64,000 nucleotides of DNA from NCBI RefSeq assembly GCF_029589435.1, contig NZ_JARRAG010000001.1, positions 548,808-612,807 of the forward strand, written 5' to 3'. Position 1 is the stretch's first letter. Each line of letters begins with the position of its first letter. The notes beneath the pieces were generated by a model. The model ran no database searches, had not been told where the DNA came from, and saw only the letters and a list, made by a program, of their open reading frames with translations. This DNA comes from Paludisphaera mucosa (GTDB lineage Bacteria > Planctomycetota > Planctomycetia > Isosphaerales > Isosphaeraceae). A program made the position numbers and the translations under genes. Positions 1 to 64,000 of this stretch are shown here, one piece after another.

Positions 1-2
1 CG

Positions 3-242
3 AAGTGGACCGAAGTCGCGGGCTTCCGCAACGCCACCACGGTCGGCCTGGGCCTGGATCCAGCCAAGGCCGAGCGACTCGCCACCTCGGCTCCCGTCGT
101 CGTGGCGAAGGGCGTGACGGTCGAGGACGCCGAGCACATCAAGGCGTATCTCGAGGCAGGCCACTATCCTGAGAAGAAGGAGTGGCCGCGCCCGGAGCCG
201 GGCCAGACTTGCTGCGTGGTCGGCGTCCGGGCTTCCGGCTGA
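3..242 (+). CDS. 3' end of a protein with a ribosomal bL12 C-terminal-like domain (partial)
   Basis: The frame is open from the window edge to a TGA at 240-242, giving 79 residues of an incomplete gene. The stretch GLGLDPAKAERLATSAP followed by VVVAKGVTVEDAEHIKAY matches the pattern of the bL12 C-terminal fold (LGLKEAKDLVE..P..VKEGVSKEEAE.IKK.LE). The natural ribosomal protein ends soon after that helix, but this one carries an extra tail with EKKEWPRPEPGQTCCVV, so it is probably not the ribosomal stalk protein itself. It may be one of the unassigned bL12-like-domain proteins. Its last 79 bp overlap the 3' end of the convergent thermonuclease-like remnant on the other strand. The family match is by eye; the function is unknown. 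Confidence 0.5.
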   Translation, partial: KWTEVAGFRNATTVGLGLDPAKAERLATSAPVVVAKGVTVEDAEHIKAYLEAGHYPEKKEWPRPEPGQTCCVVGVRASG

Positions 243-490
243 CGACAATCGCCCGCCCGCCGAAGCCCCACCTTCTCCGCCTCCTCGGCCGGCTCGAACT
301 CCACCCGGTTCCGCTTGTTCATCCTGGCCGCGCCGCCGCAGTGGGGTGCGTGGTAAACCCTGCTGCTGCGGTTTCGCACCACTCCGGCCGTGACGGGCAC
401 TCCCTCGACCTTACGCCAGTTCCACGGCGATACCGCTCCAGGCTGACTCCATAGGTCGCGTTTCGCCTCATGAGCCACGGCCTGCAGCCT
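164..490 (-). pseudogene. C-terminal remnant of a thermonuclease (SNase)-like protein with a Cys/His tail domain, cut by an IS
   Basis: On the minus strand the frame reads RLQAVAHEAKRDLW...AVSPWNWRK, which matches the last helix and the GLWADPNPVPPWEWR-type ending of staphylococcal-nuclease-like proteins. It continues into VRNRSSRVYHAPHC...NRVEFEPAEEAEK...RRAGDC, a small Cys/His module of the Ada-like or 'sunset' type. The frame is open up to the exact left end of the IS5-type element at about 490. No N-terminal nuclease half is found on the far side, where only 22 bp separate the IS from the kinase gene. The gene therefore looks truncated, with the 5' half lost. A GTG at 478 could only give a non-catalytic fragment. 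Its 3' end overlaps the convergent bL12-like gene. Confidence 0.6.
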
Positions 491-510
491 AGGTTCTGTC
501 TGACGGCTCG
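489..510 (+). repeat. Left terminal inverted repeat of the IS5-type element
   Basis: These 22 bp, including the flanking CTAG at 489-492, are the exact reverse complement of 1373-1394. Confidence 0.9.
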
Positions 511-1391
511 CAAAGCGTTACGATGGCGGCTTCTCCATGGAGGCCGGGATGTCGCGTCGCTATGAGCTGAAGGACGAGGAATACGCCTCGATCGCCGACC
601 TGCTCCCGCCGGTCGGCAGGCCGGGCGGGAGATGGAACGACCACCGGAGGACCCTCGACGGCGTCTTCTGGATCCTCCATACAGGGGCCCAGTGGCGGGG
701 GCTGCCGGAGCGATACGGCAGGTGGAAGAGCGTCTACGACCGCTTCGACCGATGGGCCCGCGACGGGACCATCGACCCATCCTGGAGCGTCTGCACCTGA
801 AGCTCGACGCGTCGGGGCGGATCGACTTCGGCCTCTGGTGCATCGACGGGACATCCATCCGGGCCAGCCGCGCGGCCGCCGGGGCCGGGGGGGAAAAGGG
901 GGGATGCCGAGCCGGCCGACCACGCCCTCGGCCGCTCCCGCGGCGGCTTCGGGACGAAGCTGCACCTGGTCGTCGACTCCGGAGGCGTCCCGCTCTCGGC
1001 CGTCGTCACGGCGGGCCAGGCCCACGAGTCGAGGTCGCTGGAGCCGGCCCTGGAGGCGGTGCGGATCAAGCGGCCGGGCCGCGGCCGCCCGCGACGCCGG
1101 CCCCGCCGACTGGCCGGCGACAAGGGGTATAGCTACCGCCGGATCCGCCGCTACTTGCGGCGTCGAGGCATCAAGGCGGTGATCCCGACCCGCAAGGACC
1201 AGCGGCGGAACCCGAAGTTCGACGCCGAGGCCTACCGGCGACGCAACATCGTCGAGCGGTGCATCCTCTGGCTCAAGGAGAACCGCCGACTTGCCACCCG
1301 CTTCGAGAAGCTCGCGGTGAACTTCCTGGCCATGGTGAAGCTGGCCATGATCCGCCGTTGCTTCCGACTCATCGAGCCGTCAGACAGAACC
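492..1391 (+). mobile_element. IS5-family (IS427-like) insertion sequence, about 900 bp, with perfect terminal inverted repeats
   Basis: The element is bounded by perfect inverted repeats beginning ggttctgtctgacggctcg. Each end is flanked by CTAG, consistent with insertion at a TA/CTAG target and a 2-4 bp duplication. It contains one transposase reading frame with two frame disruptions. Size, target preference and the DUF4096-type transposase N-terminus fit the IS427 group of the IS5 family. It sits between the truncated thermonuclease-like gene and the 3' end of the TPR kinase gene, and does not interrupt the kinase. Confidence 0.85.
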
Positions 1392-1394
1392 TAG
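549..1394 (+). pseudogene. IS5/IS427-type transposase with two frame disruptions
   Basis: The first segment, from ATG 549 (RBS ggagg at 539-543), reads MSRRYELKDEEYASIADLLPP...GAQWRGLPERYG..KSVYDRF, the N-terminal domain of IS5-type transposases, and ends at TGA 798-800. The protein continues in the -1 frame (LERLHLKLDASGRIDFGLWCIDGTSIRAS, with the first catalytic Asp). It then returns to the original frame after a G7-A4-G6 run at about 880-905 as ADHALGRSRGGFGTKLHLVVD (second catalytic region), followed by LAGDKGYSYRRIRRYL and the final Glu region RRNIVERCILWLKENRR. IS427-group elements can use programmed frameshifting, but two opposite shifts suggest decay or a homopolymer sequencing error. 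An ATG at 537 is also in frame. Confidence 0.75.
1373..1394 (-). repeat. Right terminal inverted repeat of the IS5-type element
   Basis: These 22 bp are the exact reverse complement of 489-510. The TAG that ends the transposase frame (1392-1394) lies in the flanking CTAG, so the stop codon is supplied by the target-site sequence. Confidence 0.9.
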
Positions 1395-1416
1395 CCCATT
1401 TTTTCTTGTTGGTGTA

Positions 1417-4400
1417 TCACGGAGATGCGAAGGGGTCGGCCGGGAAGTCGGCGTCGAGGACGGCCGCGGTGGCCGGGTCGGTCCCCAGTTTCGCCCTCCA
1501 GGCGGCCGCCTCCCCGGGCCTGGCCCACGACTCATACAGCGCGACGATTGACCGGACGGTCTCCGCGATGTTGTGCCGGGACTGGGGCGGGATCCGGTCC
1601 GCGCTAGCCCTGAGGCCCTCATATCCCCGGAGCAGCAGGGGTTCCGCCTCGAGATACTTGCCCTGCTTCCGAAAGGCGGCGCCCAAGCTCGCCCGGATCA
1701 CCGAGGTCCTCCAGTGGTCGGGTATCTTCCGCTCCGCGATTTCCAGCGACTCCCGGAGGATCGGCTCGGCATCGGCGTAATTCTCCTGCCCTATCAAATT
1801 GTTCGATAACGCGCCTAGCGCGCCGCCGTATGCATCCGAGTCGCGATCGTGCCGCTCGCGCAGGGCGGCGAGCACCTCTCGGAGGTTCGGCTCGCTGAGC
1901 TGCGGCTTGCCCAGCCTGCTGTGGACGAGCGCCAGGTGGTTGACGACCTGCTGGGTGACGGCCGTGTCGCCCATCCCGAACGCCTTCCGCGCCCCGGCGA
2001 GGGCCTCGCCGAGCAGGGCCTCGGCCTCGCCGAGTCGACCGCGCATGCTGTAGTGGGCGCCGAGGTTACTCAGCGTGACGATCGTTTCCTCATGCCCCGC
2101 GCCCAGTGTACGCCGCTGAATCGCGAGCACTTCCACCAGGATCGGCTCCGCGTCGTCGAGGCGGTTGCTCATTGAGCAGAACACGCCCAGGGCCGACAGC
2201 GCCCGGACGGTCGCAGCGTGGTCGGGGCCCAGCCGGCGTCTCGTCGCCTCGGCGACCTGCTTCGCCAACTCGATGGCCTCCGCGCGTCGGCCGCGATCCC
2301 AATAGACGGCGGCGAGGTTGCCGCTGGCCTGGAGGGTCCAAGGGTGTTCGGACCCCAGCTTGGCGCGGTCGATCGCCAAGATCTCGTCGTACAGGTCCTC
2401 GGCCTCCTCCAGGCGGCCCAAATCCCGCAGGGCGAGGGCCAGGTTGCTCGCGGCCTCCAACGTGCGGGGATGGTCGGCCCCGAGGGTCGCGCGCCAGCCG
2501 TCCCGGGCGCGCCGGTACCACGATTCCGCCTGGGCGAATCGGTTGCGTGTGTGGTGGAGGGATCCGATGTTGTTCATGGTCTCGAACGTGTCCGGGTGGC
2601 CGTCGCCCAGCGCGGCGCGGCGGCCCTCGAGGGCCTGCAGCAGGAGCGGCTCAGCCTGATCGGGGCGGCCCCGATCGCAAGCGAGGGCGCCTAGGTCGTT
2701 GAGGCTCTGGAGCGTGTGCGGGTGCCGGGCCCCGAGCCGGGCGCGGCGAGCCTCAAGCACTCGCCGGTAGAGGCGTTCGGACTCCTCGTCGCGGCGGCGG
2801 TCGGCGAGCAGGACCGCGAGGGCACGCATGCTCGCCAGCGTCTCGGCGTGCTCGGCGCCGAGCCGGCGCTCCCGCAACTGGACGGCCCGCTCCAGGTGGC
2901 CCTGCGCCTCGGCGTACTCGCCAAGGGCGCGATACGCCTGGCCGAGCGTGAGCCGGACGGCGGCCTCGGTCAGCTCCTGCCCCCGGAATCGCGCCTCCAC
3001 CACCCGCGCGGCGCGGTCCAGGAGCTCGCGCGCCTTGACGTCCCGGTCACGCCCCAGCTCGGCGGCCTGGTTGCCGATGTCGGCCTGGCCCAGCAGGTCG
3101 TCCAGCAGGAAGGCGTTGACGGCCCGCGCGATCGCCGCCTCCTCGTCGGCCCGGCGCTCGTTCGCGCGCGCCTCACGCCCCGCGGCCGTCGCTCGCGCCG
3201 CTTGCCAGACGCTGATCGTCGTCCCCAGGACGAGGAGCAGCGCGAACGACCCGGCAGCGGCGAGCGCCTTGCGGTGCCGGCGGGCGAACTTTCGAAGCCG
3301 GTAGGCAGCGCCCGGCGGGCCGGCCTCGACCGGCTCCTCGGCCAGGTAGCGTTCGATATCGCGAGCCAGCGCGTCGGCCGTCTCGTAGCGGCGGGCGCGG
3401 TCCTTCTCCAGGCACTTCATCACGATCCAGTCGAGCTCCCCCCGCACGAGCCTCGAAAGCCGGGCCGAGTCCGGGTGGAGCCGGTCCGCCGCGCCCGGGG
3501 ACGAGCCGCCGAGCCGGGCGCTGGGGCGTGGCGGGTCCTCCTCGCGAATCCGCCGCAGGACCTCGTCGAAGCCGTCGCGCCCGGGCCGCGGCCGCCCCAG
3601 CGGCGTCGTCCCGGTCAGGAGCTCGAACAGGACCACGCCGAGGGCGTACACGTCGGCCCGGGTGTCGACGTCGTGGCCGCGGAACCCGGCCTGCTCGGGA
3701 CTCATGTACAGGGGGGTACCCATCAGGGTGCCGTGCGCCGTGTGGAGGGTCTGCCCGGTGAGCGGCTCGCGCACGACCTTGGCGAGACCGAAGTCGATCA
3801 CCTTGGGCACCGGCCGCCCGTCGACCGGGCCGACGAGGATGTTGCTCGGCTTGAGGTCGCGGTGGATGATCCCCTTCTGGTGGGCGTGCTGGACCGCGAG
3901 GCAGACCGTCGCGAACAGCTTGAGGCGCTCGGCGATCCCCAGCCCGGCCCCGTCGCAGAATCGGGTGATCGGCGCGCCCCGAACGTACTCCATCGCGAAG
4001 AACGGCCGGCCGTTCCCGGCCGCTCCGCCGTCGAGGACACGAGCTATGTTGGGGTGGTCCATCAGCGCCAGCGTCTGGCGCTCGGCCTCGAAACGCGCCA
4101 GGACGTCGCGGGTGTCCATCCCCGGACGGATGAGCTTCAGCGCCACCACGCGGCGGACCGGCTCGGTCTGCTCGGCCGCCCAAACAGTGCCCATCCCCCC
4201 TTGCCCGAGCTCCTCGAGCAGCCGGTAGCGCCCGGCGATCACGCCCCCGGCTCGCTCGCCCCCGCCATCGGCATCGGTCGGTCGACCGGTCGCGGACGGG
4301 TCCGGCTCCCCGGCCACCCCGTCGCCGGCCGCGAGGGTCCGCCGGTGGGCCGTGAAGGGCCACTCCAGGCGCTCGCCCACGACCTGATCCGCGACGGCCC

Positions 4401-4734
4401 GCCGCTCCGAGTCGGCCGCCGAAGGCACTCCCCCGTGCCCGGCTGACCCGGGGTCGAGGGCGGCGACGGGGTCGACGGCCGGCGTGCGGTCCCGGGGCAC
4501 ATCCGCCGGGGTCCGTTCGACGACCGCACGCCGGAGTGCCGCATGCAGGCTCAGGAGCTCGGGCTCCAGATCCGCCCGGAACGCGGCGGGGGCATCGGCC
4601 AGGAAGTCCTCGACGCGTGGCCGATGCCCGGCGTTCCAGGCGGCCTCGAAGCGGTCGCACCAGGCGTCGATGTCGCGGGCTCGCTCCAGCGGCGTCGGGG
4701 ACGGTCCGGATTCGGTCTCACCACTCAAGGCCAC
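1417..4734 (-). CDS. Hanks-type serine/threonine protein kinase with a membrane segment and TPR repeats
   Basis: 1105 residues, with a GTG start behind a strong purine-rich RBS (ggagaggggg). The kinase domain spans about 170-465. It has the glycine loop GQGGMG (177-182), the catalytic Lys at 200 (VALKLI), HRDLKPSN (291-298), DFG (314-316) and the SPEQ activation-segment end (345-348). All key residues are present, so it should be active. One hydrophobic helix at about 489-510 is followed by an Ala/Arg/Glu-rich linker and then many tetratricopeptide repeats of the kinesin-light-chain type to the C-terminus, which suggests an extracytoplasmic protein-binding region. Residues 1-165 resemble the N-terminal extension found in other planctomycete kinases. 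Its start overlaps the ECF sigma stop by 17 bp, so the two are co-translated. It likely signals with or to the sigma factor. Confidence 0.93.
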   Translation of the reverse strand: MALSGETESGPSPTPLERARDIDAWCDRFEAAWNAGHRPRVEDFLADAPAAFRADLEPELLSLHAALRRAVVERTPADVPRDRTPAVDPVAALDPGSAGHGGVPSAADSERRAVADQVVGERLEWPFTAHRRTLAAGDGVAGEPDPSATGRPTDADGGGERAGGVIAGRYRLLEELGQGGMGTVWAAEQTEPVRRVVALKLIRPGMDTRDVLARFEAERQTLALMDHPNIARVLDGGAAGNGRPFFAMEYVRGAPITRFCDGAGLGIAERLKLFATVCLAVQHAHQKGIIHRDLKPSNILVGPVDGRPVPKVIDFGLAKVVREPLTGQTLHTAHGTLMGTPLYMSPEQAGFRGHDVDTRADVYALGVVLFELLTGTTPLGRPRPGRDGFDEVLRRIREEDPPRPSARLGGSSPGAADRLHPDSARLSRLVRGELDWIVMKCLEKDRARRYETADALARDIERYLAEEPVEAGPPGAAYRLRKFARRHRKALAAAGSFALLLVLGTTISVWQAARATAAGREARANERRADEEAAIARAVNAFLLDDLLGQADIGNQAAELGRDRDVKARELLDRAARVVEARFRGQELTEAAVRLTLGQAYRALGEYAEAQGHLERAVQLRERRLGAEHAETLASMRALAVLLADRRRDEESERLYRRVLEARRARLGARHPHTLQSLNDLGALACDRGRPDQAEPLLLQALEGRRAALGDGHPDTFETMNNIGSLHHTRNRFAQAESWYRRARDGWRATLGADHPRTLEAASNLALALRDLGRLEEAEDLYDEILAIDRAKLGSEHPWTLQASGNLAAVYWDRGRRAEAIELAKQVAEATRRRLGPDHAATVRALSALGVFCSMSNRLDDAEPILVEVLAIQRRTLGAGHEETIVTLSNLGAHYSMRGRLGEAEALLGEALAGARKAFGMGDTAVTQQVVNHLALVHSRLGKPQLSEPNLREVLAALRERHDRDSDAYGGALGALSNNLIGQENYADAEPILRESLEIAERKIPDHWRTSVIRASLGAAFRKQGKYLEAEPLLLRGYEGLRASADRIPPQSRHNIAETVRSIVALYESWARPGEAAAWRAKLGTDPATAAVLDADFPADPFASP

Positions 4735-5347
4735 CCCCCTCTCCGAGCCAGACCCGGCGGATCAGGTTGAGCTTGCGCTCGACGGAACGCGCGACGCAGC
4801 CGAGCTTCGCGGCGATCTCCTCGTTGCTGTAGCCATCCATCCGCCATAAGGCGACCTGGCGCAGGGTGTCGTCGCCGAGCTGGTCGAGACGGGCCCGGAA
4901 TTCCTCGGCGATCAGCGCGGCGAACTCGGGGGTCGGCTCGGCGCCGACGACCCCGGCGAGCCCTGCCCCGTCCGGGGCGAGGCCATCCAGGGCCGCCTCG
5001 TCCACGACCCGGCCGCCGCCGCGCTTCAGCCGACGCCGCCGCTCGGCCTGGTCGAGCACCTTGCGGGCGGTGATGACGACCAGCAGGCGCCACAGGTCGT
5101 CGCGGTTGTGGAGGCGGTCGAACCGGCCGCGGGCCGCGCCGGCGCACAGGCTGCGGAAGGCGCTGAGGGCCGCGTCCTCCTCGTCCTCGACGGACCCGCC
5201 ACCCGCGGCGGGGCGGAGCCGCTGTCGGGCCAGCCGCACGAGGGCCTCGAAGTACCGACGCCAGAGCGCGTCGGCGGCCGCGTGGTCGCCGGCCTTCAGG
5301 TCCCCGACCCAGCACGTGACGGAACCCTCACCGTCGGGCTTGTCCAT
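4718..5347 (-). CDS. ECF-subfamily RNA polymerase sigma factor
   Basis: 209 residues from ATG 5347, chosen because gagagg lies just upstream; longer upstream frames have no good RBS. Region 2 is ALWRRYFEALVRLARQRL...EDAALSAFRSLCAGAARGRF. The LWRLLVVITARKVLDQAERRRRLKRGGG segment links to region 4 (RLDQLGDDTLRQVALWRMDGYSNEEIAAKLGCVARSVERKL), a helix-turn-helix for the -35 element. This matches the Sigma70_ECF family common in planctomycetes. No anti-sigma factor gene is adjacent; instead the downstream gene is a TPR kinase overlapping by 17 bp, the arrangement of ECF sigma factors thought to be controlled by kinases. Confidence 0.92.
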   Translation of the reverse strand: MDKPDGEGSVTCWVGDLKAGDHAAADALWRRYFEALVRLARQRLRPAAGGGSVEDEEDAALSAFRSLCAGAARGRFDRLHNRDDLWRLLVVITARKVLDQAERRRRLKRGGGRVVDEAALDGLAPDGAGLAGVVGAEPTPEFAALIAEEFRARLDQLGDDTLRQVALWRMDGYSNEEIAAKLGCVARSVERKLNLIRRVWLGEGGGLEW

Positions 5348-5481
5348 CGCCGGTCCTCTCCGGGGGGGGCGTATCGGGCTCCGATTGTACTCCACCCGGG
5401 CGGGGGCGGCCACGCCACGCCCGCCCGGTCGGCCGCTCCCGGGTTTTTTCTTGTCGGGCGACGCGGCCGGATGCGGAGAGA

Positions 5482-5501
5482 ACCGTTGACCGGCCAACGG
5501 T
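5482..5501. promoter_or_regulatory. Inverted repeat in the divergent promoter region (possible operator)
   Basis: Two 7-bp arms, ACCGTTG and CAACGGT, separated by ACCGGC, lie 39 bp before the start of the secreted-protein gene and 135 bp before the sigma factor start. The position between divergent genes fits a regulator site. There is no U-tract to suggest a terminator. Confidence 0.35.
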
Positions 5502-5539
5502 CCCGACCCCCGCACCCAAGAGCATGAAAGGAGCCCCGG

Positions 5540-6709
5540 ATGTTCGCTCGCCCCCGCCATCCCACGGTCCGTCGCCCCCGCACGTCCCGCCGCCCCGCTT
5601 TCGAGCCGCTCGAAGGGCGTCAACTGATGACTCTCGGGCCCGAGATGATTTATCCGATCAACACGACGAACCATACTGCGCGATTTTCCGACAACGCCAC
5701 CTCCAGCGGAGGCTCCTCGGTCGTCGTCTGGTCGCAATCCAACAACGAACCCGGCTTCAGCATCCGGGCCCAGCGGTTCAATTCGTTCGGCACCAAGCTC
5801 GGCCCGGAGTTCATCGTCGGCTCAAGCAATCAGTCGATGTATTCGCCGGCGGTCGCGATGGACGACCTGGGCGGCTTCGTGGTCACCTGGACCCAGCAAC
5901 TCGCCAATGGCGATTCGGACGCCCTGGCCCAGAGATTCGACTCCAACGGCAATCACGCCGGCGGTCTCATCGAGGTCGGTGTCGGGAGGGCCAGGGAGGG
6001 CTACTCCGACGTGGCCACCGATCGCCTCGGCAACTTCGTCATCTCCTACAACAGGCAGCTCGCCAAGATCAGCACAGACGTCGTCGCCAAGCGGTATGAC
6101 AGAGGCGGCCAGCTCCTGGGCGTGCTCGACGTCGCGGTCGGCACGGTCGCCGATGCGCAGGCGAGCATAGCGATGAACCCGGACGGCCGCTTCGACATCG
6201 CCTGGGAGCGGGGCTCCAGCGGGACCCAGCACGATATCCTCCTGAAGCGATTCACCGCGGGCGGCGGCCTGCTCGGGACCCACTTCATCTCCACGAATGC
6301 CGCCGACGACCGAGACGCGAGCGTCTCGATGGACAACGCCGGCAACGCCGTCGTGGCCTGGTGTCGGGCCGGCGACATCAAGGCGAGGCGCGTCGGCCTC
6401 GACGGGGCGCTCGGCGCCGAGGTCGGCATCGCCGGCACCACCGCCTTCGAATACAAACCCGCGGTCGCCCTGAGGCGGGGCGGCGGCGGCTTCGTGGTGG
6501 CGTACGAAGTCCAGGCGAGATCCGGCGGGAACCGGACCCGGGTGGCCGAGGTGAGCTTCACCAACACGGTCTCGACCGTCGACATCGGCGTCCGGTCGGA
6601 CCCGGCGCTGAGCATCGACTGGTTCGGCAACTACCTCCTCACCTACACCTCGTACGTCTCGATCGCCGCGGGCGACATCTGGGGCCGACGCGGCTCCCTC
6701 AGTGCCTGA
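5540..6709 (+). CDS. Secreted or surface repeat protein with a planctomycete LEPR-type N-terminal signature
   Basis: 389 residues from ATG 5540, with RBS aaaggag at 5527-5533. The N-terminus is Arg-rich and contains RRPAFEPLEGRQLM, the signature preceding many planctomycete extracellular proteins. The body is built of about seven degenerate repeats of 45-50 residues of the form 'DxxGxFVVxW....DxxVxAQRFDxxGxxLG', such as GGFVVTWTQQLANGDSDAL followed by AQRFDSNGNHAG. These resemble the short beta-blade repeats of integrin-alpha or beta-propeller-like surface proteins. No catalytic motif is visible. It is transcribed divergently from the sigma factor across 192 bp, so it may be one of its targets (inference). 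Confidence 0.85.
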   Translation: MFARPRHPTVRRPRTSRRPAFEPLEGRQLMTLGPEMIYPINTTNHTARFSDNATSSGGSSVVVWSQSNNEPGFSIRAQRFNSFGTKLGPEFIVGSSNQSMYSPAVAMDDLGGFVVTWTQQLANGDSDALAQRFDSNGNHAGGLIEVGVGRAREGYSDVATDRLGNFVISYNRQLAKISTDVVAKRYDRGGQLLGVLDVAVGTVADAQASIAMNPDGRFDIAWERGSSGTQHDILLKRFTAGGGLLGTHFISTNAADDRDASVSMDNAGNAVVAWCRAGDIKARRVGLDGALGAEVGIAGTTAFEYKPAVALRRGGGGFVVAYEVQARSGGNRTRVAEVSFTNTVSTVDIGVRSDPALSIDWFGNYLLTYTSYVSIAAGDIWGRRGSLSA

Positions 6710-6733
6710 TCGGCCTCGAACAGGGGAGGATGC

Positions 6734-6770
6734 GAGGCGGGCCAGGAATCTACGGATTTCGTCCCGCCTC
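6734..6770 (+). terminator. Stem-loop after the secreted repeat protein (possible terminator)
   Basis: Arms gaggcggg (6734-6741) and cccgcctc (6763-6770) can pair over a 21-nt loop, 24 bp after the stop codon. No T-run follows, so intrinsic termination is uncertain. Confidence 0.3.
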
Positions 6771-7122
6771 CATCGTTCCCACCCCCGAACGCACGAGAGC
6801 CGACCCGGCACCCTGAAGCCGCCATGGGCCCGGCCGTCTACGGCAGGCCCGGGAACAGGAGGGCGATTCGCGAAGCGGACCGGCGATCGAGCGTCGGCGA
6901 GCCGAGGGAACCACCGGCACGGGACGGGCGTCGGATTGGGGGATGTCCTGGCCGACACCTTCCGGGGCGATGGATCGGCGTGGTCGCCACCATCGTCCCG
7001 GTCGGGCGGCCCTGCTCTACGCGGCGCGTGAGAGGCCGCGAGATCTCGGATGACCCTCGCCGTGCCCGACGCATGGAAGCCGCGACCGAGGCAATACCTC
7101 CGGGAGCGGTGGGGCGAAGAAT
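6771..7122. other. Intergenic region with no recognised gene
   Basis: No reading frame in either strand has a recognisable protein or a convincing RBS. The short frames here look like chance openings in GC-rich DNA. Confidence 0.5.
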
Positions 7123-7329
7123 TGCGAGCGCCTCTCGGCGGGCGACTTCCCGCCCGACCACTTCGTCCTGATCCGGTTCCCCGACGTCTCACACGTCCTC
7201 TTCCGATTCGCCTTCGCGATCGCGGACGAGCCAGCCGGAGAGGTCGACGTGTTCACGGAACCCTGCGGGTATCACATATCCCCCTGCGGCGATGCCGAGT
7301 TGGAGACCCTCCACTCCGTTTGGCGGTAG
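7123..7329 (+). pseudogene. Relic of a small unknown protein, no start codon
   Basis: The frame reads ERLSAGDFPPDHFVLIRFPD, then SHVLFRFAFAIADEPAGEVD and VFTEPCGYHISP, ending in HSVWR and TAG at 7327-7329. The protein-like composition (aromatic/acidic pattern, ordinary residues rather than Arg/Pro shadow) suggests a real small protein of the uncharacterised type seen in planctomycetes. The frame extends back only to a TGA at 7051-7053 with no ATG, GTG or TTG. It is probably a decayed or 5'-truncated gene; the neighbouring IS701-type transposase may be related to that. Confidence 0.4.
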
Positions 7330-7669
7330 GCCGGGCCCAGCCCGGCGACAGTTGAGAGTGGCGAGTGGCGGGAAATCTTCGCGGGCCGAATGCATCAAGT
7401 CGCGGAAAGTACAATATCACGGTATCCAAAATGCGATAAAGTTGTTGAGGCACTCCTCGGTTAGGATGGGCGCGCCATCAGGCACCGTCCCCGTCCCCCT
7501 GAGCTGCGTCACCTACTGAGGCCCCCAAGCCTACGGCCTCAACGGCTTGGAGTCCCCGCACCGATTTGAGTACATACCGGACGTGGGTTCACCAGTAGGG
7601 AGAGCCGGCGGACGACGTCGTTCGAGTCGAACACGACCGCCGTATGCATGACTATTACTACAGTTGTAA
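7330..7669. other. Intergenic region between gene relic and transposase
   Basis: No gene is recognised. It is noticeably more AT-rich around 7375-7450 (aatatcacggtatccaaaat) than the rest of the window. It holds a perfect 7-bp hairpin at 7525-7550 (ccaagcc/ggcttgg, 12-nt loop). It could contain the right end of the neighbouring insertion sequence, but no terminal repeat could be paired with the other side. Confidence 0.4.
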
Positions 7670-7863
7670 CTAGTCCGGCGGGTCGCCTCCACGCCTTCTG
7701 TAATGGCAGCGGCGCGCGAACGCCTGGCGGGCCCGCCGCCATTCCGACCAATTCAGGACCCCGATCGGCACCGGCAGGCGCGTCCACAGGAGCCGGACCA
7801 GCAGCCGGCGGGCCTCCGGGACCGTCACCGCGATCAGCTCCGGGGACCCGTCCGTCTTTCTTT
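7670..7863 (-). pseudogene. Out-of-frame C-terminal tail of the IS701-type transposase
   Basis: This frame continues where the main frame loses homology: KTDGSPELIAVTVPEARRLL, then LPVPIGVLNWSEWRRARQAF and RRCHYRRRG, ending at TAG 7670-7672. The ending with SxWRR..QA.ARRCHYRRR is typical of IS701-type transposases. A one-base shift at the aaagaaag run (about 7856-7863) would join the two. The shift could be decay, programmed frameshifting or a sequencing error. Confidence 0.7.
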
Positions 7864-8994
7864 CGGCGGGCCGTCGGCCAGCCTCCGCACCGCCGCCAGG
7901 ACGGCGTGGGCCAGCAGCGCCAGCGTGACGTGGCGGTGCCAGCCGGTCCAGCTCCTGACCTCGTAGCCGGCCAGGCCGACCTCCTGCTTGGCCGCCTCGA
8001 ACGCCCCCTCGATCGCCCACCTCGCCCCGGCGGCCCTCGCCAGGGCGGCCAACGGCGTGCGAGCCGGCGCCGCCGCGATGTAGTAGGCCAGCTCCCCGCG
8101 CTCGTCGAGCCCCTTGCGGACCAGCAGCCACCGCCGCCACTCGGGCCCGAGGTCGTGGTCGACCTCCGCCCGCGCCCAGGCGTACCGCCGCGGGCCCTTG
8201 CTCCCGGCGGCGACCTCGACGGTGCGCCGGGACCGCCCCGTCAGCGCCCCGGCCAGGGCCGTCGCCGTCGTCGGGCGGCCGGCCGGCAGGTACTGGTCGG
8301 CCCGCACGCCCAGGACGTACGGCCGCTTCCGCTCCTCGAGCCACCGCCGCAGCTCCCAGGCGCCGTAGACCTCGTCGCCGACGACCCAGGCCGCCGGCGT
8401 CCCGGCGGCGAGCGCCCGCTCGAGCATCCGCTTGGCCAGGCGGATCTTCGCGGCGAACTCCGTCGCCTCGGGGACGCCGGCCGCCTCGCACCGCTCGGGG
8501 TCGTCGGTCCACTCCTTGGGCAGGTACAGGGCCCGGTCGAGGAACGCGGCGCCGTGCCGCGAGGCATAGGCGAGGAAGACGCCGACCTGGGCGTTCTCGA
8601 TCCGGCCCGCGGTACCCGTATATTGACGGGCGACGCCCGCGGAGCGGGCGCCCTTCTTGAGGAACCCCGTCTCGTCCAGGATCAGCACGGCGTCCGGCTC
8701 GCCGAGGGCGTCGACCACATGGGCCCGCAGGTCGTCGCGGACGGCGTCGGGGTCCCAATCGGCTCGGCCCAGCAGGTGTTGCACGCCGTAGGGGGCGGCC
8801 TCGCCGATCTGCTCGGCGATCCGCCAGGAGTTCTTGCGCCGCACCGGGGCCAGCAGCCCCTCGAGGCAGGCCCGGACGCGGTCGCGGGTCTCGCTGCGGG
8901 CGAAGCGGGCCCCGATCCGGCGGGCGACCTGGTCGAGCTGCTCGCCCCAGACGTGCACATCCTCGGCGGTGACGACGGAGCCGGTGCTGGCCAT
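7834..8994 (-). CDS. IS701-type DDE transposase, main reading frame
   Basis: 386 residues from ATG 8994, with RBS gaggagg about 10 bp upstream. The catalytic triad of this IS4/IS701-like family is visible: Asp in VLILDETGFLKKG, Asp in WVVGDEVYGAWELRRW, and Glu in ARWAIEGAFEAAKQEVGL. The frame ends at PPKERRTGPRS, short of the usual C-terminal tail, which continues in another frame (see next entry). The gene starts only 21 bp after the GntP permease stop codon on the same strand, and no inverted repeats were found, so the insertion-sequence boundaries are undefined. Confidence 0.85.
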   Translation of the reverse strand: MASTGSVVTAEDVHVWGEQLDQVARRIGARFARSETRDRVRACLEGLLAPVRRKNSWRIAEQIGEAAPYGVQHLLGRADWDPDAVRDDLRAHVVDALGEPDAVLILDETGFLKKGARSAGVARQYTGTAGRIENAQVGVFLAYASRHGAAFLDRALYLPKEWTDDPERCEAAGVPEATEFAAKIRLAKRMLERALAAGTPAAWVVGDEVYGAWELRRWLEERKRPYVLGVRADQYLPAGRPTTATALAGALTGRSRRTVEVAAGSKGPRRYAWARAEVDHDLGPEWRRWLLVRKGLDERGELAYYIAAAPARTPLAALARAAGARWAIEGAFEAAKQEVGLAGYEVRSWTGWHRHVTLALLAHAVLAAVRRLADGPPKERRTGPRS

Positions 8995-9015
8995 GGTGCC
9001 CCTCCTCGTCGCCGG

Positions 9016-10404
9016 TCAGCCAGGTAAGGAGGCCGCGGACAGGGCCAGTGCGAGGACCACCGCGGTCTTGATCAGCGTGATCGCGAAAATGTCCGGGTAC
9101 GATTGCCGATGGGTCAGCCCCGTGATGGCCAGGAGCGTGATCACCGCCCCGTTGTGCGGCAGCGTGTCCATGCCGCCCGAGGCCATCGAGGCGATCCGGT
9201 GGAGCAACTCCGGGGCGACTCCCTGCGCGCGGGCCGCCTCAAGATAATATTCGCCCATCACTTCCAGCGCGATCGACAGGCCACCCGAAGCCGAGCCCGT
9301 GACGCCGGCGAGCGCATTCACGGCGACGGCCTCGGAGAGGAGCACGTTCCGGCTCACGTCGAGCACCCAACCTCGCAGGACTTCGAAGCCGGGCAGCGAC
9401 TTGATGACCGTACCGAAACCGACTTCCGAGGCCGTGTTGAAGATGGCCGGGAGGGCCCCCGCGGTCGCCGCCGAGAGCGAGGCCGAGACGCTGACTCGCA
9501 TCCGCCGGGCGTGCAGGGCCAGAGTGGTCGTGATCCCGACCGAGAGGGCGACGATCACGGCCCAGCTGGGAGCCGCGTCCCGTGGATTGGTCGCGGGGAA
9601 GGCCTTGCGGATCGAGGCTTCGGGGTACCACAGGTCGATCGACCATGCCGTCCGGCTCAGGACGAAATTGACCGCCAGGACCAGGATCAGCGGCAGGACC
9701 GCCGCGCCGAGCGAGGGGAGGTCGTCGCCCGTCCGGGCCTCCGGTTCCTGGAGATGCCCGGCCCCGTAGCCCTCGCCCGCGGCGGCCGCCCAGGCGCGTC
9801 GCCGGTCCAGCCAGAAGAGGCCGCCGAACAGCACCAGGGCGGCGCCGATCAGTCCGACGACCGGTGCCGCGTAGGCGTCGGTCTTGAAGAACCGAGTGGG
9901 AATGATGTTCTGGATCTGAGGCGTCCCGGGCAACGCGTCCATCGTGAACGTGAAGGCCCCCAGGGCGATCGCCGCGGGGAGCAGACGCTTGGGGATGTCC
10001 GCGTCCCGGAAGAGCGCCGCGCCGAGAGGGTAGACGGCGAATGCGACGACGAACAGCGACACGCCCCCGTAGGTCAGCACGGCTCCGGCGAGCACGACCG
10101 CCGGGATCGCGTGACGCGGCCCCAGGGCCCGGATCATGGCGGCGGCGATCGTAGCGGCCGAGCCGCTCGCGTCGATCATCTTGCCGAAGACGGCTCCCAG
10201 CAAGAAGAGCGGGAAGAAGGCCCGGACGAAGCCGGCCACGCCCGTCATGAACAGGTCGGTGTAGCTGGGCAGCAGAGGCAGGCCGGACAGGGCCGCGGCC
10301 AGCAGGGCGCAGAGGGGGGCGAAGACGATCACCGGCAGGCCGCGATATGCGACGGCCATCAGCAAACCCAGGGCCAGGACGATGGCGCCGACCTCGATCG
10401 CCAT
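9016..10404 (-). CDS. GntP-family permease, probable 3-hydroxybutyrate/short-chain acid importer
   Basis: 462 residues from ATG 10404, with RBS gggagg. Hydrophobic throughout, with about 12 membrane segments; starts AIEVGAIVLALGLLMAVAYRGLP and ends HRQSYPDIFAITLIKTAVVLA, as in the GntP family. The TASEVGFGTVIKSLPGF and SGGMDTLPHNGAVITLL segments are family hallmarks. GntP members import gluconate, other sugar acids or hydroxy acids. Here it closes an operon with a dehydrogenase, CoA-transferase and thiolase, so 3-hydroxybutyrate or acetoacetate is the likelier substrate (context inference). It is 32 bp after the thiolase gene. Confidence 0.88.
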   Translation of the reverse strand: MAIEVGAIVLALGLLMAVAYRGLPVIVFAPLCALLAAALSGLPLLPSYTDLFMTGVAGFVRAFFPLFLLGAVFGKMIDASGSAATIAAAMIRALGPRHAIPAVVLAGAVLTYGGVSLFVVAFAVYPLGAALFRDADIPKRLLPAAIALGAFTFTMDALPGTPQIQNIIPTRFFKTDAYAAPVVGLIGAALVLFGGLFWLDRRRAWAAAAGEGYGAGHLQEPEARTGDDLPSLGAAVLPLILVLAVNFVLSRTAWSIDLWYPEASIRKAFPATNPRDAAPSWAVIVALSVGITTTLALHARRMRVSVSASLSAATAGALPAIFNTASEVGFGTVIKSLPGFEVLRGWVLDVSRNVLLSEAVAVNALAGVTGSASGGLSIALEVMGEYYLEAARAQGVAPELLHRIASMASGGMDTLPHNGAVITLLAITGLTHRQSYPDIFAITLIKTAVVLALALSAASLPG

Positions 10405-10436
10405 GAAACGCGTTCCTCCCTCGGCATGTCCGTGGA

Positions 10437-11588
10437 TCAATCCGGATTTCGCAAGAGGGCGGCGACGCCCATGCCGCCTCCGACGCACAGGCTCACGACC
10501 GCCTGCCTCGCCGCTCCCCGATGGATCTGATGCGCGGCGTGGACCACCAGCCTCGCCCCGCTGGCCCCGATCGGATGCCCCAGGGCGATCGCCCCGCCAC
10601 ACCGGTTGACCGATTCCTCGTCGACGCGGAGATCCTGAAGACACGCCAGGACCTGAGCGGCGAAGGCCTCGTTGATCTCGATCGCATCGCATTCCGCAAG
10701 CGTGAGCCTCTGTCGTTCGCAGAGCCGCCGAAGTGCATACACCGGACCCAGGCCCATCAACGCCGGCTCGCAGCCCACCAGCGCCGAATCGACCCAGTCG
10801 CACAGGATGGGCCACCTCCGCCCTTCCGCGAACTCGCGGTCGGCCAGGAGCAGCATGGCCGCCCCGTCATTGATGCCGCTCGAATTTCCGGCCGTGATGG
10901 AGCCGTCCGCCGCGAAGGCCCCGCCCAACCGCGCCAGGTCGTCGAGCGCCGCTCCGGGCCGGGGATGCTCGTCGGCTTCCAGGCCTTCCAGCGGGACGCG
11001 CTCGCCGGCGAACGCGCCGGAAGCCTCGGCGGCGGCGAACCGTCGCTGGCTCCGGAGGGCCCATTCATCCTGCCGACGACGACTGATGCCGCGGGATTCG
11101 GCCATCGCCTCGACCAGCAATCCCATGTGCCGGCCGTCGAAGGCGTCGATCAGGCCATCTCGCAGGACCGAATCGACCAGCGCGGCGTCGCCCAGTTTCA
11201 ATCCCTGCCTGGCGCGTGGCACGAAGTAAGGCGAGCCCGACATCGACTCGGTCCCGCCACAGAGGATCGCCTTCGCCTCCCCGCCCTGGATCGCCTGGGC
11301 CGCGAGCCGTACGGCCTGCAACCCCGAGCCGCACATCATGTTCACGGTGAACGCCGGGACCTCGGGCGGGAGGCCGACCCGGACGCCGACCTGCCGGGCG
11401 ATGTTCATCCCCTGGCCGGCCCCCAGGACGTTGCCGACGATCACCTGATCGATTTTCGAGTGCCCGACCTCGCCCAGGACCGGTCGGGCCGCCGCGCAGG
11501 CCAGGTCGACCGGCGACAGGTTCTTGAGCTTCCCGAGGAAGCGTCCCAGGACGGTTCGCTTCGCCGCGACGATGCACACTCCCGCCAT
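10437..11588 (-). CDS. Acetyl-CoA acetyltransferase (thiolase)
   Basis: 383 residues from ATG 11588, chosen because GGAGG lies 6 bases upstream; a TTG two codons earlier is also open. It has the acyl-accepting Cys86 in NMMCGSGLQAVR, the GTESMS motif, NEAFAAQ with the active-site region, GGAIALGHPIGASGAR with the catalytic His, and the second Cys in SLCVGGGMG. All thiolase catalytic residues are present. It would cleave acetoacetyl-CoA to two acetyl-CoA, or run in the reverse condensing direction. It begins 2 bp after the CoA-transferase stop, so it is translated from the same message. Confidence 0.93.
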   Translation of the reverse strand: MAGVCIVAAKRTVLGRFLGKLKNLSPVDLACAAARPVLGEVGHSKIDQVIVGNVLGAGQGMNIARQVGVRVGLPPEVPAFTVNMMCGSGLQAVRLAAQAIQGGEAKAILCGGTESMSGSPYFVPRARQGLKLGDAALVDSVLRDGLIDAFDGRHMGLLVEAMAESRGISRRRQDEWALRSQRRFAAAEASGAFAGERVPLEGLEADEHPRPGAALDDLARLGGAFAADGSITAGNSSGINDGAAMLLLADREFAEGRRWPILCDWVDSALVGCEPALMGLGPVYALRRLCERQRLTLAECDAIEINEAFAAQVLACLQDLRVDEESVNRCGGAIALGHPIGASGARLVVHAAHQIHRGAARQAVVSLCVGGGMGVAALLRNPD

Positions 11589-11590
11589 CT

Positions 11591-13141
11591 TCAACCTCCG
11601 GTGTCCCGATCGAACGACGATGCCGGCATCAGGCGAGGCTGGCGTACGAGGGGGCGGAATTCCATCTGGTCGAGCACGTCGCGTTCGACGTCGATCCCCG
11701 GCGCGAGCTCGATCAATTCGAGACCTTCGTCCACGAGCCGGAACACGGCCCGCTCGGTGACGTAGAGCGCCTCTTGACCTTTCCGCCGGGCGACGTCGGC
11801 GGCGTAGGACAGCTGCCCCACGTCGGCGACGAACTTGCGGACCCGGCCCTCGCGGACGATCCGCAGCCGCCCCCGCACGACGGCGATTTCGAGCCCGTCG
11901 GACGTCATCGTCCCGCAGAAGACCACCCGTCGCGCGTTCTGCGAGATGTTGACGAACCCGCCAACGCCCGCGAGCCGCTCCCCGAACCGCGAGACGTTCA
12001 CGTTCCCCCGACGATCGATCTCGGCCGCGCCCAGGGCGGCGAAGTCCAGGCCGCCGCCGTCGTAGAAGTCGAACTGCGCCGGTTGGTCGATGATCGCCTC
12101 CGGGTGGAATGACGCACCGAAGCTCAGCCCGCCGGCCGGGACGCCGCCGATCGGCCCGCTCTCGACGGTGAGGGTCACGTCGCTAAGCAGCCCGCGTTCG
12201 GCCGCGATCAGCGCGACGCCTTCCGGCGTTCCGATCCCCAGGTTGGCGATCGCGCCGGGCCTCAGCTCGTCGCAGACGCGCGACGCGATGATCCGTCGCG
12301 GCCCCGCCGCCAGCTTCGGCAGGTCGCCCGTGCCGTCGCGCTCGGCGGCCCCGTAGTATGCGGGGTTGTCCCGCTCGGCGAAGGTCTGGTCGTGCTGCTC
12401 GGCGGTCGCCACGACGACGCGATCGATCAGGATTCCAGGCACGCGCACCGACATCGGGTGCGCCGCGCGGGGGAGCACTCGACGGACCTGGGCGATCACC
12501 GTGCCGCCGCAGTTGTGCACGGCCTGGGCGATCGCCAAAACCTCGCCGATGATCGCCTCCTCGTCCATCACGAGATTGCCATGGACGTCGACGGCCGTGC
12601 CTCGGACCAGCCCGACGTGGACCGGGAATGCGCGATAGAAGAGCCATTCGCGGCCGTCGATCGCGATGCGGCTCACCATCTCGGCCGTGGACCGGGAATT
12701 CAGCCGCCCGCCCTGGTGGATGGGATCGATGAACGTCCCCAGCCCCACGGCGGTGATGCACCCCGGCCGGCCGGCGGCGATGTCGCGCAGCAGGTGGCAG
12801 ATGACGCCCTGGGGGAAGTTGTAGGCCTCGATCTCGCCGTCGAGGGCGAGCCGGCCGATCCGGGGGGCGAGCCCCCAGTGGCCGCCGACGACTCGAGCCA
12901 GGAGCCCGCGATGTCCCAGGTGGTTGAGCCCGCGGCCGCAGCCGTCGCCCTGCCCGGCGGCGTAGAGCAGCGTCAGCCCGCGGGGTCGGCCGGAGGCCAG
13001 GAAACGGGCCTCGATCGCCTCGGTGAGGGCCTCGGGATGCCCGGCGCCGACGAATCCTCCGCTCACGACGGTCTGGCCGTCCTCGATGACCGCCACCGCT
13101 TCCGCCGCCGAGCAGAGCAGCCTCTCGACGCGATCGGTCAC
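11591..13141 (-). CDS. Acyl-CoA:acetate/3-ketoacid CoA-transferase, fused alpha and beta domains
   Basis: 516 residues from GTG 13141, whose last two bases begin the TGA of the upstream dehydrogenase gene (GTGA overlap). The N-terminal half carries the [21 protein letters not shown] motif of the alpha subunit. The C-terminal half carries the beta-type [12 protein letters not shown] and the catalytic Glu327 in [14 protein letters not shown]. The single-chain form of about 520 residues corresponds to YdiF/propionate-CoA-transferase-like enzymes. In this operon it would activate acetoacetate (or another short acid) using a donor acyl-CoA before thiolysis. The longer upstream frame contains the shadow of the dehydrogenase and is not coding. 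Confidence 0.92.
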
Positions 13142-13890
13142 GACCACCAGCCTCCGTTGACGTGGACGGTCTGGCCGGTGATGTACGACGCCAGGTCGCT
13201 GGCCAGGAACAGGATAGCGTTGGCGATCTCCTCGGGCTCGCCGAAGCGGTTGAGCGGGATCTGGGCCAGCATCCCGGCGCGGACGTCTTCTGGGATCGTC
13301 TTCCCCATGTCGGTCAGGACCACCCCCGGGGCCACGGCGTTGACCGTGATCCGCCGCGACGCCAGCTCCTTGCTCAGCACCTTGGTCAGGGCGATGACGC
13401 CGGCCTTGGCGGCCGCATAGTTGGCCTGGCCGAAGAAGCCGACGACGCCCGAGATCGAGGCGAGATTCACGATCCGGCCGCCGTCCGACATGACCGCGGC
13501 CGCCGCTCGACAGACGTGGAAGACGCCCGTGAGGTCCGTGCCGACGACGACGTCCCAGTCCTCGTCGCTCATCTTCTTGACCGTCCGATCGCGGATCACG
13601 GCCGCGTTGTTCACGACCAAGTCGAGGCGTCCGAACCGCTCGCGGGTCGCCGACAGCATGGCGTCGACCTGCGCGGGGTCGCGGACGTCGGCTGGGATCG
13701 CCGCGGCCCGTTCGCCGAGGCCGTCGGCGACTTCGCGGGCCAGCTCGGCGTTCCGGCCGGCGGCGTCGGGCGGGTAATTGACGACGACGCTGGCGCCGGC
13801 CGCGTGCAGTCGGGTCGCCGTGGCGCGTCCGAGCCCCTGTCCGGCGCCGGTCACGAGCGCCACCTTGCCGACGAGGTCGATCCCGATCAC
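13138..13890 (-). CDS. Short-chain dehydrogenase/reductase, probable 3-hydroxyacyl or 3-hydroxybutyrate dehydrogenase
   Basis: 250 residues of classical SDR layout: NAD(P)-binding TGAGQGLG (14-21), NNAA (94-97), catalytic Ser145 and Y158-x3-K162. It ends HVNGGWWS like FabG/acetoacetyl-CoA reductase types. Sequence features alone cannot decide between 3-oxoacyl-ACP reductase and hydroxybutyrate dehydrogenase. As first gene of an operon with CoA-transferase, thiolase and GntP permease, oxidation of 3-hydroxybutyrate to acetoacetate is favoured. Its stop overlaps the next start by GTGA. Confidence 0.9.
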
Positions 13891-14136
13891 TTGTAGCGGA
13901 CTCCGAAGAGGCTCTATGGGAAGGGCGGCGCGCCTTGCCGGAAGTGAGGGTATCCGCCCCCGACCCGCCCCACAAGCGACCGGTCACCGGATCCTCGCAC
14001 CGACAGAACCGGGCGTCTCAGATGGAGTGGAGGTCGAGCCGGGGTTGACGTCCGCCACGGCCCGGGGGGACGATCTTGAGTCGCACCCACGCCGAGTCGG
14101 CTGGGCCGGCGGACGACGGAAATGGAGAAGCAGGCG

Positions 14137-15780
14137 ATGGCGAACGTCGAGGAAGAGCGCTACGTGGCGTTCCCGAGGCTCACCGAGGCCGAGGTCGCCC
14201 ACCTGGCCGACCTGGCCGAACTCTGCACGTTCGAAGACGGCGAATCCGTCTTCCAGGCGGGGGAGCGCGGCGTGTCCCTGTACGTCGTCGAATCCGGCCT
14301 GATCGCCATCGTGGACGAGTCGGCGGAGGAATCGAAGACGGTCGTCGTCCACGGCCCGGGCGAGTTCACCGGCGACGTCTCGCTGCTGACCGATCGGCCG
14401 GCCGTCATCTCGGCCTACGCCCGGGGGGCGACCCGCGCCTACTGCGTGGGCCCCGCCGAGTTGCGCCGCGTCATCCAGGAGATCCCCGACCTGAGCGACA
14501 AGCTGCTCGACGCGTTCCAGGCGCGTCGGGTGCTGCTGGAGCGTTCCGGCTTCGTCGGCGTGCGCGTCTTCGGGCGCCTCGGCGACCCCGACCTGACGGT
14601 CATCCGCGAATTCTTCGACAAGAACAAGGTGCCGCACACCTGGGTCGACGTCGAGGCAACCGACGGCCGGACGGCGATGGAGGCCCTCGGCGTCGCCGTC
14701 GATCAGTTGCCGTTCGTGTCCTGCAATCGCGGCACACGGTCGCCGCGCCCGACCGTCACGCGCCTGGCCGAATGCCTCGGCCTGAAGCGTCGGATCCGGA
14801 CCGAGCCGTTCGACCTGGTGATCGTCGGCGCGGGCCCGGCGGGACTGGCGGCCGCCGTCTACGGGGCTTCCGAGGGGCTGTCCACCATCCTCCTCGACCG
14901 CTTCGGCCCGGGAGGTCAGGCCGGCACCAGCTCGCGGATCGAGAACTATATGGGCTTCCCCGCGGGGCTGGCCGGGTCGGAACTCGCCAACCGGGGCTAC
15001 CTCCAGGCCCTCAAATTCGGGGCCGAGCTGGTCGCCCCCGTCGAGGTCCGCTCGATGACGCGCGACGGCAGGATGCACCTTCTCGAACTCGACGACGGGC
15101 AGGTCGTCAGCGGCCGGACGGTGCTCATCGCGACCGGGGCTTCTTATCAGCGATTGCCCATCGACGGCTGCGAGCGTTGGGACGGCGGCGGGATCTTCTA
15201 CTCCTGCACCTCGGTGCACGCCCGCTCGTGCCGAGAGGGCCGCGCCGCCGTCGTGGGCGGGGGCAACTCGGCCGGGCAGGCGGCCATGTACCTCGCCGAC
15301 CACACGGCCGGGGCGACCCTGCTGCTGCGCGGCGGCGACATTCGCAAGAGCATGTCGGATTATCTCGCCCGACGGATCGAGCGCCACGAGAAGATCGAGG
15401 TGCTCCGCCACGTCGAGGTCGACGCCATCGAGGGCGAGTCCTCCCTAAGGGGGGTCCGGCTCCGCGACGTGCGGGAGGGCGGCGTCCGGAACCTCGATTG
15501 CACGGCGGTGTTCGTCTTCATCGGCGCCCAGCCGCGCACCGAGTGGTTGCCGCCGGACATCGCAGTCGATTCCAAGGGCTTCATCATCACCGGGGCCGAT
15601 GCCGCCCAATCCGCCAAGTGGCCCCTGAAGGATCGCGAGCCCTGCGTCGTCGAGACCACGTCTCCGGGCGTCTTCGCGGCGGGCGACGTCCGCAGCAACA
15701 CCACCAAGCGCGTCGCGTTCGCCGTCGGCGACGGGGCCCTTGCCGTCACCTGCGCACACCGCGTGCTCTCGGATTTGTGA
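14137..15780 (+). CDS. Cyclic-nucleotide-binding, thioredoxin-reductase-like FAD oxidoreductase without the CxxC pair
   Basis: 547 residues from ATG 14137, favoured because ggagaa lies 7 bp upstream; ATG 14122 is the alternative. Domain order: a CRP-type cyclic-nucleotide-binding domain in the first 130 residues (phosphate-binding-cassette-like GDVSLLTDRPAVISA); a thioredoxin/glutaredoxin-like domain (about 140-215, FGRLGDPDLTVIREFFDK, no CxxC); then a pyridine nucleotide-disulphide oxidoreductase fold with FAD motif VIVGAGPAGLAAAVYG, NAD(P) motif AVVGGGNSAGQAA and final GVFAAGDVR. Where thioredoxin reductase has CATC, this has SCTS, so direct disulphide reduction of thioredoxin is unlikely by the usual route. 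Divergent from the SDR operon across about 250 bp. Confidence 0.88.
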   Translation: MANVEEERYVAFPRLTEAEVAHLADLAELCTFEDGESVFQAGERGVSLYVVESGLIAIVDESAEESKTVVVHGPGEFTGDVSLLTDRPAVISAYARGATRAYCVGPAELRRVIQEIPDLSDKLLDAFQARRVLLERSGFVGVRVFGRLGDPDLTVIREFFDKNKVPHTWVDVEATDGRTAMEALGVAVDQLPFVSCNRGTRSPRPTVTRLAECLGLKRRIRTEPFDLVIVGAGPAGLAAAVYGASEGLSTILLDRFGPGGQAGTSSRIENYMGFPAGLAGSELANRGYLQALKFGAELVAPVEVRSMTRDGRMHLLELDDGQVVSGRTVLIATGASYQRLPIDGCERWDGGGIFYSCTSVHARSCREGRAAVVGGGNSAGQAAMYLADHTAGATLLLRGGDIRKSMSDYLARRIERHEKIEVLRHVEVDAIEGESSLRGVRLRDVREGGVRNLDCTAVFVFIGAQPRTEWLPPDIAVDSKGFIITGADAAQSAKWPLKDREPCVVETTSPGVFAAGDVRSNTTKRVAFAVGDGALAVTCAHRVLSDL

Positions 15781-16011
15781 TCGAGTTCACGAGCCGAACC
15801 GGACTCGCTCCACGACGACTGGCGACGAACATGGGCTACACAACCCAACGCCGTAGCCGTCTGGGCCAAAGCCGACGCGGTCGCGGCCGGCCCGAGTTTT
15901 GCAGAGGGTACGTTTCCGAGTCGTAGGTAAGGGATCGGCGGGCTGGCGGCCATCTCATCGAGTCGGCGAAGATGGCTCCCTGCTGGAACCCGTCCCGAGG
16001 GAGGATGACTG

Positions 16012-17271
16012 TTGGCGAACCTGGTGGAAGCCTACGCGAAGACCCGTCGATTCTCGGAATATCTGTGCGAGACGCTGCAGGTCGAGGACTACGTCGTCCA
16101 GCCCATGCCCGACGCGAGTCCCACTCGATGGCATCTGGCGCACACGACCTGGTTCTTCGAGACGTTCGTGCTGGCCCCATCGCAATCCGGTTACCGACCG
16201 GTCGACTCCGCCTACCAGGTGCTCTTCAACTCGTATTACAACAGCGTCGGAGAGCAGTTCCCTCGATCGCGCCGCGGGGTGCTGACGCGGCCGTCCGTGG
16301 CCGAGGTCTTCGCCTACCGGCGGGCCGTCGACGAGAGGATGGCCCGGCTGCTGAGAGAGGTCGACGGCGACGCGGCCGAGGAGATCGGCCGGGTCGTCGA
16401 GCTGGGGCTCCAGCACGAACAGCAGCACCAGGAGCTGATGCTCACGGATCTCAAGTATCTCTTCTCCTGCAACCCGCTCTGGCCGACGTATCGCCCATCG
16501 GAGGACGATGCGCCCGCGGCGACGACCGACGATAGCGGCTGGTCGACCCATGGCGGCGGGATCGTGAAGGTCGGGCATGACGGCGGCACCTTCGCATTCG
16601 ACAACGAGAGGCCGCGCCACGACGCCCTGATCGGGGCGTTCGAGCTGCAAGACCGTTTGACGACCGTCGGCGAGTTCCTCCAATTCGTGGAGGACGGCGG
16701 TTATCGTCGGCCCGATCTCTGGCTGTCGCTCGGGTGGGCCACGCGGAAGGAGCAGGGGTGGACGGCGCCCTTGTACTGGGTCGAGAGGGAGGGGGCGTGG
16801 AGCCAGTTCACGCTGGGCGGACTCAAGCCATTGCGGCTCGATGAGCCGGTCTGTCATATCAGCTTCTTCGAGGCGGACGCCTTTGCTCGCTGGATGGGCT
16901 CACGGCTGCCGACCGAAGCGGAGTGGGAGCATGCGGCGGCCGGGGTGATCCCAGGAGGTCGCTCCGGAATGCCAGGCCGTTTCCACCCCATTCCGGCGTC
17001 GCCGGTGCGAGGCGCCTCCCGGATTCGTCAATTGTACGGCGAGGTCTGGCAGTGGACGGCCAGCCCGTACACTCCGTATCCGGGTTATCGAGCCCCCTCG
17101 GGGGCGCTCGGCGAATACAACGGAAAGTTCATGTGCAACCAATATGTGTTGCGCGGTTCCTCCTGCGCCACCCCGGCAGGTCATTCGCGGTCGACGTATC
17201 GCAACTTCTTTCCGCCTGATGCGCGATGGCAATTCTCGGGGATGCGCCTGGCGCGTGATGCACAGGGGTGA
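16012..17271 (+). CDS. egtB: Ergothioneine biosynthesis sulfoxide synthase EgtB
   Basis: 419 residues. The start is TTG 16012, supported by gagggagg at 15997-16004 and the lack of an in-frame ATG. The N-terminal DinB-like half carries the non-heme iron ligands: His44 in [11 protein letters not shown] and the HX3HXE motif His135/His139/Glu141 (QHEQQHQE). The C-terminal half is the FGE-sulfatase fold with [23 protein letters not shown] and the [10 protein letters not shown] ending. The enzyme joins a sulfur donor (gamma-glutamylcysteine or cysteine) to hercynine in an oxygen-dependent step. Hercynine would be supplied by the convergent egtD product. No separate EgtC or EgtE homologue is in the window. 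Confidence 0.95.
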
Positions 17272-17362
17272 AATCGGCCAGGCCCGAGCTGGGCGCAACG
17301 GCCCGGATCGGGTCGACTTCGACTCCGAAGCACTTTTCGTCCCGACTCTAGGTCGAAATCCA

Positions 17363-18097
17363 ATGGCGATGCTGGAATTCCACGGAGCCTCTCGGACATA
17401 CGACGGGGTGACGGCGGTCCATCCGCTCGACCTGGCGGTCGAGGAAGGGGAAGTCCTGGTCCTGCTCGGACCCAGCGGCTGCGGAAAAACTACCATCCTG
17501 CGCATGGTGGCGGGCCTCGTCTCACCGACATCGGGCGAGGTCGCGGTCGACTCGATCCCCATCAGCCCCCAGACCATGGGCGCGATCCGCAAGACGCTGG
17601 GCTACGTGATCCAGGAGGGAGGACTTTTCCCTCACCTGACGGGGCTGGCGAACGTGACCATCATGGCCCGTCAAGAAGGCTGGCCGCGCGCCCGCATCGA
17701 CGAGCGAGTCGCCGAGCTGGTGGAGATGACCCAACTGCCGAGGGCCGGGCTGGATCGCTATCCGAATGAACTCTCTGGCGGGCAGCGTCAGCGGATCAGC
17801 CTGATCCGGGCCCTGTTCATGAGCCCGCGAATCCTGCTGCTGGACGAGCCGTTGGGCGCGCTCGATCCGCTGATTCGGGCCGGCTTGCAGAGAGACCTCA
17901 AGCAGGTCTTCGAAAGGACGGGGACGACCGTGTTGTTCGTGACCCACGACCTGGTCGAGGCCGGGCGATTCGCCGACCGAGTCTGCCTCATGCAGTCCGG
18001 CCGGATCGTCCAGCAGGGGCCGTTTCGCGAGATCCTCCAGAAGCCGAGCAGCGAATTCGTCCGCGAATTCGTCACCTCGCAGGTCGTCGAGCCGTGA
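17363..18097 (+). CDS. ABC transporter ATPase of the OpuCA/EgtV type
   Basis: 244 residues from ATG 17363; the longer upstream frame runs back into egtB sequence. Walker A GPSGCGKTT, Q-loop IQEGGLFPHLTG, signature LSGGQRQRISL, Walker B ILLLDEPLGALD and the H-loop THDLVEA are all present. The chain is short and lacks the C-terminal CBS domains of osmoprotectant ATPases. It overlaps the next gene by GTGA, so the two form one transporter. It lies 91 bp after egtB on the same strand. Confidence 0.92.
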   Translation: MAMLEFHGASRTYDGVTAVHPLDLAVEEGEVLVLLGPSGCGKTTILRMVAGLVSPTSGEVAVDSIPISPQTMGAIRKTLGYVIQEGGLFPHLTGLANVTIMARQEGWPRARIDERVAELVEMTQLPRAGLDRYPNELSGGQRQRISLIRALFMSPRILLLDEPLGALDPLIRAGLQRDLKQVFERTGTTVLFVTHDLVEAGRFADRVCLMQSGRIVQQGPFREILQKPSSEFVREFVTSQVVEP

Positions 18098-19638
18098 GAA
18101 GTCGATCCCTCGCCAAGTTGATCGTCTTGCCGCTGCTGCTCCTCATCGTGGGCGTCACCCCGCTCCCTCGCGCCGGGGTGCGAGTGCGGCTGGGCTCGAA
18201 GAAATTCACCGAGTCGGTGATTCTCGGCGAGATGCTGCGGATTTTGCTGGAGCACTCGGGAGTCAAGGTCGCCCACGTCCGCGAGATCGGCGGCACGCGT
18301 CTGCTTTTCGATGCGCTCGTGGCGGGCGAGATCGACGCCTACCCGGAATATACGGGCACCATCCTGAAGGAGATCTTCGTCGGAAAGGCCGTCGCCGACG
18401 ACCGCTCGATGCGGGAATTGCTGCGTAAGCAAGGCGTCGGCGTCGCCGAGTCGCTGGGGTTCAGCAACACTTACGCCCTGGCCCTCACCAGGCGGAGGGC
18501 CGCCGAGTTGGGGATCTCGCGCGTCTCGGATCTGCGACGACTCCCCGAGCTGCGGATCGCGCTGACGCACGAGTTCCTCGACCGCAGCGACGGCTGGCCG
18601 GCCCTGAAACGCGCGTACGACCTCCAGCAGGATCAGGTCGTCGGCGTCGATCACGACCTCGCCTATCGTCAGCTCCTGGCCGGCGAGATCGACCTGATCG
18701 ACGTCTATTCGACGGACGCCATGATTCGACGCTCGGACCTGTTCCTGCTCGCGGACGACCGCTCGTTCTTCCCGCGCTACGACGCACTCTGGCTTTACCG
18801 CCTCGATTCGGCGGCGCGCGATCCACAGCTCGTGGCCGCGATCGAGCGGCTCGCGGGGACGATCTCCGAGTCGGCGATGCAGAAGCTCAACGACGACGTC
18901 GAGGCGCGGAGGGCGACCGAAGAGCAGGCGGCCTCCGAGTTCCTGGCGACACGTTTCGGGATCCGGGTCGAGGCGCAAGCGCAGTCGCGCGCCGGGATGA
19001 TCGCCGACCATCTCGTCGAGCATCTCGACCTCGTGCGGCGTTCGCTGCTGCCGGCCATCGTGGTCGGGGTCGCGCTCGGCGTCTTCTGTCAGCGTTTTCC
19101 GCGGGCGGGGAAGGCGGTTTTGGCCGTCGTGGGGCTCTTGCAGACGATCCCCTCGCTGGCGCTGCTCGTCTTGTTGATGCCGGTGATCTGGGCGCTCGGC
19201 TATCGGAGCATCGGAGAGGGATCGGCGACGGCGGTTACGGCCCTTTTCTGCTATTGCCTCCTGCCGATCGTAAGGAACACGTACACGGGCCTGGAGGGCA
19301 TCCCGCGGGGGACGATCGAGTCGGCGACGGTGCTCGGACTCGGCCGCGTCCCCCGGCTGGTCGACATCGAGCTGCCGATGGCGATGCCGACCATCCTCGC
19401 CGGGATCCGGACTTCTGCCGTCCAGAACGTCGGCTTCGCGACGCTGGGGGCGATCATCGGGGCCGGCGGTCTCGGGCAGCCGATCCTGAGGGGGATCCGG
19501 CTCAACGATACATCGCTGATCGCGGCCGGCGCGATCCCCGCCGCACTCCTGGCGTTGCTCCTGCAATTCGCCGTCGACGCCATGGAATGGGTCTTGACCC
19601 CGCGCGGGCTGAAACGCCACGTCGCCGTGCGAGAATGA
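18094..19638 (+). CDS. Substrate-binding protein/permease fusion, OpuC/EgtU-like, candidate ergothioneine or betaine-type importer
   Basis: 514 residues from GTG 18094, which overlaps the ATPase stop. Residues 1-25 form a signal or anchor segment. Residues about 27-295 are an OpuAC/ProX-type binding domain (VRLGSKKFTESVILGEML, DAYPEYTGTILKEIF, DLIDVYSTDAMI) that normally recognises quaternary amines. Residues from about 318 onward are an MetI-like permease domain with several membrane helices and the EAA-like GLEGIPRGTIESATVLGLGR loop. EgtU of other bacteria, the ergothioneine importer, is also a permease/binding-domain fusion, but with the permease first; here the order is reversed. Because it sits between egtB and egtD, ergothioneine or hercynine (trimethylated amines) is the likely ligand. 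That is inference. Confidence 0.85.
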   Translation: MRSRSLAKLIVLPLLLLIVGVTPLPRAGVRVRLGSKKFTESVILGEMLRILLEHSGVKVAHVREIGGTRLLFDALVAGEIDAYPEYTGTILKEIFVGKAVADDRSMRELLRKQGVGVAESLGFSNTYALALTRRRAAELGISRVSDLRRLPELRIALTHEFLDRSDGWPALKRAYDLQQDQVVGVDHDLAYRQLLAGEIDLIDVYSTDAMIRRSDLFLLADDRSFFPRYDALWLYRLDSAARDPQLVAAIERLAGTISESAMQKLNDDVEARRATEEQAASEFLATRFGIRVEAQAQSRAGMIADHLVEHLDLVRRSLLPAIVVGVALGVFCQRFPRAGKAVLAVVGLLQTIPSLALLVLLMPVIWALGYRSIGEGSATAVTALFCYCLLPIVRNTYTGLEGIPRGTIESATVLGLGRVPRLVDIELPMAMPTILAGIRTSAVQNVGFATLGAIIGAGGLGQPILRGIRLNDTSLIAAGAIPAALLALLLQFAVDAMEWVLTPRGLKRHVAVRE

Positions 19639-19650
19639 ACGACGTGAGAC

Positions 19651-20661
19651 CTATCCCCTGATCTTGAAATGCAAGACGGCGAACTGGCGTCCCGGATCCG
19701 TCCACTCTCGTTCGAGCGTCAGACCTGCGGCGGCGGCCACGGTGGAGAATTCGTCCACTGTGTACTTGTGGGAGTACTCCGTGCAGATCGTGTCGGACGG
19801 CGAGAACGAGATGGACTCGCCTCCGACGCGGACGGACTGGGATTTTCGGCTCACGAGGTGCATCTCGATACGACCCTCGTCGGGATTGTAGAAGGCCCGA
19901 TGGGAGAAGTTGGAGAGGTCGAAATCCGCTCCCAGCTCGCGGTTGATCCGTTCCAGCAGATTCAGGTTGAACTGGGCCGTCACTCCCAGGCGGTCGTTGT
20001 AGGCCGCCTCGACGTCGCCCACCGCCTTCTTCAGGTCGATGCCGATGATGAGGCCGCCGCCCGCGCCGCAGAGGTCGACGATCCGTCGGAGGATCGCGGC
20101 GGCCTGATCCGGGACGAAGTTGCCGATCGTGGAGCCCGGAAAATACACGGAGACCCGCGCGGGCGCTCGAGAGGGTCGAGGCAAGGCGAACGGCCGGGTG
20201 AAGTCCGCGCAGACGGGCAGGATCTCAATCTCGGGGTAGTCGCTCGCCAGTTCGAGCGAAGTTTTGAACAGGTGCTCACCCGAGATATCGACGGGCACGT
20301 ACGCCGCCGGGTCCTTCAGGCAGTCGAGCAGATAGCGGGTCTTCACGCTGCTGCCGCTGCCGAACTCGACCAGCATCGCCCCCGCACCGAGCGCCTCTCC
20401 CATCTCGGGGGCGAAACGCTCCATCAAATCCAACTCGGTGCGCGTGAGGTAGTACTCTTCGAGCTGGCAGATGCGATCGAAGAGGATCGAGCCTCGCTCG
20501 TCGTAGAAGTATTTGCTGGGGATTTGCTTCGGCCGGCCTCGCAGCCCCGTGAGGACGTCTTCGAGGAACGTGAGTCCAGACTCCCGCCCTCCGAGGGATG
20601 GTGGGCCGGTCGTCGCGCAACTCACGCCGTCGGTCTTCCGAGTCAGGATGTCGCTTGACAA
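19651..20661 (-). CDS. egtD: L-histidine N-alpha-methyltransferase EgtD
   Basis: 336 residues if TTG 20661 is the start (agggt 9-12 bp upstream); the frame is open to 20790, so the true start is uncertain. It has the EgtD pattern: FLEDVLTGLRGRPKQIPSKYFYDERGSILFDRICQLEEYYLTRTE, the SAM loop VEFGSGSSVKTRYLLD, VYFPGSTIGNFVPDQA and the ending EREWTDPGRQFAVLHF. It trimethylates histidine to hercynine using SAM, the first step toward ergothioneine. It is convergent with the binding-protein/permease gene, stops 12 bp apart. Confidence 0.94.
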   Translation of the reverse strand: MSSDILTRKTDGVSCATTGPPSLGGRESGLTFLEDVLTGLRGRPKQIPSKYFYDERGSILFDRICQLEEYYLTRTELDLMERFAPEMGEALGAGAMLVEFGSGSSVKTRYLLDCLKDPAAYVPVDISGEHLFKTSLELASDYPEIEILPVCADFTRPFALPRPSRAPARVSVYFPGSTIGNFVPDQAAAILRRIVDLCGAGGGLIIGIDLKKAVGDVEAAYNDRLGVTAQFNLNLLERINRELGADFDLSNFSHRAFYNPDEGRIEMHLVSRKSQSVRVGGESISFSPSDTICTEYSHKYTVDEFSTVAAAAGLTLEREWTDPGRQFAVLHFKIRG

Positions 20662-21401
20662 TATGTTTACCCTGGTTGCTGATGCGGTCGAGCGGTTCGG
20701 TTCGGGAGAGGCCCGAAGAGAATTCGAGTCGTGAGCGCGTCCAGATCGACTTCCGTCGGCCTTCGCGCTCGGCTCATCGTCGAGTCGCATGGAGTCGGCG
20801 GTCGACGGCTACGGAAAACGCCCAGTCCTGAGAATCAAGGACGAGAGCCGAACCGATGAGCCCTCTCTCTGCACGACTGCGAGCCTGGATGTACTATCTC
20901 GGCTCGCAACACTCGATCCAGTTACGAATGCGGGGGATGCGAGCAGCTTTCATGCCGCTGAAAGGCCCAGCATCCGGGAACTCGGTCGAGGACCCGGACT
21001 TCGATGGTCCCGGCTCCATTCTATGCGCGAGGACCCGCAGGACAATTTCCGGATCGTAGGACGACTCCTCGAAAGGACCGGGTGGCCGGACGCGAGACCA
21101 TGCGGGCATCGCGTCCCGTTGCGGAACGGACCCGCCGCCGTTAGACTCGGTTTCACCTCTCCCGAATCGGCGGGCGCAAGCCCATGGCCGGCAAACACGA
21201 CCGTCGTCGATCGGACCGTCGCACTCCATCGGTCGGCGTCCCTGGACCTGTCGCCGAAGTGGCCGACGTCACCCGTTCCCGTCCCTCGACTCGTCGAACC
21301 CGGCTCGCACCCTCGGCGGCTCCCTTCGGTCCTTTCGCGAAGCGACGGCCCCACCGCCCGGGTCGGCTCGGAACCCCATCCGCCTCCCGCTGGAAGCGTC
21401 C
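20662..21401. other. Long intergenic region between egtD and the cyclase-like gene
   Basis: 740 bp with no recognisable protein in any frame; frames here are short and Arg/Pro-rich. It contains the promoters of the divergent egtD and cyclase-like genes. No hairpin, riboswitch or RNA gene was recognised by eye. Confidence 0.5.
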
Positions 21402-23513
21402 ATGTTGCATGCGATCCACAGGCTCAGCGTCCAGTCGAAGTTGACCATGATGCTCCTGCTCGTGAGCGTCGGCTCGATCTTCGTCATCAGCTTCCTGGGC
21501 TACGACTCGGGCATGAGGGCCGTGAAGGCCGGCGTCGAGGACCAGTTGACCAGCCTGAGGACGTCCAAGGCCTATCAGATCCGATCCCAGATCGAAGGCT
21601 TCCGCAATCAAGTCTACGTGTTCAGCGACGACTACATGATCGTCTCGGCGATGCGCGAGTTCCGCGACGCCTGCGACGACCTCGCCGCCAGGCCGGCCCC
21701 TCCCGAATACGAGGCGTCGCTGGTCGATTTCTACGGCAAGGAGTTCATCCCCCGGTTGACCGGCTACGTCGAGGGGAAGCCCGCGCTGGAGAACTACATT
21801 CCGAAGCTTCCCTGGTCCCGCTACCTCCAGCACCATTACATCGCGGCGAACCCGAACAAGGTCGGCGAGAAGTGGAAGCTGGACAAGGCGGGGGACGGCA
21901 GCCGCTATTCCGAAGTCCACGCCAAGTATCATCCGGTCCTGCGCGAGTTCGTCCAGAAATTCGGCTATTACGACCTCTTCCTGTTCGACGTCCGCACCCA
22001 GCACGTCGTCTATACGGTCTTCAAGGAGCCCGACTTCGCGACGGATTTCGCGACCGGCCCTTACAGCTCGTCGAACCTGGGCCGGCTGTTCACCTCGCTC
22101 ATCAAGGAGAAGGACAACAAGACCACGCGCATCGAGGATTTCGAGCCCTACCGGCCCTCGCTCGCGGCGCCGGCGGCCTTCGTGGGCGCGCCGATCTTCG
22201 ACGGCGCGGAGATGATCGGGATCCTCGCCTTCCAGTTCCCCATCGACGAGTTCAACAAGCTCATGACGAGCGACTACAAGTGGGAGGCGGACGGCCTGGG
22301 CGAGACCGGGGAGGTCTACCTGGTGGGCGACGATCACCTGATGCGGTCGATGTCCCGATTCCAGAAGCAGGCCCCGGAGAATTTCTACGCGGCGCTGAAG
22401 GCGGTGGGGACTCCGCCGTCGAAAATCGAGCGGCTGCGCCGCACGAACACGGCGATCCTCGAGCTGGCCGACGAGACGGAGTCGGTGACGCGGGCGCTTC
22501 ACGGCCAGTCCGGCACCGACCTCCTCGTCGATTACCGCGGCGTCGACGTGATCAGTTCGTACGCCCCCCTGGAGATCGACGGTCTGAGCTGGGTGCTCGT
22601 CGCCAAGAAGGACCTGTCCGAGGCGTTCGCGCCGATCGCGAGCTTCGGGCGCAAGGTTCTGGCCTCTTCCGTCGTCATCGTCCTGGTCATCACGTGCCTG
22701 GCCGCATTGCTGGCGCGGCTCTTCGTGCGGCCGATCTTCCAGCTCATCGAGGGGGCGCGGAGGATCGCGTCCGGGGAGAAGGGGGTTTACGTGAAGGTCT
22801 CGTCGAAGGACGAGCTGCACGACCTCGCCGAGTCGTTCAACGTGATGAGCCTGAGCCTCAAGGTCAAGTCCGAGGAGATCGAGCGTCGGGTGCAGGAGAA
22901 CGAGGAATTGCTGCTGAACATCCTGCCGACGTCGATCGCGACGAGGAGGAAGGCGGGGGTCCAGACCGTCTCCGACAGTCATGCCGACGTCACGGTCATG
23001 TTCGCCGAGATCTCCGGGTTCGCCGAGGCGACCGGCTCGATGTCCGCCGACCAGGCCGCGGAGCTGCTCAACGACATGATCTCGGCCTTCGACGAGGCGG
23101 CCGAACGGCACGGGGTGGAGAAGGTGAAGACGGTCGGAGAAGACTACCTGGCCGCGTGCGGCCTTTCCGTGCCGCGCCTCGATCATGCCAGCCGCGTCGT
23201 CGACTTCGCCGAGGACGTGGTCCGGATCGTCCGGAGGTTGAACCAGGACCGCGGACACCCGCTCTCCGTCCAGGTGGGGATCAACTCCGGGCCGGTCGTC
23301 GGCGGCATCGTGGGGCGGACGAAGTTCATCTTCGACATGTGGGGCGACACGGTGAACGTCGCCAGGTCGCTCTACACCGTCGGGGGCGACAACTCGATCC
23401 ACGTGACGCAGGCGGTGCACGACCGCCTCAAGGACGCCTATCGGTTCGAGCCGGTCGGCACCGTGGAAATCAAGGGCAAGGGGCCGATCCCCATCTGGCG
23501 GACCGCCGCCTGA
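21402..23513 (+). CDS. Membrane class III adenylate/guanylate cyclase-like protein with altered catalytic residues
   Basis: 703 residues from ATG 21402 (ggaag upstream). Membrane helix at about 13-34; a large periplasmic sensor domain (about 40-415, Cache-like, ending TDLLVDYRGVDVISSYAPLE then WVLVAKKDLSEAF); second membrane helix at about 419-443; HAMP RPIFQLIEGARRIASGEKG; then a class III cyclase domain (about 528-690, FDMWGDTVNVA). The two metal-binding Asp positions are Glu: E536 in VMFAEISGF and E580 in KTVGEDYLA. The transition-state Arg is displaced (NVARSLY instead of NVASRxx). Activity is therefore doubtful. An MscS channel with a cyclic-nucleotide-binding tail follows 20 bp later. 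Confidence 0.9.
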   Translation: MLHAIHRLSVQSKLTMMLLLVSVGSIFVISFLGYDSGMRAVKAGVEDQLTSLRTSKAYQIRSQIEGFRNQVYVFSDDYMIVSAMREFRDACDDLAARPAPPEYEASLVDFYGKEFIPRLTGYVEGKPALENYIPKLPWSRYLQHHYIAANPNKVGEKWKLDKAGDGSRYSEVHAKYHPVLREFVQKFGYYDLFLFDVRTQHVVYTVFKEPDFATDFATGPYSSSNLGRLFTSLIKEKDNKTTRIEDFEPYRPSLAAPAAFVGAPIFDGAEMIGILAFQFPIDEFNKLMTSDYKWEADGLGETGEVYLVGDDHLMRSMSRFQKQAPENFYAALKAVGTPPSKIERLRRTNTAILELADETESVTRALHGQSGTDLLVDYRGVDVISSYAPLEIDGLSWVLVAKKDLSEAFAPIASFGRKVLASSVVIVLVITCLAALLARLFVRPIFQLIEGARRIASGEKGVYVKVSSKDELHDLAESFNVMSLSLKVKSEEIERRVQENEELLLNILPTSIATRRKAGVQTVSDSHADVTVMFAEISGFAEATGSMSADQAAELLNDMISAFDEAAERHGVEKVKTVGEDYLAACGLSVPRLDHASRVVDFAEDVVRIVRRLNQDRGHPLSVQVGINSGPVVGGIVGRTKFIFDMWGDTVNVARSLYTVGGDNSIHVTQAVHDRLKDAYRFEPVGTVEIKGKGPIPIWRTAA

Positions 23514-23533
23514 GCGGAACGTAGGCGAGCGAC

Positions 23534-25060
23534 ATGCAGAAGACGTTCATGGATAGCGAGATGCTCCGTTGGGGCGTCGGTTTGATCCTGGGCTTCCCGG
23601 CGCTGATGCTGATCGTCGGCGAGGTCATCTTCCATCTGGATCGCCGCAAGCACCCCCTGACCTCGACGCTGCGGATCGTCCGCGGGCTGCTCCTGCCGGC
23701 CACGGCCGTCTTCCTCACGCTCCAGCACGTCATCCCGGTCGGCCGCGACGACCTGTGGCTCCGGCTGGTCGAGACGGTCATCCTGCTCGTCCTCATCCAT
23801 GCGTCGTTGTCGCTGTTGAACGTCGTCATCTTCGCGCACGCGACCGAAGGGTCGTGGCAATCTCGACTCCCGCGCCTGCTCGTCGACGTGATCCGCCTGA
23901 TCCTGGTGCTGGTCGGCCTGTCGGTCGTGCTGTCGATCGTCTGGGGCTACGACCTGGGCTCGCTGGCGACGGCCCTCGGGGTCGGGTCGCTCGTCCTCGG
24001 CCTGGCCCTCCAGGACGCCGTGGGAAACGTTTTCGCGGGCCTGCTCCTGATGTTCGAACGGCCGATCACCGTGGGCGACTGGATCACCGTCGAGGGGTAC
24101 TCGGGGAAGATCGTCGAGATCAACTGGCGGGCCGTCCATCTGGAGACGTTCGAGCGCGTCCTCGTCATCGTCCCGAACTCGGTCCTGGCGAAGGGGGCGA
24201 TCTCGAACTACGGCCGGCCGACCCGGCTTCACGGCGAACTCCTGCCGTTCCGGTTCAGCGTCTTCGACAAGCCCAATGAAGTCCGGAACCTGCTCGCCGA
24301 CACGATCGAGGGGGTGCGGGGCATCCTCGCGGATCCGCCCGCCGACATCATCACCGACAGCTTCGGCGACGGCGTCGTCCTGTACAAAGTCAGGTTCTAC
24401 GTCGAGGACTACGCCGACGTCGAACGAGCCCGCAGCGAATACCTCACGCGCGTCTGGTATGCGGCGAGACGGCTGCGACTGACCCTCGACCATCCCACCC
24501 TGTACCACCTGCCCGCCGACCGCGAGGCTCCCCCGTTCCGGGACAAGGTGCCGACGCCCGCCGCCGTGGCGGCGCTCTTCCCCCAGTTCGGCCTCTCCGC
24601 CGTCGCCGAGGACGGCCCGGAGTGGAGGGACGTCTGCTTGCGACACTATTCCCCGGGGGAGACGGTCCTCCGCCCGGGAGAAGCGATCCCGGGACTGTTC
24701 TTGATCTTCAGCGGCCATGTGGAGCTGGCTGTGCGAAATGAAGACGGGCTCCTCAACATCACCGCCGGCGCGGGCCGCGGCGAATACTTCGGCGAGAAGG
24801 CCCTGCTGCCCGGCCAATCCAGCGACTTCTTCGTGGTCGTCGCCGAGGAGCTGGAGGTGTTGGTCCTCCCTTCCACGACGTTGGAAGCGATGCTGGAACG
24901 CTCGCCTCGCCTCGCCTCGGAAATCGGTCGCGTGATGGAATCGCGTCGGGCCGCGGCTCTCAGGGCGAGCAAGAGGCCCGTGAATGCGGCCGATCAAGCC
25001 TTCGTCCATCCCCGCCGTGAAGACGCCGCTAGGTCCGTAGGCGCTTCCGATCGAGCCTGA
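23534..25060 (+). CDS. MscS-family channel with C-terminal cyclic-nucleotide-binding domain (bCNG type)
   Basis: 508 residues from ATG 23534. Five or so membrane helices occupy residues 1-165. The pore-lining MscS helix is LGSLATALGVGSLVLGLALQDAVGNVFAGLLL, followed by the beta domain VGDWITVEGYSGKIVEINWRAVHLETFE and VPNSVLAKGAISNYGRP. A CRP-like binding domain follows at about 375-475 (YSPGETVLRPGEAIPGLFLIFSGHVEL). In its phosphate-binding cassette the Glu (E421 in FGEKALL) is kept but the usual Arg is replaced (PGQSSDFF). Channels of this layout are proposed to be gated by cyclic nucleotide rather than tension. It directly follows the cyclase-like gene. Confidence 0.9.
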   Translation: MQKTFMDSEMLRWGVGLILGFPALMLIVGEVIFHLDRRKHPLTSTLRIVRGLLLPATAVFLTLQHVIPVGRDDLWLRLVETVILLVLIHASLSLLNVVIFAHATEGSWQSRLPRLLVDVIRLILVLVGLSVVLSIVWGYDLGSLATALGVGSLVLGLALQDAVGNVFAGLLLMFERPITVGDWITVEGYSGKIVEINWRAVHLETFERVLVIVPNSVLAKGAISNYGRPTRLHGELLPFRFSVFDKPNEVRNLLADTIEGVRGILADPPADIITDSFGDGVVLYKVRFYVEDYADVERARSEYLTRVWYAARRLRLTLDHPTLYHLPADREAPPFRDKVPTPAAVAALFPQFGLSAVAEDGPEWRDVCLRHYSPGETVLRPGEAIPGLFLIFSGHVELAVRNEDGLLNITAGAGRGEYFGEKALLPGQSSDFFVVVAEELEVLVLPSTTLEAMLERSPRLASEIGRVMESRRAAALRASKRPVNAADQAFVHPRREDAARSVGASDRA

Positions 25061-25371
25061 GGAGGCCGCCCACGCCTCCGGTCCGCTGGGCCAAGCGGCT
25101 GGATTCCGTGACGCCGACTTCCGAACTCCGACAAGGACAATTCGCCCGTCGGCGAGCCTCGATTTCACGGGATCGACGCTCCTCCCCGCGGAGGTCGGCG
25201 CCTCCATCGTCGGTTTTCTATGCGACGGATTCGATCTCGCGGCCGGCCGCGACTCTTGGTCTGGAAACTTGCCTCGCGGGCCCCGAGTGTGGACAATGCG
25301 CAGCCATTCGTCCGGTGTCATCCCTCGGGACCACGGTCCCGAGGCGGCGTTCAACAGGGGAGGGTGCGTCG
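25061..25371. other. Intergenic region upstream of the molybdenum hydroxylase operon
   Basis: 311 bp without a recognised gene. A small hairpin (ggaggc/gcctcc, about 25062-25080) follows the channel stop codon and could help end transcription, though no T-run follows. The rest must hold the promoter of the downstream four-gene operon. Confidence 0.45.
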
Positions 25372-26016
25372 ATGGCGGAAGACAATGCGAGGCCGCCGAT
25401 GGAGCAGGGCGGCCATAGCCGGCGCCGTTTCTTGCGGGGGTCGGGCCTCGCGGCCGCCTCCGCCGTCCTGACGGCCCAGGCCACCGCGGTCATCGACGAG
25501 GCCGAGGCCCAGGTCGCCGTGGCCGCTCCGAAGGTCGCCGCCGGCGACACGTCGCTGACCCTGATGGTCGACGGCCGGGAGATGAGCTGCACGATCGAGC
25601 CGAGGAGCACGCTGCTCGACACGCTGCGGAACCGGCTCGACGTCACCGGGCCCAAGCGGGTCTGCGACCGCGGCAGCTGCGGCGCCTGCACCGTCATCCT
25701 CGACGGCGACCCCGTCTACTCCTGCACCACCCTGGCCATCTCGTGCGGGGGCAAGACGATCGAGACCGTCGAGAGCTTCGACACGGGCGAGGACGGCGTG
25801 CCCCACGCGTTCCACCAGAGCGACGGGCTGATGTGCGGCTACTGCACCCCCGGCTTCGTCACCGCCTGCAAGGCCTTCCTGGACAAGAACCCCGGCAAGA
25901 CCCCGACCCTCGAAGAGGTCAAGCGCGGGCTCGACGGGAACATCTGCCGGTGCGGCACGTACATCGGCGTGTTCGAGGCGGCCCTGGCCGCGGCCAAGAC
26001 GATGAAGGGAGCCTGA
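25372..26016 (+). CDS. Tat-exported 2Fe-2S small subunit of a molybdenum hydroxylase (CoxS/YagT type)
   Basis: 214 residues from ATG 25372, with ggggaggg upstream. N-terminal twin-arginine signal SRRRFLRGSGLAAASAV predicts folded export. Plant-type ferredoxin Cys set: CDRGSCGACTVILDG...YSC. Second cluster domain: CGYCTPGFVTACKAF...NICRCGTY. It passes electrons from the Mo centre to FAD in xanthine dehydrogenase/aldehyde oxidoreductase-type enzymes. It is first of four genes separated by exactly 3 bp each. Confidence 0.93.
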   Translation: MAEDNARPPMEQGGHSRRRFLRGSGLAAASAVLTAQATAVIDEAEAQVAVAAPKVAAGDTSLTLMVDGREMSCTIEPRSTLLDTLRNRLDVTGPKRVCDRGSCGACTVILDGDPVYSCTTLAISCGGKTIETVESFDTGEDGVPHAFHQSDGLMCGYCTPGFVTACKAFLDKNPGKTPTLEEVKRGLDGNICRCGTYIGVFEAALAAAKTMKGA

Positions 26017-26019
26017 CCG

Positions 26020-28167
26020 ATGGCCACATGGCCCGAGACCACCCGCCTCATCGGCGCCCGCATCCCCCGCCTTGACGGCATGGCCAAGGCTTCCGGCAGG
26101 GCCAAGTATCCCTCCGACATCCGACCCGAGGGGATGCTTTTCGGGGTGATGCTCACCAGCCCCCACGCCAACGCCGTTCTGAAGGCGGTCGACGTCGAGG
26201 CCGCCAAGAAGATGCCCGGCGTGAAGGCCGTCCTCGTCGTGGCCACGCCCGGCGAAGCGAAGATCCTCTACCAGGGGCAGGAGATCGCCGCGGTCGCGGC
26301 CGAGACCGAGGAGAAGGCCCGCGACGCCGTGAAGGCGATCAAGGTCGAATACGAGGTCCTCCCCCACGTCGTCACCGAGCGGCAGGCCATGGCCGCCGAC
26401 GCGCCGAAGGCCTTCCCCCGGGGCAACACCCAGGCCGGCCGGGCCCAGAGCCGGGGCAAGCCGGACGAGGCCATGCAGAAGGCCGAGGTGACGATCGAGG
26501 GCACGTACGCGTTGCCGGTCATCACCCACGTCTGCCTGGAGCCGCACGGCTTGACCGCCGAGTGGAAGGGGACCGACTCGATCGTCGCCTACGCCAGCAC
26601 CCAGTCGGTCAGCGGCGTCGCCAACGACCTGGTCCAGAATCTCGGCGTCGAGGCGTCGAAGGTCACGGTGCTCACCGAGGTGATGGGCGGCGGCTTCGGC
26701 TCGAAGTTCGGCGCCGACATCTGGGGCGTGTCGGCCGCCAAGCTGGCCAAGGAGGCCGGCAAGCCGGTCCGGATGTTCCTCGACCGCGCCCAGGAGCATC
26801 TCCTCGGCGGCAACCGGCCGAGCGCCACGGCCCACGTCAAGCTCGGTGCGACCAAGGACGGCAAGCTCGTCGCCCTGGCCGCCGAGACGCACGGGACCGG
26901 GGGACGGGGCGGCTCGAACTTCCCGCTGCCCTACGTCTACCGCGTCGAGAACTCGACACGGTCGCACACCGAAGTCTTCGTCAACTGCGGCGGCGCCCGG
27001 GCCATGCGGGCGCCGGGCCACCCCCAGGGGTGCGCGATCATGGAATCGGCCATGGACGACCTGGCCGCCAGGCTGGAGATCAACCCCCTGGAGCTCCGGC
27101 TCAAGAACCTGGCCGAGAACGACATGGTCGCCGGCGGGATCAACCGGTCGGACATCTATCGCGACGAGGTGGCCCGCGGCGCCGAGCTCATCGGCTGGGA
27201 TCGCTGGAAGCCGCGAGGCCGGAACGGGGCGGGGCCGGTCAAGCGCGGTCTGGGGATGGCCCTGCACCAGTGGGGGGGCGGAGGCGCGCAGGACAAGCAG
27301 GTCTCCTGCATCATCAGCCCCGACGGCTCCGTCGAGCTGCGGAGCGCGACCCAGGACATCGGCACCGGGGCCCGGACGATCCTGGCGATCATCGCGGCCG
27401 AGGTGTTCGGCCTCGAGGTCGGCCAGATCCGGTCCAACATCGGCAACTCCACGTTCCCACCGGGCCAGAGCTCGGGCGGCTCGACGACCACCCCATCCAT
27501 GGCGCCGCCCTGCCTCGACGCGGCTGTGAAGGCCCGCGACGAGCTGTTCAAGAAGATCGCACCAGGCCTCGACGCCGCGCCCGAGGATCTGTCCTTGAAG
27601 GAAGGCAAGGTCCTGGTCAAGGGCGAGGAGAAGCTGACGTGGGCCCAGGCCTGCCGCAAGCTGGGCATGATGCCCATCAGCGTGACGGGCGTCTTCGCGC
27701 AAGGCCTCTCGTCGACCGGCGTCGGCGGCTGCCAGTTCGCCGAGGTGACCGTCGACGTGGAAACGGGCGTGGTCCGTCTGAAGAAGATCGTCGCGGTCCA
27801 GGACACCGGCCTGATCCTCGACATGCTGACCTGGCGGAGCCAGGTCTACGGGGGCGTCATCGGCGGACTGAACTACGCGATGTTCGAAGAGCGGGTCATG
27901 GACGAGCAGACCGGCGTGATGCTCAACCCCGACATGGAGCTCTACAAGCTCGCGGGGGCGACCGACATCCCGGAGATCATCGTCGAGGCGTACGACACCC
28001 CGGAGATGCGGAGCCGGGGCGTCATCGGCGTCGGCGAGCCGCCGACGATCAGCACCGCCGCCGCGATCGGCAACGCCGTGGCCAACGCCATCGGCGTCCG
28101 CGTCCCCCAATGGCCGATGTCTCCCATCAACGTCCTGAACGCCCTGGCCAAAGAAGGGAAGGCGTGA
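26020..28167 (+). CDS. Molybdopterin-binding large subunit of a xanthine dehydrogenase/aldehyde oxidase-family enzyme
   Basis: 715 residues from ATG 26020, 3 bp after the small subunit. It begins RLIGARIPRLDGMAKASGRAKYP, the usual start of this family. It has the molybdopterin motif GGGFGSKFGAD, MRAPGHPQ, QDIGTGARTILA, SSGGSTTTPSMA and the catalytic-Glu motif GVGEPPTISTAAAIGNAVANAIG. The family is clear; the substrate (aldehyde, purine or N-heterocycle) cannot be read from the sequence. It has no signal of its own and would be carried out with the Tat-bearing small subunit. Confidence 0.93.
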   Translation: MATWPETTRLIGARIPRLDGMAKASGRAKYPSDIRPEGMLFGVMLTSPHANAVLKAVDVEAAKKMPGVKAVLVVATPGEAKILYQGQEIAAVAAETEEKARDAVKAIKVEYEVLPHVVTERQAMAADAPKAFPRGNTQAGRAQSRGKPDEAMQKAEVTIEGTYALPVITHVCLEPHGLTAEWKGTDSIVAYASTQSVSGVANDLVQNLGVEASKVTVLTEVMGGGFGSKFGADIWGVSAAKLAKEAGKPVRMFLDRAQEHLLGGNRPSATAHVKLGATKDGKLVALAAETHGTGGRGGSNFPLPYVYRVENSTRSHTEVFVNCGGARAMRAPGHPQGCAIMESAMDDLAARLEINPLELRLKNLAENDMVAGGINRSDIYRDEVARGAELIGWDRWKPRGRNGAGPVKRGLGMALHQWGGGGAQDKQVSCIISPDGSVELRSATQDIGTGARTILAIIAAEVFGLEVGQIRSNIGNSTFPPGQSSGGSTTTPSMAPPCLDAAVKARDELFKKIAPGLDAAPEDLSLKEGKVLVKGEEKLTWAQACRKLGMMPISVTGVFAQGLSSTGVGGCQFAEVTVDVETGVVRLKKIVAVQDTGLILDMLTWRSQVYGGVIGGLNYAMFEERVMDEQTGVMLNPDMELYKLAGATDIPEIIVEAYDTPEMRSRGVIGVGEPPTISTAAAIGNAVANAIGVRVPQWPMSPINVLNALAKEGKA

Positions 28168-28170
28168 TCG

Positions 28171-29157
28171 ATGAAAGCCTTTGAATACGCCAGCCCCACG
28201 AGCGTCGACGACGCCCTGAAGCACCTGACCGATTCCCCCTCCGCCGAGGCGCTCTCGGGGGGGACGGACCTGATCAGCCGGATGAAGGACTACGTGACGA
28301 GCCCGGCCAGGGTCGTCTACCTCAAGGACGTGAAGTCCCTCGCCGGCATTGCCGAGCGGCCTCTCGGCCTGGAGATCGGCGCGGGGACGCGGCTGGTCGA
28401 CGTCGTCGCCAATCCGCTCGTGGCCGAACGCTACCCGGCGCTCCGCCAGGCGACCCTGGAGGTCGGCACGCCCCAGATCCGCAACATGGCCACGGTCGGC
28501 GGCAACCTGATGCAGCGGCCGCGGTGCTGGTACTTCCGCGGCGGGTTCGGGCTGCTCGGGCGCAAGGACGGCAAGAGCCTGGTCCGGGCGGGCGACAACC
28601 GCTACCACGCGATCTTCCTCACCGAAGGCGACGCCCTCTTCGTCAGCCCGTCGAGCCTGGCCGCGCCCCTCGTCGCCCTGGGCGCCCAGGCCACGATCCT
28701 CGGCCCCAAGGGGGAGCGGACGATCCCGGTCGAGGATCTCTATCGTGTTCCGAAGTCGAACGAGGACCGGGAGCTGACCACGGCCCCCGGCGAACTGCTC
28801 TTGAAGGTCTCGCTGCCGGCGGCGGGCAAGAACGGTTCTTATGAAGTTCGCCAGAAGCAGTCGCACGACTGGCCCCTGGTCATGGCGGCCGTGAACCTCA
28901 AGATGGACGGCGACAAGGTGGGCGACTGCCGGGTCGTCCTCTACGGCGTCGCCCCGATCCCCTGGCGCAGCGCGGCGGCCGAGAAATCGATCCGCGGCCA
29001 GGTCGTCTCTCGCGACTCCGCCGCCGCGGCCGCCGTCGCGGCCGCCGAGGGGGCCAAGCCGCTGTCCATGAACGGCTACAAGGTCGCGCTCGTCCGCACG
29101 GCCGTGAAGCGAGCCCTTCTCGTGGCCACGGGCGATCGCTACTGGGAGGAGGTCTGA
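28171..29157 (+). CDS. FAD-binding medium subunit of the molybdenum hydroxylase
   Basis: 328 residues from ATG 28171, 3 bp after the large subunit. FAD-binding motifs are SGGTDLISRMKD (dinucleotide/pyrophosphate loop) and TPQIRNMATVGGNLMQRPRCWYFR, as in CoxM/YagS-type subunits. The C-terminal CO dehydrogenase flavoprotein-like domain covers about 220-325. It accepts electrons from the 2Fe-2S subunit and passes them to NAD or another acceptor. It completes the three-subunit enzyme. Confidence 0.92.
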   Translation: MKAFEYASPTSVDDALKHLTDSPSAEALSGGTDLISRMKDYVTSPARVVYLKDVKSLAGIAERPLGLEIGAGTRLVDVVANPLVAERYPALRQATLEVGTPQIRNMATVGGNLMQRPRCWYFRGGFGLLGRKDGKSLVRAGDNRYHAIFLTEGDALFVSPSSLAAPLVALGAQATILGPKGERTIPVEDLYRVPKSNEDRELTTAPGELLLKVSLPAAGKNGSYEVRQKQSHDWPLVMAAVNLKMDGDKVGDCRVVLYGVAPIPWRSAAAEKSIRGQVVSRDSAAAAAVAAAEGAKPLSMNGYKVALVRTAVKRALLVATGDRYWEEV

Positions 29158-29160
29158 ACC

Positions 29161-29403
29161 ATGTCCGACCGCCCGAGCGAAGCCCCGGCGACGGAACGGC
29201 CCCAACTGGGACCTCCCTGCCGGTTTCTACGGAACAAGGGGATGTACGTCTACACCGACGACTCCTCGAGCGACCATGCGTCCGATTACGACAACACCAT
29301 TTTCTGGTGCCAGAAGACGTTGAAAGACCTCGGGCCGGACGACGGATTCGTCGGCCGCGAGGACTGCCGCGAAGTCGGCAGGCCCTGCTACGAATCGGAG
29401 TAA
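29161..29403 (+). CDS. Small Cys-containing protein linked to the molybdenum hydroxylase operon (unknown)
   Basis: 80 residues from ATG 29161, again 3 bp after the preceding stop, so surely part of the operon. It has a short acidic N-terminus, GPPCRFLRNKGMYVYTD, NTIFWCQKTLKDLGPDD and REDCREVGRPCYE. Four Cys are spread over 60 residues, too widely for a simple zinc ribbon. No signal peptide. The position suggests a maturation or accessory role for the enzyme, but this is inference; no family was recognised. Confidence 0.75.
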   Translation: MSDRPSEAPATERPQLGPPCRFLRNKGMYVYTDDSSSDHASDYDNTIFWCQKTLKDLGPDDGFVGREDCREVGRPCYESE

Positions 29404-29544
29404 GTGTCGGATTTCGATCCGCCCCTGGACCGTCCGCGTATAATCACGCCGGAGAAATCTCAGCTTGCCGTTAGGCCGTCGTCGACCGTCTCTCCATTGT
29501 TGACATTCACGTGATCCATCCATGATGGTTTGAGGAGTCGAATC

Positions 29545-30249
29545 ATGCTTGCCGGCACGCTTGCGACGCTCGGGTGTCTTATGATCGCCGCCTCGCCCGA
29601 CGCGAATCGGGTCAAGGGAGATTACGTCGAGGCCCGCACCGCCGACGTCTACACCGGCCCCTGCTTCTCCAACGCCGAGATCTTCATCACGGGCCATCAG
29701 GCGGTCATGGCCTGGAAGGTGACCGAAGGTTCTTGGGACGGCGTGACGCTGGACGGACTCTCGGTCGCGGCCGCCGTCGTCGGCTCGACCACGTTCTCGG
29801 AGGATGACGTGAAGGCCGCTCGATCCGTCCTGCTGGTCGATAAGAAGGCCACCTCCGCGCAGCGCAAAGCTCTCATCGCGATGGCGACGGCGCTCGGCGG
29901 CGACCGCCTGAAAAACGTCGTCGCCGTGCGGGACACGACGCTCGGCGTCACCGTCGAGGAGCACATGGACTCCGTGGCGGACGCCGACGCCCGCCATGAT
30001 GCCCATGGGATGCCCCACGCGCCGGTCGGCCTCCTCTCGGCGCCCGGCCTGGCCGAGATCCTCACCCGCTCCCTGGACGAGGGCGACCACTTCTGCGGGA
30101 ACGAGACCGTCGCCTACGCCCCCCTCTCGCTCGGCGTCACGGCCCTGCCCGCCTACACCCTCCGCCACAAGTACACCGGCGGCGAACTCGACACCCGGTG
30201 GAACGATCCGAACTGCCGGAGCAGCTTCGTGGGCCATTTCGCCTATTGA
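29545..30249 (+). CDS. DUF1326-domain protein
   Basis: 234 residues from ATG 29545, with gaggag 7 bp upstream; TTG 29530 is a weaker alternative. The N-terminus (MLAGTLATLGCLMIAASPD) is a possible export signal. The body reads KGDYVEARTADVYTGPCFSN, AVMAWKVTEGSWDGVTLDGLSV and SVLLVDKKATSAQRKALIAM, the pattern of DUF1326 proteins. Biochemical role unknown. It is followed by an exported protein, an ApbE-like flavinyl transferase and a PepSY-type membrane protein in the same direction, suggesting a link to an extracytoplasmic redox or metal process. Confidence 0.8.
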   Translation: MLAGTLATLGCLMIAASPDANRVKGDYVEARTADVYTGPCFSNAEIFITGHQAVMAWKVTEGSWDGVTLDGLSVAAAVVGSTTFSEDDVKAARSVLLVDKKATSAQRKALIAMATALGGDRLKNVVAVRDTTLGVTVEEHMDSVADADARHDAHGMPHAPVGLLSAPGLAEILTRSLDEGDHFCGNETVAYAPLSLGVTALPAYTLRHKYTGGELDTRWNDPNCRSSFVGHFAY

Positions 30250-30351
30250 ACGCGGAGAGGCGAGCCTCGTCTTCGACCCTGGGGCGACGCCGGCGGGCCT
30301 CGCCCCGGGGGAATCCCACTGGCCTTGGTCCGTCACGAGTTGAGGGTCGGA

Positions 30352-31035
30352 ATGTCTTTGAAATATCTGATGGTCCTCGCCCTGGCGGCGACGACGGCGG
30401 CCGCGGCGGACGAGCCCTACAAGATCGAAGCCTTGAACGAGGCGCCGCCGCAGGAACTCGCGCCCGGCGTCAAGGGGGTGCTCGACTCGCAGGGGTTCCG
30501 CGTCGTCGATCCGGAGGGGCGACCCTTGGTCGACGTCTGGCTTCGAAAGGGGACGCCGGCCACGGCGAAGCCGGCCGGCCCGAAAGGGGCTGTGCTCTAT
30601 CCCGTGCTGACGGAAGGTGAGCTGATCGGGGCCGTCAAGTTCGCCGCCGAAGGCCACGACTACCGCGACCAGCCCGTCGCGGCGGGGGTCTACACCCTGC
30701 GTTACGGGCTCCAGCCGGTGAACGGCGACCACCTCGGCGTGAGCGTGAATCGCGATTACGCACTCCTTCTGCCGACGGCCAAGGACGCCGATACGGCGGA
30801 CCTGCCTCGGAAGAAGCTCGAAGAGCGCAGCGCCGAATCGGTCGGGACGACCCACCCCGGGGTGCTCTTGCTGCTGGCGCCGCCTGACAAAGGGACGGAA
30901 AAACCGACCATGGTGAACGACGCCACGCTCAACACGTGGGGAGCGGTCGTCTCGCTGCCGCTGAAGGTCGAAGGCGAGGCGGACTTCGTCCCCTTGTCGG
31001 TCCAGCTCGTGCTCGTCGGGGCGAAGACGGATTGA
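30352..31035 (+). CDS. Exported protein of unknown function
   Basis: 227 residues from ATG 30352, with gaggg about 8 bp upstream. Signal peptide-like N-terminus (LKYLMVLALAATTAAAADEP, cleavage after AAA). The mature part is beta-rich with no Cys. Features include GVYTLRYGLQPVNGDHLGVS and a C-terminal WGAVVSLPLKVEG. No known family was recognised with confidence. It sits 102 bp after the DUF1326 gene and 88 bp before the ApbE-like gene. Confidence 0.8.
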   Translation: MSLKYLMVLALAATTAAAADEPYKIEALNEAPPQELAPGVKGVLDSQGFRVVDPEGRPLVDVWLRKGTPATAKPAGPKGAVLYPVLTEGELIGAVKFAAEGHDYRDQPVAAGVYTLRYGLQPVNGDHLGVSVNRDYALLLPTAKDADTADLPRKKLEERSAESVGTTHPGVLLLLAPPDKGTEKPTMVNDATLNTWGAVVSLPLKVEGEADFVPLSVQLVLVGAKTD

Positions 31036-31123
31036 CGCCGGGTCGTCCCTCGACGGGGTGCCCCCGCGAGCTGGCCGACGACCTGGACTATCGCTTTTTC
31101 GATCCTTCGACGGGAATCCATTG

Positions 31124-32671
31124 ATGTCACGTCGAATTGCGATGGGCGTCCTCGTGTTGGGCCTTTGGGCCGGCCGCGCCACGCTTGCGGCGGACGACTA
31201 CCTTTTCGCCCACGACGACGTCATGGGGACCTCGCTCGAGCTGAGCGTTCGGGCCTCCGACGCCGCAGCCGCCCGTCGGGCTGAAGGCCGGGTGTTGCGA
31301 GAGATCGACCGCCTGGCGGCGATCCTCAGCAACCACGACCCGGCGAGCGAGTTCCGACGGTGGCAGGCGGCCCCCGTCGGCCCTTCGAAGGTGTCCCCCG
31401 AGTTATGCGAGGTGCTCGCGCTGAGCGATATCTGGCGCGAGCGGACCGGCGGGGCCTTCGACCCCCGAGTGCAGGCCCTGACGAGTCTCTGGTCCGAGGC
31501 CGCCCGGCAGAACCGGCCCCCGTCCCGCGAAGAACGGGATGCTGCGGCGAGCCGGTCGACCGACGCCGCCTGGAGGCTCGATCGAGCCGCGGGGACCGCC
31601 GAGCGTCTCTGGGCCGGCCCTCTCACCCTCGATGCAATCGCCAAGGGGTATATCGTCGAGCGGGCCGGCCTCGCGGGGCTGGCGGGCGACGCGACGGTGC
31701 GAGGCCTCATGCTCAACGTCGGAGGCGACCTCAGGGTTCTGGGCGAGACGCCGCGAGTGATCTCGATCGCCGGGCCGCAGCTCGGCTCCGAGACGAACCC
31801 GCCCATCGCCTGGGTCGAGGTGAAGAACCTCGCGGTGGCCACGAGCGGCCGGAAACATCGCGGCTACCAGATCGGCGGCCGTTGGTTTTCCCACATCATC
31901 GACCCCAGGACCGGCGATCCGGCGTCGGCCGTGCTCGCGGCCACCGTGATCGCCCCCAGCTCGGCCGACGCGGACGCCCTCGCCACGGCCCTGAACGTGA
32001 TGCCGCCCGAAACCGGGATACGTCTGGCCGCCTCCCTTCCCCAGGTGGCTTGCCTGATCGTCGACGCCGAGGGGGGCCTCCATCGCAACGCCGCATGGCG
32101 GACTTACGAGCGGCCTGCTCCCGCCCCGCCCACTCCGACCCTCACGGCTTCGCAGAAGGCGGCCGCGAAGGGAGGAGACGAGGACTGGGGACGCGACCAC
32201 GAACTGCTCGTCCGATTCGAGATCAACCGGCCTCAGGAAAGGGGTCGATATCGCCGGCCGTACGTCGCGGTTTGGGTCCAGGATGCAGATGGCGCCCCGG
32301 TGCGGAACCTGCTGCTGTGGGTCTCGATGGGCGGACCCGGCCCCTTCGAGTGGCTGCCCGACCTGAAGCGATGGTACGCCGACGACCGGGCCCGGACGAA
32401 GCTCAACCGGACCGACCCGTTCCAGGTCGCCCAGCCCACCCGGCCGCCCGGCGAATACTCGGTCGCCTGGGACGGCAAGGACGACAAGGGCAAGCCGCTG
32501 AAGCCGGGCGAATACACGATCCTGATCGAGGCCGTGCGCGAGCAGGGCGGTTACGGGCTCATCCGGAAACAGGTCGTGGTGGGCGGCGATCCATTCGTGA
32601 AGGAATTGAAGGGGAATGACGAGATCAAATCGGCCTCTCTCGAATACCGACCCAGGAAGGCCGAACGATGA
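31124..32671 (+). CDS. FAD:protein FMN transferase (ApbE) fused to a DUF2271 domain
   Basis: 515 residues from ATG 31124. Signal peptide MSRRIAMGVLVLGLWAGRATLAA. ApbE domain at about 25-325: MGTSLELSV, ILSNHDPASEFRR, GGAFDPRV, LDAIAKGYIVERA, LNVGGDLRVLG and HIIDPRTGDPASAVLAATVIAPSSADADALATAL, the metal- and FAD-binding ending. Residues about 350-515 form a DUF2271 domain (HELLVRFEINRP, RPYVAVWVQDADG, WDGKDDKGKPLKPGEYTILIEAVRE). ApbE attaches FMN covalently to membrane redox proteins in the periplasm. The overlapping PepSY-type gene downstream is a plausible partner. Confidence 0.9.
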   Translation: MSRRIAMGVLVLGLWAGRATLAADDYLFAHDDVMGTSLELSVRASDAAAARRAEGRVLREIDRLAAILSNHDPASEFRRWQAAPVGPSKVSPELCEVLALSDIWRERTGGAFDPRVQALTSLWSEAARQNRPPSREERDAAASRSTDAAWRLDRAAGTAERLWAGPLTLDAIAKGYIVERAGLAGLAGDATVRGLMLNVGGDLRVLGETPRVISIAGPQLGSETNPPIAWVEVKNLAVATSGRKHRGYQIGGRWFSHIIDPRTGDPASAVLAATVIAPSSADADALATALNVMPPETGIRLAASLPQVACLIVDAEGGLHRNAAWRTYERPAPAPPTPTLTASQKAAAKGGDEDWGRDHELLVRFEINRPQERGRYRRPYVAVWVQDADGAPVRNLLLWVSMGGPGPFEWLPDLKRWYADDRARTKLNRTDPFQVAQPTRPPGEYSVAWDGKDDKGKPLKPGEYTILIEAVREQGGYGLIRKQVVVGGDPFVKELKGNDEIKSASLEYRPRKAER

Positions 32672-33338
32672 TCGGGAACCCGCCTCGGGACCTCTCTCGG
32701 AGGGGACGGCGCGACCACAGGCCGGTCGCCGAGCGGGGCTCAAGCTCGCCGCGTTCTCGCGATGGTTGCACACCTATCTGTCCATGTTCGGTCTCACGGT
32801 CGTCCTTTTCTTCAGCCTGACGGGCATCACGCTCAACCATCCCCGTTTCTTCGACGACGGGATTGCGACGAGCCGCGAGGCCGAAGGGCGCGTGGCGGCC
32901 GAATGGGTCGACGCGAGCGGTACTGATTCGGACCCGGGGGCCGGGATCCAGAAGCTCGAAGTCGTCGAACATCTGCGCCGGACGCACGGCCTGCGAGGCG
33001 CCCTCGCCTCGTTCACGACGGATGAGGACGAGTGCGTCGTCACGTTCAAGGGACCGGGCTACTCGGCCGACGCCTTCATCCGCCGCGCCGACGGCCGTTA
33101 CCGCCTCACCGAGGAACGTCGAGGCGTCGTCGCGGTCCTCAACGACCTCCACAAGGGCCGCGACGCCGGTCCCGTGTGGTCCGCGCTCGTCGACGTTTCG
33201 GCTGCGCTGACGGCCACGGCCTCGCTCTCGGGCCTCTTGCTGCTGTTCTACATCAAGCGACGCCGCGCGACGGGGCTCTTTCTCGCCCTGGTCGGCGCCG
33301 CCGTCCTGGCAGCCGCCTTCCTGCTGGGCGTGCCGTAG
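32616..33338 (+). CDS. PepSY-associated membrane protein
   Basis: 240 residues from ATG 32616 (gaagggg just upstream), which overlaps the ApbE gene by 56 bp. Membrane helix near 55-80 (RWLHTYLSMFGLTVVLFFSLTGITLNHPRFF), a PepSY-like soluble region (VVEHLRRTHGLRGALASFTTDEDECVVTFKGPG), the RGVVAVLNDLHKGRDAGPVW segment and two further helices at the end. This is the PepSY-TM family often found with ApbE and DUF2271 and proposed to move electrons or handle iron across the membrane. Convergent with the next gene, 24 bp apart. Confidence 0.85.
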   Translation: MTRSNRPLSNTDPGRPNDDREPASGPLSEGTARPQAGRRAGLKLAAFSRWLHTYLSMFGLTVVLFFSLTGITLNHPRFFDDGIATSREAEGRVAAEWVDASGTDSDPGAGIQKLEVVEHLRRTHGLRGALASFTTDEDECVVTFKGPGYSADAFIRRADGRYRLTEERRGVVAVLNDLHKGRDAGPVWSALVDVSAALTATASLSGLLLLFYIKRRRATGLFLALVGAAVLAAAFLLGVP

Positions 33339-33362
33339 GTTCTCCGGCCGCCATCCCGGACT

Positions 33363-35006
33363 TCAAGGCTTGATCTCCGCAGGCTTGGCGAGGATCGTGA
33401 TCCAGGGACGGTCGGTCTCGGCCTCGAAGCCCGCGATCTTGGCGAGGGCGGTCCGCTGGAACTTGCCGTCGACGGAACGTCCGACGACCCGGAACGGGCC
33501 GGAGGCGGGGGGGCCGTCGCTCCGGATTTCGAGAGTCACGGACTTCGCCGAGTCGTCGGCCGGGCGCGACCTGGCCGTGGTCGCCGCGACCCCCGTCGGA
33601 AGGTCCTCGGCCGTGACGTCGATCTCCCCGTCGAAGCCGTCCTTGCGGGCGACCGTCACGACGACGCTCGCCTTCGCCCCCGAGGCCGCCTCGACCCGAT
33701 CCGCCTGGAGCGTCAGGGCGAAATCGGGCTCGGGAGCGATTATGCTCAGCAGGTACGCATGATGTGGCCCGCCTCGGCCGTTCAGGTCGCGGACGACCAA
33801 TCGGACGTCGCCGTCGGCGGGGGGCGTGAAGGTCAATTCGGGATCTCGGGAGTCGGCGGCGTCGTCGCTCTCGGCCAGGATCTTGCCATCGGCGTCGAGA
33901 ACTTGCAGGACCGCGTCGAGAGGCAGCCCGAAGGTCCGCGACTCCACTCGAAAGACGCGCGACTCGCCTTTCTTTACCGCGACTCGATAGACGTCCCGAT
34001 CGCCCGGGGGGTCGACCTTCCCGCTGACCGAGCTGCGATCGGGCAGCGCCTGAGGCTCGTCCTGCGTGCTGGGCTCAATCTCGACCAGGGCGACGCCGGC
34101 GACGCGACGCACCTCGGCGGACCCTTCCGAGGACGCGTGCGTGAGAATGCGGCGGCCGGGTCGTTCGTCGGACGGAACGACCAGGATGGCGTCGGAACCG
34201 GTGAGATTCGGCCCGACGGCGGCGATCGTGGCGGGTCCTTCTCGGGAGACGGCCAGAGGGAAGGCGTGCTCGATGAATCCGCCGGTCGTGAGAGTGAGGC
34301 GATAGATGAACGCCTCCCCCCCCGCGAATCGGATGCTGCTGTCGGGCGTCGCCGGGAAGGCGAACAGGCGGACGAGATAGGTCCCCTTCGCGGGGGCCTC
34401 GAAGATGATCCGCGGATCGCGACCGACGGCGTCGTCGTTCTGGGCGAGCACGAAGCCCTCGGGCGAGACGACCTGCAGCACGCCGTCCATCGGCGAGCCG
34501 AGGCGGCGGCCGGCCTCCAGGTCGGCCGCGAGGGTCTGCCGTCGGTCCAGACATACGGAGTACCCGTCGACGTCGCCGGTCTTCGAGAGCCGCCCGTTCA
34601 CGGTGGTCTGGGCGTGCTCGATCGATTGGGGACGACGCGGGTCGTCGTTCGGCTCCGTCTCCATCGATTCCGGAATTCCGCCGACGATGAAGGGACGGAG
34701 GCTCGTCACCCCTTCCTCGTCGTAGACCCGCAGCCAGCGCACTCCGCGCTCGGCATCTTGGCCGACCTGGATCGTCAGTTGCCCCTTCTCTTCACCAGGC
34801 TTGACCGAGAGCCCAGGGCCTTCGGTCCAACACTGGACGGGCCAATGATCGAAGGTCCCCGACATCGTCACGGTGAGAGACTGCCCTCTCGATGCCCCGG
34901 CCGGGAATAATCCGGTCAGCGCCGGCGGCTTGGCCGCGGCGTCCGAGGGGCTCGCGACCAACGTCGCGATCAGGGACGTCGCGAGGACCAGCGAGCGACG
35001 ACTCAT
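33363..35006 (-). CDS. Secreted protein with pre-peptidase C-terminal (PPC) domains
   Basis: 547 residues from ATG 35006, whose start overlaps the DUF1501 stop by ATGA. Signal peptide MSRRSLVLATSLIATLVASPSDAAA. An Ig-like start (PPALTGLFPAGASRGQSLTV), then two PPC-type beta-sandwich domains: ETEPNDDPRRPQSI...NGRLSKTGDVDGY...VRLF and SGKVDPPGDRDVYRVAVKKGES...ESDDAADSRDPELTFTPPADGDVRLVVRDL. A final beta domain reads DFALTLQADRVEAASGAKASVVV. No protease domain is present, so it is probably a binding or structural component. It is co-translated with DUF1501 and DUF1549 proteins. Confidence 0.88.
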   Translation of the reverse strand: MSRRSLVLATSLIATLVASPSDAAAKPPALTGLFPAGASRGQSLTVTMSGTFDHWPVQCWTEGPGLSVKPGEEKGQLTIQVGQDAERGVRWLRVYDEEGVTSLRPFIVGGIPESMETEPNDDPRRPQSIEHAQTTVNGRLSKTGDVDGYSVCLDRRQTLAADLEAGRRLGSPMDGVLQVVSPEGFVLAQNDDAVGRDPRIIFEAPAKGTYLVRLFAFPATPDSSIRFAGGEAFIYRLTLTTGGFIEHAFPLAVSREGPATIAAVGPNLTGSDAILVVPSDERPGRRILTHASSEGSAEVRRVAGVALVEIEPSTQDEPQALPDRSSVSGKVDPPGDRDVYRVAVKKGESRVFRVESRTFGLPLDAVLQVLDADGKILAESDDAADSRDPELTFTPPADGDVRLVVRDLNGRGGPHHAYLLSIIAPEPDFALTLQADRVEAASGAKASVVVTVARKDGFDGEIDVTAEDLPTGVAATTARSRPADDSAKSVTLEIRSDGPPASGPFRVVGRSVDGKFQRTALAKIAGFEAETDRPWITILAKPAEIKP

Positions 35007-36322
35007 CCCATCAACTCCCGGATCGGCGTGGGATCGCTGACCAGGTAGGTGGGCCGTCCGCTGGGCGTGAAAAGGATCTTGCCGGGATCGATCCCCAGCT
35101 TCGCATAGACGGTGGCCACGAAGTTCTCGGGCGACAGCACGCGTTCGCTGGCGGCGTATCCTCGGGAGTCCGTCGCGCCCACGACCTGGCCGCCGGGCGT
35201 GCCGCAGCCCGCGACGAGCACCGACATGGCGTTCGACCAGTGGTCGCGGCCCGCGTCCTTGTTGATCTTCGGGGTCCGGCCGAATTCCCCGAGCGCGAGG
35301 ACCAGCGTGGAGTCGAGCATCCCACGCTGGTCGAGGTCCTGGATGAGCGCGGTGATCGAGGACTCGAAGGCGGGCATCCGATTGTCGAAGCCGTCGAAGA
35401 GCGAGACGTGGTGATCCCAGCCGCCCTCGTTCAGCGTGACGAACGGGACGCCGGCCTCAACGAGCCGCCGCGCGAGCAGACAGCGCTGGCCGAACGAGTT
35501 TCGCCCGTAGCGATCGCGCAGGCGGGGGTCTTCGACCGTGATGTCGAAGGCTCGCTGGGCCTGATGCGACGCCATCAGTTCGTAGCCCTGGTCATAATAT
35601 TCGTCGAGCGCCAACGCGGGATCGCCGGCCGCCTTCTCGGCGAACCGTTTGAGGTGGTCGAGCCGATCGCGGAGGCTGCGTCGGCCGTCGACGCGGGTGC
35701 CGCCGAGGTCGCGCGGCGGGGCGACGTCGCGGACGCGGAAGCTCGCGGAGTTGGGGTCGTCGGGAACGACGAACGGGGCGTATCTGGCCCCCAGGAAGTT
35801 CGGCCCGCCGGAACGCAGCATGCTCGGGATCGAGAAATAAGAAGGCAAGCCTCCCCCAGCGCCGCGCTCATGCGCGGCGACCGAGCCCATGCTCGGATGG
35901 AAGCTCACGAAAGCTCCGCAGCCGACGGGGATGCGAGGAGGAGCGCCTGTGACCATGTAGTGGTTGCCCGCCCCGTGGTTCCCCTGGTCGTGCCGGATCG
36001 ACCGGACGATCGCGAGCTTGTCCGCGATCGACGCCAGGCGTTTCATCGGCTCGGAGAACCGCATGCCGGGGACCGAGGTCTCGATCGCCTTGAACTTCCC
36101 CCGGATCTCGGCCGGGGCGTCCGGCTTGGGGTCGAAGGTCTCGTAGTGGCTGGGGCCGCCGTCCATCCAGATCAGGATGCAGCTCGTCGGCCGAGCGCCC
36201 GGGATCGCCGCCCGGCCACGAGCCCGAAGGGCGTCGATCAAGCCGCCGCCCATCAGGGCGCCCAGGCCGAGCCGGAGGCAGTCGCGTCGCGTCGTCGATT
36301 CGCAATTCCGGGTGATGGCCAT
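35003..36322 (-). CDS. DUF1501 protein with Tat signal (first copy)
   Basis: 439 residues from ATG 36322. Twin-arginine-type N-terminus TTRRDCLRLGLGALMGGG. The alkaline-phosphatase-like fold is seen in TSCILIWMDGGPSHYETFDPKPDAPAEIRGKF, NHGAGNHYMVTG, NEGGWDHHVSLFDGFDNRMP and LALGEFGRTPKINKDAGRDHW. The metal-binding-type Asp/His residues of the phosphatase/sulfatase fold are visible. DUF1501 proteins are abundant in planctomycetes and usually paired with DUF1549/DUF1553 proteins, as here; the substrate is unknown. Confidence 0.92.
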   Translation of the reverse strand: MAITRNCESTTRRDCLRLGLGALMGGGLIDALRARGRAAIPGARPTSCILIWMDGGPSHYETFDPKPDAPAEIRGKFKAIETSVPGMRFSEPMKRLASIADKLAIVRSIRHDQGNHGAGNHYMVTGAPPRIPVGCGAFVSFHPSMGSVAAHERGAGGGLPSYFSIPSMLRSGGPNFLGARYAPFVVPDDPNSASFRVRDVAPPRDLGGTRVDGRRSLRDRLDHLKRFAEKAAGDPALALDEYYDQGYELMASHQAQRAFDITVEDPRLRDRYGRNSFGQRCLLARRLVEAGVPFVTLNEGGWDHHVSLFDGFDNRMPAFESSITALIQDLDQRGMLDSTLVLALGEFGRTPKINKDAGRDHWSNAMSVLVAGCGTPGGQVVGATDSRGYAASERVLSPENFVATVYAKLGIDPGKILFTPSGRPTYLVSDPTPIRELMG

Positions 36323-36364
36323 GGTCTCGCCTTCGTCAGCGTGGGCTTCGTGCGGTCGGTCGGC

Positions 36365-38566
36365 TCAATCTTTGAATACGAACTCGGGGGCATTCAGCAG
36401 CGCCCAGAGGAGGTCTTCGACGGCGCCGAGGCGGTCCCTCTCGGGGTCCCGGAAGAGCGACTCGCCGATGCCCCTCTCTTCCCGGCTGGGCAGGCGGCTG
36501 TAGGCGAGCAGATAGAGCGTCTCGACGATCGCTTCGGGCGGATCCCCCCCCTTCGCGATCGCGGCGACCCGGCCCTCGTCCGAGGTGAGCTTCGCATGAA
36601 CGCCGGGGGAATTCATCAGGTGGAGCGCCTGGACGACCGCCGTGTCGCTGGTCCGCTCGCATGGCGGATCCTGGTTCGGATCCGGCCTCCCGAACGTGTC
36701 GAGGAAGAGCGAGGGGACCCGATTCGTCCAGATCGTCGAGGCGCGACTGCGTGGGGGCGCGGCGTCGAAGACGTCGGGGACGCCGGTCACGTCGCTGATC
36801 GCGTCCAGGAGGACTTCGGCCCGCAGTCGCTGACGGTAATAACGGGAGTAGTTCCGGGTGTCGGCCATGTTTCGGTCGTTGGGCTCGGAGCTGAGCCCGT
36901 AGACCCACGAAGCCGTGATGGTCCGGATCAGGTGTTTCAGGTCGTAGGCGTGATCGCGGAAATCGTCGGCGAGGGCTTCGAGCAGCGGCCCGTTGCTGGG
37001 CGGGTTAGTCGCTCGGATGTCGTCGACGGGATCGACGACGCCCCGTCCCATCAGGTCCGCCCAGACGCGGTTGGCCATCACCTTCGCGAAATAGCGGTTG
37101 TCGGGCGAGGTCATCCAGCGGGCGAGCGCCTCGCGCGGGTCGGATTCGGGATCGGCGTCGAGCGGCGCCGAGCCGAAGAGCGGTTTGGGCGGCAGCACCT
37201 TGCCGGTCAGCGGGTGAGTGACCGAGCCGGTCTTGCCCGTGAAGACGAATTCCTCGCTGCCGGAGATGGGTGGTGAGAGCCCGGTCCCCTTGCGATCCAC
37301 GCGGGCGAAGAAGGCCGCGAATTCGTAGAACTGCTCCTGCCCCCACGACTCGAACGGGTGGTGATGGCACTTGGCGCAATCCAGCCGGATGCCCAGGAAC
37401 AGCTGGCTGACCACGGGGGCGATCTCGATCGGTTCGCGATGGTCCCGGAAGATCGTCGCGGGACCTTGCTCGAACGTGCCGCCTCGCGCCGTGACGATCT
37501 CGCGCACGAACTGGTCGTACGGCAGGTTCCTGCGGAACACGTCGCGGATCCAGCCGTCCAGATTCAGGACCGCCTTGATCCCCACGCGGTAGGGGTTCGG
37601 GCGGAGCAGGTCCATCCACTTGTTCGCCCAGTGATCGGCGAATTCCGGTCGTTCGAGCAGCCGATCCACGAGGCGGGGGCGTTTGTCCGGGGACGGATCG
37701 TCGAGGAAGAAACGAGCTTCTTCGGGAGTCGGCAAGCGGCCGATCAAGTCGAGGTAGGCGCGTCTCAGGTACTTCGCGTCGTCGGCGGGAGGCGAGGGAG
37801 TCAGGCCCAGCTTTTTGAGCTTGGACCAGACGTGGCCGTCGATGAAGTTCGACCGAGGCAGCGCGTCGTAGAACGTCGCCGGGACCTCGCCGGGCAGGGG
37901 GATGGACACGTCGCAGTTGGCGAACAGGCCTTCGTAGCGGGCCGAGATCGTCGCCTCGCCCGCGAACCTACCGGCTTTCACGCGGCCCTGAGGGTCGACC
38001 GCGAGGATGGTCGATTCGCTGGAGCCGTAAGCGGCCAGGTGCGTGACGTCTTCGGTCGTCCCGTCGGAAAATCGGGCGGTCACGCGAAGCTCGAACGATT
38101 CGTCGCGTTCCAGCCTGCGCTCGGCCGGCTCGACGACGACGCCCTCCAGCTTCGGCGCCTCGGCCGCGGTCCGAGGAAGTCCGGCCTCGATCCAGCGGCG
38201 GAGCGTTTCGTAAAAGGGCCCCGACGGGTCGATCCGGCGGCCTCCGCCGTGGGGCAGTTCCGCCGTGGCCTTCTGCAGGAAAAGGCTCTGCTCGGGCCGG
38301 GCTCGCAGGATGCGGCGTCCGCCGGCCTCACGCGCGATCGCGACGTGGTCGAACTCGGGGTCGAAGCCGAGCAGCGAGAGCTTGAAGCCGTTCTGGCCGC
38401 TCGCCTTGCCGTGGCAAGCCCCGGCGTTGCATCCCGCCCGGGTCAAGATCGGCTCGACGTCCCGCTCGAAGGTCACGGCGATCGAGGGGTCGGTCCCCGC
38501 CGTCGCCGACCTCGACAAGCCCTCGGTCGCCAGGAGGGCCGCGAGACAGAAGGTTACGACACGCAT
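36365..38566 (-). CDS. Cytochrome-like DUF1549/DUF1553 (PSD1) protein with Ig-like domain (first copy)
   Basis: 733 residues from ATG 38566; TTG 38596 is possible but its RBS is too close. Signal peptide at the N-terminus. Unusual heme-like CNAGACH (C46-x4-C51-H52), DUF1549 (KYLRRAYLDLIGRLPTPEE...HWANKWMDLLRPNPYRVGIKA), heme-like CAKCHHHP at about 397-404, and DUF1553 (RYFAKVMANRVWADLMGRGVVDPVDDIRATNPPSN...TASWVYG). An Ig/BIG2-type domain (FELRVTARFSDGTTEDVTHLAAY...) lies between. Likely extracytoplasmic, forming one operon with the DUF1501 and PPC genes. Confidence 0.92.
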   Translation of the reverse strand: MRVVTFCLAALLATEGLSRSATAGTDPSIAVTFERDVEPILTRAGCNAGACHGKASGQNGFKLSLLGFDPEFDHVAIAREAGGRRILRARPEQSLFLQKATAELPHGGGRRIDPSGPFYETLRRWIEAGLPRTAAEAPKLEGVVVEPAERRLERDESFELRVTARFSDGTTEDVTHLAAYGSSESTILAVDPQGRVKAGRFAGEATISARYEGLFANCDVSIPLPGEVPATFYDALPRSNFIDGHVWSKLKKLGLTPSPPADDAKYLRRAYLDLIGRLPTPEEARFFLDDPSPDKRPRLVDRLLERPEFADHWANKWMDLLRPNPYRVGIKAVLNLDGWIRDVFRRNLPYDQFVREIVTARGGTFEQGPATIFRDHREPIEIAPVVSQLFLGIRLDCAKCHHHPFESWGQEQFYEFAAFFARVDRKGTGLSPPISGSEEFVFTGKTGSVTHPLTGKVLPPKPLFGSAPLDADPESDPREALARWMTSPDNRYFAKVMANRVWADLMGRGVVDPVDDIRATNPPSNGPLLEALADDFRDHAYDLKHLIRTITASWVYGLSSEPNDRNMADTRNYSRYYRQRLRAEVLLDAISDVTGVPDVFDAAPPRSRASTIWTNRVPSLFLDTFGRPDPNQDPPCERTSDTAVVQALHLMNSPGVHAKLTSDEGRVAAIAKGGDPPEAIVETLYLLAYSRLPSREERGIGESLFRDPERDRLGAVEDLLWALLNAPEFVFKD

Positions 38567-38714
38567 CCTGATCGCCCCGATCGACTTGGAACGCAACCTT
38601 CACGTGGGCCGATTTTAGCCGCCACCGCGTGCTCCTTCAACAATTATTCGACAACCGCCCTCGCCTCCGACCTCGACCACAGATTCCGACTCGGGCGGCG
38701 GGCGGGGCCCCGCT

Positions 38715-39893
38715 TCACCAATCGCCGACGCTGCCGTCGCGGTAGAAGGTTCGCAGCAGGACCTCCTGCTCGAAGGGGTGTTTCTTGATGGCTTCCTCGT
38801 CGATCTCGATCCCCAGGCCGGGGAGCGTGTTGGGCAGGACGATGCGCCCTTCGGGCACGATCGTGAAGCCCTCTCGGACGACGTCCGAGCGCCAGGGCAC
38901 GTCGTCGAGGACGGCCTCGCAGATGATGTACGAGGGGGTGGCGAAGCCGAATTCGAGCGAGGCGGCCGTGCTGACGGGCCCCTGCGGATTGTGCGGGGCG
39001 AGGGCCACGCGATACGCCTCGGCCATCGCGGCGATCCGCCGGGCTTCGGAGAGGCCCCCGCAGTGGGTGATGTCGGGCTGGAGGACGCTGCAAGCCCGGC
39101 GCTCCAGCAGCTCGCGGAAGGCGTGCTGCGAGACGAGGCGTTCGCCGGTCGCGATGGGGGTCGAGACCGCGCGCTGGATGAGCGCGATGTCCTCGATCGT
39201 CTCGGGCCAGCAGGGCTCTTCGAAGAAGTAGAGGCCGTAGGGCTCGAGCGCCTTGGCGAAGCGCATCCCCATGCGAGGGGAGGGGCGGGCGTGGCAGTCG
39301 ACCATGATGTCGATGTCGTCGCCGACCGCGTCGCGCATCGCCTTGACGCAGGCCTCGGCGTACTTCAAAGGGCGTAGGCCTTCGAGAGGCATGGTCTCGG
39401 GGACGGCCATCGACTTGAAGGCGGTGAAGCCCTGCGCGACGGCTCGTTGGGCCAGGTCGCCGAAGCGCCGGGCGTCGGCGGGGTCGGTCTGATAGAAGTC
39501 CTCCATGCGGCCGCCGCCGAGGTGGCAGTAGAGCCGGATCTGATCGCGGACGGCCCCGCCCCAGAGCTTGTGGCAGGGGACGCCGTGGATCTTGCCCACG
39601 ATGTCCCAGAGGGCCAGGTCGATGCCGCTGACGGCGGTGCCGCGGACGATGCCGTTGCCATGCCAGAAATGCTGGCGATACATCATCTGCCAGAGGTGCT
39701 CGACCCGCGTCGGGTCTTCGCCGATCAGCAACTGCGAGACGTCCTCGATCGCTCCGACCACGGCGCGGGTGTGCCACTCCAGCGTGGCTTCGCCCCAGCC
39801 GTGCAGGCCGGGCTGGTCGGTCTGGACCTTGACGAAAACCCAGTTCCGCATCCGCGCGTTGCAGACGAACGTCTCGATCTTGGTGATTTTCAT
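38715..39893 (-). CDS. Enolase-superfamily sugar-acid dehydratase (D-galactonate dehydratase type)
   Basis: 392 residues from ATG 39893, first of a [22 protein letters not shown] start. Metal ligands are in VDCHARPS (Asp, with a Lys-substitute His), FFEEPCWPE (Glu) and TGERL (Glu). The catalytic His of the galactonate dehydratase group is in [10 protein letters not shown], and [14 protein letters not shown] is present. Close relatives dehydrate D-galactonate or related sugar acids to 2-keto-3-deoxy acids. It is the last gene of a six-gene same-strand run with an aminotransferase, ceramidase-like protein, MFS transporter and two extracytoplasmic proteins. Confidence 0.9.
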
Positions 39894-39931
39894 GGAACGG
39901 TTCTCAGCTTTCGCGGCCCGGACGGGCTGGT

Positions 39932-41254
39932 TCAGATCCCGTCGAGCAGCACGGCCTCGGTCGCATCCAGGGTGGCGTCGACGTCGGCCTCGGTGTGGGC
40001 GGTGGAAAGGCTCCCTTGCTTGGTCGGCAAGGGGAAATGGTAGACGCCGCGGGCGATAAGGGCCTTGCGGTAGCGAAGGTCGCGCGCCATGTCGTGGTTC
40101 GAGGCCAGGTCGCGCCAGTTCCGGGGCGCGTGATCCATGAAGTAGACGCAGAAGGCGGACCCTTGCCGGACGACGGTGGCCGTGACGCCGTGGCGGTCGA
40201 AGAGGCTTTCGAGCCCCTGCTGCATGCGGGCTCCGAGCGCCTCGAGCTGGGGATAGACGATGTCCCGGTCGCGCTTGAGGATCTCCATGGTGGCGATGGC
40301 CGCGGCGACCGGCGTCGGATGGCCGTTGAAGGTCCCGGCGATCAGCACGCGGCGCCCGGGCTCGGGGTGGTTGAAGAGATCCATGATCTCGGCCTTGCCG
40401 CCGATCGCTCCGAGGGGGTAGCCGTTGGCGATCGCCTTGCCGAAGGTGGAAAGGTCCGGTCGGACGCCGGCCAGCGATTGATATCCCCCCAGAGCGTGGC
40501 GGAAGCCGGTCTTCACCTCGTCGAGGACCAGGACGACTCCGTGGCGATCGCAAAGGTCGCGCAACCATTCCAGATACCCGGCGCGGGGCTTCACGACGCC
40601 GATGTTCTGGAGGATCGGCTCCGCGACGAGGCAGGCGACCTCGTACTTCCGGAAGCACCGCTCCACGGCTTCCGGGTCGTTGAACTCGACCACGTGGACA
40701 CGCGCCGCGACGTCCGAGGGCATCCCCGCCGAGAGGGGGACGAACGGGTTCTCTCCCCCCTTCGAGGCCGGCCCCAGCTTTTCGAGCGGGGTCATGACGT
40801 TGCAGGCCACCTCGTCGTGCCAGCCGTTGTAGCCGCCCTGCATCACGACGATGTGGTCGCGGCCGGTGTACGCCCGCGAGAGCCTCAGGGCGTGGTACGT
40901 GGCTTCCGAGCCGGTGGTGGTGAGCTGCACCCGGTCGAGGGACGGGACGGACTCGCAGAGGAGCTCGGCCGCGCGACCTTCCCAGGGGGTCGTCCCCGAG
41001 CCCATCAGGGTCCAGCCCTCCTCGATCGACCGGATCACGGCCTCCTGGACCTCGGGATGGTTGTGGCCCAGGACATAAGGGGCGAACCCGGCGTGGTAGT
41101 CGAGATACTCGTTGCCGTCGGCGTCCCAGACTCGGGCTCCGCGCCCTCTCACGAAGGCGATCTCCGGATCGACCAGTCGGTTGAGAGAGACGACGCCACC
41201 CGGGATGAGGCGACGGTTGCGGGCGAAGAGGGCCCCGGATTGCGCGTGTTCCAT
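39932..41254 (-). CDS. Class III PLP aminotransferase/aminomutase, glutamate-1-semialdehyde-aminomutase-like
   Basis: 440 residues from ATG 41254. Typical HemL-type layout: [74 protein letters not shown] (PLP Asp), and [18 protein letters not shown] carrying the Schiff-base Lys. Located within a sugar-acid catabolic operon rather than with heme genes, so a role in converting a keto or semialdehyde intermediate is likelier than tetrapyrrole synthesis (inference). Confidence 0.87.
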
Positions 41255-41318
41255 GGATGCTCTCGGGAGGGGACGCGGCGTGTGCTGTCGACGGATGCGT
41301 TGCAGGGGGGCGGGCCGG

Positions 41319-42764
41319 TCAGGCGGGGAGCCAATCGGCGATCTCGGCGGCGATGCTCTCGGTCAGCGACTCCAGCGAGCCGGCGGCCACGACGGCGACG
41401 TCCGCCTGATAGATCCCGCGGCCATACGCGGACGCGGTCGGCAAGTAGCCGGGCTGCCAGCCGTTGACGAGTGTCAGGACGACGATCGGCGTGCGAGGCG
41501 TGCGACGTCGAAGCTCGACCTGAAGATGCTGATAGTGCTCGCCCTTCACGGCCAGCCAGACGGCGTCGCCGGCCTTCCAGAGCAAGACCTCGAAAGGAAA
41601 GGCGCGCCCAGGAGGGAGGTCGCCGATCCGGACGAGTTGGCGGTCCATGCGCTCGACGAGCGCCCGGCACACAGCGGCGTGGGCCTGGTCGTCGCGTCGC
41701 AGGGCGTCCTGCTCCTCACGAGCCCAGCGAACCCGATCGGCCCTTGTAGCTTCGGCGGTCGGCAGATCGGGCAGGTAAGGCAGATCGATGGGCCATCGCT
41801 TCTCCTGCCAGAACTCCAGTTCGCCCAGGCGATCGACGTCGAGCGGGACGTGACGCCAGGGGCCGAGGACCGCTCCCGATTCGACCGCGCCGGCATATTC
41901 GAACCGGGTCCGAGGGGGAGCCATCCCTTCGAGCGCCGAGAGGGCGGCGTAACCGAGTTGCCGGCCGTTGCGATCGGCGACGGCCGGGTCGCCGACGAAG
42001 CCCTCTCGCGGGCCGAGGTCTCCCGAGGCCCCCTGCAGGAATAGGCAAGGCGCGTCGTTGGCGTTCTCGACGACCTCGCGCATCGCCCCCGGAAAGTCGG
42101 GGCTGATCAGGGTGTTCTCCCAGGCGAGGGTGGTCGGGTGGCACGCGTAGTTGACCATCGTGGCGAGCGTGCGGCCGTCGGCGTTCGTGGCTCGGATGAT
42201 CAGGACGGCGTCGTCCGCGGGGCCGTCGGGGTTGAAGCCGCAGACGAATCGAGGGGCCGCCTCATCGAAAAGGTCGCGATGGGCCGCCAGGTCGCAACGG
42301 CCCCGCGCGTAGCCGAGGGTGGCCGGCTCGGCATGGCTCTCGGCCACGGCGACGAGGCCGGCGAGCCGATCGGCGAGACCGACCATGTAGGGGGCGATGA
42401 GGTCGCCTCCGGGGCGGTCGGCACGGCGGACGTCCATAAGGCCGGCTGCATGGGTATGCGAAAAGCAGATCAGGATTCGTTCGCGTGCGACCCCCGACCT
42501 CGCGGCGACGGCGTCCAGGAGCTGCGCGGCCTCGAGATCCCAGAACAGGCAATGGTCGAGGGCGATGAGGAAGAAGCCCTCCGTCGCCCGTCCCAGCGGG
42601 GCGACGAGGGCCGCCGTGGCCGTGAGCGGCCGATGGACCCCCGTGGAACGTTCATGCGCCGCGGCCCCCCACATCCGATGGTAGATCCCGGTCGGCGGGG
42701 TGACGTCGCCGCGGGCCACGCCGAACGAGCAGACGGATTGGGGGTGTTCCAGGGGGGGCGGCAT
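41319..42764 (-). CDS. Neutral/alkaline ceramidase-like protein
   Basis: 481 residues from ATG 42764. It opens with SFGVARGDVTPPTGIYHRMWGAA, resembling the 'ADITPP' start of neutral/alkaline ceramidase N-terminal domains, and has ICFSHTHAAGL (compare HTHSGPG) and VNYACHPTTL, candidate zinc-binding His. It has no signal peptide, unlike secreted ceramidases, and lacks an obvious C-terminal domain. The actual substrate is unknown; operon partners suggest an amide or ester in a sugar-derived compound. Confidence 0.75.
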   Translation of the reverse strand: MPPPLEHPQSVCSFGVARGDVTPPTGIYHRMWGAAAHERSTGVHRPLTATAALVAPLGRATEGFFLIALDHCLFWDLEAAQLLDAVAARSGVARERILICFSHTHAAGLMDVRRADRPGGDLIAPYMVGLADRLAGLVAVAESHAEPATLGYARGRCDLAAHRDLFDEAAPRFVCGFNPDGPADDAVLIIRATNADGRTLATMVNYACHPTTLAWENTLISPDFPGAMREVVENANDAPCLFLQGASGDLGPREGFVGDPAVADRNGRQLGYAALSALEGMAPPRTRFEYAGAVESGAVLGPWRHVPLDVDRLGELEFWQEKRWPIDLPYLPDLPTAEATRADRVRWAREEQDALRRDDQAHAAVCRALVERMDRQLVRIGDLPPGRAFPFEVLLWKAGDAVWLAVKGEHYQHLQVELRRRTPRTPIVVLTLVNGWQPGYLPTASAYGRGIYQADVAVVAAGSLESLTESIAAEIADWLPA

Positions 42765-42780
42765 GATCGGTCCGTGGGGA

Positions 42781-44124
42781 TCAGATGGTGTCGCGGTCGG
42801 CGTCGAAGATGAGCCAGCACGCGCCAGCCACGATATGGATCGCCGCGAAGAAAGCAAGCACGGCGTCCCAGGAGCCCGTAAGTTGGACGAGCCTGGGGAC
42901 GAGGATGGGGAAGAGGATCGAGCCCACGGCCCCGGCGGTGTTCATGATCCCGAAGACCTGCGGCGTGTCGCGGCCGCCGAGGTCCATCGTCAAGGCGTAG
43001 GCGCAGGGCCCGGCCAACGCCGCCGAGAACGCGCCGAGGCTCAGGATGAGCACGGCCAGCCGCGCGTCGGCGATCGGATACGCCAGGCCGATCAGAATCG
43101 TCGCCAGGAACATGCTCGCCGCCGCGACCCCCTGGCGGGCGAGACGCAGGCTCCCCGTCTTCGCCAGGGCCCGATCCGACAGCCAGCCGCCGGCCAGGCA
43201 GCCGAGCATCGTCGTCCAGTGCGGCAGGCTCGTCAGCAGTCCCGCCTCCCAGACGCCGACGCCCCGGGTCTCGCGTAGGTAGGTCGGGAACCAGCTCAGG
43301 TAGAAAATGGCCGCCGCCGCGCGGAAGAACTGCTGCAAGGCCAGGCCGATCACGGAACGATTCGTCATCAAAGTACGCCAGGCGATCGGCCCGTCCCCAG
43401 GCCCGTCGCGCCGCGTCGCCCCCTCGGCGATGAGGCTCCGTTCCGCCTCGTCGACCGCCGCGTGCTCGCCGGGCGTGTTGCGGAACCAGAGGGCGAAGCC
43501 GAGCGCCCAGATCATCCCCGGCACGGCGTACAGGAAGAACATCCAGCGCCATGAGACGTAGACGAGGATGAAGCCCGACAACGCGGCCCCGACGGCTCCC
43601 CCCACGCCCATGAACCCGGCCAAGATCCCGCTCACGGAGGCGCGCCGCGACGCAGGATACCAGCGGCTGAGAACGCCCGTCGACGAGGGGAAGACGCCGG
43701 CCTCCGCGGCCCCCATCGAGAAACGCGCCGCGAGCAGCAGCACGAGGCCGTTCGCGAAGCCGCAGAGACCGGTGGCCAGGGACCAGACGGCGGAGAAGAC
43801 GGGCAAGGCGCGACGGGAGCCCCAGGCCCGGTCCAGGCGGGCGGCGGGCATCTGGAAGAGCGCATAGGCCAGGAAGAAGGCGCTCATCACCAGGCCCATC
43901 TGCGACTCGCTCAGGCCCAGGTCCGCGCGGATCGATTTCTCGGCGACGCTCAGGCAGCCGCGATCGATGTAGGCGACGGTCGTGGCGACGCAGAGCCAGA
44001 TCAGGACGGCGTGTCGAACCCGCGTCGCGCCCGAGTGATCGTCGCGATCCGGTCGCTCGCGGGACGGGTCCGTCGAGACGCCGTCGGCGTCCGCCGCCAG
44101 GATGATGTCCGCTTCTTGAGTCAA
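42781..44124 (-). CDS. MFS transporter, anion:cation (sugar-acid) symporter family
   Basis: 447 residues from TTG 44124; an ATG is not available in frame near the start, and 25 bp separate it from the DUF1501 stop. About 12 membrane helices; the loop-2 signature region reads RLDRAWGSRRALPVF and ARFSMGAAEAGVFPSSTGVLSRWYP matches the hexuronate/galactonate symporter group. It likely imports the acid processed by the downstream dehydratase. Followed 16 bp later by the ceramidase-like gene. Confidence 0.88.
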   Translation of the reverse strand: MTQEADIILAADADGVSTDPSRERPDRDDHSGATRVRHAVLIWLCVATTVAYIDRGCLSVAEKSIRADLGLSESQMGLVMSAFFLAYALFQMPAARLDRAWGSRRALPVFSAVWSLATGLCGFANGLVLLLAARFSMGAAEAGVFPSSTGVLSRWYPASRRASVSGILAGFMGVGGAVGAALSGFILVYVSWRWMFFLYAVPGMIWALGFALWFRNTPGEHAAVDEAERSLIAEGATRRDGPGDGPIAWRTLMTNRSVIGLALQQFFRAAAAIFYLSWFPTYLRETRGVGVWEAGLLTSLPHWTTMLGCLAGGWLSDRALAKTGSLRLARQGVAAASMFLATILIGLAYPIADARLAVLILSLGAFSAALAGPCAYALTMDLGGRDTPQVFGIMNTAGAVGSILFPILVPRLVQLTGSWDAVLAFFAAIHIVAGACWLIFDADRDTI

Positions 44125-44149
44125 GCCGGCCCCCGTGTCGTCGACCTGA

Positions 44150-45625
44150 TCAAGCCATGATTTCGCGGATCGGCGTCCCGTGGTCGATCTCCAGACGCTT
44201 CCGCCCGGGGATCTCCAGCTTGCGGCCGTCGAGGCCCAGGAGGTGCAGGATGGTCGCGTGGACGTCGGTGACGTAGTGGCGGTCCTCCTCGGCGTGGAAG
44301 CCGATCTCGTCGGTCGAGCCGTGGACCACGCCCCCCTTGATCCCGCCGCCGGCCATCCAGACCGAGAAGCCGTAGATGTGGTGGTCGCGGCCGTCGCTCC
44401 CCTGCGAGCCGGGCGTCCGGCCGAACTCGGTCCCGAAGACCACGAGGGTCTCGTCGAGCAGGCCCCGGCGCTTCAGGTCGGTAAGGAGCCCGGCGATCGG
44501 CTTGTCGATCCGCCGGCAGTTGCCCGCATGATTGGCCCTCAGGCCGCCGTGGGCGTCCCACGCCCCCGCGCCCCCGCCGCCGTCCTGAACCTGGACGAAC
44601 CGGACGCCGCGTTCGACGAGCCGCCGGCAGGCGAGCATCTGGGCGCCGAAGTCCTTCGTCGCGGGATCGTCGAGGCCGTAGAGGCCGCGGGTCTCCTCGG
44701 CCTCGCCGCGGAAGTCGATGACCTCGGGGAGCGACCCCTGCATCCGATAAGCCAGCTCATAGGCCTTGATCCGAGCCGACAGGGCGGGATCGTCGGGGTA
44801 TTCGACGGCCCGGAGCCGGTTCAGGCGATCGACCAGCCCGAAGCCGAGCCGCTGCTCGGCGTCGCCCATCTCCTTCTCGGGACGGCCGTAGTCGAGCGGG
44901 TTCGCCGGGTCGACGCGGATCGGGATCGCGTCGTGCGCCGGCCCGAGGTAGTGGCCGTCGGTCTTGTTCCAGTATTCCCGAACCCCCATCGAGACGTACT
45001 GGGGCAGGTTGTCGTTGAGCGAGCCCAGGCCGTAGTGCGCCCACGCCCCCAGGTTCGGGAATTCGCCGTCGAGCATGTGCCGGCCCGAGTGGAACTGCGT
45101 CTGCGCGCCGTGGTTGTTGTCGGTCGTGTACATCGAGCGGACGACGGCGACGTCGTCGATGCAACCGCCGATGTGGGGCAGCCAGTCGCTGACCTCGATC
45201 CCGCTCTGCCCGTACTTCTTGAAGCCGATCTGGAGGGGATAGAGCTTGGTGCGCGCCTGGCCGTTGGCGTCGTTCACGACGACGACGCGGGCCAGGGCGA
45301 GCTTCTTCGGGTCCTGGGTCCCCTGGTAGGGGGTCTCGGCGATCGTCTTGCCGGCGTATTTGTTCAGCTCGGGCTTCGGGTCGAAGGTCTCCATGTGGCT
45401 GACGCCGCCGTTCATGAAGAGCCAGATGACCGACTTCGCCTTCGGCGCGAAATGGGGGCGGCCGTCCGGGGGCGTCCAGACGCCGTCCGCCGCCCGCGCC
45501 ACGCCGTCGCGATGGAGCATGGCCCCGAGCGCGAGGCCGGTGAAGCCCATCCCCATGTCGGCGAGGAAGCGGCGGCGATGGCCGCCGGGGCAGGGGGCGA
45601 GGCCGGGAGGAATCGGGTTAGGCAT
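44150..45625 (-). CDS. DUF1501 protein (second copy)
   Basis: 491 residues from ATG 45625. Tat-type start [22 protein letters not shown]. It has [97 protein letters not shown], and [32 protein letters not shown], with metal-type Asp/His residues of the alkaline-phosphatase fold. Ends [18 protein letters not shown]. It lies 17 bp after the large cytochrome-like gene, the standard planctomycete pairing. Confidence 0.93.
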
Positions 45626-45642
45626 GGGTTCCTCGTCCGGGG

Positions 45643-48600
45643 TCAGCGGATGGTGATGAAGTCGTTGTGGTTGAGCAGCGACTGCACGAGGATCTCTCGG
45701 GCGCGGCGGTCGGGATCGGGCGCGTTACGGTTCTTCAGCAAGGCCTTCAGGTCGGCGAGGGCCTGCTCGCAGGCAGAGCCCTCTTCGGCGGTCGGCGGCG
45801 TGCACAAAATCGTCCGGAAGGCCTCGGCGGCGAACTTCGCGTCGCTGGTCGCGCCGAGCCGGGCGATCAGCCGGTCCGCGATCTTCGCCGCCATGGCCTG
45901 CGAGAGGCCGCTGTTCCAGAGCGCCAGCGCCTGCACGGGCACGATGCTCTCGTCGCGTCGATAGCAGTCCAGAACGCTCGCGTCGTCGAACGTGGAGAGG
46001 AACCTGTCGTGGTCGTTGTGCGAGTGGACGAAGTAGAGGCTCCGCCTGGGAGACATCGCCTCCGTGTTCGGGATCGGCGGCCCGCCCGCCTGATCGGAAA
46101 GCTCGCCGGCGAGTCGGAAGAGGCTGTCGCGGACGACCTGCGCCTCCATCCGGACCGGGTTCATCCGCCAGTAAAGCCGATTACCCGGATCGGCCGCCAG
46201 AGTGGCGGGATCCGCGCCGGCGCTCGACGAACTGCGGCGATAGGCCTGGGACGTGACGATCCGCTTGTGGAGCCGTTTCATGCTCCAGCCGTCCTCCATG
46301 AATTCGACGGCCAGCCAGTCGAGCAGCTCGGCGTGGCTCGGCCGGGCTCCCTTGCGGCCGAAGTCGAAGACGGTCGCGACCAGGGGCTGGCCGAAATGGC
46401 GGGCCCAGATGTGATTGACCGCGACCCGGGCCACGAGCGGGTTTTTCCTGTCCGTCAGCCAGTTCGCCAGCGCGGTGCGCCGCCCGGTGCTCGTTTCCGG
46501 GAAGGTCAGGACGTTCGGAGCCTGGGTGTCGGTGGGCGATTCGACGGCCTTCACGGCCCCGCGGAGGGGCGTGAAAGCGTCGGTCAACTCATTGACCGCC
46601 TTGCGGGCCGCGGCGACGGCGGCGGTCGCCGCCTCACGCTTCTTCGCCTCGTCTTTCGCGGCCGAGCCCGCAACGTCGACCTGCAGATCGAGTCGGGCGA
46701 GGGCCTCCTCGGCGCGGGCCAGGGCCTCGCGCCGCTCCGCGCGGGCCGCCTCGACGGCGAGCGACTTCGCGGCGTCGACCGGGGGTTGCTGGTGGCGGGC
46801 GCGATCCGCGGCCGCCCTCGCCCGGAGCGCGACGGGATGGGCCTCGGCCGTCGCGAGGGCCTTGTCGGCGACCGTCACGCGGGCCCTGGCCTGTTCGAGG
46901 GCGGTCGCGCCTCGGAACGTCGGCGAACCGTTCTCGACGAGCTGGGCGTCGGGAGGCAGGCCGGCCAGCTCGATCAGGGTGAACTCGGCCATCGCGGCAT
47001 AGGTGACGAGCGCGAGCTTCCCGGGAGCCCGTTCGACGGGCAGGCGATAGGCCAGGGCATGCTCGCCGTTGACCGCGACGTTGATGAGCGTCCCGCGAAC
47101 GCGGACGGACAGCTCGTAGGGTTCGCCGAGCTTGATCGGCCGGGCCCGGCTCCCCTCCGCGGGGTAGGTGCTGTTGCCTCCCCGCTGGTAGGAGACCTGG
47201 AGCTTGGGCCCGTCGGCGAAGGCGCTCAGGTAGACGAGGACGTCGCGGCCCTCGGCCGAGTCGAAGCACAGGCCCACCGATCGCCAGGGCGCTCCGCCGG
47301 TGATGGTGAACCTCAGGGTCGCGAGGAAGTCGGCCGGGTGGTCCGACCGGGTGCGATGAATCGATCGGACCTCGCCGGGCTCGCCCTGGACGAGTCTGCC
47401 GTTCTCGTAGGCCCAGCGGCCCCCGCTCGATTCCCAATGCTCGGAGTGGGCCGCGGAGAAGTCGTCCCGAAAGCCCGTCTTCTCGGCGAGCTCAGTCTTG
47501 CCAGTGGTCGCCGAGGCCGTCGCCGCCTCGACGGCGGCCAGATGCTCGCGCGCCTTCGCCGCCTCGGCCTGGGCCGTCTCGATCAGGACGTTTGCGGCCC
47601 GGAGCTGGTCTTCAAGGACGAAAGGTTGCAAGCCCGGCCGAGAGGCCGTCGGCGGCAGCGTCACGGGCTTGATGTCCAGGTCGGCCCAGGCCAGCGCCGA
47701 GGGGACGCCGGGCTTGAGGGCTCGATCCGTCGCAGGACGGGACTCGTCGCCGCGGATGAATCGATAGGTCGGAGCGTCGAGGTTGCAGTCGAAGACCCGG
47801 GGGAGGCCGTCCTTCTCGAAATCGAGCTGGCCCGGGAGCTGGTCCGTGCGCACCTGGTAAGGCTCGAAGAAGGCGCGGAAGCGGTAGTAGTCTTCCTGGC
47901 TGACCGGGTCGTACTTGTGGTCGTGGCATTTCGCGCAGTTCACCGTCAGGCCCAGGAAGGCCTTGCCGGTGTGCTCGACGACCTCTTCGAGCCAGGAGTT
48001 GCGATTGAACTTGAAGTAGCTGCGGGCGAGGAAGCCCGTGGCGCGGAGTCGATCGGGGTCGACGGGATACAACTCGTCGGCGGCGATCATCTCGCGGACC
48101 ATCTGGTCGTAGCCCTTGTCGGCGTCGAGCGATTCGATGATCCAGTCGCGCCAGTGCCAGATGTGCTTCTGGCTGTTGCGGACCTCGGCGCCCAACCCCC
48201 ACCAATCGCTGTAGCGCCATACGTCCATCCAGCGCCGCCCCCATCGCTCGGCGTACGCCTTGCCGGCGAGGAGGCGATCCACGAGCGCCTCGTAGGCCTG
48301 GGGCGATTCGTCGGCCAGGAATTCCGCCTGCTCCTCCGCCGTGGGGGGGACGCCGATCAGGTCCAGGTAGACGCGGCGCAGCAACAGGCCCTTCGGGGCC
48401 GGCGGCTGAGGCGCGATGCGTTTGGGCAGCCAACCTGCGGCCAGAAATTCGTCGATCGGGTTGCCGCCGGGGGCGGCGCCGCTCGTCGGCAGGCTCGGTC
48501 GGACCGGGGCGCGAAACGACCAGTGTTCGCGCGGGTCGGGCTCGGGGGCGTCGTCGGGGGGAGCGGCGGCTCCCTCGTCGATCCACCGCTTGATCAACGC

Positions 48601-48921
48601 GACCTGTTCGGCGCTCAACGCCTCGCCGTCGCCGGGAGGGGGCATCCTCCCTTCACCATGCTCGGCGACCAGTTCGACGAGGCGACTCGCATCGCTCTTG
48701 CCCGGCTCGACGACCGCACCGCCGGCTCCCCCCGCCATCAGGGCCTTCACCGAGTCGGTGCGAAGATTGCTTTTCTGCTTCAAGGCCCCGTGGCAGGCGT
48801 AGCAGCGGGCGGAGAGGATCGGCTTGATCTGCCGGAGGTAATCGATCTTCTCCTCGGCGGCCGCCTCGCGCGTTCCGACGAGACAACCGATGGCGGCGAT
48901 CACCAGTAGCGGCCGTGGCAT
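45643..48921 (-). CDS. Large cytochrome-like DUF1549/DUF1553 (PSD1) protein with an internal LamG-like domain (second copy)
   Basis: 1092 residues from ATG 48921. Signal peptide; heme motif C40-YA-C43-H44; PSCyt1 domain; DUF1549 ([21 protein letters not shown]...[18 protein letters not shown]) with [11 protein letters not shown] at about 328; then a charged coiled-coil stretch ([20 protein letters not shown]), a LamG/DUF1080-like beta domain ([20 protein letters not shown]...[14 protein letters not shown]-type strands), another Ala/Glu/Arg coiled coil, and DUF1553 ([32 protein letters not shown]). The insert makes it longer than the family's usual 700-900. Begins the six-gene operon running to 38715. 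Confidence 0.92.
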
Positions 48922-49291
48922 TCGGGTCGACTCCCTGAGTTTCCGCCCACGCCTGGTTGTTGCGTCGGATCATCTTCCGAGGATGGAACGCCTTCGATTC
49001 GCCCGGCCGAGCGGGAGAGGCTGGCTAGAATACCAGTTTCGCACACGATCGTGGCAGGGGCTGCACCGGCCGAGGAATTTCGCCCGTGTGGTCGAGGTCG
49101 CGAAGACTTGCGAAAACCCATGGAGCGACGTAAGGTCGAGGCGATGCCGGAGTTCGGAAGAGGCGCATCCAGTCCCGCTCTCGGCGAGCTCCGGTTCTTT
49201 CCACCGGGAGGCGGCGGATCTCCCGCGTGAGACGACCGTAATTCGACGGCGCTGAGAGGCGTGGTACCGCGATGCTGAGGCGGCCGAGGCG
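48922..49291. other. Divergent intergenic region
   Basis: 370 bp between the divergent cytochrome-like gene and the PIG-L gene. No gene recognised; it should hold both promoters. No repeat or RNA element was seen by eye. Confidence 0.5.
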
Positions 49292-49996
49292 ATGAATCGA
49301 CGATCGCTGCTCTGTCGGACGGGGGCTTTGGGCGTCGGCGCGAGCCTGGGCGACGACGCGCCGCCCAGGCGGAAGGTTGTCGTGGCGGGGGGGCATCCCG
49401 GCGATCCCGAGTACGGATGCGGCGGCACGATCGCCCGTTGCGCCGACCTCGGTCACGACGTCGTCCTGCTCTACCTCAACGACGGCGTGCCGGCGGGGAA
49501 GCCGAAGGACGGCGTCCGCGTCGCCGAGGCGGGCCAGGCGTGCGAGATCCTCAAGGCCCGTCCTCTCTTCGTCGGCCAGGTCGACGGCGACGCCGTGGTC
49601 GACCGCGCCCACTACGAAGCCTTCGCGCGGCTCCTGACCGCCGAGAAGCCCGACGCCGTCTTCACCCACTGGCCGATCGACAACCACGCGGACCACCGGG
49701 CCATGTCGCTGCTGGTCTACGACGCCTGGCTGCAGATGAAACGGAGCTTCGCCCTCTTCTATTACGAAGTGTCGAGCGGCGAGGACACCGTCCAGTTCGC
49801 TCCCGTCCAGTACGTCGACGTCTCGGCCGTCGAGCCTCGCAAGCGGCGGGCCTGCTTCGCGCACGTCAGCCAGTCGCCCGGGCGTTTCTACACCCTGCAG
49901 GATCAGGTCGCCCGGATGCGGGGCATCGAGAAGGGCTGCCTTCAAGCGGAGGGTTTCATCCGCCACGTTCAGGGCCCGGGGTTCGACCTTCCCTGA
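49292..49996 (+). CDS. PIG-L/LmbE-family deacetylase-like protein
   Basis: 234 residues from ATG 49292. The metal motif appears as GGHPGDPEYGCGGTIARC, one residue off the usual AHPDDE pattern (Gly for the first Asp), with the distal HADHRAMSLLVYDAW. The family removes acetyl groups from N-acetylglucosamine-type substrates (GlcNAc-PI, mycothiol, bacillithiol). The N-terminus MNRRSLLCRTGALGVGASLG resembles a Tat or Sec signal. The Gly in the HPGDPE motif may affect metal binding. Confidence 0.85.
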   Translation: MNRRSLLCRTGALGVGASLGDDAPPRRKVVVAGGHPGDPEYGCGGTIARCADLGHDVVLLYLNDGVPAGKPKDGVRVAEAGQACEILKARPLFVGQVDGDAVVDRAHYEAFARLLTAEKPDAVFTHWPIDNHADHRAMSLLVYDAWLQMKRSFALFYYEVSSGEDTVQFAPVQYVDVSAVEPRKRRACFAHVSQSPGRFYTLQDQVARMRGIEKGCLQAEGFIRHVQGPGFDLP

Positions 49997-50136
49997 CCTG
50001 CGTGCGGGCCGGCGGCCGGAATTCCGGGGGCCCGCCAGGTGGCCGACGGGGTATCATCTCGTGAGGCGGCTTCTCGTCACGTCGGACGAAGGCGTCGGGC
50101 CCTTGGATCCCTTGAGTCGCACCAGGACGACGAACG

Positions 50137-50589
50137 ATGCCGATTTACGTCGACGCCGACGCCTGCCCGGTCAAGGAGGAGATCTACAAGGTCGCTCGCC
50201 GGCACGTCGTCAAGGTGTTCGTCGTCTCGAACGCCTCGATGTTCGTCCCCAAAGACGACCTGATCGAGATGGTGGTCGTCCGCAGCGGCTTCGACTCGGC
50301 CGACGACTGGATCGTCGACCGCATCGTCGGGGGCGACGTCGCGATCACCACCGACATCCCGCTGGCCGAACGCTGCCTCAAGGCGGGGGCGCGGGTGCTG
50401 AGCCCGAAGGGCCGGACGTTCACCGAGGACGCCATCGGCGAGGCGATGGCGACCCGCGCCCTGATGGACATGCTGAGGCAGTCGGGCGAGTTCGGCGGCG
50501 GGCCCTCGGCCTTCACCAAGGTGGATCGATCCCGATTCCTCTCGAAGCTGGACGAGACGCTCCACGCCATCGCGAGGGAACGTCGTTGA
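50137..50589 (+). CDS. YaiI/YqxD (UPF0178) family protein
   Basis: 150 residues from ATG 50137. MPIYVDADACPVKEEIYKVA, VVVRSGFDSADDWIVDRI, VAITTDIPLAERCL and LSPKGRTFTEDAIGEAMATR match this PIN-like family closely, with the conserved Asp residues of DADACPVK and TTDIPLA. Cellular role is unknown. Followed 22 bp later by the macro-domain gene. Confidence 0.93.
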   Translation: MPIYVDADACPVKEEIYKVARRHVVKVFVVSNASMFVPKDDLIEMVVVRSGFDSADDWIVDRIVGGDVAITTDIPLAERCLKAGARVLSPKGRTFTEDAIGEAMATRALMDMLRQSGEFGGGPSAFTKVDRSRFLSKLDETLHAIARERR

Positions 50590-50611
50590 AAAGATGCGGG
50601 GCGGTCGCCGG

Positions 50612-51085
50612 ATGAGCCTTGAAATCGTGGAGGGCGACCTCCTGGATCAGCCGGTCGAGGCGATCGTCAATTCGTGGAACCGCAACGTGATCCCCTGGTG
50701 GCTGCTCCTGCCCCAGGGCGTCTCGGGGGCGATCAAGCGGCGGGCGGGGCTCGCGCCGTTTCGCGAGCTGGCGCGGCTGGGGCCGATCCCCCTGGGCGGG
50801 GCGGTGGCGACCACCGCGGGCCGGCTCCCCTTCAAGGCGATCATCCACGTCGCCGGGATCAACCTCGTCTGGCGGGCGTCGGAGGCCTCGATCCGCGACT
50901 CGGCGCGCCACGCCGTGGACCTGGCTGATCAACTCGGCCTGCGGTCGCTTGCGACCCCCCTGATCGGCGCGGGCTCCGGAGGCTTCGATCCGGATCGGGC
51001 CGAGCGGATCATGATCGAGACCCTGGGGGCGGTCCATTCGCCGGTCGAGATCGTCGTCGTGCGATATCGCCGGCCGCAGGGGTGA
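50612..51085 (+). CDS. Macro-domain protein (ADP-ribose binding)
   Basis: 157 residues from ATG 50612; ATG 50594 is an alternative that adds six residues. Macro fold: LEIVEGDLLDQPVEAIVNSWNRNV, LPQGVSGAIKRRAG, IPLGGAVATTAGRLPFKAIIHVAGI and LATPLIGAGSGGF, the loops that bind ADP-ribose or related nucleotides. The Trp pair in NVIPWWLLLP is unusual for the first loop. Function may be ADP-ribose hydrolysis or O-acetyl-ADP-ribose deacetylation. Confidence 0.87.
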   Translation: MSLEIVEGDLLDQPVEAIVNSWNRNVIPWWLLLPQGVSGAIKRRAGLAPFRELARLGPIPLGGAVATTAGRLPFKAIIHVAGINLVWRASEASIRDSARHAVDLADQLGLRSLATPLIGAGSGGFDPDRAERIMIETLGAVHSPVEIVVVRYRRPQG

Positions 51086-51184
51086 CGGCGGGCTGAACGC
51101 GCGAGCGGGCTCTAAGCGGCGTCCCGCCGGCGCGTCGCGTCCTGCGCGGCGCCGGAGCAGCGGTCGATTTCAAGTCGCAATCAA

Positions 51185-51220
51185 GCGAGGCTCGAGAAAG
51201 CCGGCGATCGCCGGCCTCGC
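51185..51220. promoter_or_regulatory. Hairpin region between macro-domain gene and kdp operon
   Basis: The 16-bp palindrome gccggcgatcgccggc (51200-51215) is nested inside gcgagg/cctcgc arms (51185-51190, 51215-51220). About 120 bp before the first kdp gene. It may be a terminator for the upstream gene or part of the kdp leader; there is no T-run. Confidence 0.35.
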
Positions 51221-51336
51221 ACCCGTCCGCGGGCGTCTTGACGGTTTCTTAGCGCCTTTGGGACGGACTTTGACCCCCGTTTGAGGCGGTCCGGGATCTA
51301 ATACCCATGGGCGCAGAAGCCCGGGAGACTTTCCGC

Positions 51337-51429
51337 ATGGACATTGCATGGGTGTTCGCCGCGATCATCTTCTTCGTCGGCTGCGACCTCGCGGTCGGGC
51401 TGGTCGCACGACTCGGGTCGGAGGAGTAG
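51337..51429 (+). CDS. 30-residue membrane peptide upstream of kdpF
   Basis: ATG 51337, preceded by gggaga at about 51323-51328, stop TAG 51427-51429. The peptide is one hydrophobic helix, AWVFAAIIFFVGCDLAVGLV, with an acidic tail. It ends 2 bp before kdpF. I recall similar short single-helix peptides ahead of kdp genes in some genomes, but no name is established. ATG 51307 would add ten residues. Its location predicts an accessory Kdp subunit or leader. Confidence 0.6.
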   Translation: MDIAWVFAAIIFFVGCDLAVGLVARLGSEE

Positions 51430-51431
51430 AG

Positions 51432-51524
51432 ATGGACTGGATGCACGTCGTGGCGGTGGTGACGGCGGCCTTCCTGGCCGTCTACCTGTCCGTCGCCCTG
51501 TTGAAGCCGGAGTGGTTCGCATGA
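51432..51524 (+). CDS. kdpF: KdpF, small subunit of the K+-transporting ATPase
   Basis: 30 residues from ATG 51432, with GGAGG 7 bp upstream. Single helix [25 protein letters not shown]; the final LLKPEWF matches the LLRPERF ending typical of KdpF. Its stop overlaps the kdpA start by ATGA. It stabilises the KdpABC complex in other bacteria. Confidence 0.87.
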   Translation: MDWMHVVAVVTAAFLAVYLSVALLKPEWFA

Positions 51525-53245
51525 TTTTCGACGCATATCTGGAGACGGCGCTCTTCGCCGCGGGCCTCGTGCTGGCCGTGAAGCCGCTGGGGCTGCTCAT
51601 GGCCGCGGTCTACGAGGGCCGCCCGCCGCGACTGCTGCGGTGGCTCGGCCCCGTGGAGCGGCTCATTTACCGCCTGGGCGGGATCGACCCGGCGGCGGAG
51701 ATGTCGTGGAAGGTGTATACCCGGGCCATGCTGGCCTTCACGCTGGTCGGCTTCCTGGCCGTCTACGCCGTCCAGCGGTCCCAGGGGCTGCTGCCGCTGA
51801 ACACCGAAGGGCTGCCCGCCGTCGGTCCGGACCTGGCGTTCAACACGGCCGTGAGCTTCGTCACCAACACCAACTGGCAAAGCTACGGCGGCGAGTCGAC
51901 GATGGCCTATCCGACCCAGGCGACCGCCCTGACGGTGCAGAACTTCGTCTCGGCCGCGGTGGGCATGGCCGTGCTCGTCGCCCTGATCCGCGGGTTCACG
52001 CGGAAGCAGTCCGCGACCATCGGCAACTTCTGGGTCGACCTGACCCGGGGCGTCGTCTACATCCTGCTGCCGGTCTCGCTCGTCCTGTCGGCGGCGCTCG
52101 TGTCGCAGGGCGTCGTCCAGACGATCGCCCCGTATCAGGAGGTCGCATTGTTGGAGCCGGGGGTCGACGGCGACGGCAAGCCCGTGACCACGCAGAAGAT
52201 CGCCGTGGGGCCGGCGGCCTCCCAGGTGGCGATCAAGCAGCTGGGGACCAACGGCGGCGGCTTCTTCAACGTCAATTCGGCGCACCCGCTGGAGAACCCC
52301 ACGCCGCTCACGAACTTCCTGCAGGTGCTGGCGATCCTCATCATCCCCGCCGCCCTCTGCTCCACGTTCGGCCAGATGATCGGCGACCGCAGGCAGGGGT
52401 GGGCGCTCTTCGCGGTCATGGCGGTCGTCTTCGCCGCCATGCTCTTCGTCGCCGGCGCCTCGGAGCGGCGCGGCAACCCGGTCCTCGCCGCGATCGGCGT
52501 GGACCAACCGGCGGGAAACATGGAGGGCAAGGAGGTCCGGTTCGGGGTCATGAATTCGGCCCTCTGGGCGGTGGCCACGACGGCCGCCTCCAACGGCTCG
52601 GTCAACGCGATGCACGACTCGTTCACGCCTCTGGGCGGCCTGGCCGCGATGTGGCTGATGCAGCTCGGCGAGGTGATCTTCGGCGGCGTGGGCTCCGGGC
52701 TCTACGGCATGCTGGCCTTCGCCGTGGTGGCCGTCTTCCTGGCGGGCCTGATGGTCGGCCGGACGCCCGAGTATCTCGGCAAGAAGATCGGCGCCTTCGA
52801 GATGAAGATGGCCTCGCTGGCGATCCTCCTCCCCTGCGCCATGGTGCTCGTCGGGACGGCCGTGGCCGTCGCGGCGACGCCGGGGCGGGCGGGCGTCTTC
52901 AACCCGGGGCCGCACGGGTTCAGCGAGGTCCTCTACGCCCTGTCGTCGGCGTCGAACAACAACGGCAGCGCCTTCGGCGGCCTTTCGGCGAACACGCCCT
53001 TCTACAACGGGCTGCTCGGCCTGGCGATGCTCGTGGGCCGGCTCGGGGTGATGATCCCGATCCTGGCCGTCGCGGGCTCGCTCGCCGCGCAGAACCACGT
53101 CCCCGCGGGCCCCGGGACGCTCCCCACGCACACGCCGTTGTTCATCGTGCTGCTGACGTCCGTGATCGTCGTCGTCGGCGCGCTGAGCTTCTTCCCGGCC
53201 CTCGCGCTGGGGCCGATCGTCGAACATCTCATGCTCCCGTCCTGA
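51521..53245 (+). CDS. kdpA: KdpA, K+-binding translocating subunit
   Basis: 574 residues from ATG 51521, overlapping kdpF by ATGA; the frame upstream is a shadow. About ten membrane helices. Selectivity-filter-like regions [45 protein letters not shown] and [19 protein letters not shown] match KdpA, which resembles K+ channels. Partner of KdpB and KdpC; takes up K+ at micromolar levels. Confidence 0.97.
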
Positions 53246-53261
53246 ACCAGCGAGCCGAACC

Positions 53262-55343
53262 ATGACCAAGACCGCACGCCGAGCCCAGGTCGTCGACAAG
53301 GGGGTCGTCGCCTCGGCGATCCGCTCGTCCTTCCTGAAGCTCAACCCCCGAACGCAGCTACGTAACCCCGTGATGTTCGCCGTGTACCTGGGCGCGATCC
53401 TGACGACCCTGGTCTGGCTGAGGTCGATCGGCGGCTCGCCAGGAGGGCCGGCCGACGAGTCGCCCGGCTTCGTCCTGGGCGTCGGCCTCTGGCTCTGGAT
53501 CACGGTGCTCTTCGCCAACTTCGCCGAGGCGATCGCCGAGGGCCACGGCAAGGCCCAGGCCGACAGCCTGAGGAAGGCTCGCACCCAGGTCGCGGCGCGT
53601 CGGATCGTCGATCGCGAGACCGGCGCCACCGACGACGTCCCCGCCCCGGACCTGAAGGTCGGCGACCTCGTGATGGTCCGGGCCGGGGAGTTCATCCCGG
53701 CCGACGGCGACGTCGTCGAGGGCGTGGCGTCGGTCGACGAGAGCGCGATCACCGGCGAGAGCGCGCCGGTGGTCCGCGAGAGCGGCGGCGACCGGTGCGC
53801 CGTCACCGGCGGCACCCGCGTCATCTCCGACTGGCTCGTCATCCGGGTCTCGACGAAGCCCGGCGAGAGCTTCCTGGACCGCATGATCGCCATGGTCGAG
53901 GGGGCGAATCGCCAGAAGACCCCCAACGAGATCGCGCTGGCGATCCTGCTCGCGGCGCTCACGCTGGTCTTCCTGCTGGTGGTCGCCACGCTCCAGCCGT
54001 TCTCGGCCTACGCCGCCGCGACGTCGGGGCAGGGGAGCCCGATCACGCTGACCGTCCTGATCGCCCTGTTCGTCTGCCTGGCCCCGACGACGATCGGCGC
54101 CCTGCTCTCGGCCATCGGCATCGCCGGCATGAACCGCCTGAGCCGGTCCAACGTCGTCGCCATGTCGGGCCGGGCCGTCGAGGCGGCGGGCGACGTCGAC
54201 GTCCTCCTGCTCGACAAGACGGGCACGATCACCCTGGGGAACCGCCAGGCGACCCGATTCCTGCCGGCGGCCGGCGTCAGCGAGCGCGACCTCGCCGAGG
54301 CCGCCCAGCTGGCCTCGATGGCCGACGAGACGCCCGAGGGCCGGAGCATCGCCGTCCTGGCCAAGGACCGTTTCGACCTGCGGGGCCACGACCTGGAGCG
54401 CCTCAACCCCGAGTTCGTGCCGTTCACCGCGCAGACCCGCATGAGCGGCGTCGATCTTGACGGGGCGGTGATCCGCAAGGGGGCCGCCGGGGCGGTGGAG
54501 GCCCACGTCCGGTCCCTGGGCGGCCGTTTCCCCGAAGGCCTCCAGGCGATCGTCCGCGAGATCTCGCAGGCCGGCGGCACGCCGCTGGCGGTCAGCCGGG
54601 GCGATCGGGCTCTGGGCGTGATCGAGCTGAAGGACGTCGTGAAGGGCGGCATCAAGGAGCGATTCTCCGAGCTGCGGCAGATGGGCATCAAGACCGTCAT
54701 GATCACCGGCGACAACCCGCTGACCGCGGCGGCGATCGCCGCCGAGGCGGGCGTCGACGACTTCCTCGCCGAGGCCACCCCCGAGGCCAAGCTGGCGCTC
54801 ATCCGCGATTACCAGAAGGGCGGACGCCTGGTGGCGATGACCGGGGACGGCACCAACGACGCCCCCGCGCTGGCGCAGGCCGACGTGGCCGTGGCCATGA
54901 ACACCGGCACGCAGGCGGCCAAGGAGGCGGGGAACATGGTCGACCTCGACAGCAACCCCACGAAGCTCATCGAGATCGTCAACATCGGCAAGCAACTGCT
55001 GATGACCCGCGGCTCGCTGACGACCTTCAGCATCGCCAACGACGTGGCCAAGTACTTCGCCATCCTCCCGGCCGCATTCGCCGCGACCTACCCGGCGCTC
55101 AAGGCGCTCGACGTCATGCGGATGACCTCCCCGTCCAGCGCGATCCTCTCGGCGGTCATCTTCAACGCCCTGATCATCATCGCCCTCGTCCCCCTGGCGT
55201 TGAAGGGGGTCCGCTACCGACCCGTCGGCGCGGCGCAGCTGCTGCGGGACAACCTGCTGATCTACGGGCTCGGCGGGCTCATCGTCCCGTTCGTGGGCAT
55301 CAAGGCGATCGATCTGTTCCTTTCGGCCGTCGGGGCCGCCTGA
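53262..55343 (+). CDS. kdpB: KdpB, P-type ATPase catalytic subunit
   Basis: 693 residues from ATG 53262, 16 bp after kdpA. Actuator loop TGES (164-167), phosphorylation Asp318 in [40 protein letters not shown], and [22 protein letters not shown] are present. It drives K+ uptake through KdpA. Confidence 0.97.
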
Positions 55344-55374
55344 CGCGAGGCCCCGCCCTGCGGGGAGTCTTCCC

Positions 55375-55989
55375 ATGCGAGAATCGTTGCGAACCTCCGT
55401 GATCGTCCTGGCGCTCATGACCGTGCTGACGGGCTTCGTCTACCCGCTGACGGTCACGGTCTTCGCCCGGGCCGTCTTCCCCTGGCAGTCCGGCGGCAGC
55501 CTGCTGGCGGGCAAGGACAAGCCCCTGGGCTCGGCCCTGATCGGCCAGCCCTTCAGCCGGCCCGAATACTTCCGGGGCCGGCCGTCGGCCACGTCGCCGA
55601 CGCCCTACAACGCCGCCGCGTCGAGCGGGTCCAACCTCGGCCCGCTGAATCCCGACCTGGCCAAGAACGTGCAGTCGCGCGTCGACGAGCTTCGGAAGCT
55701 CGATCCCGAGGTCAAGGGCGTCCCGGCGGACCTGGTGACGGCGTCGGGCAGCGGGCTCGACCCGCACATCAGCCCGGCCGCCGCCGAGCTCCAGGTCCGT
55801 CGTGTGGCCGCGGCGCGGGGACGCTCCGAGGATCAGGTCCGCGAACTCGTCGCTCGCTATACTGAAGGCCGACAGTTCGGCCTGCTGGGCGAGCCCCGGG
55901 TCAACGTCCTCCGCCTCAACCTGGCGCTCGACGAGCAGGCCGGCGGCCGGACGGGCGGGCCGGGCGAGGGAGACGCCGACCGACCATGA
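55375..55989 (+). CDS. kdpC: KdpC, accessory subunit
   Basis: 204 residues from ATG 55375. One N-terminal membrane helix (SLRTSVIVLALMTVLTGFVYPLTVTVFA-like), then FSRPEYFRGRPSATSPTPYNAAASSGSNLGP and ASGSGLDPHISPAAAELQVRRVAAARG, hallmarks of KdpC. It is 31 bp after kdpB and overlaps kdpD by ATGA. The first ten residues are MRESLRTSVI. Confidence 0.96.
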   Translation: MRESLRTSVIVLALMTVLTGFVYPLTVTVFARAVFPWQSGGSLLAGKDKPLGSALIGQPFSRPEYFRGRPSATSPTPYNAAASSGSNLGPLNPDLAKNVQSRVDELRKLDPEVKGVPADLVTASGSGLDPHISPAAAELQVRRVAAARGRSEDQVRELVARYTEGRQFGLLGEPRVNVLRLNLALDEQAGGRTGGPGEGDADRP

Positions 55990-58670
55990 CCGACCACCGC
56001 CCCGACCCCGACGCCCTGCTGGAACGGGTCCTGAGCGAAGCGGCCCGCGAACATCGGGGCGCGCTGAAGATCTTCTTCGGCTACGCGGCGGGGGTGGGCA
56101 AGACGTTCTCCATGCTCCAGGCGGCGCATCGGGCCGCCGCCGCGGGCCGGGAGGTCGTCGTCGGCTACATCGAGCCCCACGGCAGGCCCGAGACCCAGGC
56201 CCTCCTGGAGGGCCTGGAGGCCCTGCCCACACGCCCCGTCCCCTATCGAGGCGTGACCCTGCAGGAATTCGACCTGGACGCGGCCCTGGCGCGGAGGCCG
56301 GGGCTGATCCTCGTGGACGAGCTGGCCCACTCGAACGCCGAGGGGAGTCGCCACGCCAAGCGCTGGCAGGACGTCGAGGAGCTGCTGGGGGCGGGGGTCG
56401 ACGTCTGGACGACCCTCAACGTCCAGCACATCGACAGCCTCAACGACGTCATCGGCCGGATCACCGGCGTCGCGGTGCGCGAGACCGTGCCCGACCGCGT
56501 CTTCGACCGGGCCGACGACCTGGAGCTGGTGGACGTCTCGCCCGAGGAGTTGGTCGAGCGCCTGAACGCGGGCAAGATCTACATCCCCGACCAGGCCAGG
56601 CGGGCGCTGGGGAGCTTCTTCCAGAAGTCCAACCTCGTCGCCCTGCGGGAATTCTCGCTCCGGCAGGCCGCCCGGCGGGTCCACACCGACGTCGAGTCGG
56701 CACGTCGCCAGCGGTCGGTCGCCGAACCCTGGGCGACGTCCGACCGCCTGCTCGTCTGCGTCGGCCCCAGCCCGACCACGACCCGCGTGATCCGCACGGC
56801 CAGGCGTATGGCCGCCGCGCTCGACGCTCCCTGGGTGGCGGTCTCCGTCGAGCGGGCCGGTGCGACCGATTCCCCGGCGGTCAAGGACCGGATCGCCGAG
56901 CACTTCCGCCTGGCCGAGCGGCTCGGGGCCGAGGTCGTCACGCTCCCCGGCGAAGGGGTCGCGTCCGCGCTCCTGGATTACGCCCGCACCCGCAACGTCA
57001 CCAAGATCCTCATCGGCAAGACCGACCAGCCCCGCTGGCGGCGACTCGTCTTCGGCACGATCGTCGACGAACTGCTGGATCGCAGCGGCGACGTGGACGT
57101 GTACGTGATCCGGGGCGAGGGCGACCCGCCGCGGCCCGCGGGCCCCCCCCGGCCGGCGGAGGCGATCGACCGCGTCGTCTACCTCAAGGCCGGGGCGATC
57201 CTGGCCGCAGGGGGGCTCGTCGCCGCCGCCTTCGATCGGTTCGGCCTGCGCGAGGTGAACGTCGTCATGGCACTGCTCGCGGCCGTGGCGATCGTGGCGG
57301 CCCGGCACGGCCGCGGGCCGGCGATCGTCGCCAGCGTGGTCGCCGTCCTGGGGTTCGACTTCCTCGTCGTGCCGCCTCGTTACAGCCTCGCCGTGACCGA
57401 CGCCCAGTACGTCATCACGTTCCTGGTGATGCTCGCAATCGCCCTGCTGATCAGCACCCTCACGGCCCGGCTCAAGGTCCAGGTGGAGAACGGCAAGGCA
57501 CGCGAGTTCCGCCTCTCGGCCCTCTACGAGCTGGGCCGGCAGCTCAGCTCCCTCTCCGGCGCGGTCTTCCTGTCGGCGGCGGCCGGGAGGAAGATCGCCG
57601 AACTGACCGGCGGCGAGGTCGTCATCTATCTCGGCGACCCGGGCGAGCCCACCGAGATCGCCTACGGCCGCATGACCGGGGTCGCCCTCCATCCGGTGAG
57701 CGAGCCCGCCGCGCGATGGGTCATCGAGCACGATCGGATCGCCGGGGCGGGGACCGACACCCTCCCCAACGCCGCGGCGCTCTTCGTGCCGCTGACCGGC
57801 TCCCAGCGCACGGTCGGCGCGATCGCCGTGAGGACCGAGCCGGCGGCGCGGATGCTCGAGCCCGAACAGCGACGCTCGCTGGAGTCGTGCGCCGGGCAGC
57901 TCGCCCTGGCCCTGGAGCGCGATCGCATGTCGATCGCCGCCTCCGAGGCCATGATCCAGGCCCGGGCCGAGCAGGTGCGGAACGCCCTCTTGAGCAGCGT
58001 CTCCCACGACTTGCGGACGCCGCTGGCCGCCATCGCCGGGGCCAGCGGCAGCCTCTTGCGAGGCGACGCCGACGACGAGCCCACGCGTCGTCAGCTCTTG
58101 GAGACGATCGCCGACGAGGCGTCGCGCCTCACCCGGCTGCTGGAGAACATCCTCCAGATGTCGCGGCTGGAGCTGGGGGCGGCGGCCGCCAACAAGCAGT
58201 GGAACATCCTGGAGGAGATCGTCGGCTCGGCCCTGGGACGCGTCCGCCGCGAGCTTCGCGACCACCAGGTCGAGGTGCGGATGCCGCCCGACCTGCCGCT
58301 GGTCCTCGTCGACGGGCTGCTCCTGGAGCAGCTCTTCCTCAACCTCCTGGAGAACGCCGCCCGGTACACCCCGCCCGGTTCCACGATCACGATCACCGCC
58401 GCTCGCGATGGCGCGTGGCTGACGATCTCGGTCGCGGACGACGGCCCGGGGCTCCCCCCCGGCTCCGAGGAGCGGATCTTCGAGAAGTTCTACCGGGCCT
58501 CGTCCTCGTCCGACGTCGGCCGCGGGAGCGGGCTGGGCCTGGCCATCTGCCGGGCCGTCGCCAGCGTCCACGGGGGGACGATCACCGCCTCGAACCGTCC
58601 CGCAGGCGGCGTCGAATTCCTGCTCCGACTGCCGTTCCCGGCCGACCCGCCGAAGGTCGAGCTGGAATGA
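55986..58670 (+). CDS. kdpD: KdpD, sensor histidine kinase
   Basis: 894 residues from ATG 55986. N-terminal KdpD domain with the Walker-type GYAAGVGKTFSMLQAAH and VDELAHSNAEGSRHAKRW; a USP-like domain (about 250-375); four membrane helices with a short loop (about 398-490, DUF4118); a GAF-like region; the H-box at His674 in SSVSHDLRTPLAA; and the ATP-binding domain LLENAARYTPPGS, VADDGPGLPPG, GSGLGLAICRAV. Senses K+ limitation and phosphorylates KdpE. Its stop overlaps kdpE by ATGA. Confidence 0.96.
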   Translation: MTDHRPDPDALLERVLSEAAREHRGALKIFFGYAAGVGKTFSMLQAAHRAAAAGREVVVGYIEPHGRPETQALLEGLEALPTRPVPYRGVTLQEFDLDAALARRPGLILVDELAHSNAEGSRHAKRWQDVEELLGAGVDVWTTLNVQHIDSLNDVIGRITGVAVRETVPDRVFDRADDLELVDVSPEELVERLNAGKIYIPDQARRALGSFFQKSNLVALREFSLRQAARRVHTDVESARRQRSVAEPWATSDRLLVCVGPSPTTTRVIRTARRMAAALDAPWVAVSVERAGATDSPAVKDRIAEHFRLAERLGAEVVTLPGEGVASALLDYARTRNVTKILIGKTDQPRWRRLVFGTIVDELLDRSGDVDVYVIRGEGDPPRPAGPPRPAEAIDRVVYLKAGAILAAGGLVAAAFDRFGLREVNVVMALLAAVAIVAARHGRGPAIVASVVAVLGFDFLVVPPRYSLAVTDAQYVITFLVMLAIALLISTLTARLKVQVENGKAREFRLSALYELGRQLSSLSGAVFLSAAAGRKIAELTGGEVVIYLGDPGEPTEIAYGRMTGVALHPVSEPAARWVIEHDRIAGAGTDTLPNAAALFVPLTGSQRTVGAIAVRTEPAARMLEPEQRRSLESCAGQLALALERDRMSIAASEAMIQARAEQVRNALLSSVSHDLRTPLAAIAGASGSLLRGDADDEPTRRQLLETIADEASRLTRLLENILQMSRLELGAAAANKQWNILEEIVGSALGRVRRELRDHQVEVRMPPDLPLVLVDGLLLEQLFLNLLENAARYTPPGSTITITAARDGAWLTISVADDGPGLPPGSEERIFEKFYRASSSSDVGRGSGLGLAICRAVASVHGGTITASNRPAGGVEFLLRLPFPADPPKVELE

Positions 58671-59404
58671 CCGTCGAGCCATCCTCCCCCACGAATCGAG
58701 CGCCGCGAGCCATGAACCAAGGCGATCACCTCGTCCTGATCATCGACGACGAGCCGCCCATCCGTCGTTTCCTGCGGGCCTCGCTCGCCGCCGCGGGCTA
58801 CCGCGTGACGGAGGCGGAGACCGGCGAAGAGGGGCTGAAGCTGGCCGCCCAGCAGCCGCCCGACCTCGTGATCCTGGACCTCGGCCTGCCGTCGATGGAC
58901 GGCCAGGACGTGCTCCGCGGCCTCCGCGAGTGGCTCTCGGCACCGATCCTCGTCCTCTCCGCGCGAGATCAGGAGCGCCAGAAGATCGAGGCCCTGGACG
59001 CCGGGGCCGACGACTACCTGACGAAGCCGTTCAGCGTCGGCGAGCTGCTGGCCCGGATGCGCACGGCGCTGCGGCACGCCCATCGCACGGGCGCCGAGTC
59101 GTCGGTCCTGGCGTTCGGCGACCTCAAGGCGGACCTCGCGGCGCGGCAGGTGACCCGAGGCGGCGTCCGGCTCACGCTCACGCCCCTGGAATACAAGCTG
59201 CTGATCACGCTGATGAAGCACTCGGGCAAGGTGCTCACCCACCGCTTCCTGCTCCGCGAGGTCTGGGGCCCCCACGCATCCCAGGAGACGCACTACCTGC
59301 GGGTCTTCGTGGCCGGCCTGCGCCGCAAGCTCGGCGACGACCCCGCCCACTCCCGGTTCATCGCGACCGAGCAGGGCGTCGGCTACCGCTTCGCCACCGA
59401 CTGA
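58667..59404 (+). CDS. kdpE: KdpE, response regulator
   Basis: 245 residues from ATG 58667, whose ATGA overlaps the kdpD stop; ATG 58712 is an alternative giving 230. Receiver domain VLIIDDEPPIRRFLRASL with phosphorylation Asp71 in DLVILDLGLPSMDG and Lys in DDYLTKPFSVGEL. Winged helix LTLTPLEYKLLITLMKHSGKVLTHRFLLREVWG and ATEQGVGYRF. It activates the kdp promoter upstream. Last gene of the operon. Confidence 0.96.
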   Translation: MTVEPSSPTNRAPRAMNQGDHLVLIIDDEPPIRRFLRASLAAAGYRVTEAETGEEGLKLAAQQPPDLVILDLGLPSMDGQDVLRGLREWLSAPILVLSARDQERQKIEALDAGADDYLTKPFSVGELLARMRTALRHAHRTGAESSVLAFGDLKADLAARQVTRGGVRLTLTPLEYKLLITLMKHSGKVLTHRFLLREVWGPHASQETHYLRVFVAGLRRKLGDDPAHSRFIATEQGVGYRFATD

Positions 59405-59658
59405 CCGCCCCCGCCGCGGGACGCCCGGATTTTCCAGGCCGGGACGCGTCCGCTCGTCGCTCGTCTCCCGTAAGACCCCGAAGCGAATCCGGCCCGGGCG
59501 CACTCGCCGAGTCGGGGCTGCGCGCGTAGGATGAAAGCGCCGGCGTCTTACAGGCGTCGGAATCGCTCGAACGGCGCTGGGCCCTGTCCTCGGCGGGACG
59601 ACGCGCCTAGCATGGACGGGGTGGCCAAGTCTTCCAAAGTGCACGAGGGTCGGACGCA

Positions 59659-60537
59659 ATGCCGCCACGGCTGGTCTCGCTGGCGATCCTGGTCTACTGG
59701 TCGATCGCGGCGTTCTTCCTGCTGACGTGGGAGGTCCTGCCGGAGCTGAACCTGGGATACCCGCCCGACCTGCGGTCGATCGCCTCGGCCCCGGGGGCGG
59801 ACTCCGGGCCGGTCTCGTGGGCGATCGACGTGATCGACGACCCCCGCCGCCCCGAGGCCCGTCGCACGGTCGGCCACGCGGTGACCGAGTCGAAGCGGCT
59901 CCCCACGGGCTGGTTCGAGCTGACCAGCAAGGTCGACTTCGACGCCGCCGAGGTCCTCAAGAAGACGCCGCTCGCGGGCGTCCCGAGCGTGCGCCTGAGC
60001 ATCCAGGGCGATTACCACGTCGACCCCCGCGGCGACCTGCAGCGGTTCGACATGAAAGTGAAGGGCGCCGACGCGGATGACGACCTGTTCAAGGTCGAGG
60101 GCCGGCTCCACGACGGCGTGATGGAGGTCAGCTCGCGAGGGATCGCCTCGGTGCTCAACCGCAAGCTCAAGTTCCCGTACGAGTCCCGGAGCGTGGTCTA
60201 CGACGCGATGCGGCCCCTCGACCGCCTGCCGGGCCTGCACGTCGGCCAGCGCTGGGAGATGCAGATCGTCAACCCGCTCTCGGGCACCGTCGAGAAGGCC
60301 CGCGTGGTCGTCGAGAAACGGACCCTGATCGACTGGAACGGCGACTCCGTCCAGGCGTTCGAAGTCGTCCAGCGCATGGGGGGGATGGGGGGGATCACGG
60401 CCCGGACGTGGGTCCGGCTCGACGGCGTGATCCTTCGCCAGCAGGTCCCGCTGCCGGTCGTGGAGATGATCCTGGAACGGCTGCCGGCGGGGGCGCCCAG
60501 GCCCGTCGCCGAGGCCGGGAGGGAGGCGGCGCCATGA
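59659..60537 (+). CDS. Unknown membrane-anchored protein upstream of an ABC exporter
   Basis: 292 residues from ATG 59659. One N-terminal helix (RLVSLAILVYWSIAAFFLLTWEV), then a beta-rich soluble region (GWFELTSKVDFDAAEVLKK, RLSIQGDYHVDPRGDLQRFDMKVKG, LHVGQRWEMQIVNPLSGTVEKA). The repeated beta pattern resembles lipid- or lipoprotein-binding domains such as DUF3108, but no family was recognised with confidence. Its stop overlaps the ATPase start by ATGA, so it belongs to that transporter operon. Confidence 0.82.
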   Translation: MPPRLVSLAILVYWSIAAFFLLTWEVLPELNLGYPPDLRSIASAPGADSGPVSWAIDVIDDPRRPEARRTVGHAVTESKRLPTGWFELTSKVDFDAAEVLKKTPLAGVPSVRLSIQGDYHVDPRGDLQRFDMKVKGADADDDLFKVEGRLHDGVMEVSSRGIASVLNRKLKFPYESRSVVYDAMRPLDRLPGLHVGQRWEMQIVNPLSGTVEKARVVVEKRTLIDWNGDSVQAFEVVQRMGGMGGITARTWVRLDGVILRQQVPLPVVEMILERLPAGAPRPVAEAGREAAP

Positions 60538-61301
60538 TCGAGCTTCGCGGGGTCTGCAAGTCGTTCGGGACCAAGCGCGCGGTCGACCACCTGGACCTGA
60601 CCGTCCGGCCGGGCGAGCTGTTCGCCTTCCTGGGCCCCAACGGGGCGGGCAAGACGACGACCATCAAGATGATCTGCGGCCTGCTCGCCCCCAGCGAGGG
60701 CGCCGTCCTGGTCGGCGGCCATCCGGCGGCGTCGGAGGGGGCGCGACGGTCGCTGGGCTACGTCCCGGATCAACCCTATCTCTACGACAAGCTGACCGGC
60801 CGCGAGTTCCTGCGGTTCGTGGTCGAGATGTACGGCGTCGACAAGGCGACCGGCGCGGCCCGGATCGAGGAGATGATCGACACGTTCGAGATGGCCGACT
60901 TCATCGACGAGCTTTGCGAGAGCTACTCGCAGGGGATGAAGCAGCGCGTCGTCTTCGCCTCGGCGCTCGTGCACGAGCCCCGCGTGCTCGTGGTCGACGA
61001 GCCCCTGGTCGGGCTCGACCCTCGCAGCGCGCGGATCGTCAAGAACATGTTCGTCTCGCAGGCGAGGGCCGGCGCGACCGTCCTGATGTCGATCCACCTG
61101 CTGGCCATCGCCGAGGAGCTGGCCGACACCATCGGCATCGTCGACCACGGCCGGATGCTGGCGGTCGGATCCCTCGACGAGCTGCGCCGGCAGGCCCAGC
61201 ACGACGGCAGCCTGGAAGACCTGTTCCTCAAGCTCACGGGCAACGACGTCCTGCGGGCGATCAGCCCGATCGCCCGCGCCCGCCTGGAGCGGCCGATATG
61301 A
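60534..61301 (+). CDS. ABC exporter ATPase (CcmA type)
   Basis: 255 residues from ATG 60534 (gggagg upstream). Walker A GPNGAGKTTTIKM, signature YSQGMKQRVVFA, Walker B VLVVDEPLVGLDP and the H-loop SIHLLAIAEEL. Typical of ABC-2-type exporters. Overlaps the permease gene by ATGA. Confidence 0.94.
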   Translation: MIELRGVCKSFGTKRAVDHLDLTVRPGELFAFLGPNGAGKTTTIKMICGLLAPSEGAVLVGGHPAASEGARRSLGYVPDQPYLYDKLTGREFLRFVVEMYGVDKATGAARIEEMIDTFEMADFIDELCESYSQGMKQRVVFASALVHEPRVLVVDEPLVGLDPRSARIVKNMFVSQARAGATVLMSIHLLAIAEELADTIGIVDHGRMLAVGSLDELRRQAQHDGSLEDLFLKLTGNDVLRAISPIARARLERPI

Positions 61302-63082
61302 GCCTCGCGCTGACGGAATCCTTCGCCGACGCCCACCACGAACCCCGGGCCGACCGCACGACGCGGGCCCTCCGCTGGCTGCGCTGGCGTCAGCTCCGCA
61401 ACACGATGGGGGCGTTGGTCGCCGACTCCCGGCTGCGGGCGTCGATGATCGTCTTCTGCAGCGCGGTCTTCTGGGCGGGGCTGTTCCTGCTGTTCCTCGG
61501 CAGCTTCCAGTTCGTCGCCTCGTACATCGACCTGGCGAACACGATCGTCGAGTACCTTTTCAGCATGTTCTTCCTCTCGCTGCTGGCGATGCTGCTGTTC
61601 TCGACGGGCATCATCGTCTACGCCGCGCTCTTCCACTCGCGGGAGGCGACCTACCTCCTGACGACCCCGGCGTCGACGGACCGGATCTTCGCCCACAAGT
61701 TCGCGGAGGCTGTGGGCTTCTCGTCGTGGGGCTTCTTCCTGCTGGGGAGCCCTCTGCTGGTGGCCTACGGCCTGTCGATCAAGCCGCCCACGGCGATCGG
61801 GGGGGGGAGCGGGGCCCCCTGGGCCTATTACCCCCTCTTCCTCGTCTACCTGGCGGTCTTCGTGCTGATACCCGCGAGCCTGGGGGCGATCGTGGCGATC
61901 GTCGTGGCGAACATCTTCCCCAGGCGCGAGAAGTCGGTGCTGGCCCTGGCGACGGTTTCGGCGATCGCGGCGGCGGCCTACGTCGGCGTACGGCTCTGGA
62001 CGACCCCCGGGGAGGCCCTCACGAACGACTGGCTGGGGAGCGTCCTGAACCGCCTGGCTTTCTGCCAGCACCCCCTGTGGCCGAGCCGCTGGATGTCGGC
62101 CGGGCTGCTCGCCTCGGCGAAGGGGGAGTGGTCGGCCGCCGCGTACTACCTGATGATCCTCTCGTCGCACGCCGGCCTGGCCTACCTGGCCGCCGCCGTG
62201 CTCGCCCGCGACCTCTACCGCCGCGGCTACAGCCGGGTGCAGGGGGGGCGGTCGAGTCGCAAGCGGTACGGGTTCCTGTACATGGACGCGGTCTTCCACC
62301 GCCTCTTCTTCTACCTGCCCCACCCCATCCGGCTGCTGATCCTCAAGGACCTGCGGACCTTCCTGCGCGACCCCACCCAGTGGTCGCAGTTCCTGATCTT
62401 CTTCGGCCTGCTGGCCTTCTACTTCCTGAACATCCCCCGCCTGGGCTACGGGGCGCAGAGCCCGTACTGGCGGAACCTCGTGAGCTTCCTCAACCTGTCG
62501 GTGACGGCGCTCATCCTGTCGACGTTCACCAGCCGGTTCATCTTCCCGCTGCTCTCGCTGGAGGGGCGGAACTTCTGGACGTTGGGCCTGCTGCCGCTGC
62601 GGCGCGACCAGATCCTCTGGGGGAAGTTCGCGTTCTCGGCGGGGATCTCGCTCTTCTCGACCGAGTTCCTCGTCGTGTTGAGCGACCTGATGCTCCAGAT
62701 GAACCCCTGGATGATCGTGCTGCACGTGGGGATGATCGCCGTGCTCTGCCTGGGCCTGTCGGGGATCAGCGTCGGCCTGGGGGCGCGGCTGCCGAACCTC
62801 CGGGAGACCGACCCGTCGAAGATCGCGGCCGGGTTCGGCGGGACGTTCAACCTGCTGGTGAGCCTGGTCTTCATCTTCACCATCGTCACGGCCCTCGCGG
62901 TGCCGTGCCACCTCTACTTCGTGGGCCAGGACAACCCCGAGCCGGCGCGGTTCATCCTCTCGCGGAGCGGGCTGCGGTTCTGGCTCACGACGGCGGTCCT
63001 GGCCAGCCTGGTGGTCGGCGCCGCCGCCACGATCATCCCCCTGCGGATCGGGATCAAGGCGTTCAACCGCATGGAATTCTGA
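61298..63082 (+). CDS. ABC exporter permease, large membrane protein
   Basis: 594 residues from ATG 61298. About 12 hydrophobic segments, among them RASMIVFCSAVFWAGLFLLF, YLFSMFFLSLLAMLLFSTGI and NLLVSLVFIFTIVTALAVP. HSREATYLLTTPASTDRIFAHKF is typical of putative ABC-2 exporter permeases in this phylum. The substrate is unknown. Forms a unit with the preceding ATPase and the unknown anchored protein. Confidence 0.85.
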   Translation: MSLALTESFADAHHEPRADRTTRALRWLRWRQLRNTMGALVADSRLRASMIVFCSAVFWAGLFLLFLGSFQFVASYIDLANTIVEYLFSMFFLSLLAMLLFSTGIIVYAALFHSREATYLLTTPASTDRIFAHKFAEAVGFSSWGFFLLGSPLLVAYGLSIKPPTAIGGGSGAPWAYYPLFLVYLAVFVLIPASLGAIVAIVVANIFPRREKSVLALATVSAIAAAAYVGVRLWTTPGEALTNDWLGSVLNRLAFCQHPLWPSRWMSAGLLASAKGEWSAAAYYLMILSSHAGLAYLAAAVLARDLYRRGYSRVQGGRSSRKRYGFLYMDAVFHRLFFYLPHPIRLLILKDLRTFLRDPTQWSQFLIFFGLLAFYFLNIPRLGYGAQSPYWRNLVSFLNLSVTALILSTFTSRFIFPLLSLEGRNFWTLGLLPLRRDQILWGKFAFSAGISLFSTEFLVVLSDLMLQMNPWMIVLHVGMIAVLCLGLSGISVGLGARLPNLRETDPSKIAAGFGGTFNLLVSLVFIFTIVTALAVPCHLYFVGQDNPEPARFILSRSGLRFWLTTAVLASLVVGAAATIIPLRIGIKAFNRMEF

Positions 63083-63182
63083 CCGGATGGGCGTGTATTT
63101 CGCCGACTCCCGACGGGTTACAATCGAGTCGATCGGGCCGGTGGTCCGGCCGAGATTCGATCCAGTCTTGGGGAGGGGGACG

Positions 63183-64000
63183 CGATGAAACGTTCGTGGT
63201 GGTACGCGGCCGCCGCGCTGGCGGCGGCGACAATCGGACCGGCCCGGGCCCAGCAGGCCGCGCAGCCGAAAGAGGGCGCCGCCGTGATCGTCGAGGGCGC
63301 GGTGCGGGAGGTCTTCCGCAGCACCCGCGGAGAGCAGGCCGACTTCGTGGTTCAGGTCGACGTCGCCCGCACCGAGCTGGGCCGCGGGGCCGCCGACGCC
63401 CGTCGCCTGCCGATCCCCGCCCCCGGCGACGCCGTCTACATCCACGTCCGCCAGGCCGCGTCCGGCGCCGTCCGCGGCTCCCGGCCGATCCCGTCCGAGG
63501 GGGCGACCCTCCGCGCGTACCTCTATCCTCGCGCCGGCGGCGGCTGGGAGGGGGCCTCCCCCGATTGGTACGACCAGACCGGCGGCCCGCCGCCGCGCGC
63601 CGACTCCGACGTCGCCATGCGGCCCACGCCGGCCCCGACCGCGCCCGCATCCTCCGGCGAGGCGGTCCTCAAGGCCCTCGGCGTGAAGGCCGAGCCCGTC
63701 GAGGTCAACGGCCGGCTGGTCCTGAAGATCACCGAGATCCTCCCGGAGACCCCGGCGCAGAAGGCTGGGTTCGAGAAGGGCGACGTCATCATCGGCGTGA
63801 ACCGGGCCGGGTTCGCCAGCCTCCCGCAGTTCGCCGAGATCGTCGCCAAGGGGGGGCCGGTCGCCGAGTTCGTCCTGGTCAACGTCCGCGACAAGGAGCA
63901 GGCCGCCGTCAAGGTCGACCTCGGGCCCGTGATCGCCTCCCGGCCGGCCCCGGACCGGCCCTCGCCCGCGCCGACCCCTTCGCCCGCGGCCCCGAAGCGC
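63183..64000 (+). CDS. Secreted PDZ-domain protein (partial, runs off the window)
   Basis: ATG 63183 with ggggaggggg upstream; open to the end of the window (272 codons). Signal peptide KRSWWYAAAALAAATIGPARA. A beta-rich region (AVIVEGAVREVFRSTRGEQADFVVQVDVARTELG) precedes a Pro-rich linker and a PDZ-like domain (LKITEILPETPAQKAGFEKGDVIIGVNRAGFASLPQFAEIVAKGG). It has no catalytic Ser-protease triad in the visible part. Ends in Pro/Ala-rich sequence, so the C-terminus is not known. Confidence 0.85.

Follow-up and report, generated by a model that had tools for sequence, protein, structure and literature searches.

Within the MscS superfamily, bacterial cyclic-nucleotide-gated (bCNG) channels reportedly carry a C-terminal cyclic-nucleotide-binding domain (CNBD) in addition to the MscS pore and beta domain. 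Among the class III receptor adenylyl cyclases (Rv1625c; bacterial soluble-domain structures 5o5k/5o5l), Asp256 of Rv1625c is the first metal-binding Asp (PMC4174876). As reference sites we used the metal-binding residues D256 and D300, the substrate-binding K296 and D365, and the transition-state N372 and R376 of this enzyme. Pycsar anti-phage systems consist of PycC together with PycTM or PycTIR, PycTM being a membrane protein, and the Pycsar structures retain the two metal Asp as well as the CNBD Gly, Glu, and Arg (PMC11224242). KCNH channels (EAG/ERG/ELK) are voltage-gated K+ channels that form tetramers; their CNBD fold lacks the critical Arg, and its pocket is self-liganded (PMC3808384).

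The window, i.e., the entire analyzed stretch of 64,000 nucleotides from Paludisphaera mucosa, hosts a locus with likenesses to each of these systems. In agreement with the original prediction, a Cache-HAMP class III cyclase-like protein is followed, after an intergenic gap of 20 bp, by an MscS channel carrying a CNBD; the ORF ends, found exactly as given before, and the Pfam domains bore this out (Table 1). On the receptor, Pfam recognized Guanylate_cyc (153.8 bits, residues 524-697) and HAMP (42.7 bits, residues 436-486), with dCache_1 scoring 28.4 bits vs. a cut-off of 45 (residues 257-401). The channel matched MS_channel_2nd (71.5 bits), MS_channel_3rd (23.9 bits), and cNMP_binding (56.5 bits, residues 370-456), with MS_channel_1st reaching 23.0 bits vs. 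a cut-off of 23.1. Its AlphaFold model (pLDDT 79.1) yielded MscS, MscK, and YnaI as Foldseek matches. The top matches of the cyclase model were 5o5l and 5o5k (TMt 0.87 for 5o5k), and the whole model retrieved only cyclase entries among the 50 matches listed; therefore, the sensor fold assignment rests on Pfam. In NCBIfam, HAMP kinases/MCPs and MscS-type channels were the only matches, all of them far under the cut-offs.

Table 1. Features of the receptor-channel locus (nucleotide positions refer to the window, residues to the receptor).
Feature	Position	Strand	Length or basis
Cache-HAMP class III cyclase-fold receptor, probable pseudocyclase	21402..23513	+	ORF, 703 aa
N-terminal helix of receptor, first membrane span included	residues 10-75		
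Sensor of receptor	residues ~40-410		
Second span/HAMP of receptor	residues ~410-486		
Signalling helix of receptor	residues 471-505		
Catalytic fold of receptor	residues 524-697		
Codon 536: Glu at first metal-binding Asp position of class III cyclases	23007..23009	+	vs. Rv1625c Asp256
Codon 580: Glu at second metal-binding Asp position	23139..23141	+	44-residue spacing as Asp256/Asp300
Codon 656: Ser at transition-state Arg position; Asn652 kept	23367..23369	+	vs. Rv1625c
MscS-type channel with C-terminal cyclic-nucleotide-binding-homology domain	23534..25060	+	ORF, 508 aa
CNBD-like domain without phosphate-binding Arg, residues 370-456 of channel	24641..24901	+	Pfam, alignment
Codon 430 of channel: Ser replacing phosphate-cassette Arg; Gly420-Glu421 kept	24821..24823	+	alignment

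With class III receptor adenylyl cyclases the receptor shares the fold, the helix leading into the catalytic domain, and the residues K576, D645, and N652, but it differs from them by Glu at both metal Asp and Ser at the transition-state Arg, thus reading EEKDNS at the DDKDNR positions. Alignment slips are ruled out as the cause of such losses by the Rv1625c spacing, 256/296/300/365/372/376 corresponding exactly to 536/576/580/645/652/656. The two Glu residues might still hold metal. Only two PF00211 domains were found in this genome, both degenerate and both in such pairs, the paralogue likewise being without metal Asp and Arg.

Within the aligned set, at least one of the six key residues is lost in 90 of 93 paired cyclases and all six are intact in three (L133, L134, and L301); among the 93 are fragments truncated where a contig or stretch ends, as well as one second cyclase that follows a channel (L264). 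Unpaired catalytic-domain homologues have all six residues in 68 of 68 cases (58/58, including L144 and the split L146, plus 10/10 from planctomycetes). Both metal Asp are kept in 35 of the 93 paired cyclases, 32 of them, beyond the three intact ones, without the Arg, which itself persists in 12. Since three members are intact and these 32 keep both metal Asp, some paired cyclases may still make cyclic nucleotide. Conservation is higher for the base-selecting Lys (75/93) and Asp (79/93), whereby one of the patterns that picked cyclases in the contig scan (the best 80 of 569 loci) contains D645 and thus favors this residue, not the other five. Changes of the metal pair occurred at least eight times across the paired cyclases, as did changes of the transition-state Arg. 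Degenerate sites were also found in nine of 12 full-length receptors without channel linkage in the DNA stretches examined (seven of genome G034, L137 at a contig end, and L342 on a short stretch). Weak MscS matches lie 2-4 kb from the intact cyclases L167 and L171 and weak CNBD matches 5 kb from L169 and L178, none of them forming a pair.

The channel resembles bCNG channels in its MscS pore/beta domain and CNBD fold, but departs from them in two respects: the readable paired channels are without the phosphate-binding Arg, and a receptor gene lies alongside. This Arg was present in none of 96 readable partner channels, adjacent or in the same genome, 89 having Ser and three Thr at the position, vs. 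40 of 41 unpaired MscS-CNBD channels (27/27 distinct planctomycete and 13/14 cyanobacterial), where unpaired denotes no cyclase match in flanking DNA of up to ~1.5 kb for most and a few hundred bases for some. Gly420 is found in 96/96 and Glu421 in 76/96 partners, the latter being lost in several clades. As the cassette aligns without insertions in nearly all rows, slips are ruled out here as well. Curation of these sets comprised the merging of 11 identical rows (six cyclase, five channel) and the exclusion of three of 30 planctomycete control ORFs without the CNBD stretch; L094 equals L056, so that 28 planctomycete control rows represent 27 proteins, and four of 92 linked channels end before the cassette residue. 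By tblastn, no cyclase was detected in the control channel loci except for L357. This channel, a pair at a contig edge with Thr at the Arg position, was not counted as unpaired among the 16 candidate control channels, and neither was L345, which carries Ser there, is 28% identical to the window channel, and has no cyclase in the 14 kb around it.

Taken at the sequence level, the pairing, the loss of catalytic residues, and the loss of the phosphate-binding Arg are thus established. They leave the proposed role of a cyclic nucleotide as signal to the channel unsupported: an ordinary cAMP/cGMP circuit is rejected for the window pair on its active-site and cassette residues, and family-wide the Arg is missing in 96/96 partners, next to 90/93 cyclases with at least one key residue lost. 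A residual form of the predicted circuit, with cAMP or cGMP made at a low rate and sensed by the channel locally at high concentration, appears improbable to us. It could draw on the adjacency of a cyclase-fold protein and a CNBD channel, on the metal Asp in 35/93 pairs and the three complete sites, and on K576 and D645 in the window, whereas the phosphate-binding Arg in 0/96 partners vs. 40/41 unpaired controls, together with the missing metal Asp and Arg of the window cyclase and its paralogue, speaks against it.

Our main rival explanation, although unlikely as well, is a circuit with an altered ligand. Here, the receptor or another enzyme would make or recruit a different small molecule (uncharged or another nucleotide), to be bound by the Ser-bearing CNBD. 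Considering the mostly retained cyclase Lys/Asp (75 and 79 of 93) and Glu421 in 76/96 channels, a nucleotide could still bind, and the strong conservation of the Ser (89/96 plus three Thr) and of Gly420 is in line with this explanation, as is the fact that the base-selecting residues outlast the catalytic ones. However, the window cyclase, without metal Asp and transition-state Arg, is an unlikely source of such a ligand, the catalytic losses are varied and repeated with no single new consensus site, and Glu421 has been lost too in several clades. The conserved Ser at the Arg position suits a changed ligand and a contact surface alike. Still less credence, in our view very little, is due to a pseudocyclase serving as nucleotide or metabolite sensor, which would bind ATP without turnover and report both the external cue and energy status to the channel; K576/D645 and their counterparts (75/93 and 79/93 pairs) fit such binding, but the window has substitutions at both Asp that would provide metal ligands for the triphosphate.

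As in Pycsar, a class III cyclase-fold gene adjoins the gene of a CNBD-bearing effector. The locus differs from the Pycsar systems by its Cache-HAMP receptor and MscS channel, by E536/E580, and by a CNBD keeping Gly and Glu but with Ser430 for Arg. The PADLOC PycC score of the window cyclase is 24.2 bits vs. 51.4 for an unpaired intact cyclase, and with metal Asp and CNBD Arg absent, Pycsar membership was rejected. A CNBD fold without the phosphate Arg also links the window channel to the KCNH CNB-homology domain, whereas the MscS channel and the partner receptor set it apart.

The prediction of a conserved, channel-directed two-gene signaling unit held up on a wide sample. Adjacent pairs occur at seven places in six of 45 family genomes, with two in the genome of the window, and in numerous genomes belonging to other groups, across several bacterial phyla, by which chance adjacency is excluded. 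Conservation of the adjacency across related genomes was thereby found over a wide sample, but the distribution is patchy and the pair is absent from all five same-genus genomes searched. Among 338 genomes sampled from the class of a cyanobacterium, 69 have both genes, two only the channel, four only the cyclase, and 263 neither, applying a channel cut of about E 1e-60 that was set after the table had been seen, and with a Fisher p-value that takes no account of phylogeny; the phylum and class searches scored two to four candidates per genome, rendering absences there soft. In three of the cyclase-only genomes (G711, G729, and G762) the sequence breaks off at the end of a contig, and the channel-only genomes carry cyclase fragments (G505, L357; G756, L368). 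In the fourth cyclase-only genome, G655, the sensor is attached to another output. Both genes are retained though non-adjacent in eight genomes, in two of these on one strand at distances of 4.5 and 7 kb (L277, L288). Gap measurements on 92 pairs, mostly cyanobacterial and non-independent, gave the cyclase first in 89, a median gap of 27.5 nt, and touching or overlapping genes in 25 according to longest-ORF coordinates, the 1545-nt entry with the channel in first place being L264. For the second pair in the genome of the window, the gene neighborhood was uninformative. Genome G034 holds one channel of the paired kind and eight such receptors, six of them on one contig stretch.

Both domains are under purifying selection among close relatives, as indicated by substitution rates in their genes. 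In close pairs (dN under 0.2), the catalytic-domain dN/dS is 0.02-0.16 (60 of 135 gene pairs listed), e.g., 0.07 for L309/L316, 0.16 for L124/L127, and 0.09 for L320/L321, in which five of six residues are lost; such domains are therefore preserved, and a status of the paired cyclases as decaying pseudogenes was rejected. These figures come from relatives' genes, the window pair having no close relative. Distant pairs with dS near saturation gave 0.26-0.69 for the catalytic domain and up to ~1 for the CNBD (60 of 135 listed). That the two genes are decaying remnants, kept adjacent by chance or joint horizontal transfer, would accord with the patchy distribution, the absence from 5/5 same-genus genomes, the truncated pair of G756, and the CNBDs reduced to short remnants in G560 and G777, but full-length frames remain open at 40-50% identity, dN/dS lies well under 1 in close pairs, and the genes co-occur even when non-adjacent in eight genomes; we consider this the least probable explanation. 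In an exploratory comparison of 57 pairs, subject to confounding by common ancestry and by sensors that may have been swapped, the pseudocyclase domain diverged more closely in step with the channel pore (r 0.78) and the CNBD (0.71) than with its own sensor (0.49), mean identities being similar.

The sensor otherwise occurs on MCPs and a histidine kinase, outputs working by protein contact or phosphotransfer. Of ten sensor-sharing proteins scanned, eight are MCPs (L096-L100, L102-L104), and dCache scores of 84.8, 48.8, and 47.0 bits were obtained for MCP and kinase proteins, the rest staying under the cut-off. Because relatives sharing the sensor exceed the Pfam cut-off, its assignment as dCache becomes more secure. 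The paired receptor thus resembles these chemoreceptors in having a related dCache sensor, but differs in that its output is a cyclase fold and its presumed target a channel instead of the chemotaxis machinery. L142 and L143 are intact cyclases with the shared sensor.

As parts needed for making and binding a messenger are usually lost, the receptor may not require one to influence the channel. Our favored explanation, to which we assign about an even chance, is a pseudocyclase receptor gating the neighboring channel by contact, the messenger having been abandoned in a pair descended from a cyclase and a cyclic-nucleotide-gated channel. An outside ligand would bind the dCache-type sensor, and the signal would, judging from the architecture, be relayed via membrane helix, HAMP, and signaling helix to the class III cyclase fold, which in the window lacks the residues that catalysis requires. 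The pseudocyclase domain would then, most probably through direct contact, influence the MscS/CNBD-like cytoplasmic portion of the channel and presumably shift channel opening. In favor of this explanation we count the conserved pairing, the residue losses in both partners, the low dN/dS among close relatives, the co-divergence of pseudocyclase and channel, the degenerate state of both class III cyclase domains found in the genome of the window, the single channel alongside eight receptors in G034, and the other outputs carried by the sensor; against it stand the paired cyclases with all six residues or both metal Asp, the retained nucleotide-binding residues, and the degenerate receptors without channel linkage. 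With somewhat less assurance, we tentatively extend this to widespread bacterial two-gene, messenger-free, ligand-gated channels, in which a Cache-HAMP pseudocyclase receptor would directly gate an MscS-type channel via its CNB-homology domain. Starting from a cyclase/bCNG pair, the channel Arg would have been lost at or near the root and cyclase catalysis later and repeatedly, and several receptors may share one channel.

Considering that no class III cyclase domain was found in the genome of the window besides the two degenerate, paired ones, domain names alone do not make such loci cAMP circuits. If the proposed gating is true, these loci would represent a bacterial pseudoenzyme-pseudoreceptor pair captured in several phases of giving up a second messenger with the partnership still intact, and would exemplify chemoreceptor-like gating of a channel from a mechanosensitive family.

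As originally predicted, two ORFs adjoin on the forward strand, 20 bp apart. Domain searches assigned the first to a membrane receptor that combines a Cache-like sensor with HAMP and class III cyclase domains, and the second to a channel of the MscS type whose C-terminal part is a cyclic-nucleotide-binding-like domain (CNBD). These assignments agree with the predicted structures of the receptor (pLDDT 86.6; best fold matches 5o5l and 5o5k, bacterial adenylyl cyclase structures) and the channel (pLDDT 79.1; best matches MscK, YnaI, and MscS). The dCache match of the receptor lay below the Pfam cut-off, which was exceeded by three sensor relatives, two MCPs and one histidine kinase. Two long overlapping other-frame ORFs resemble GC-rich shadow frames rather than genes. 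Shortly upstream of the pair lies a glycine-betaine-type ABC transporter, flanked by an FGE-sulfatase/DinB-domain protein, presumably EgtB-like, and a histidine-specific methyltransferase that we take to be EgtD-like; an osmotic link would be speculative.

Coordinates of the receptor-channel pair, its surroundings and related loci
Feature	Location	Strand
Receptor, 703 aa	window 21402-23513	+
Channel, 508 aa	window 23534-25060	+
Shadow frame, 911 aa	window 20789-23524	
Shadow frame, 755 aa	window 21153-23420	
Glycine-betaine-type ABC transporter	window 17144-19638	
Transporter with flanking genes	window 16012-20790	
Pair, first copy in the genome	C1:570209-573864	
Pair, second copy in the genome	C1:1856685-1860384	opposite to first copy
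Two receptor genes flanking a channel	L151:333-5484	
Stand-alone CNBD piece	L363:8764-9096	
Stand-alone CNBD piece	L364:9485-9919	
Channel pair and five tandem receptors	G034:C56:10913-27280 (L088:10913-19999 + L089:365-7280)	
Sensor on a different output, with the next gene	L365:2294-6290	

Receptor and channel form a unit. Full-length versions stand side by side in 6 of 45 Isosphaeraceae genomes, twice in that of the window; the catalytic domain alone matched in three further genomes of the 45, and the pair was found in none of five same-genus genomes. A scan of named genomes, with taxon labels taken from record titles, detected the same arrangement in MAGs or genomes titled Cyanobacteria, Verrucomicrobia, Planctomycetales, Gammaproteobacteria, and Actinomycetes. 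Of 338 genomes sampled from the class of the cyanobacterium G435, 69 carried both genes, two only the channel, four only the cyclase and 263 neither, five of the six one-gene exceptions being contig ends or fragments. The genes were present and non-adjacent in eight genomes, separated by 4.5 and 7 kb in two of these. The cyclase lies upstream in 89 of 92 measured pairs (median gap 27.5 nt), and the genes touch or overlap in 25 of the 92 by longest-ORF coordinates. The locus with two receptor genes around one channel, from an Actinomycetes-labelled MAG, is very divergent (27% identity, long branch). Two short stand-alone CNBD pieces (51-56% identity to the CNBD of the cyanobacterial paired channel), with no channel or cyclase match in the surrounding 18-19 kb, are probably remnants.

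Passages of PMC4174876 assign metal binding in the mycobacterial cyclase Rv1625c to Asp256 and Asp300, substrate binding to Lys296 and Asp365, and the transition state to Asn372 and Arg376. With gapless spacing, positions 256/300/296/365/372/376 correspond to window residues 536/580/576/645/652/656, namely E, E, K, D, N, and S; HMMER alignments to human AC9, read by eye, placed the same six. Judged by these residues, the receptor active site is eroded. Among 93 distinct linked cyclases, all six are intact in three (L133, L134, and L301), both metal Asp are retained in 35, the Arg in 12, the Lys in 75 and the substrate Asp in 79. Catalytic-domain homologues without an adjoining channel were intact in 58/58 cases from the scan and in 10/10 planctomycete cases checked. 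Among the intact relatives, L142-L144 and the split L146 share at least part of the sensor and have no such channel in the DNA examined; in L141, a further sensor-sharing relative of this kind, one key position could not be read. Absence of a linked channel does not always go with an intact site: the seven other receptors of the receptor-rich genome G034 are degenerate, as are L137, located at a contig end, and L342, known from a short stretch. Catalytic losses are repeated, since a tree of 81 rows required at least eight changes for the metal pair and at least eight for the Arg. The only two class III cyclase domains of the window's genome both belong to receptor-channel pairs, and both are degenerate.

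In CNBDs, passages of PMC11224242 describe the cyclic-phosphate-binding Arg as conserved together with a Gly and a Glu. Not one of the 96 readable partner channels retains this Arg, 89 having Ser and three Thr in its place. The Arg is kept in 27/27 distinct planctomycete and 13/14 cyanobacterial MscS-CNBD channels (the exception having Cys) without a cyclase in the DNA examined. Ser occupies the Arg position also in the channels of all three intact-cyclase pairs; the simplest order of events would thus be an early loss of the channel Arg, at the base of the pair or close to it, followed by cyclase decay.

A messenger that the receptor produces and the neighbouring channel binds in the canonical manner is at odds with the evidence. 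The reading we favour, at about an even chance, is that the receptor acts by direct contact, the pseudocyclase domain touching the CNB-homology domain and so reaching the channel. Conservation of the replacing Ser and retention of the cyclase Lys and Asp would suit an altered ligand, which we consider rather unlikely; a residual cyclic-nucleotide circuit is less probable still for the window pair and possible in the few intact members. Both halves have precedents: bCNG channels, CNB-homology domains, class III receptor cyclases and, as a pairing of cyclase and CNBD effector, Pycsar. A full-text search, judged mostly by titles and abstracts, with subscription journals largely outside and primary bCNG papers known via reference lists, found no description of a conserved pair with messenger-making and messenger-binding residues both lost.

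Altered domains of this type are kept by selection, as judged from relatives, the window's genes themselves having no close one. In close pairs (dN under 0.2), dN/dS was 0.02-0.16 for the catalytic domain and about 0.03-0.23 for the CNBD; L320/L321 gave 0.09 for the catalytic domain although five of six residues are lost. Distant pairs, with dS near saturation or GC-biased, reached 0.26-0.69 and up to about 1, respectively.

Genome G034 holds a single channel of this kind beside an enlarged sensor set of eight such receptors. Six lie on one stretch, where five tandem pseudocyclase receptors follow the channel pair, and two more (L092 and L093) on another contig. At L365, an 814-aa protein joins the same sensor to another output and the next gene weakly matches the cyclase domain, so that sensor and cyclase are encoded separately. 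In an exploratory comparison of 57 pairs under 75% identity, cyclase-domain divergence correlated more strongly with divergence of the pore (r 0.78) and CNBD (0.71) of the channel and of its own HAMP (0.78) than with that of its own sensor (0.49), although mean identities of sensor (0.43) and cyclase domain (0.41) are similar. This fits joint evolution of output domain and channel as a single module whose sensor can be exchanged.
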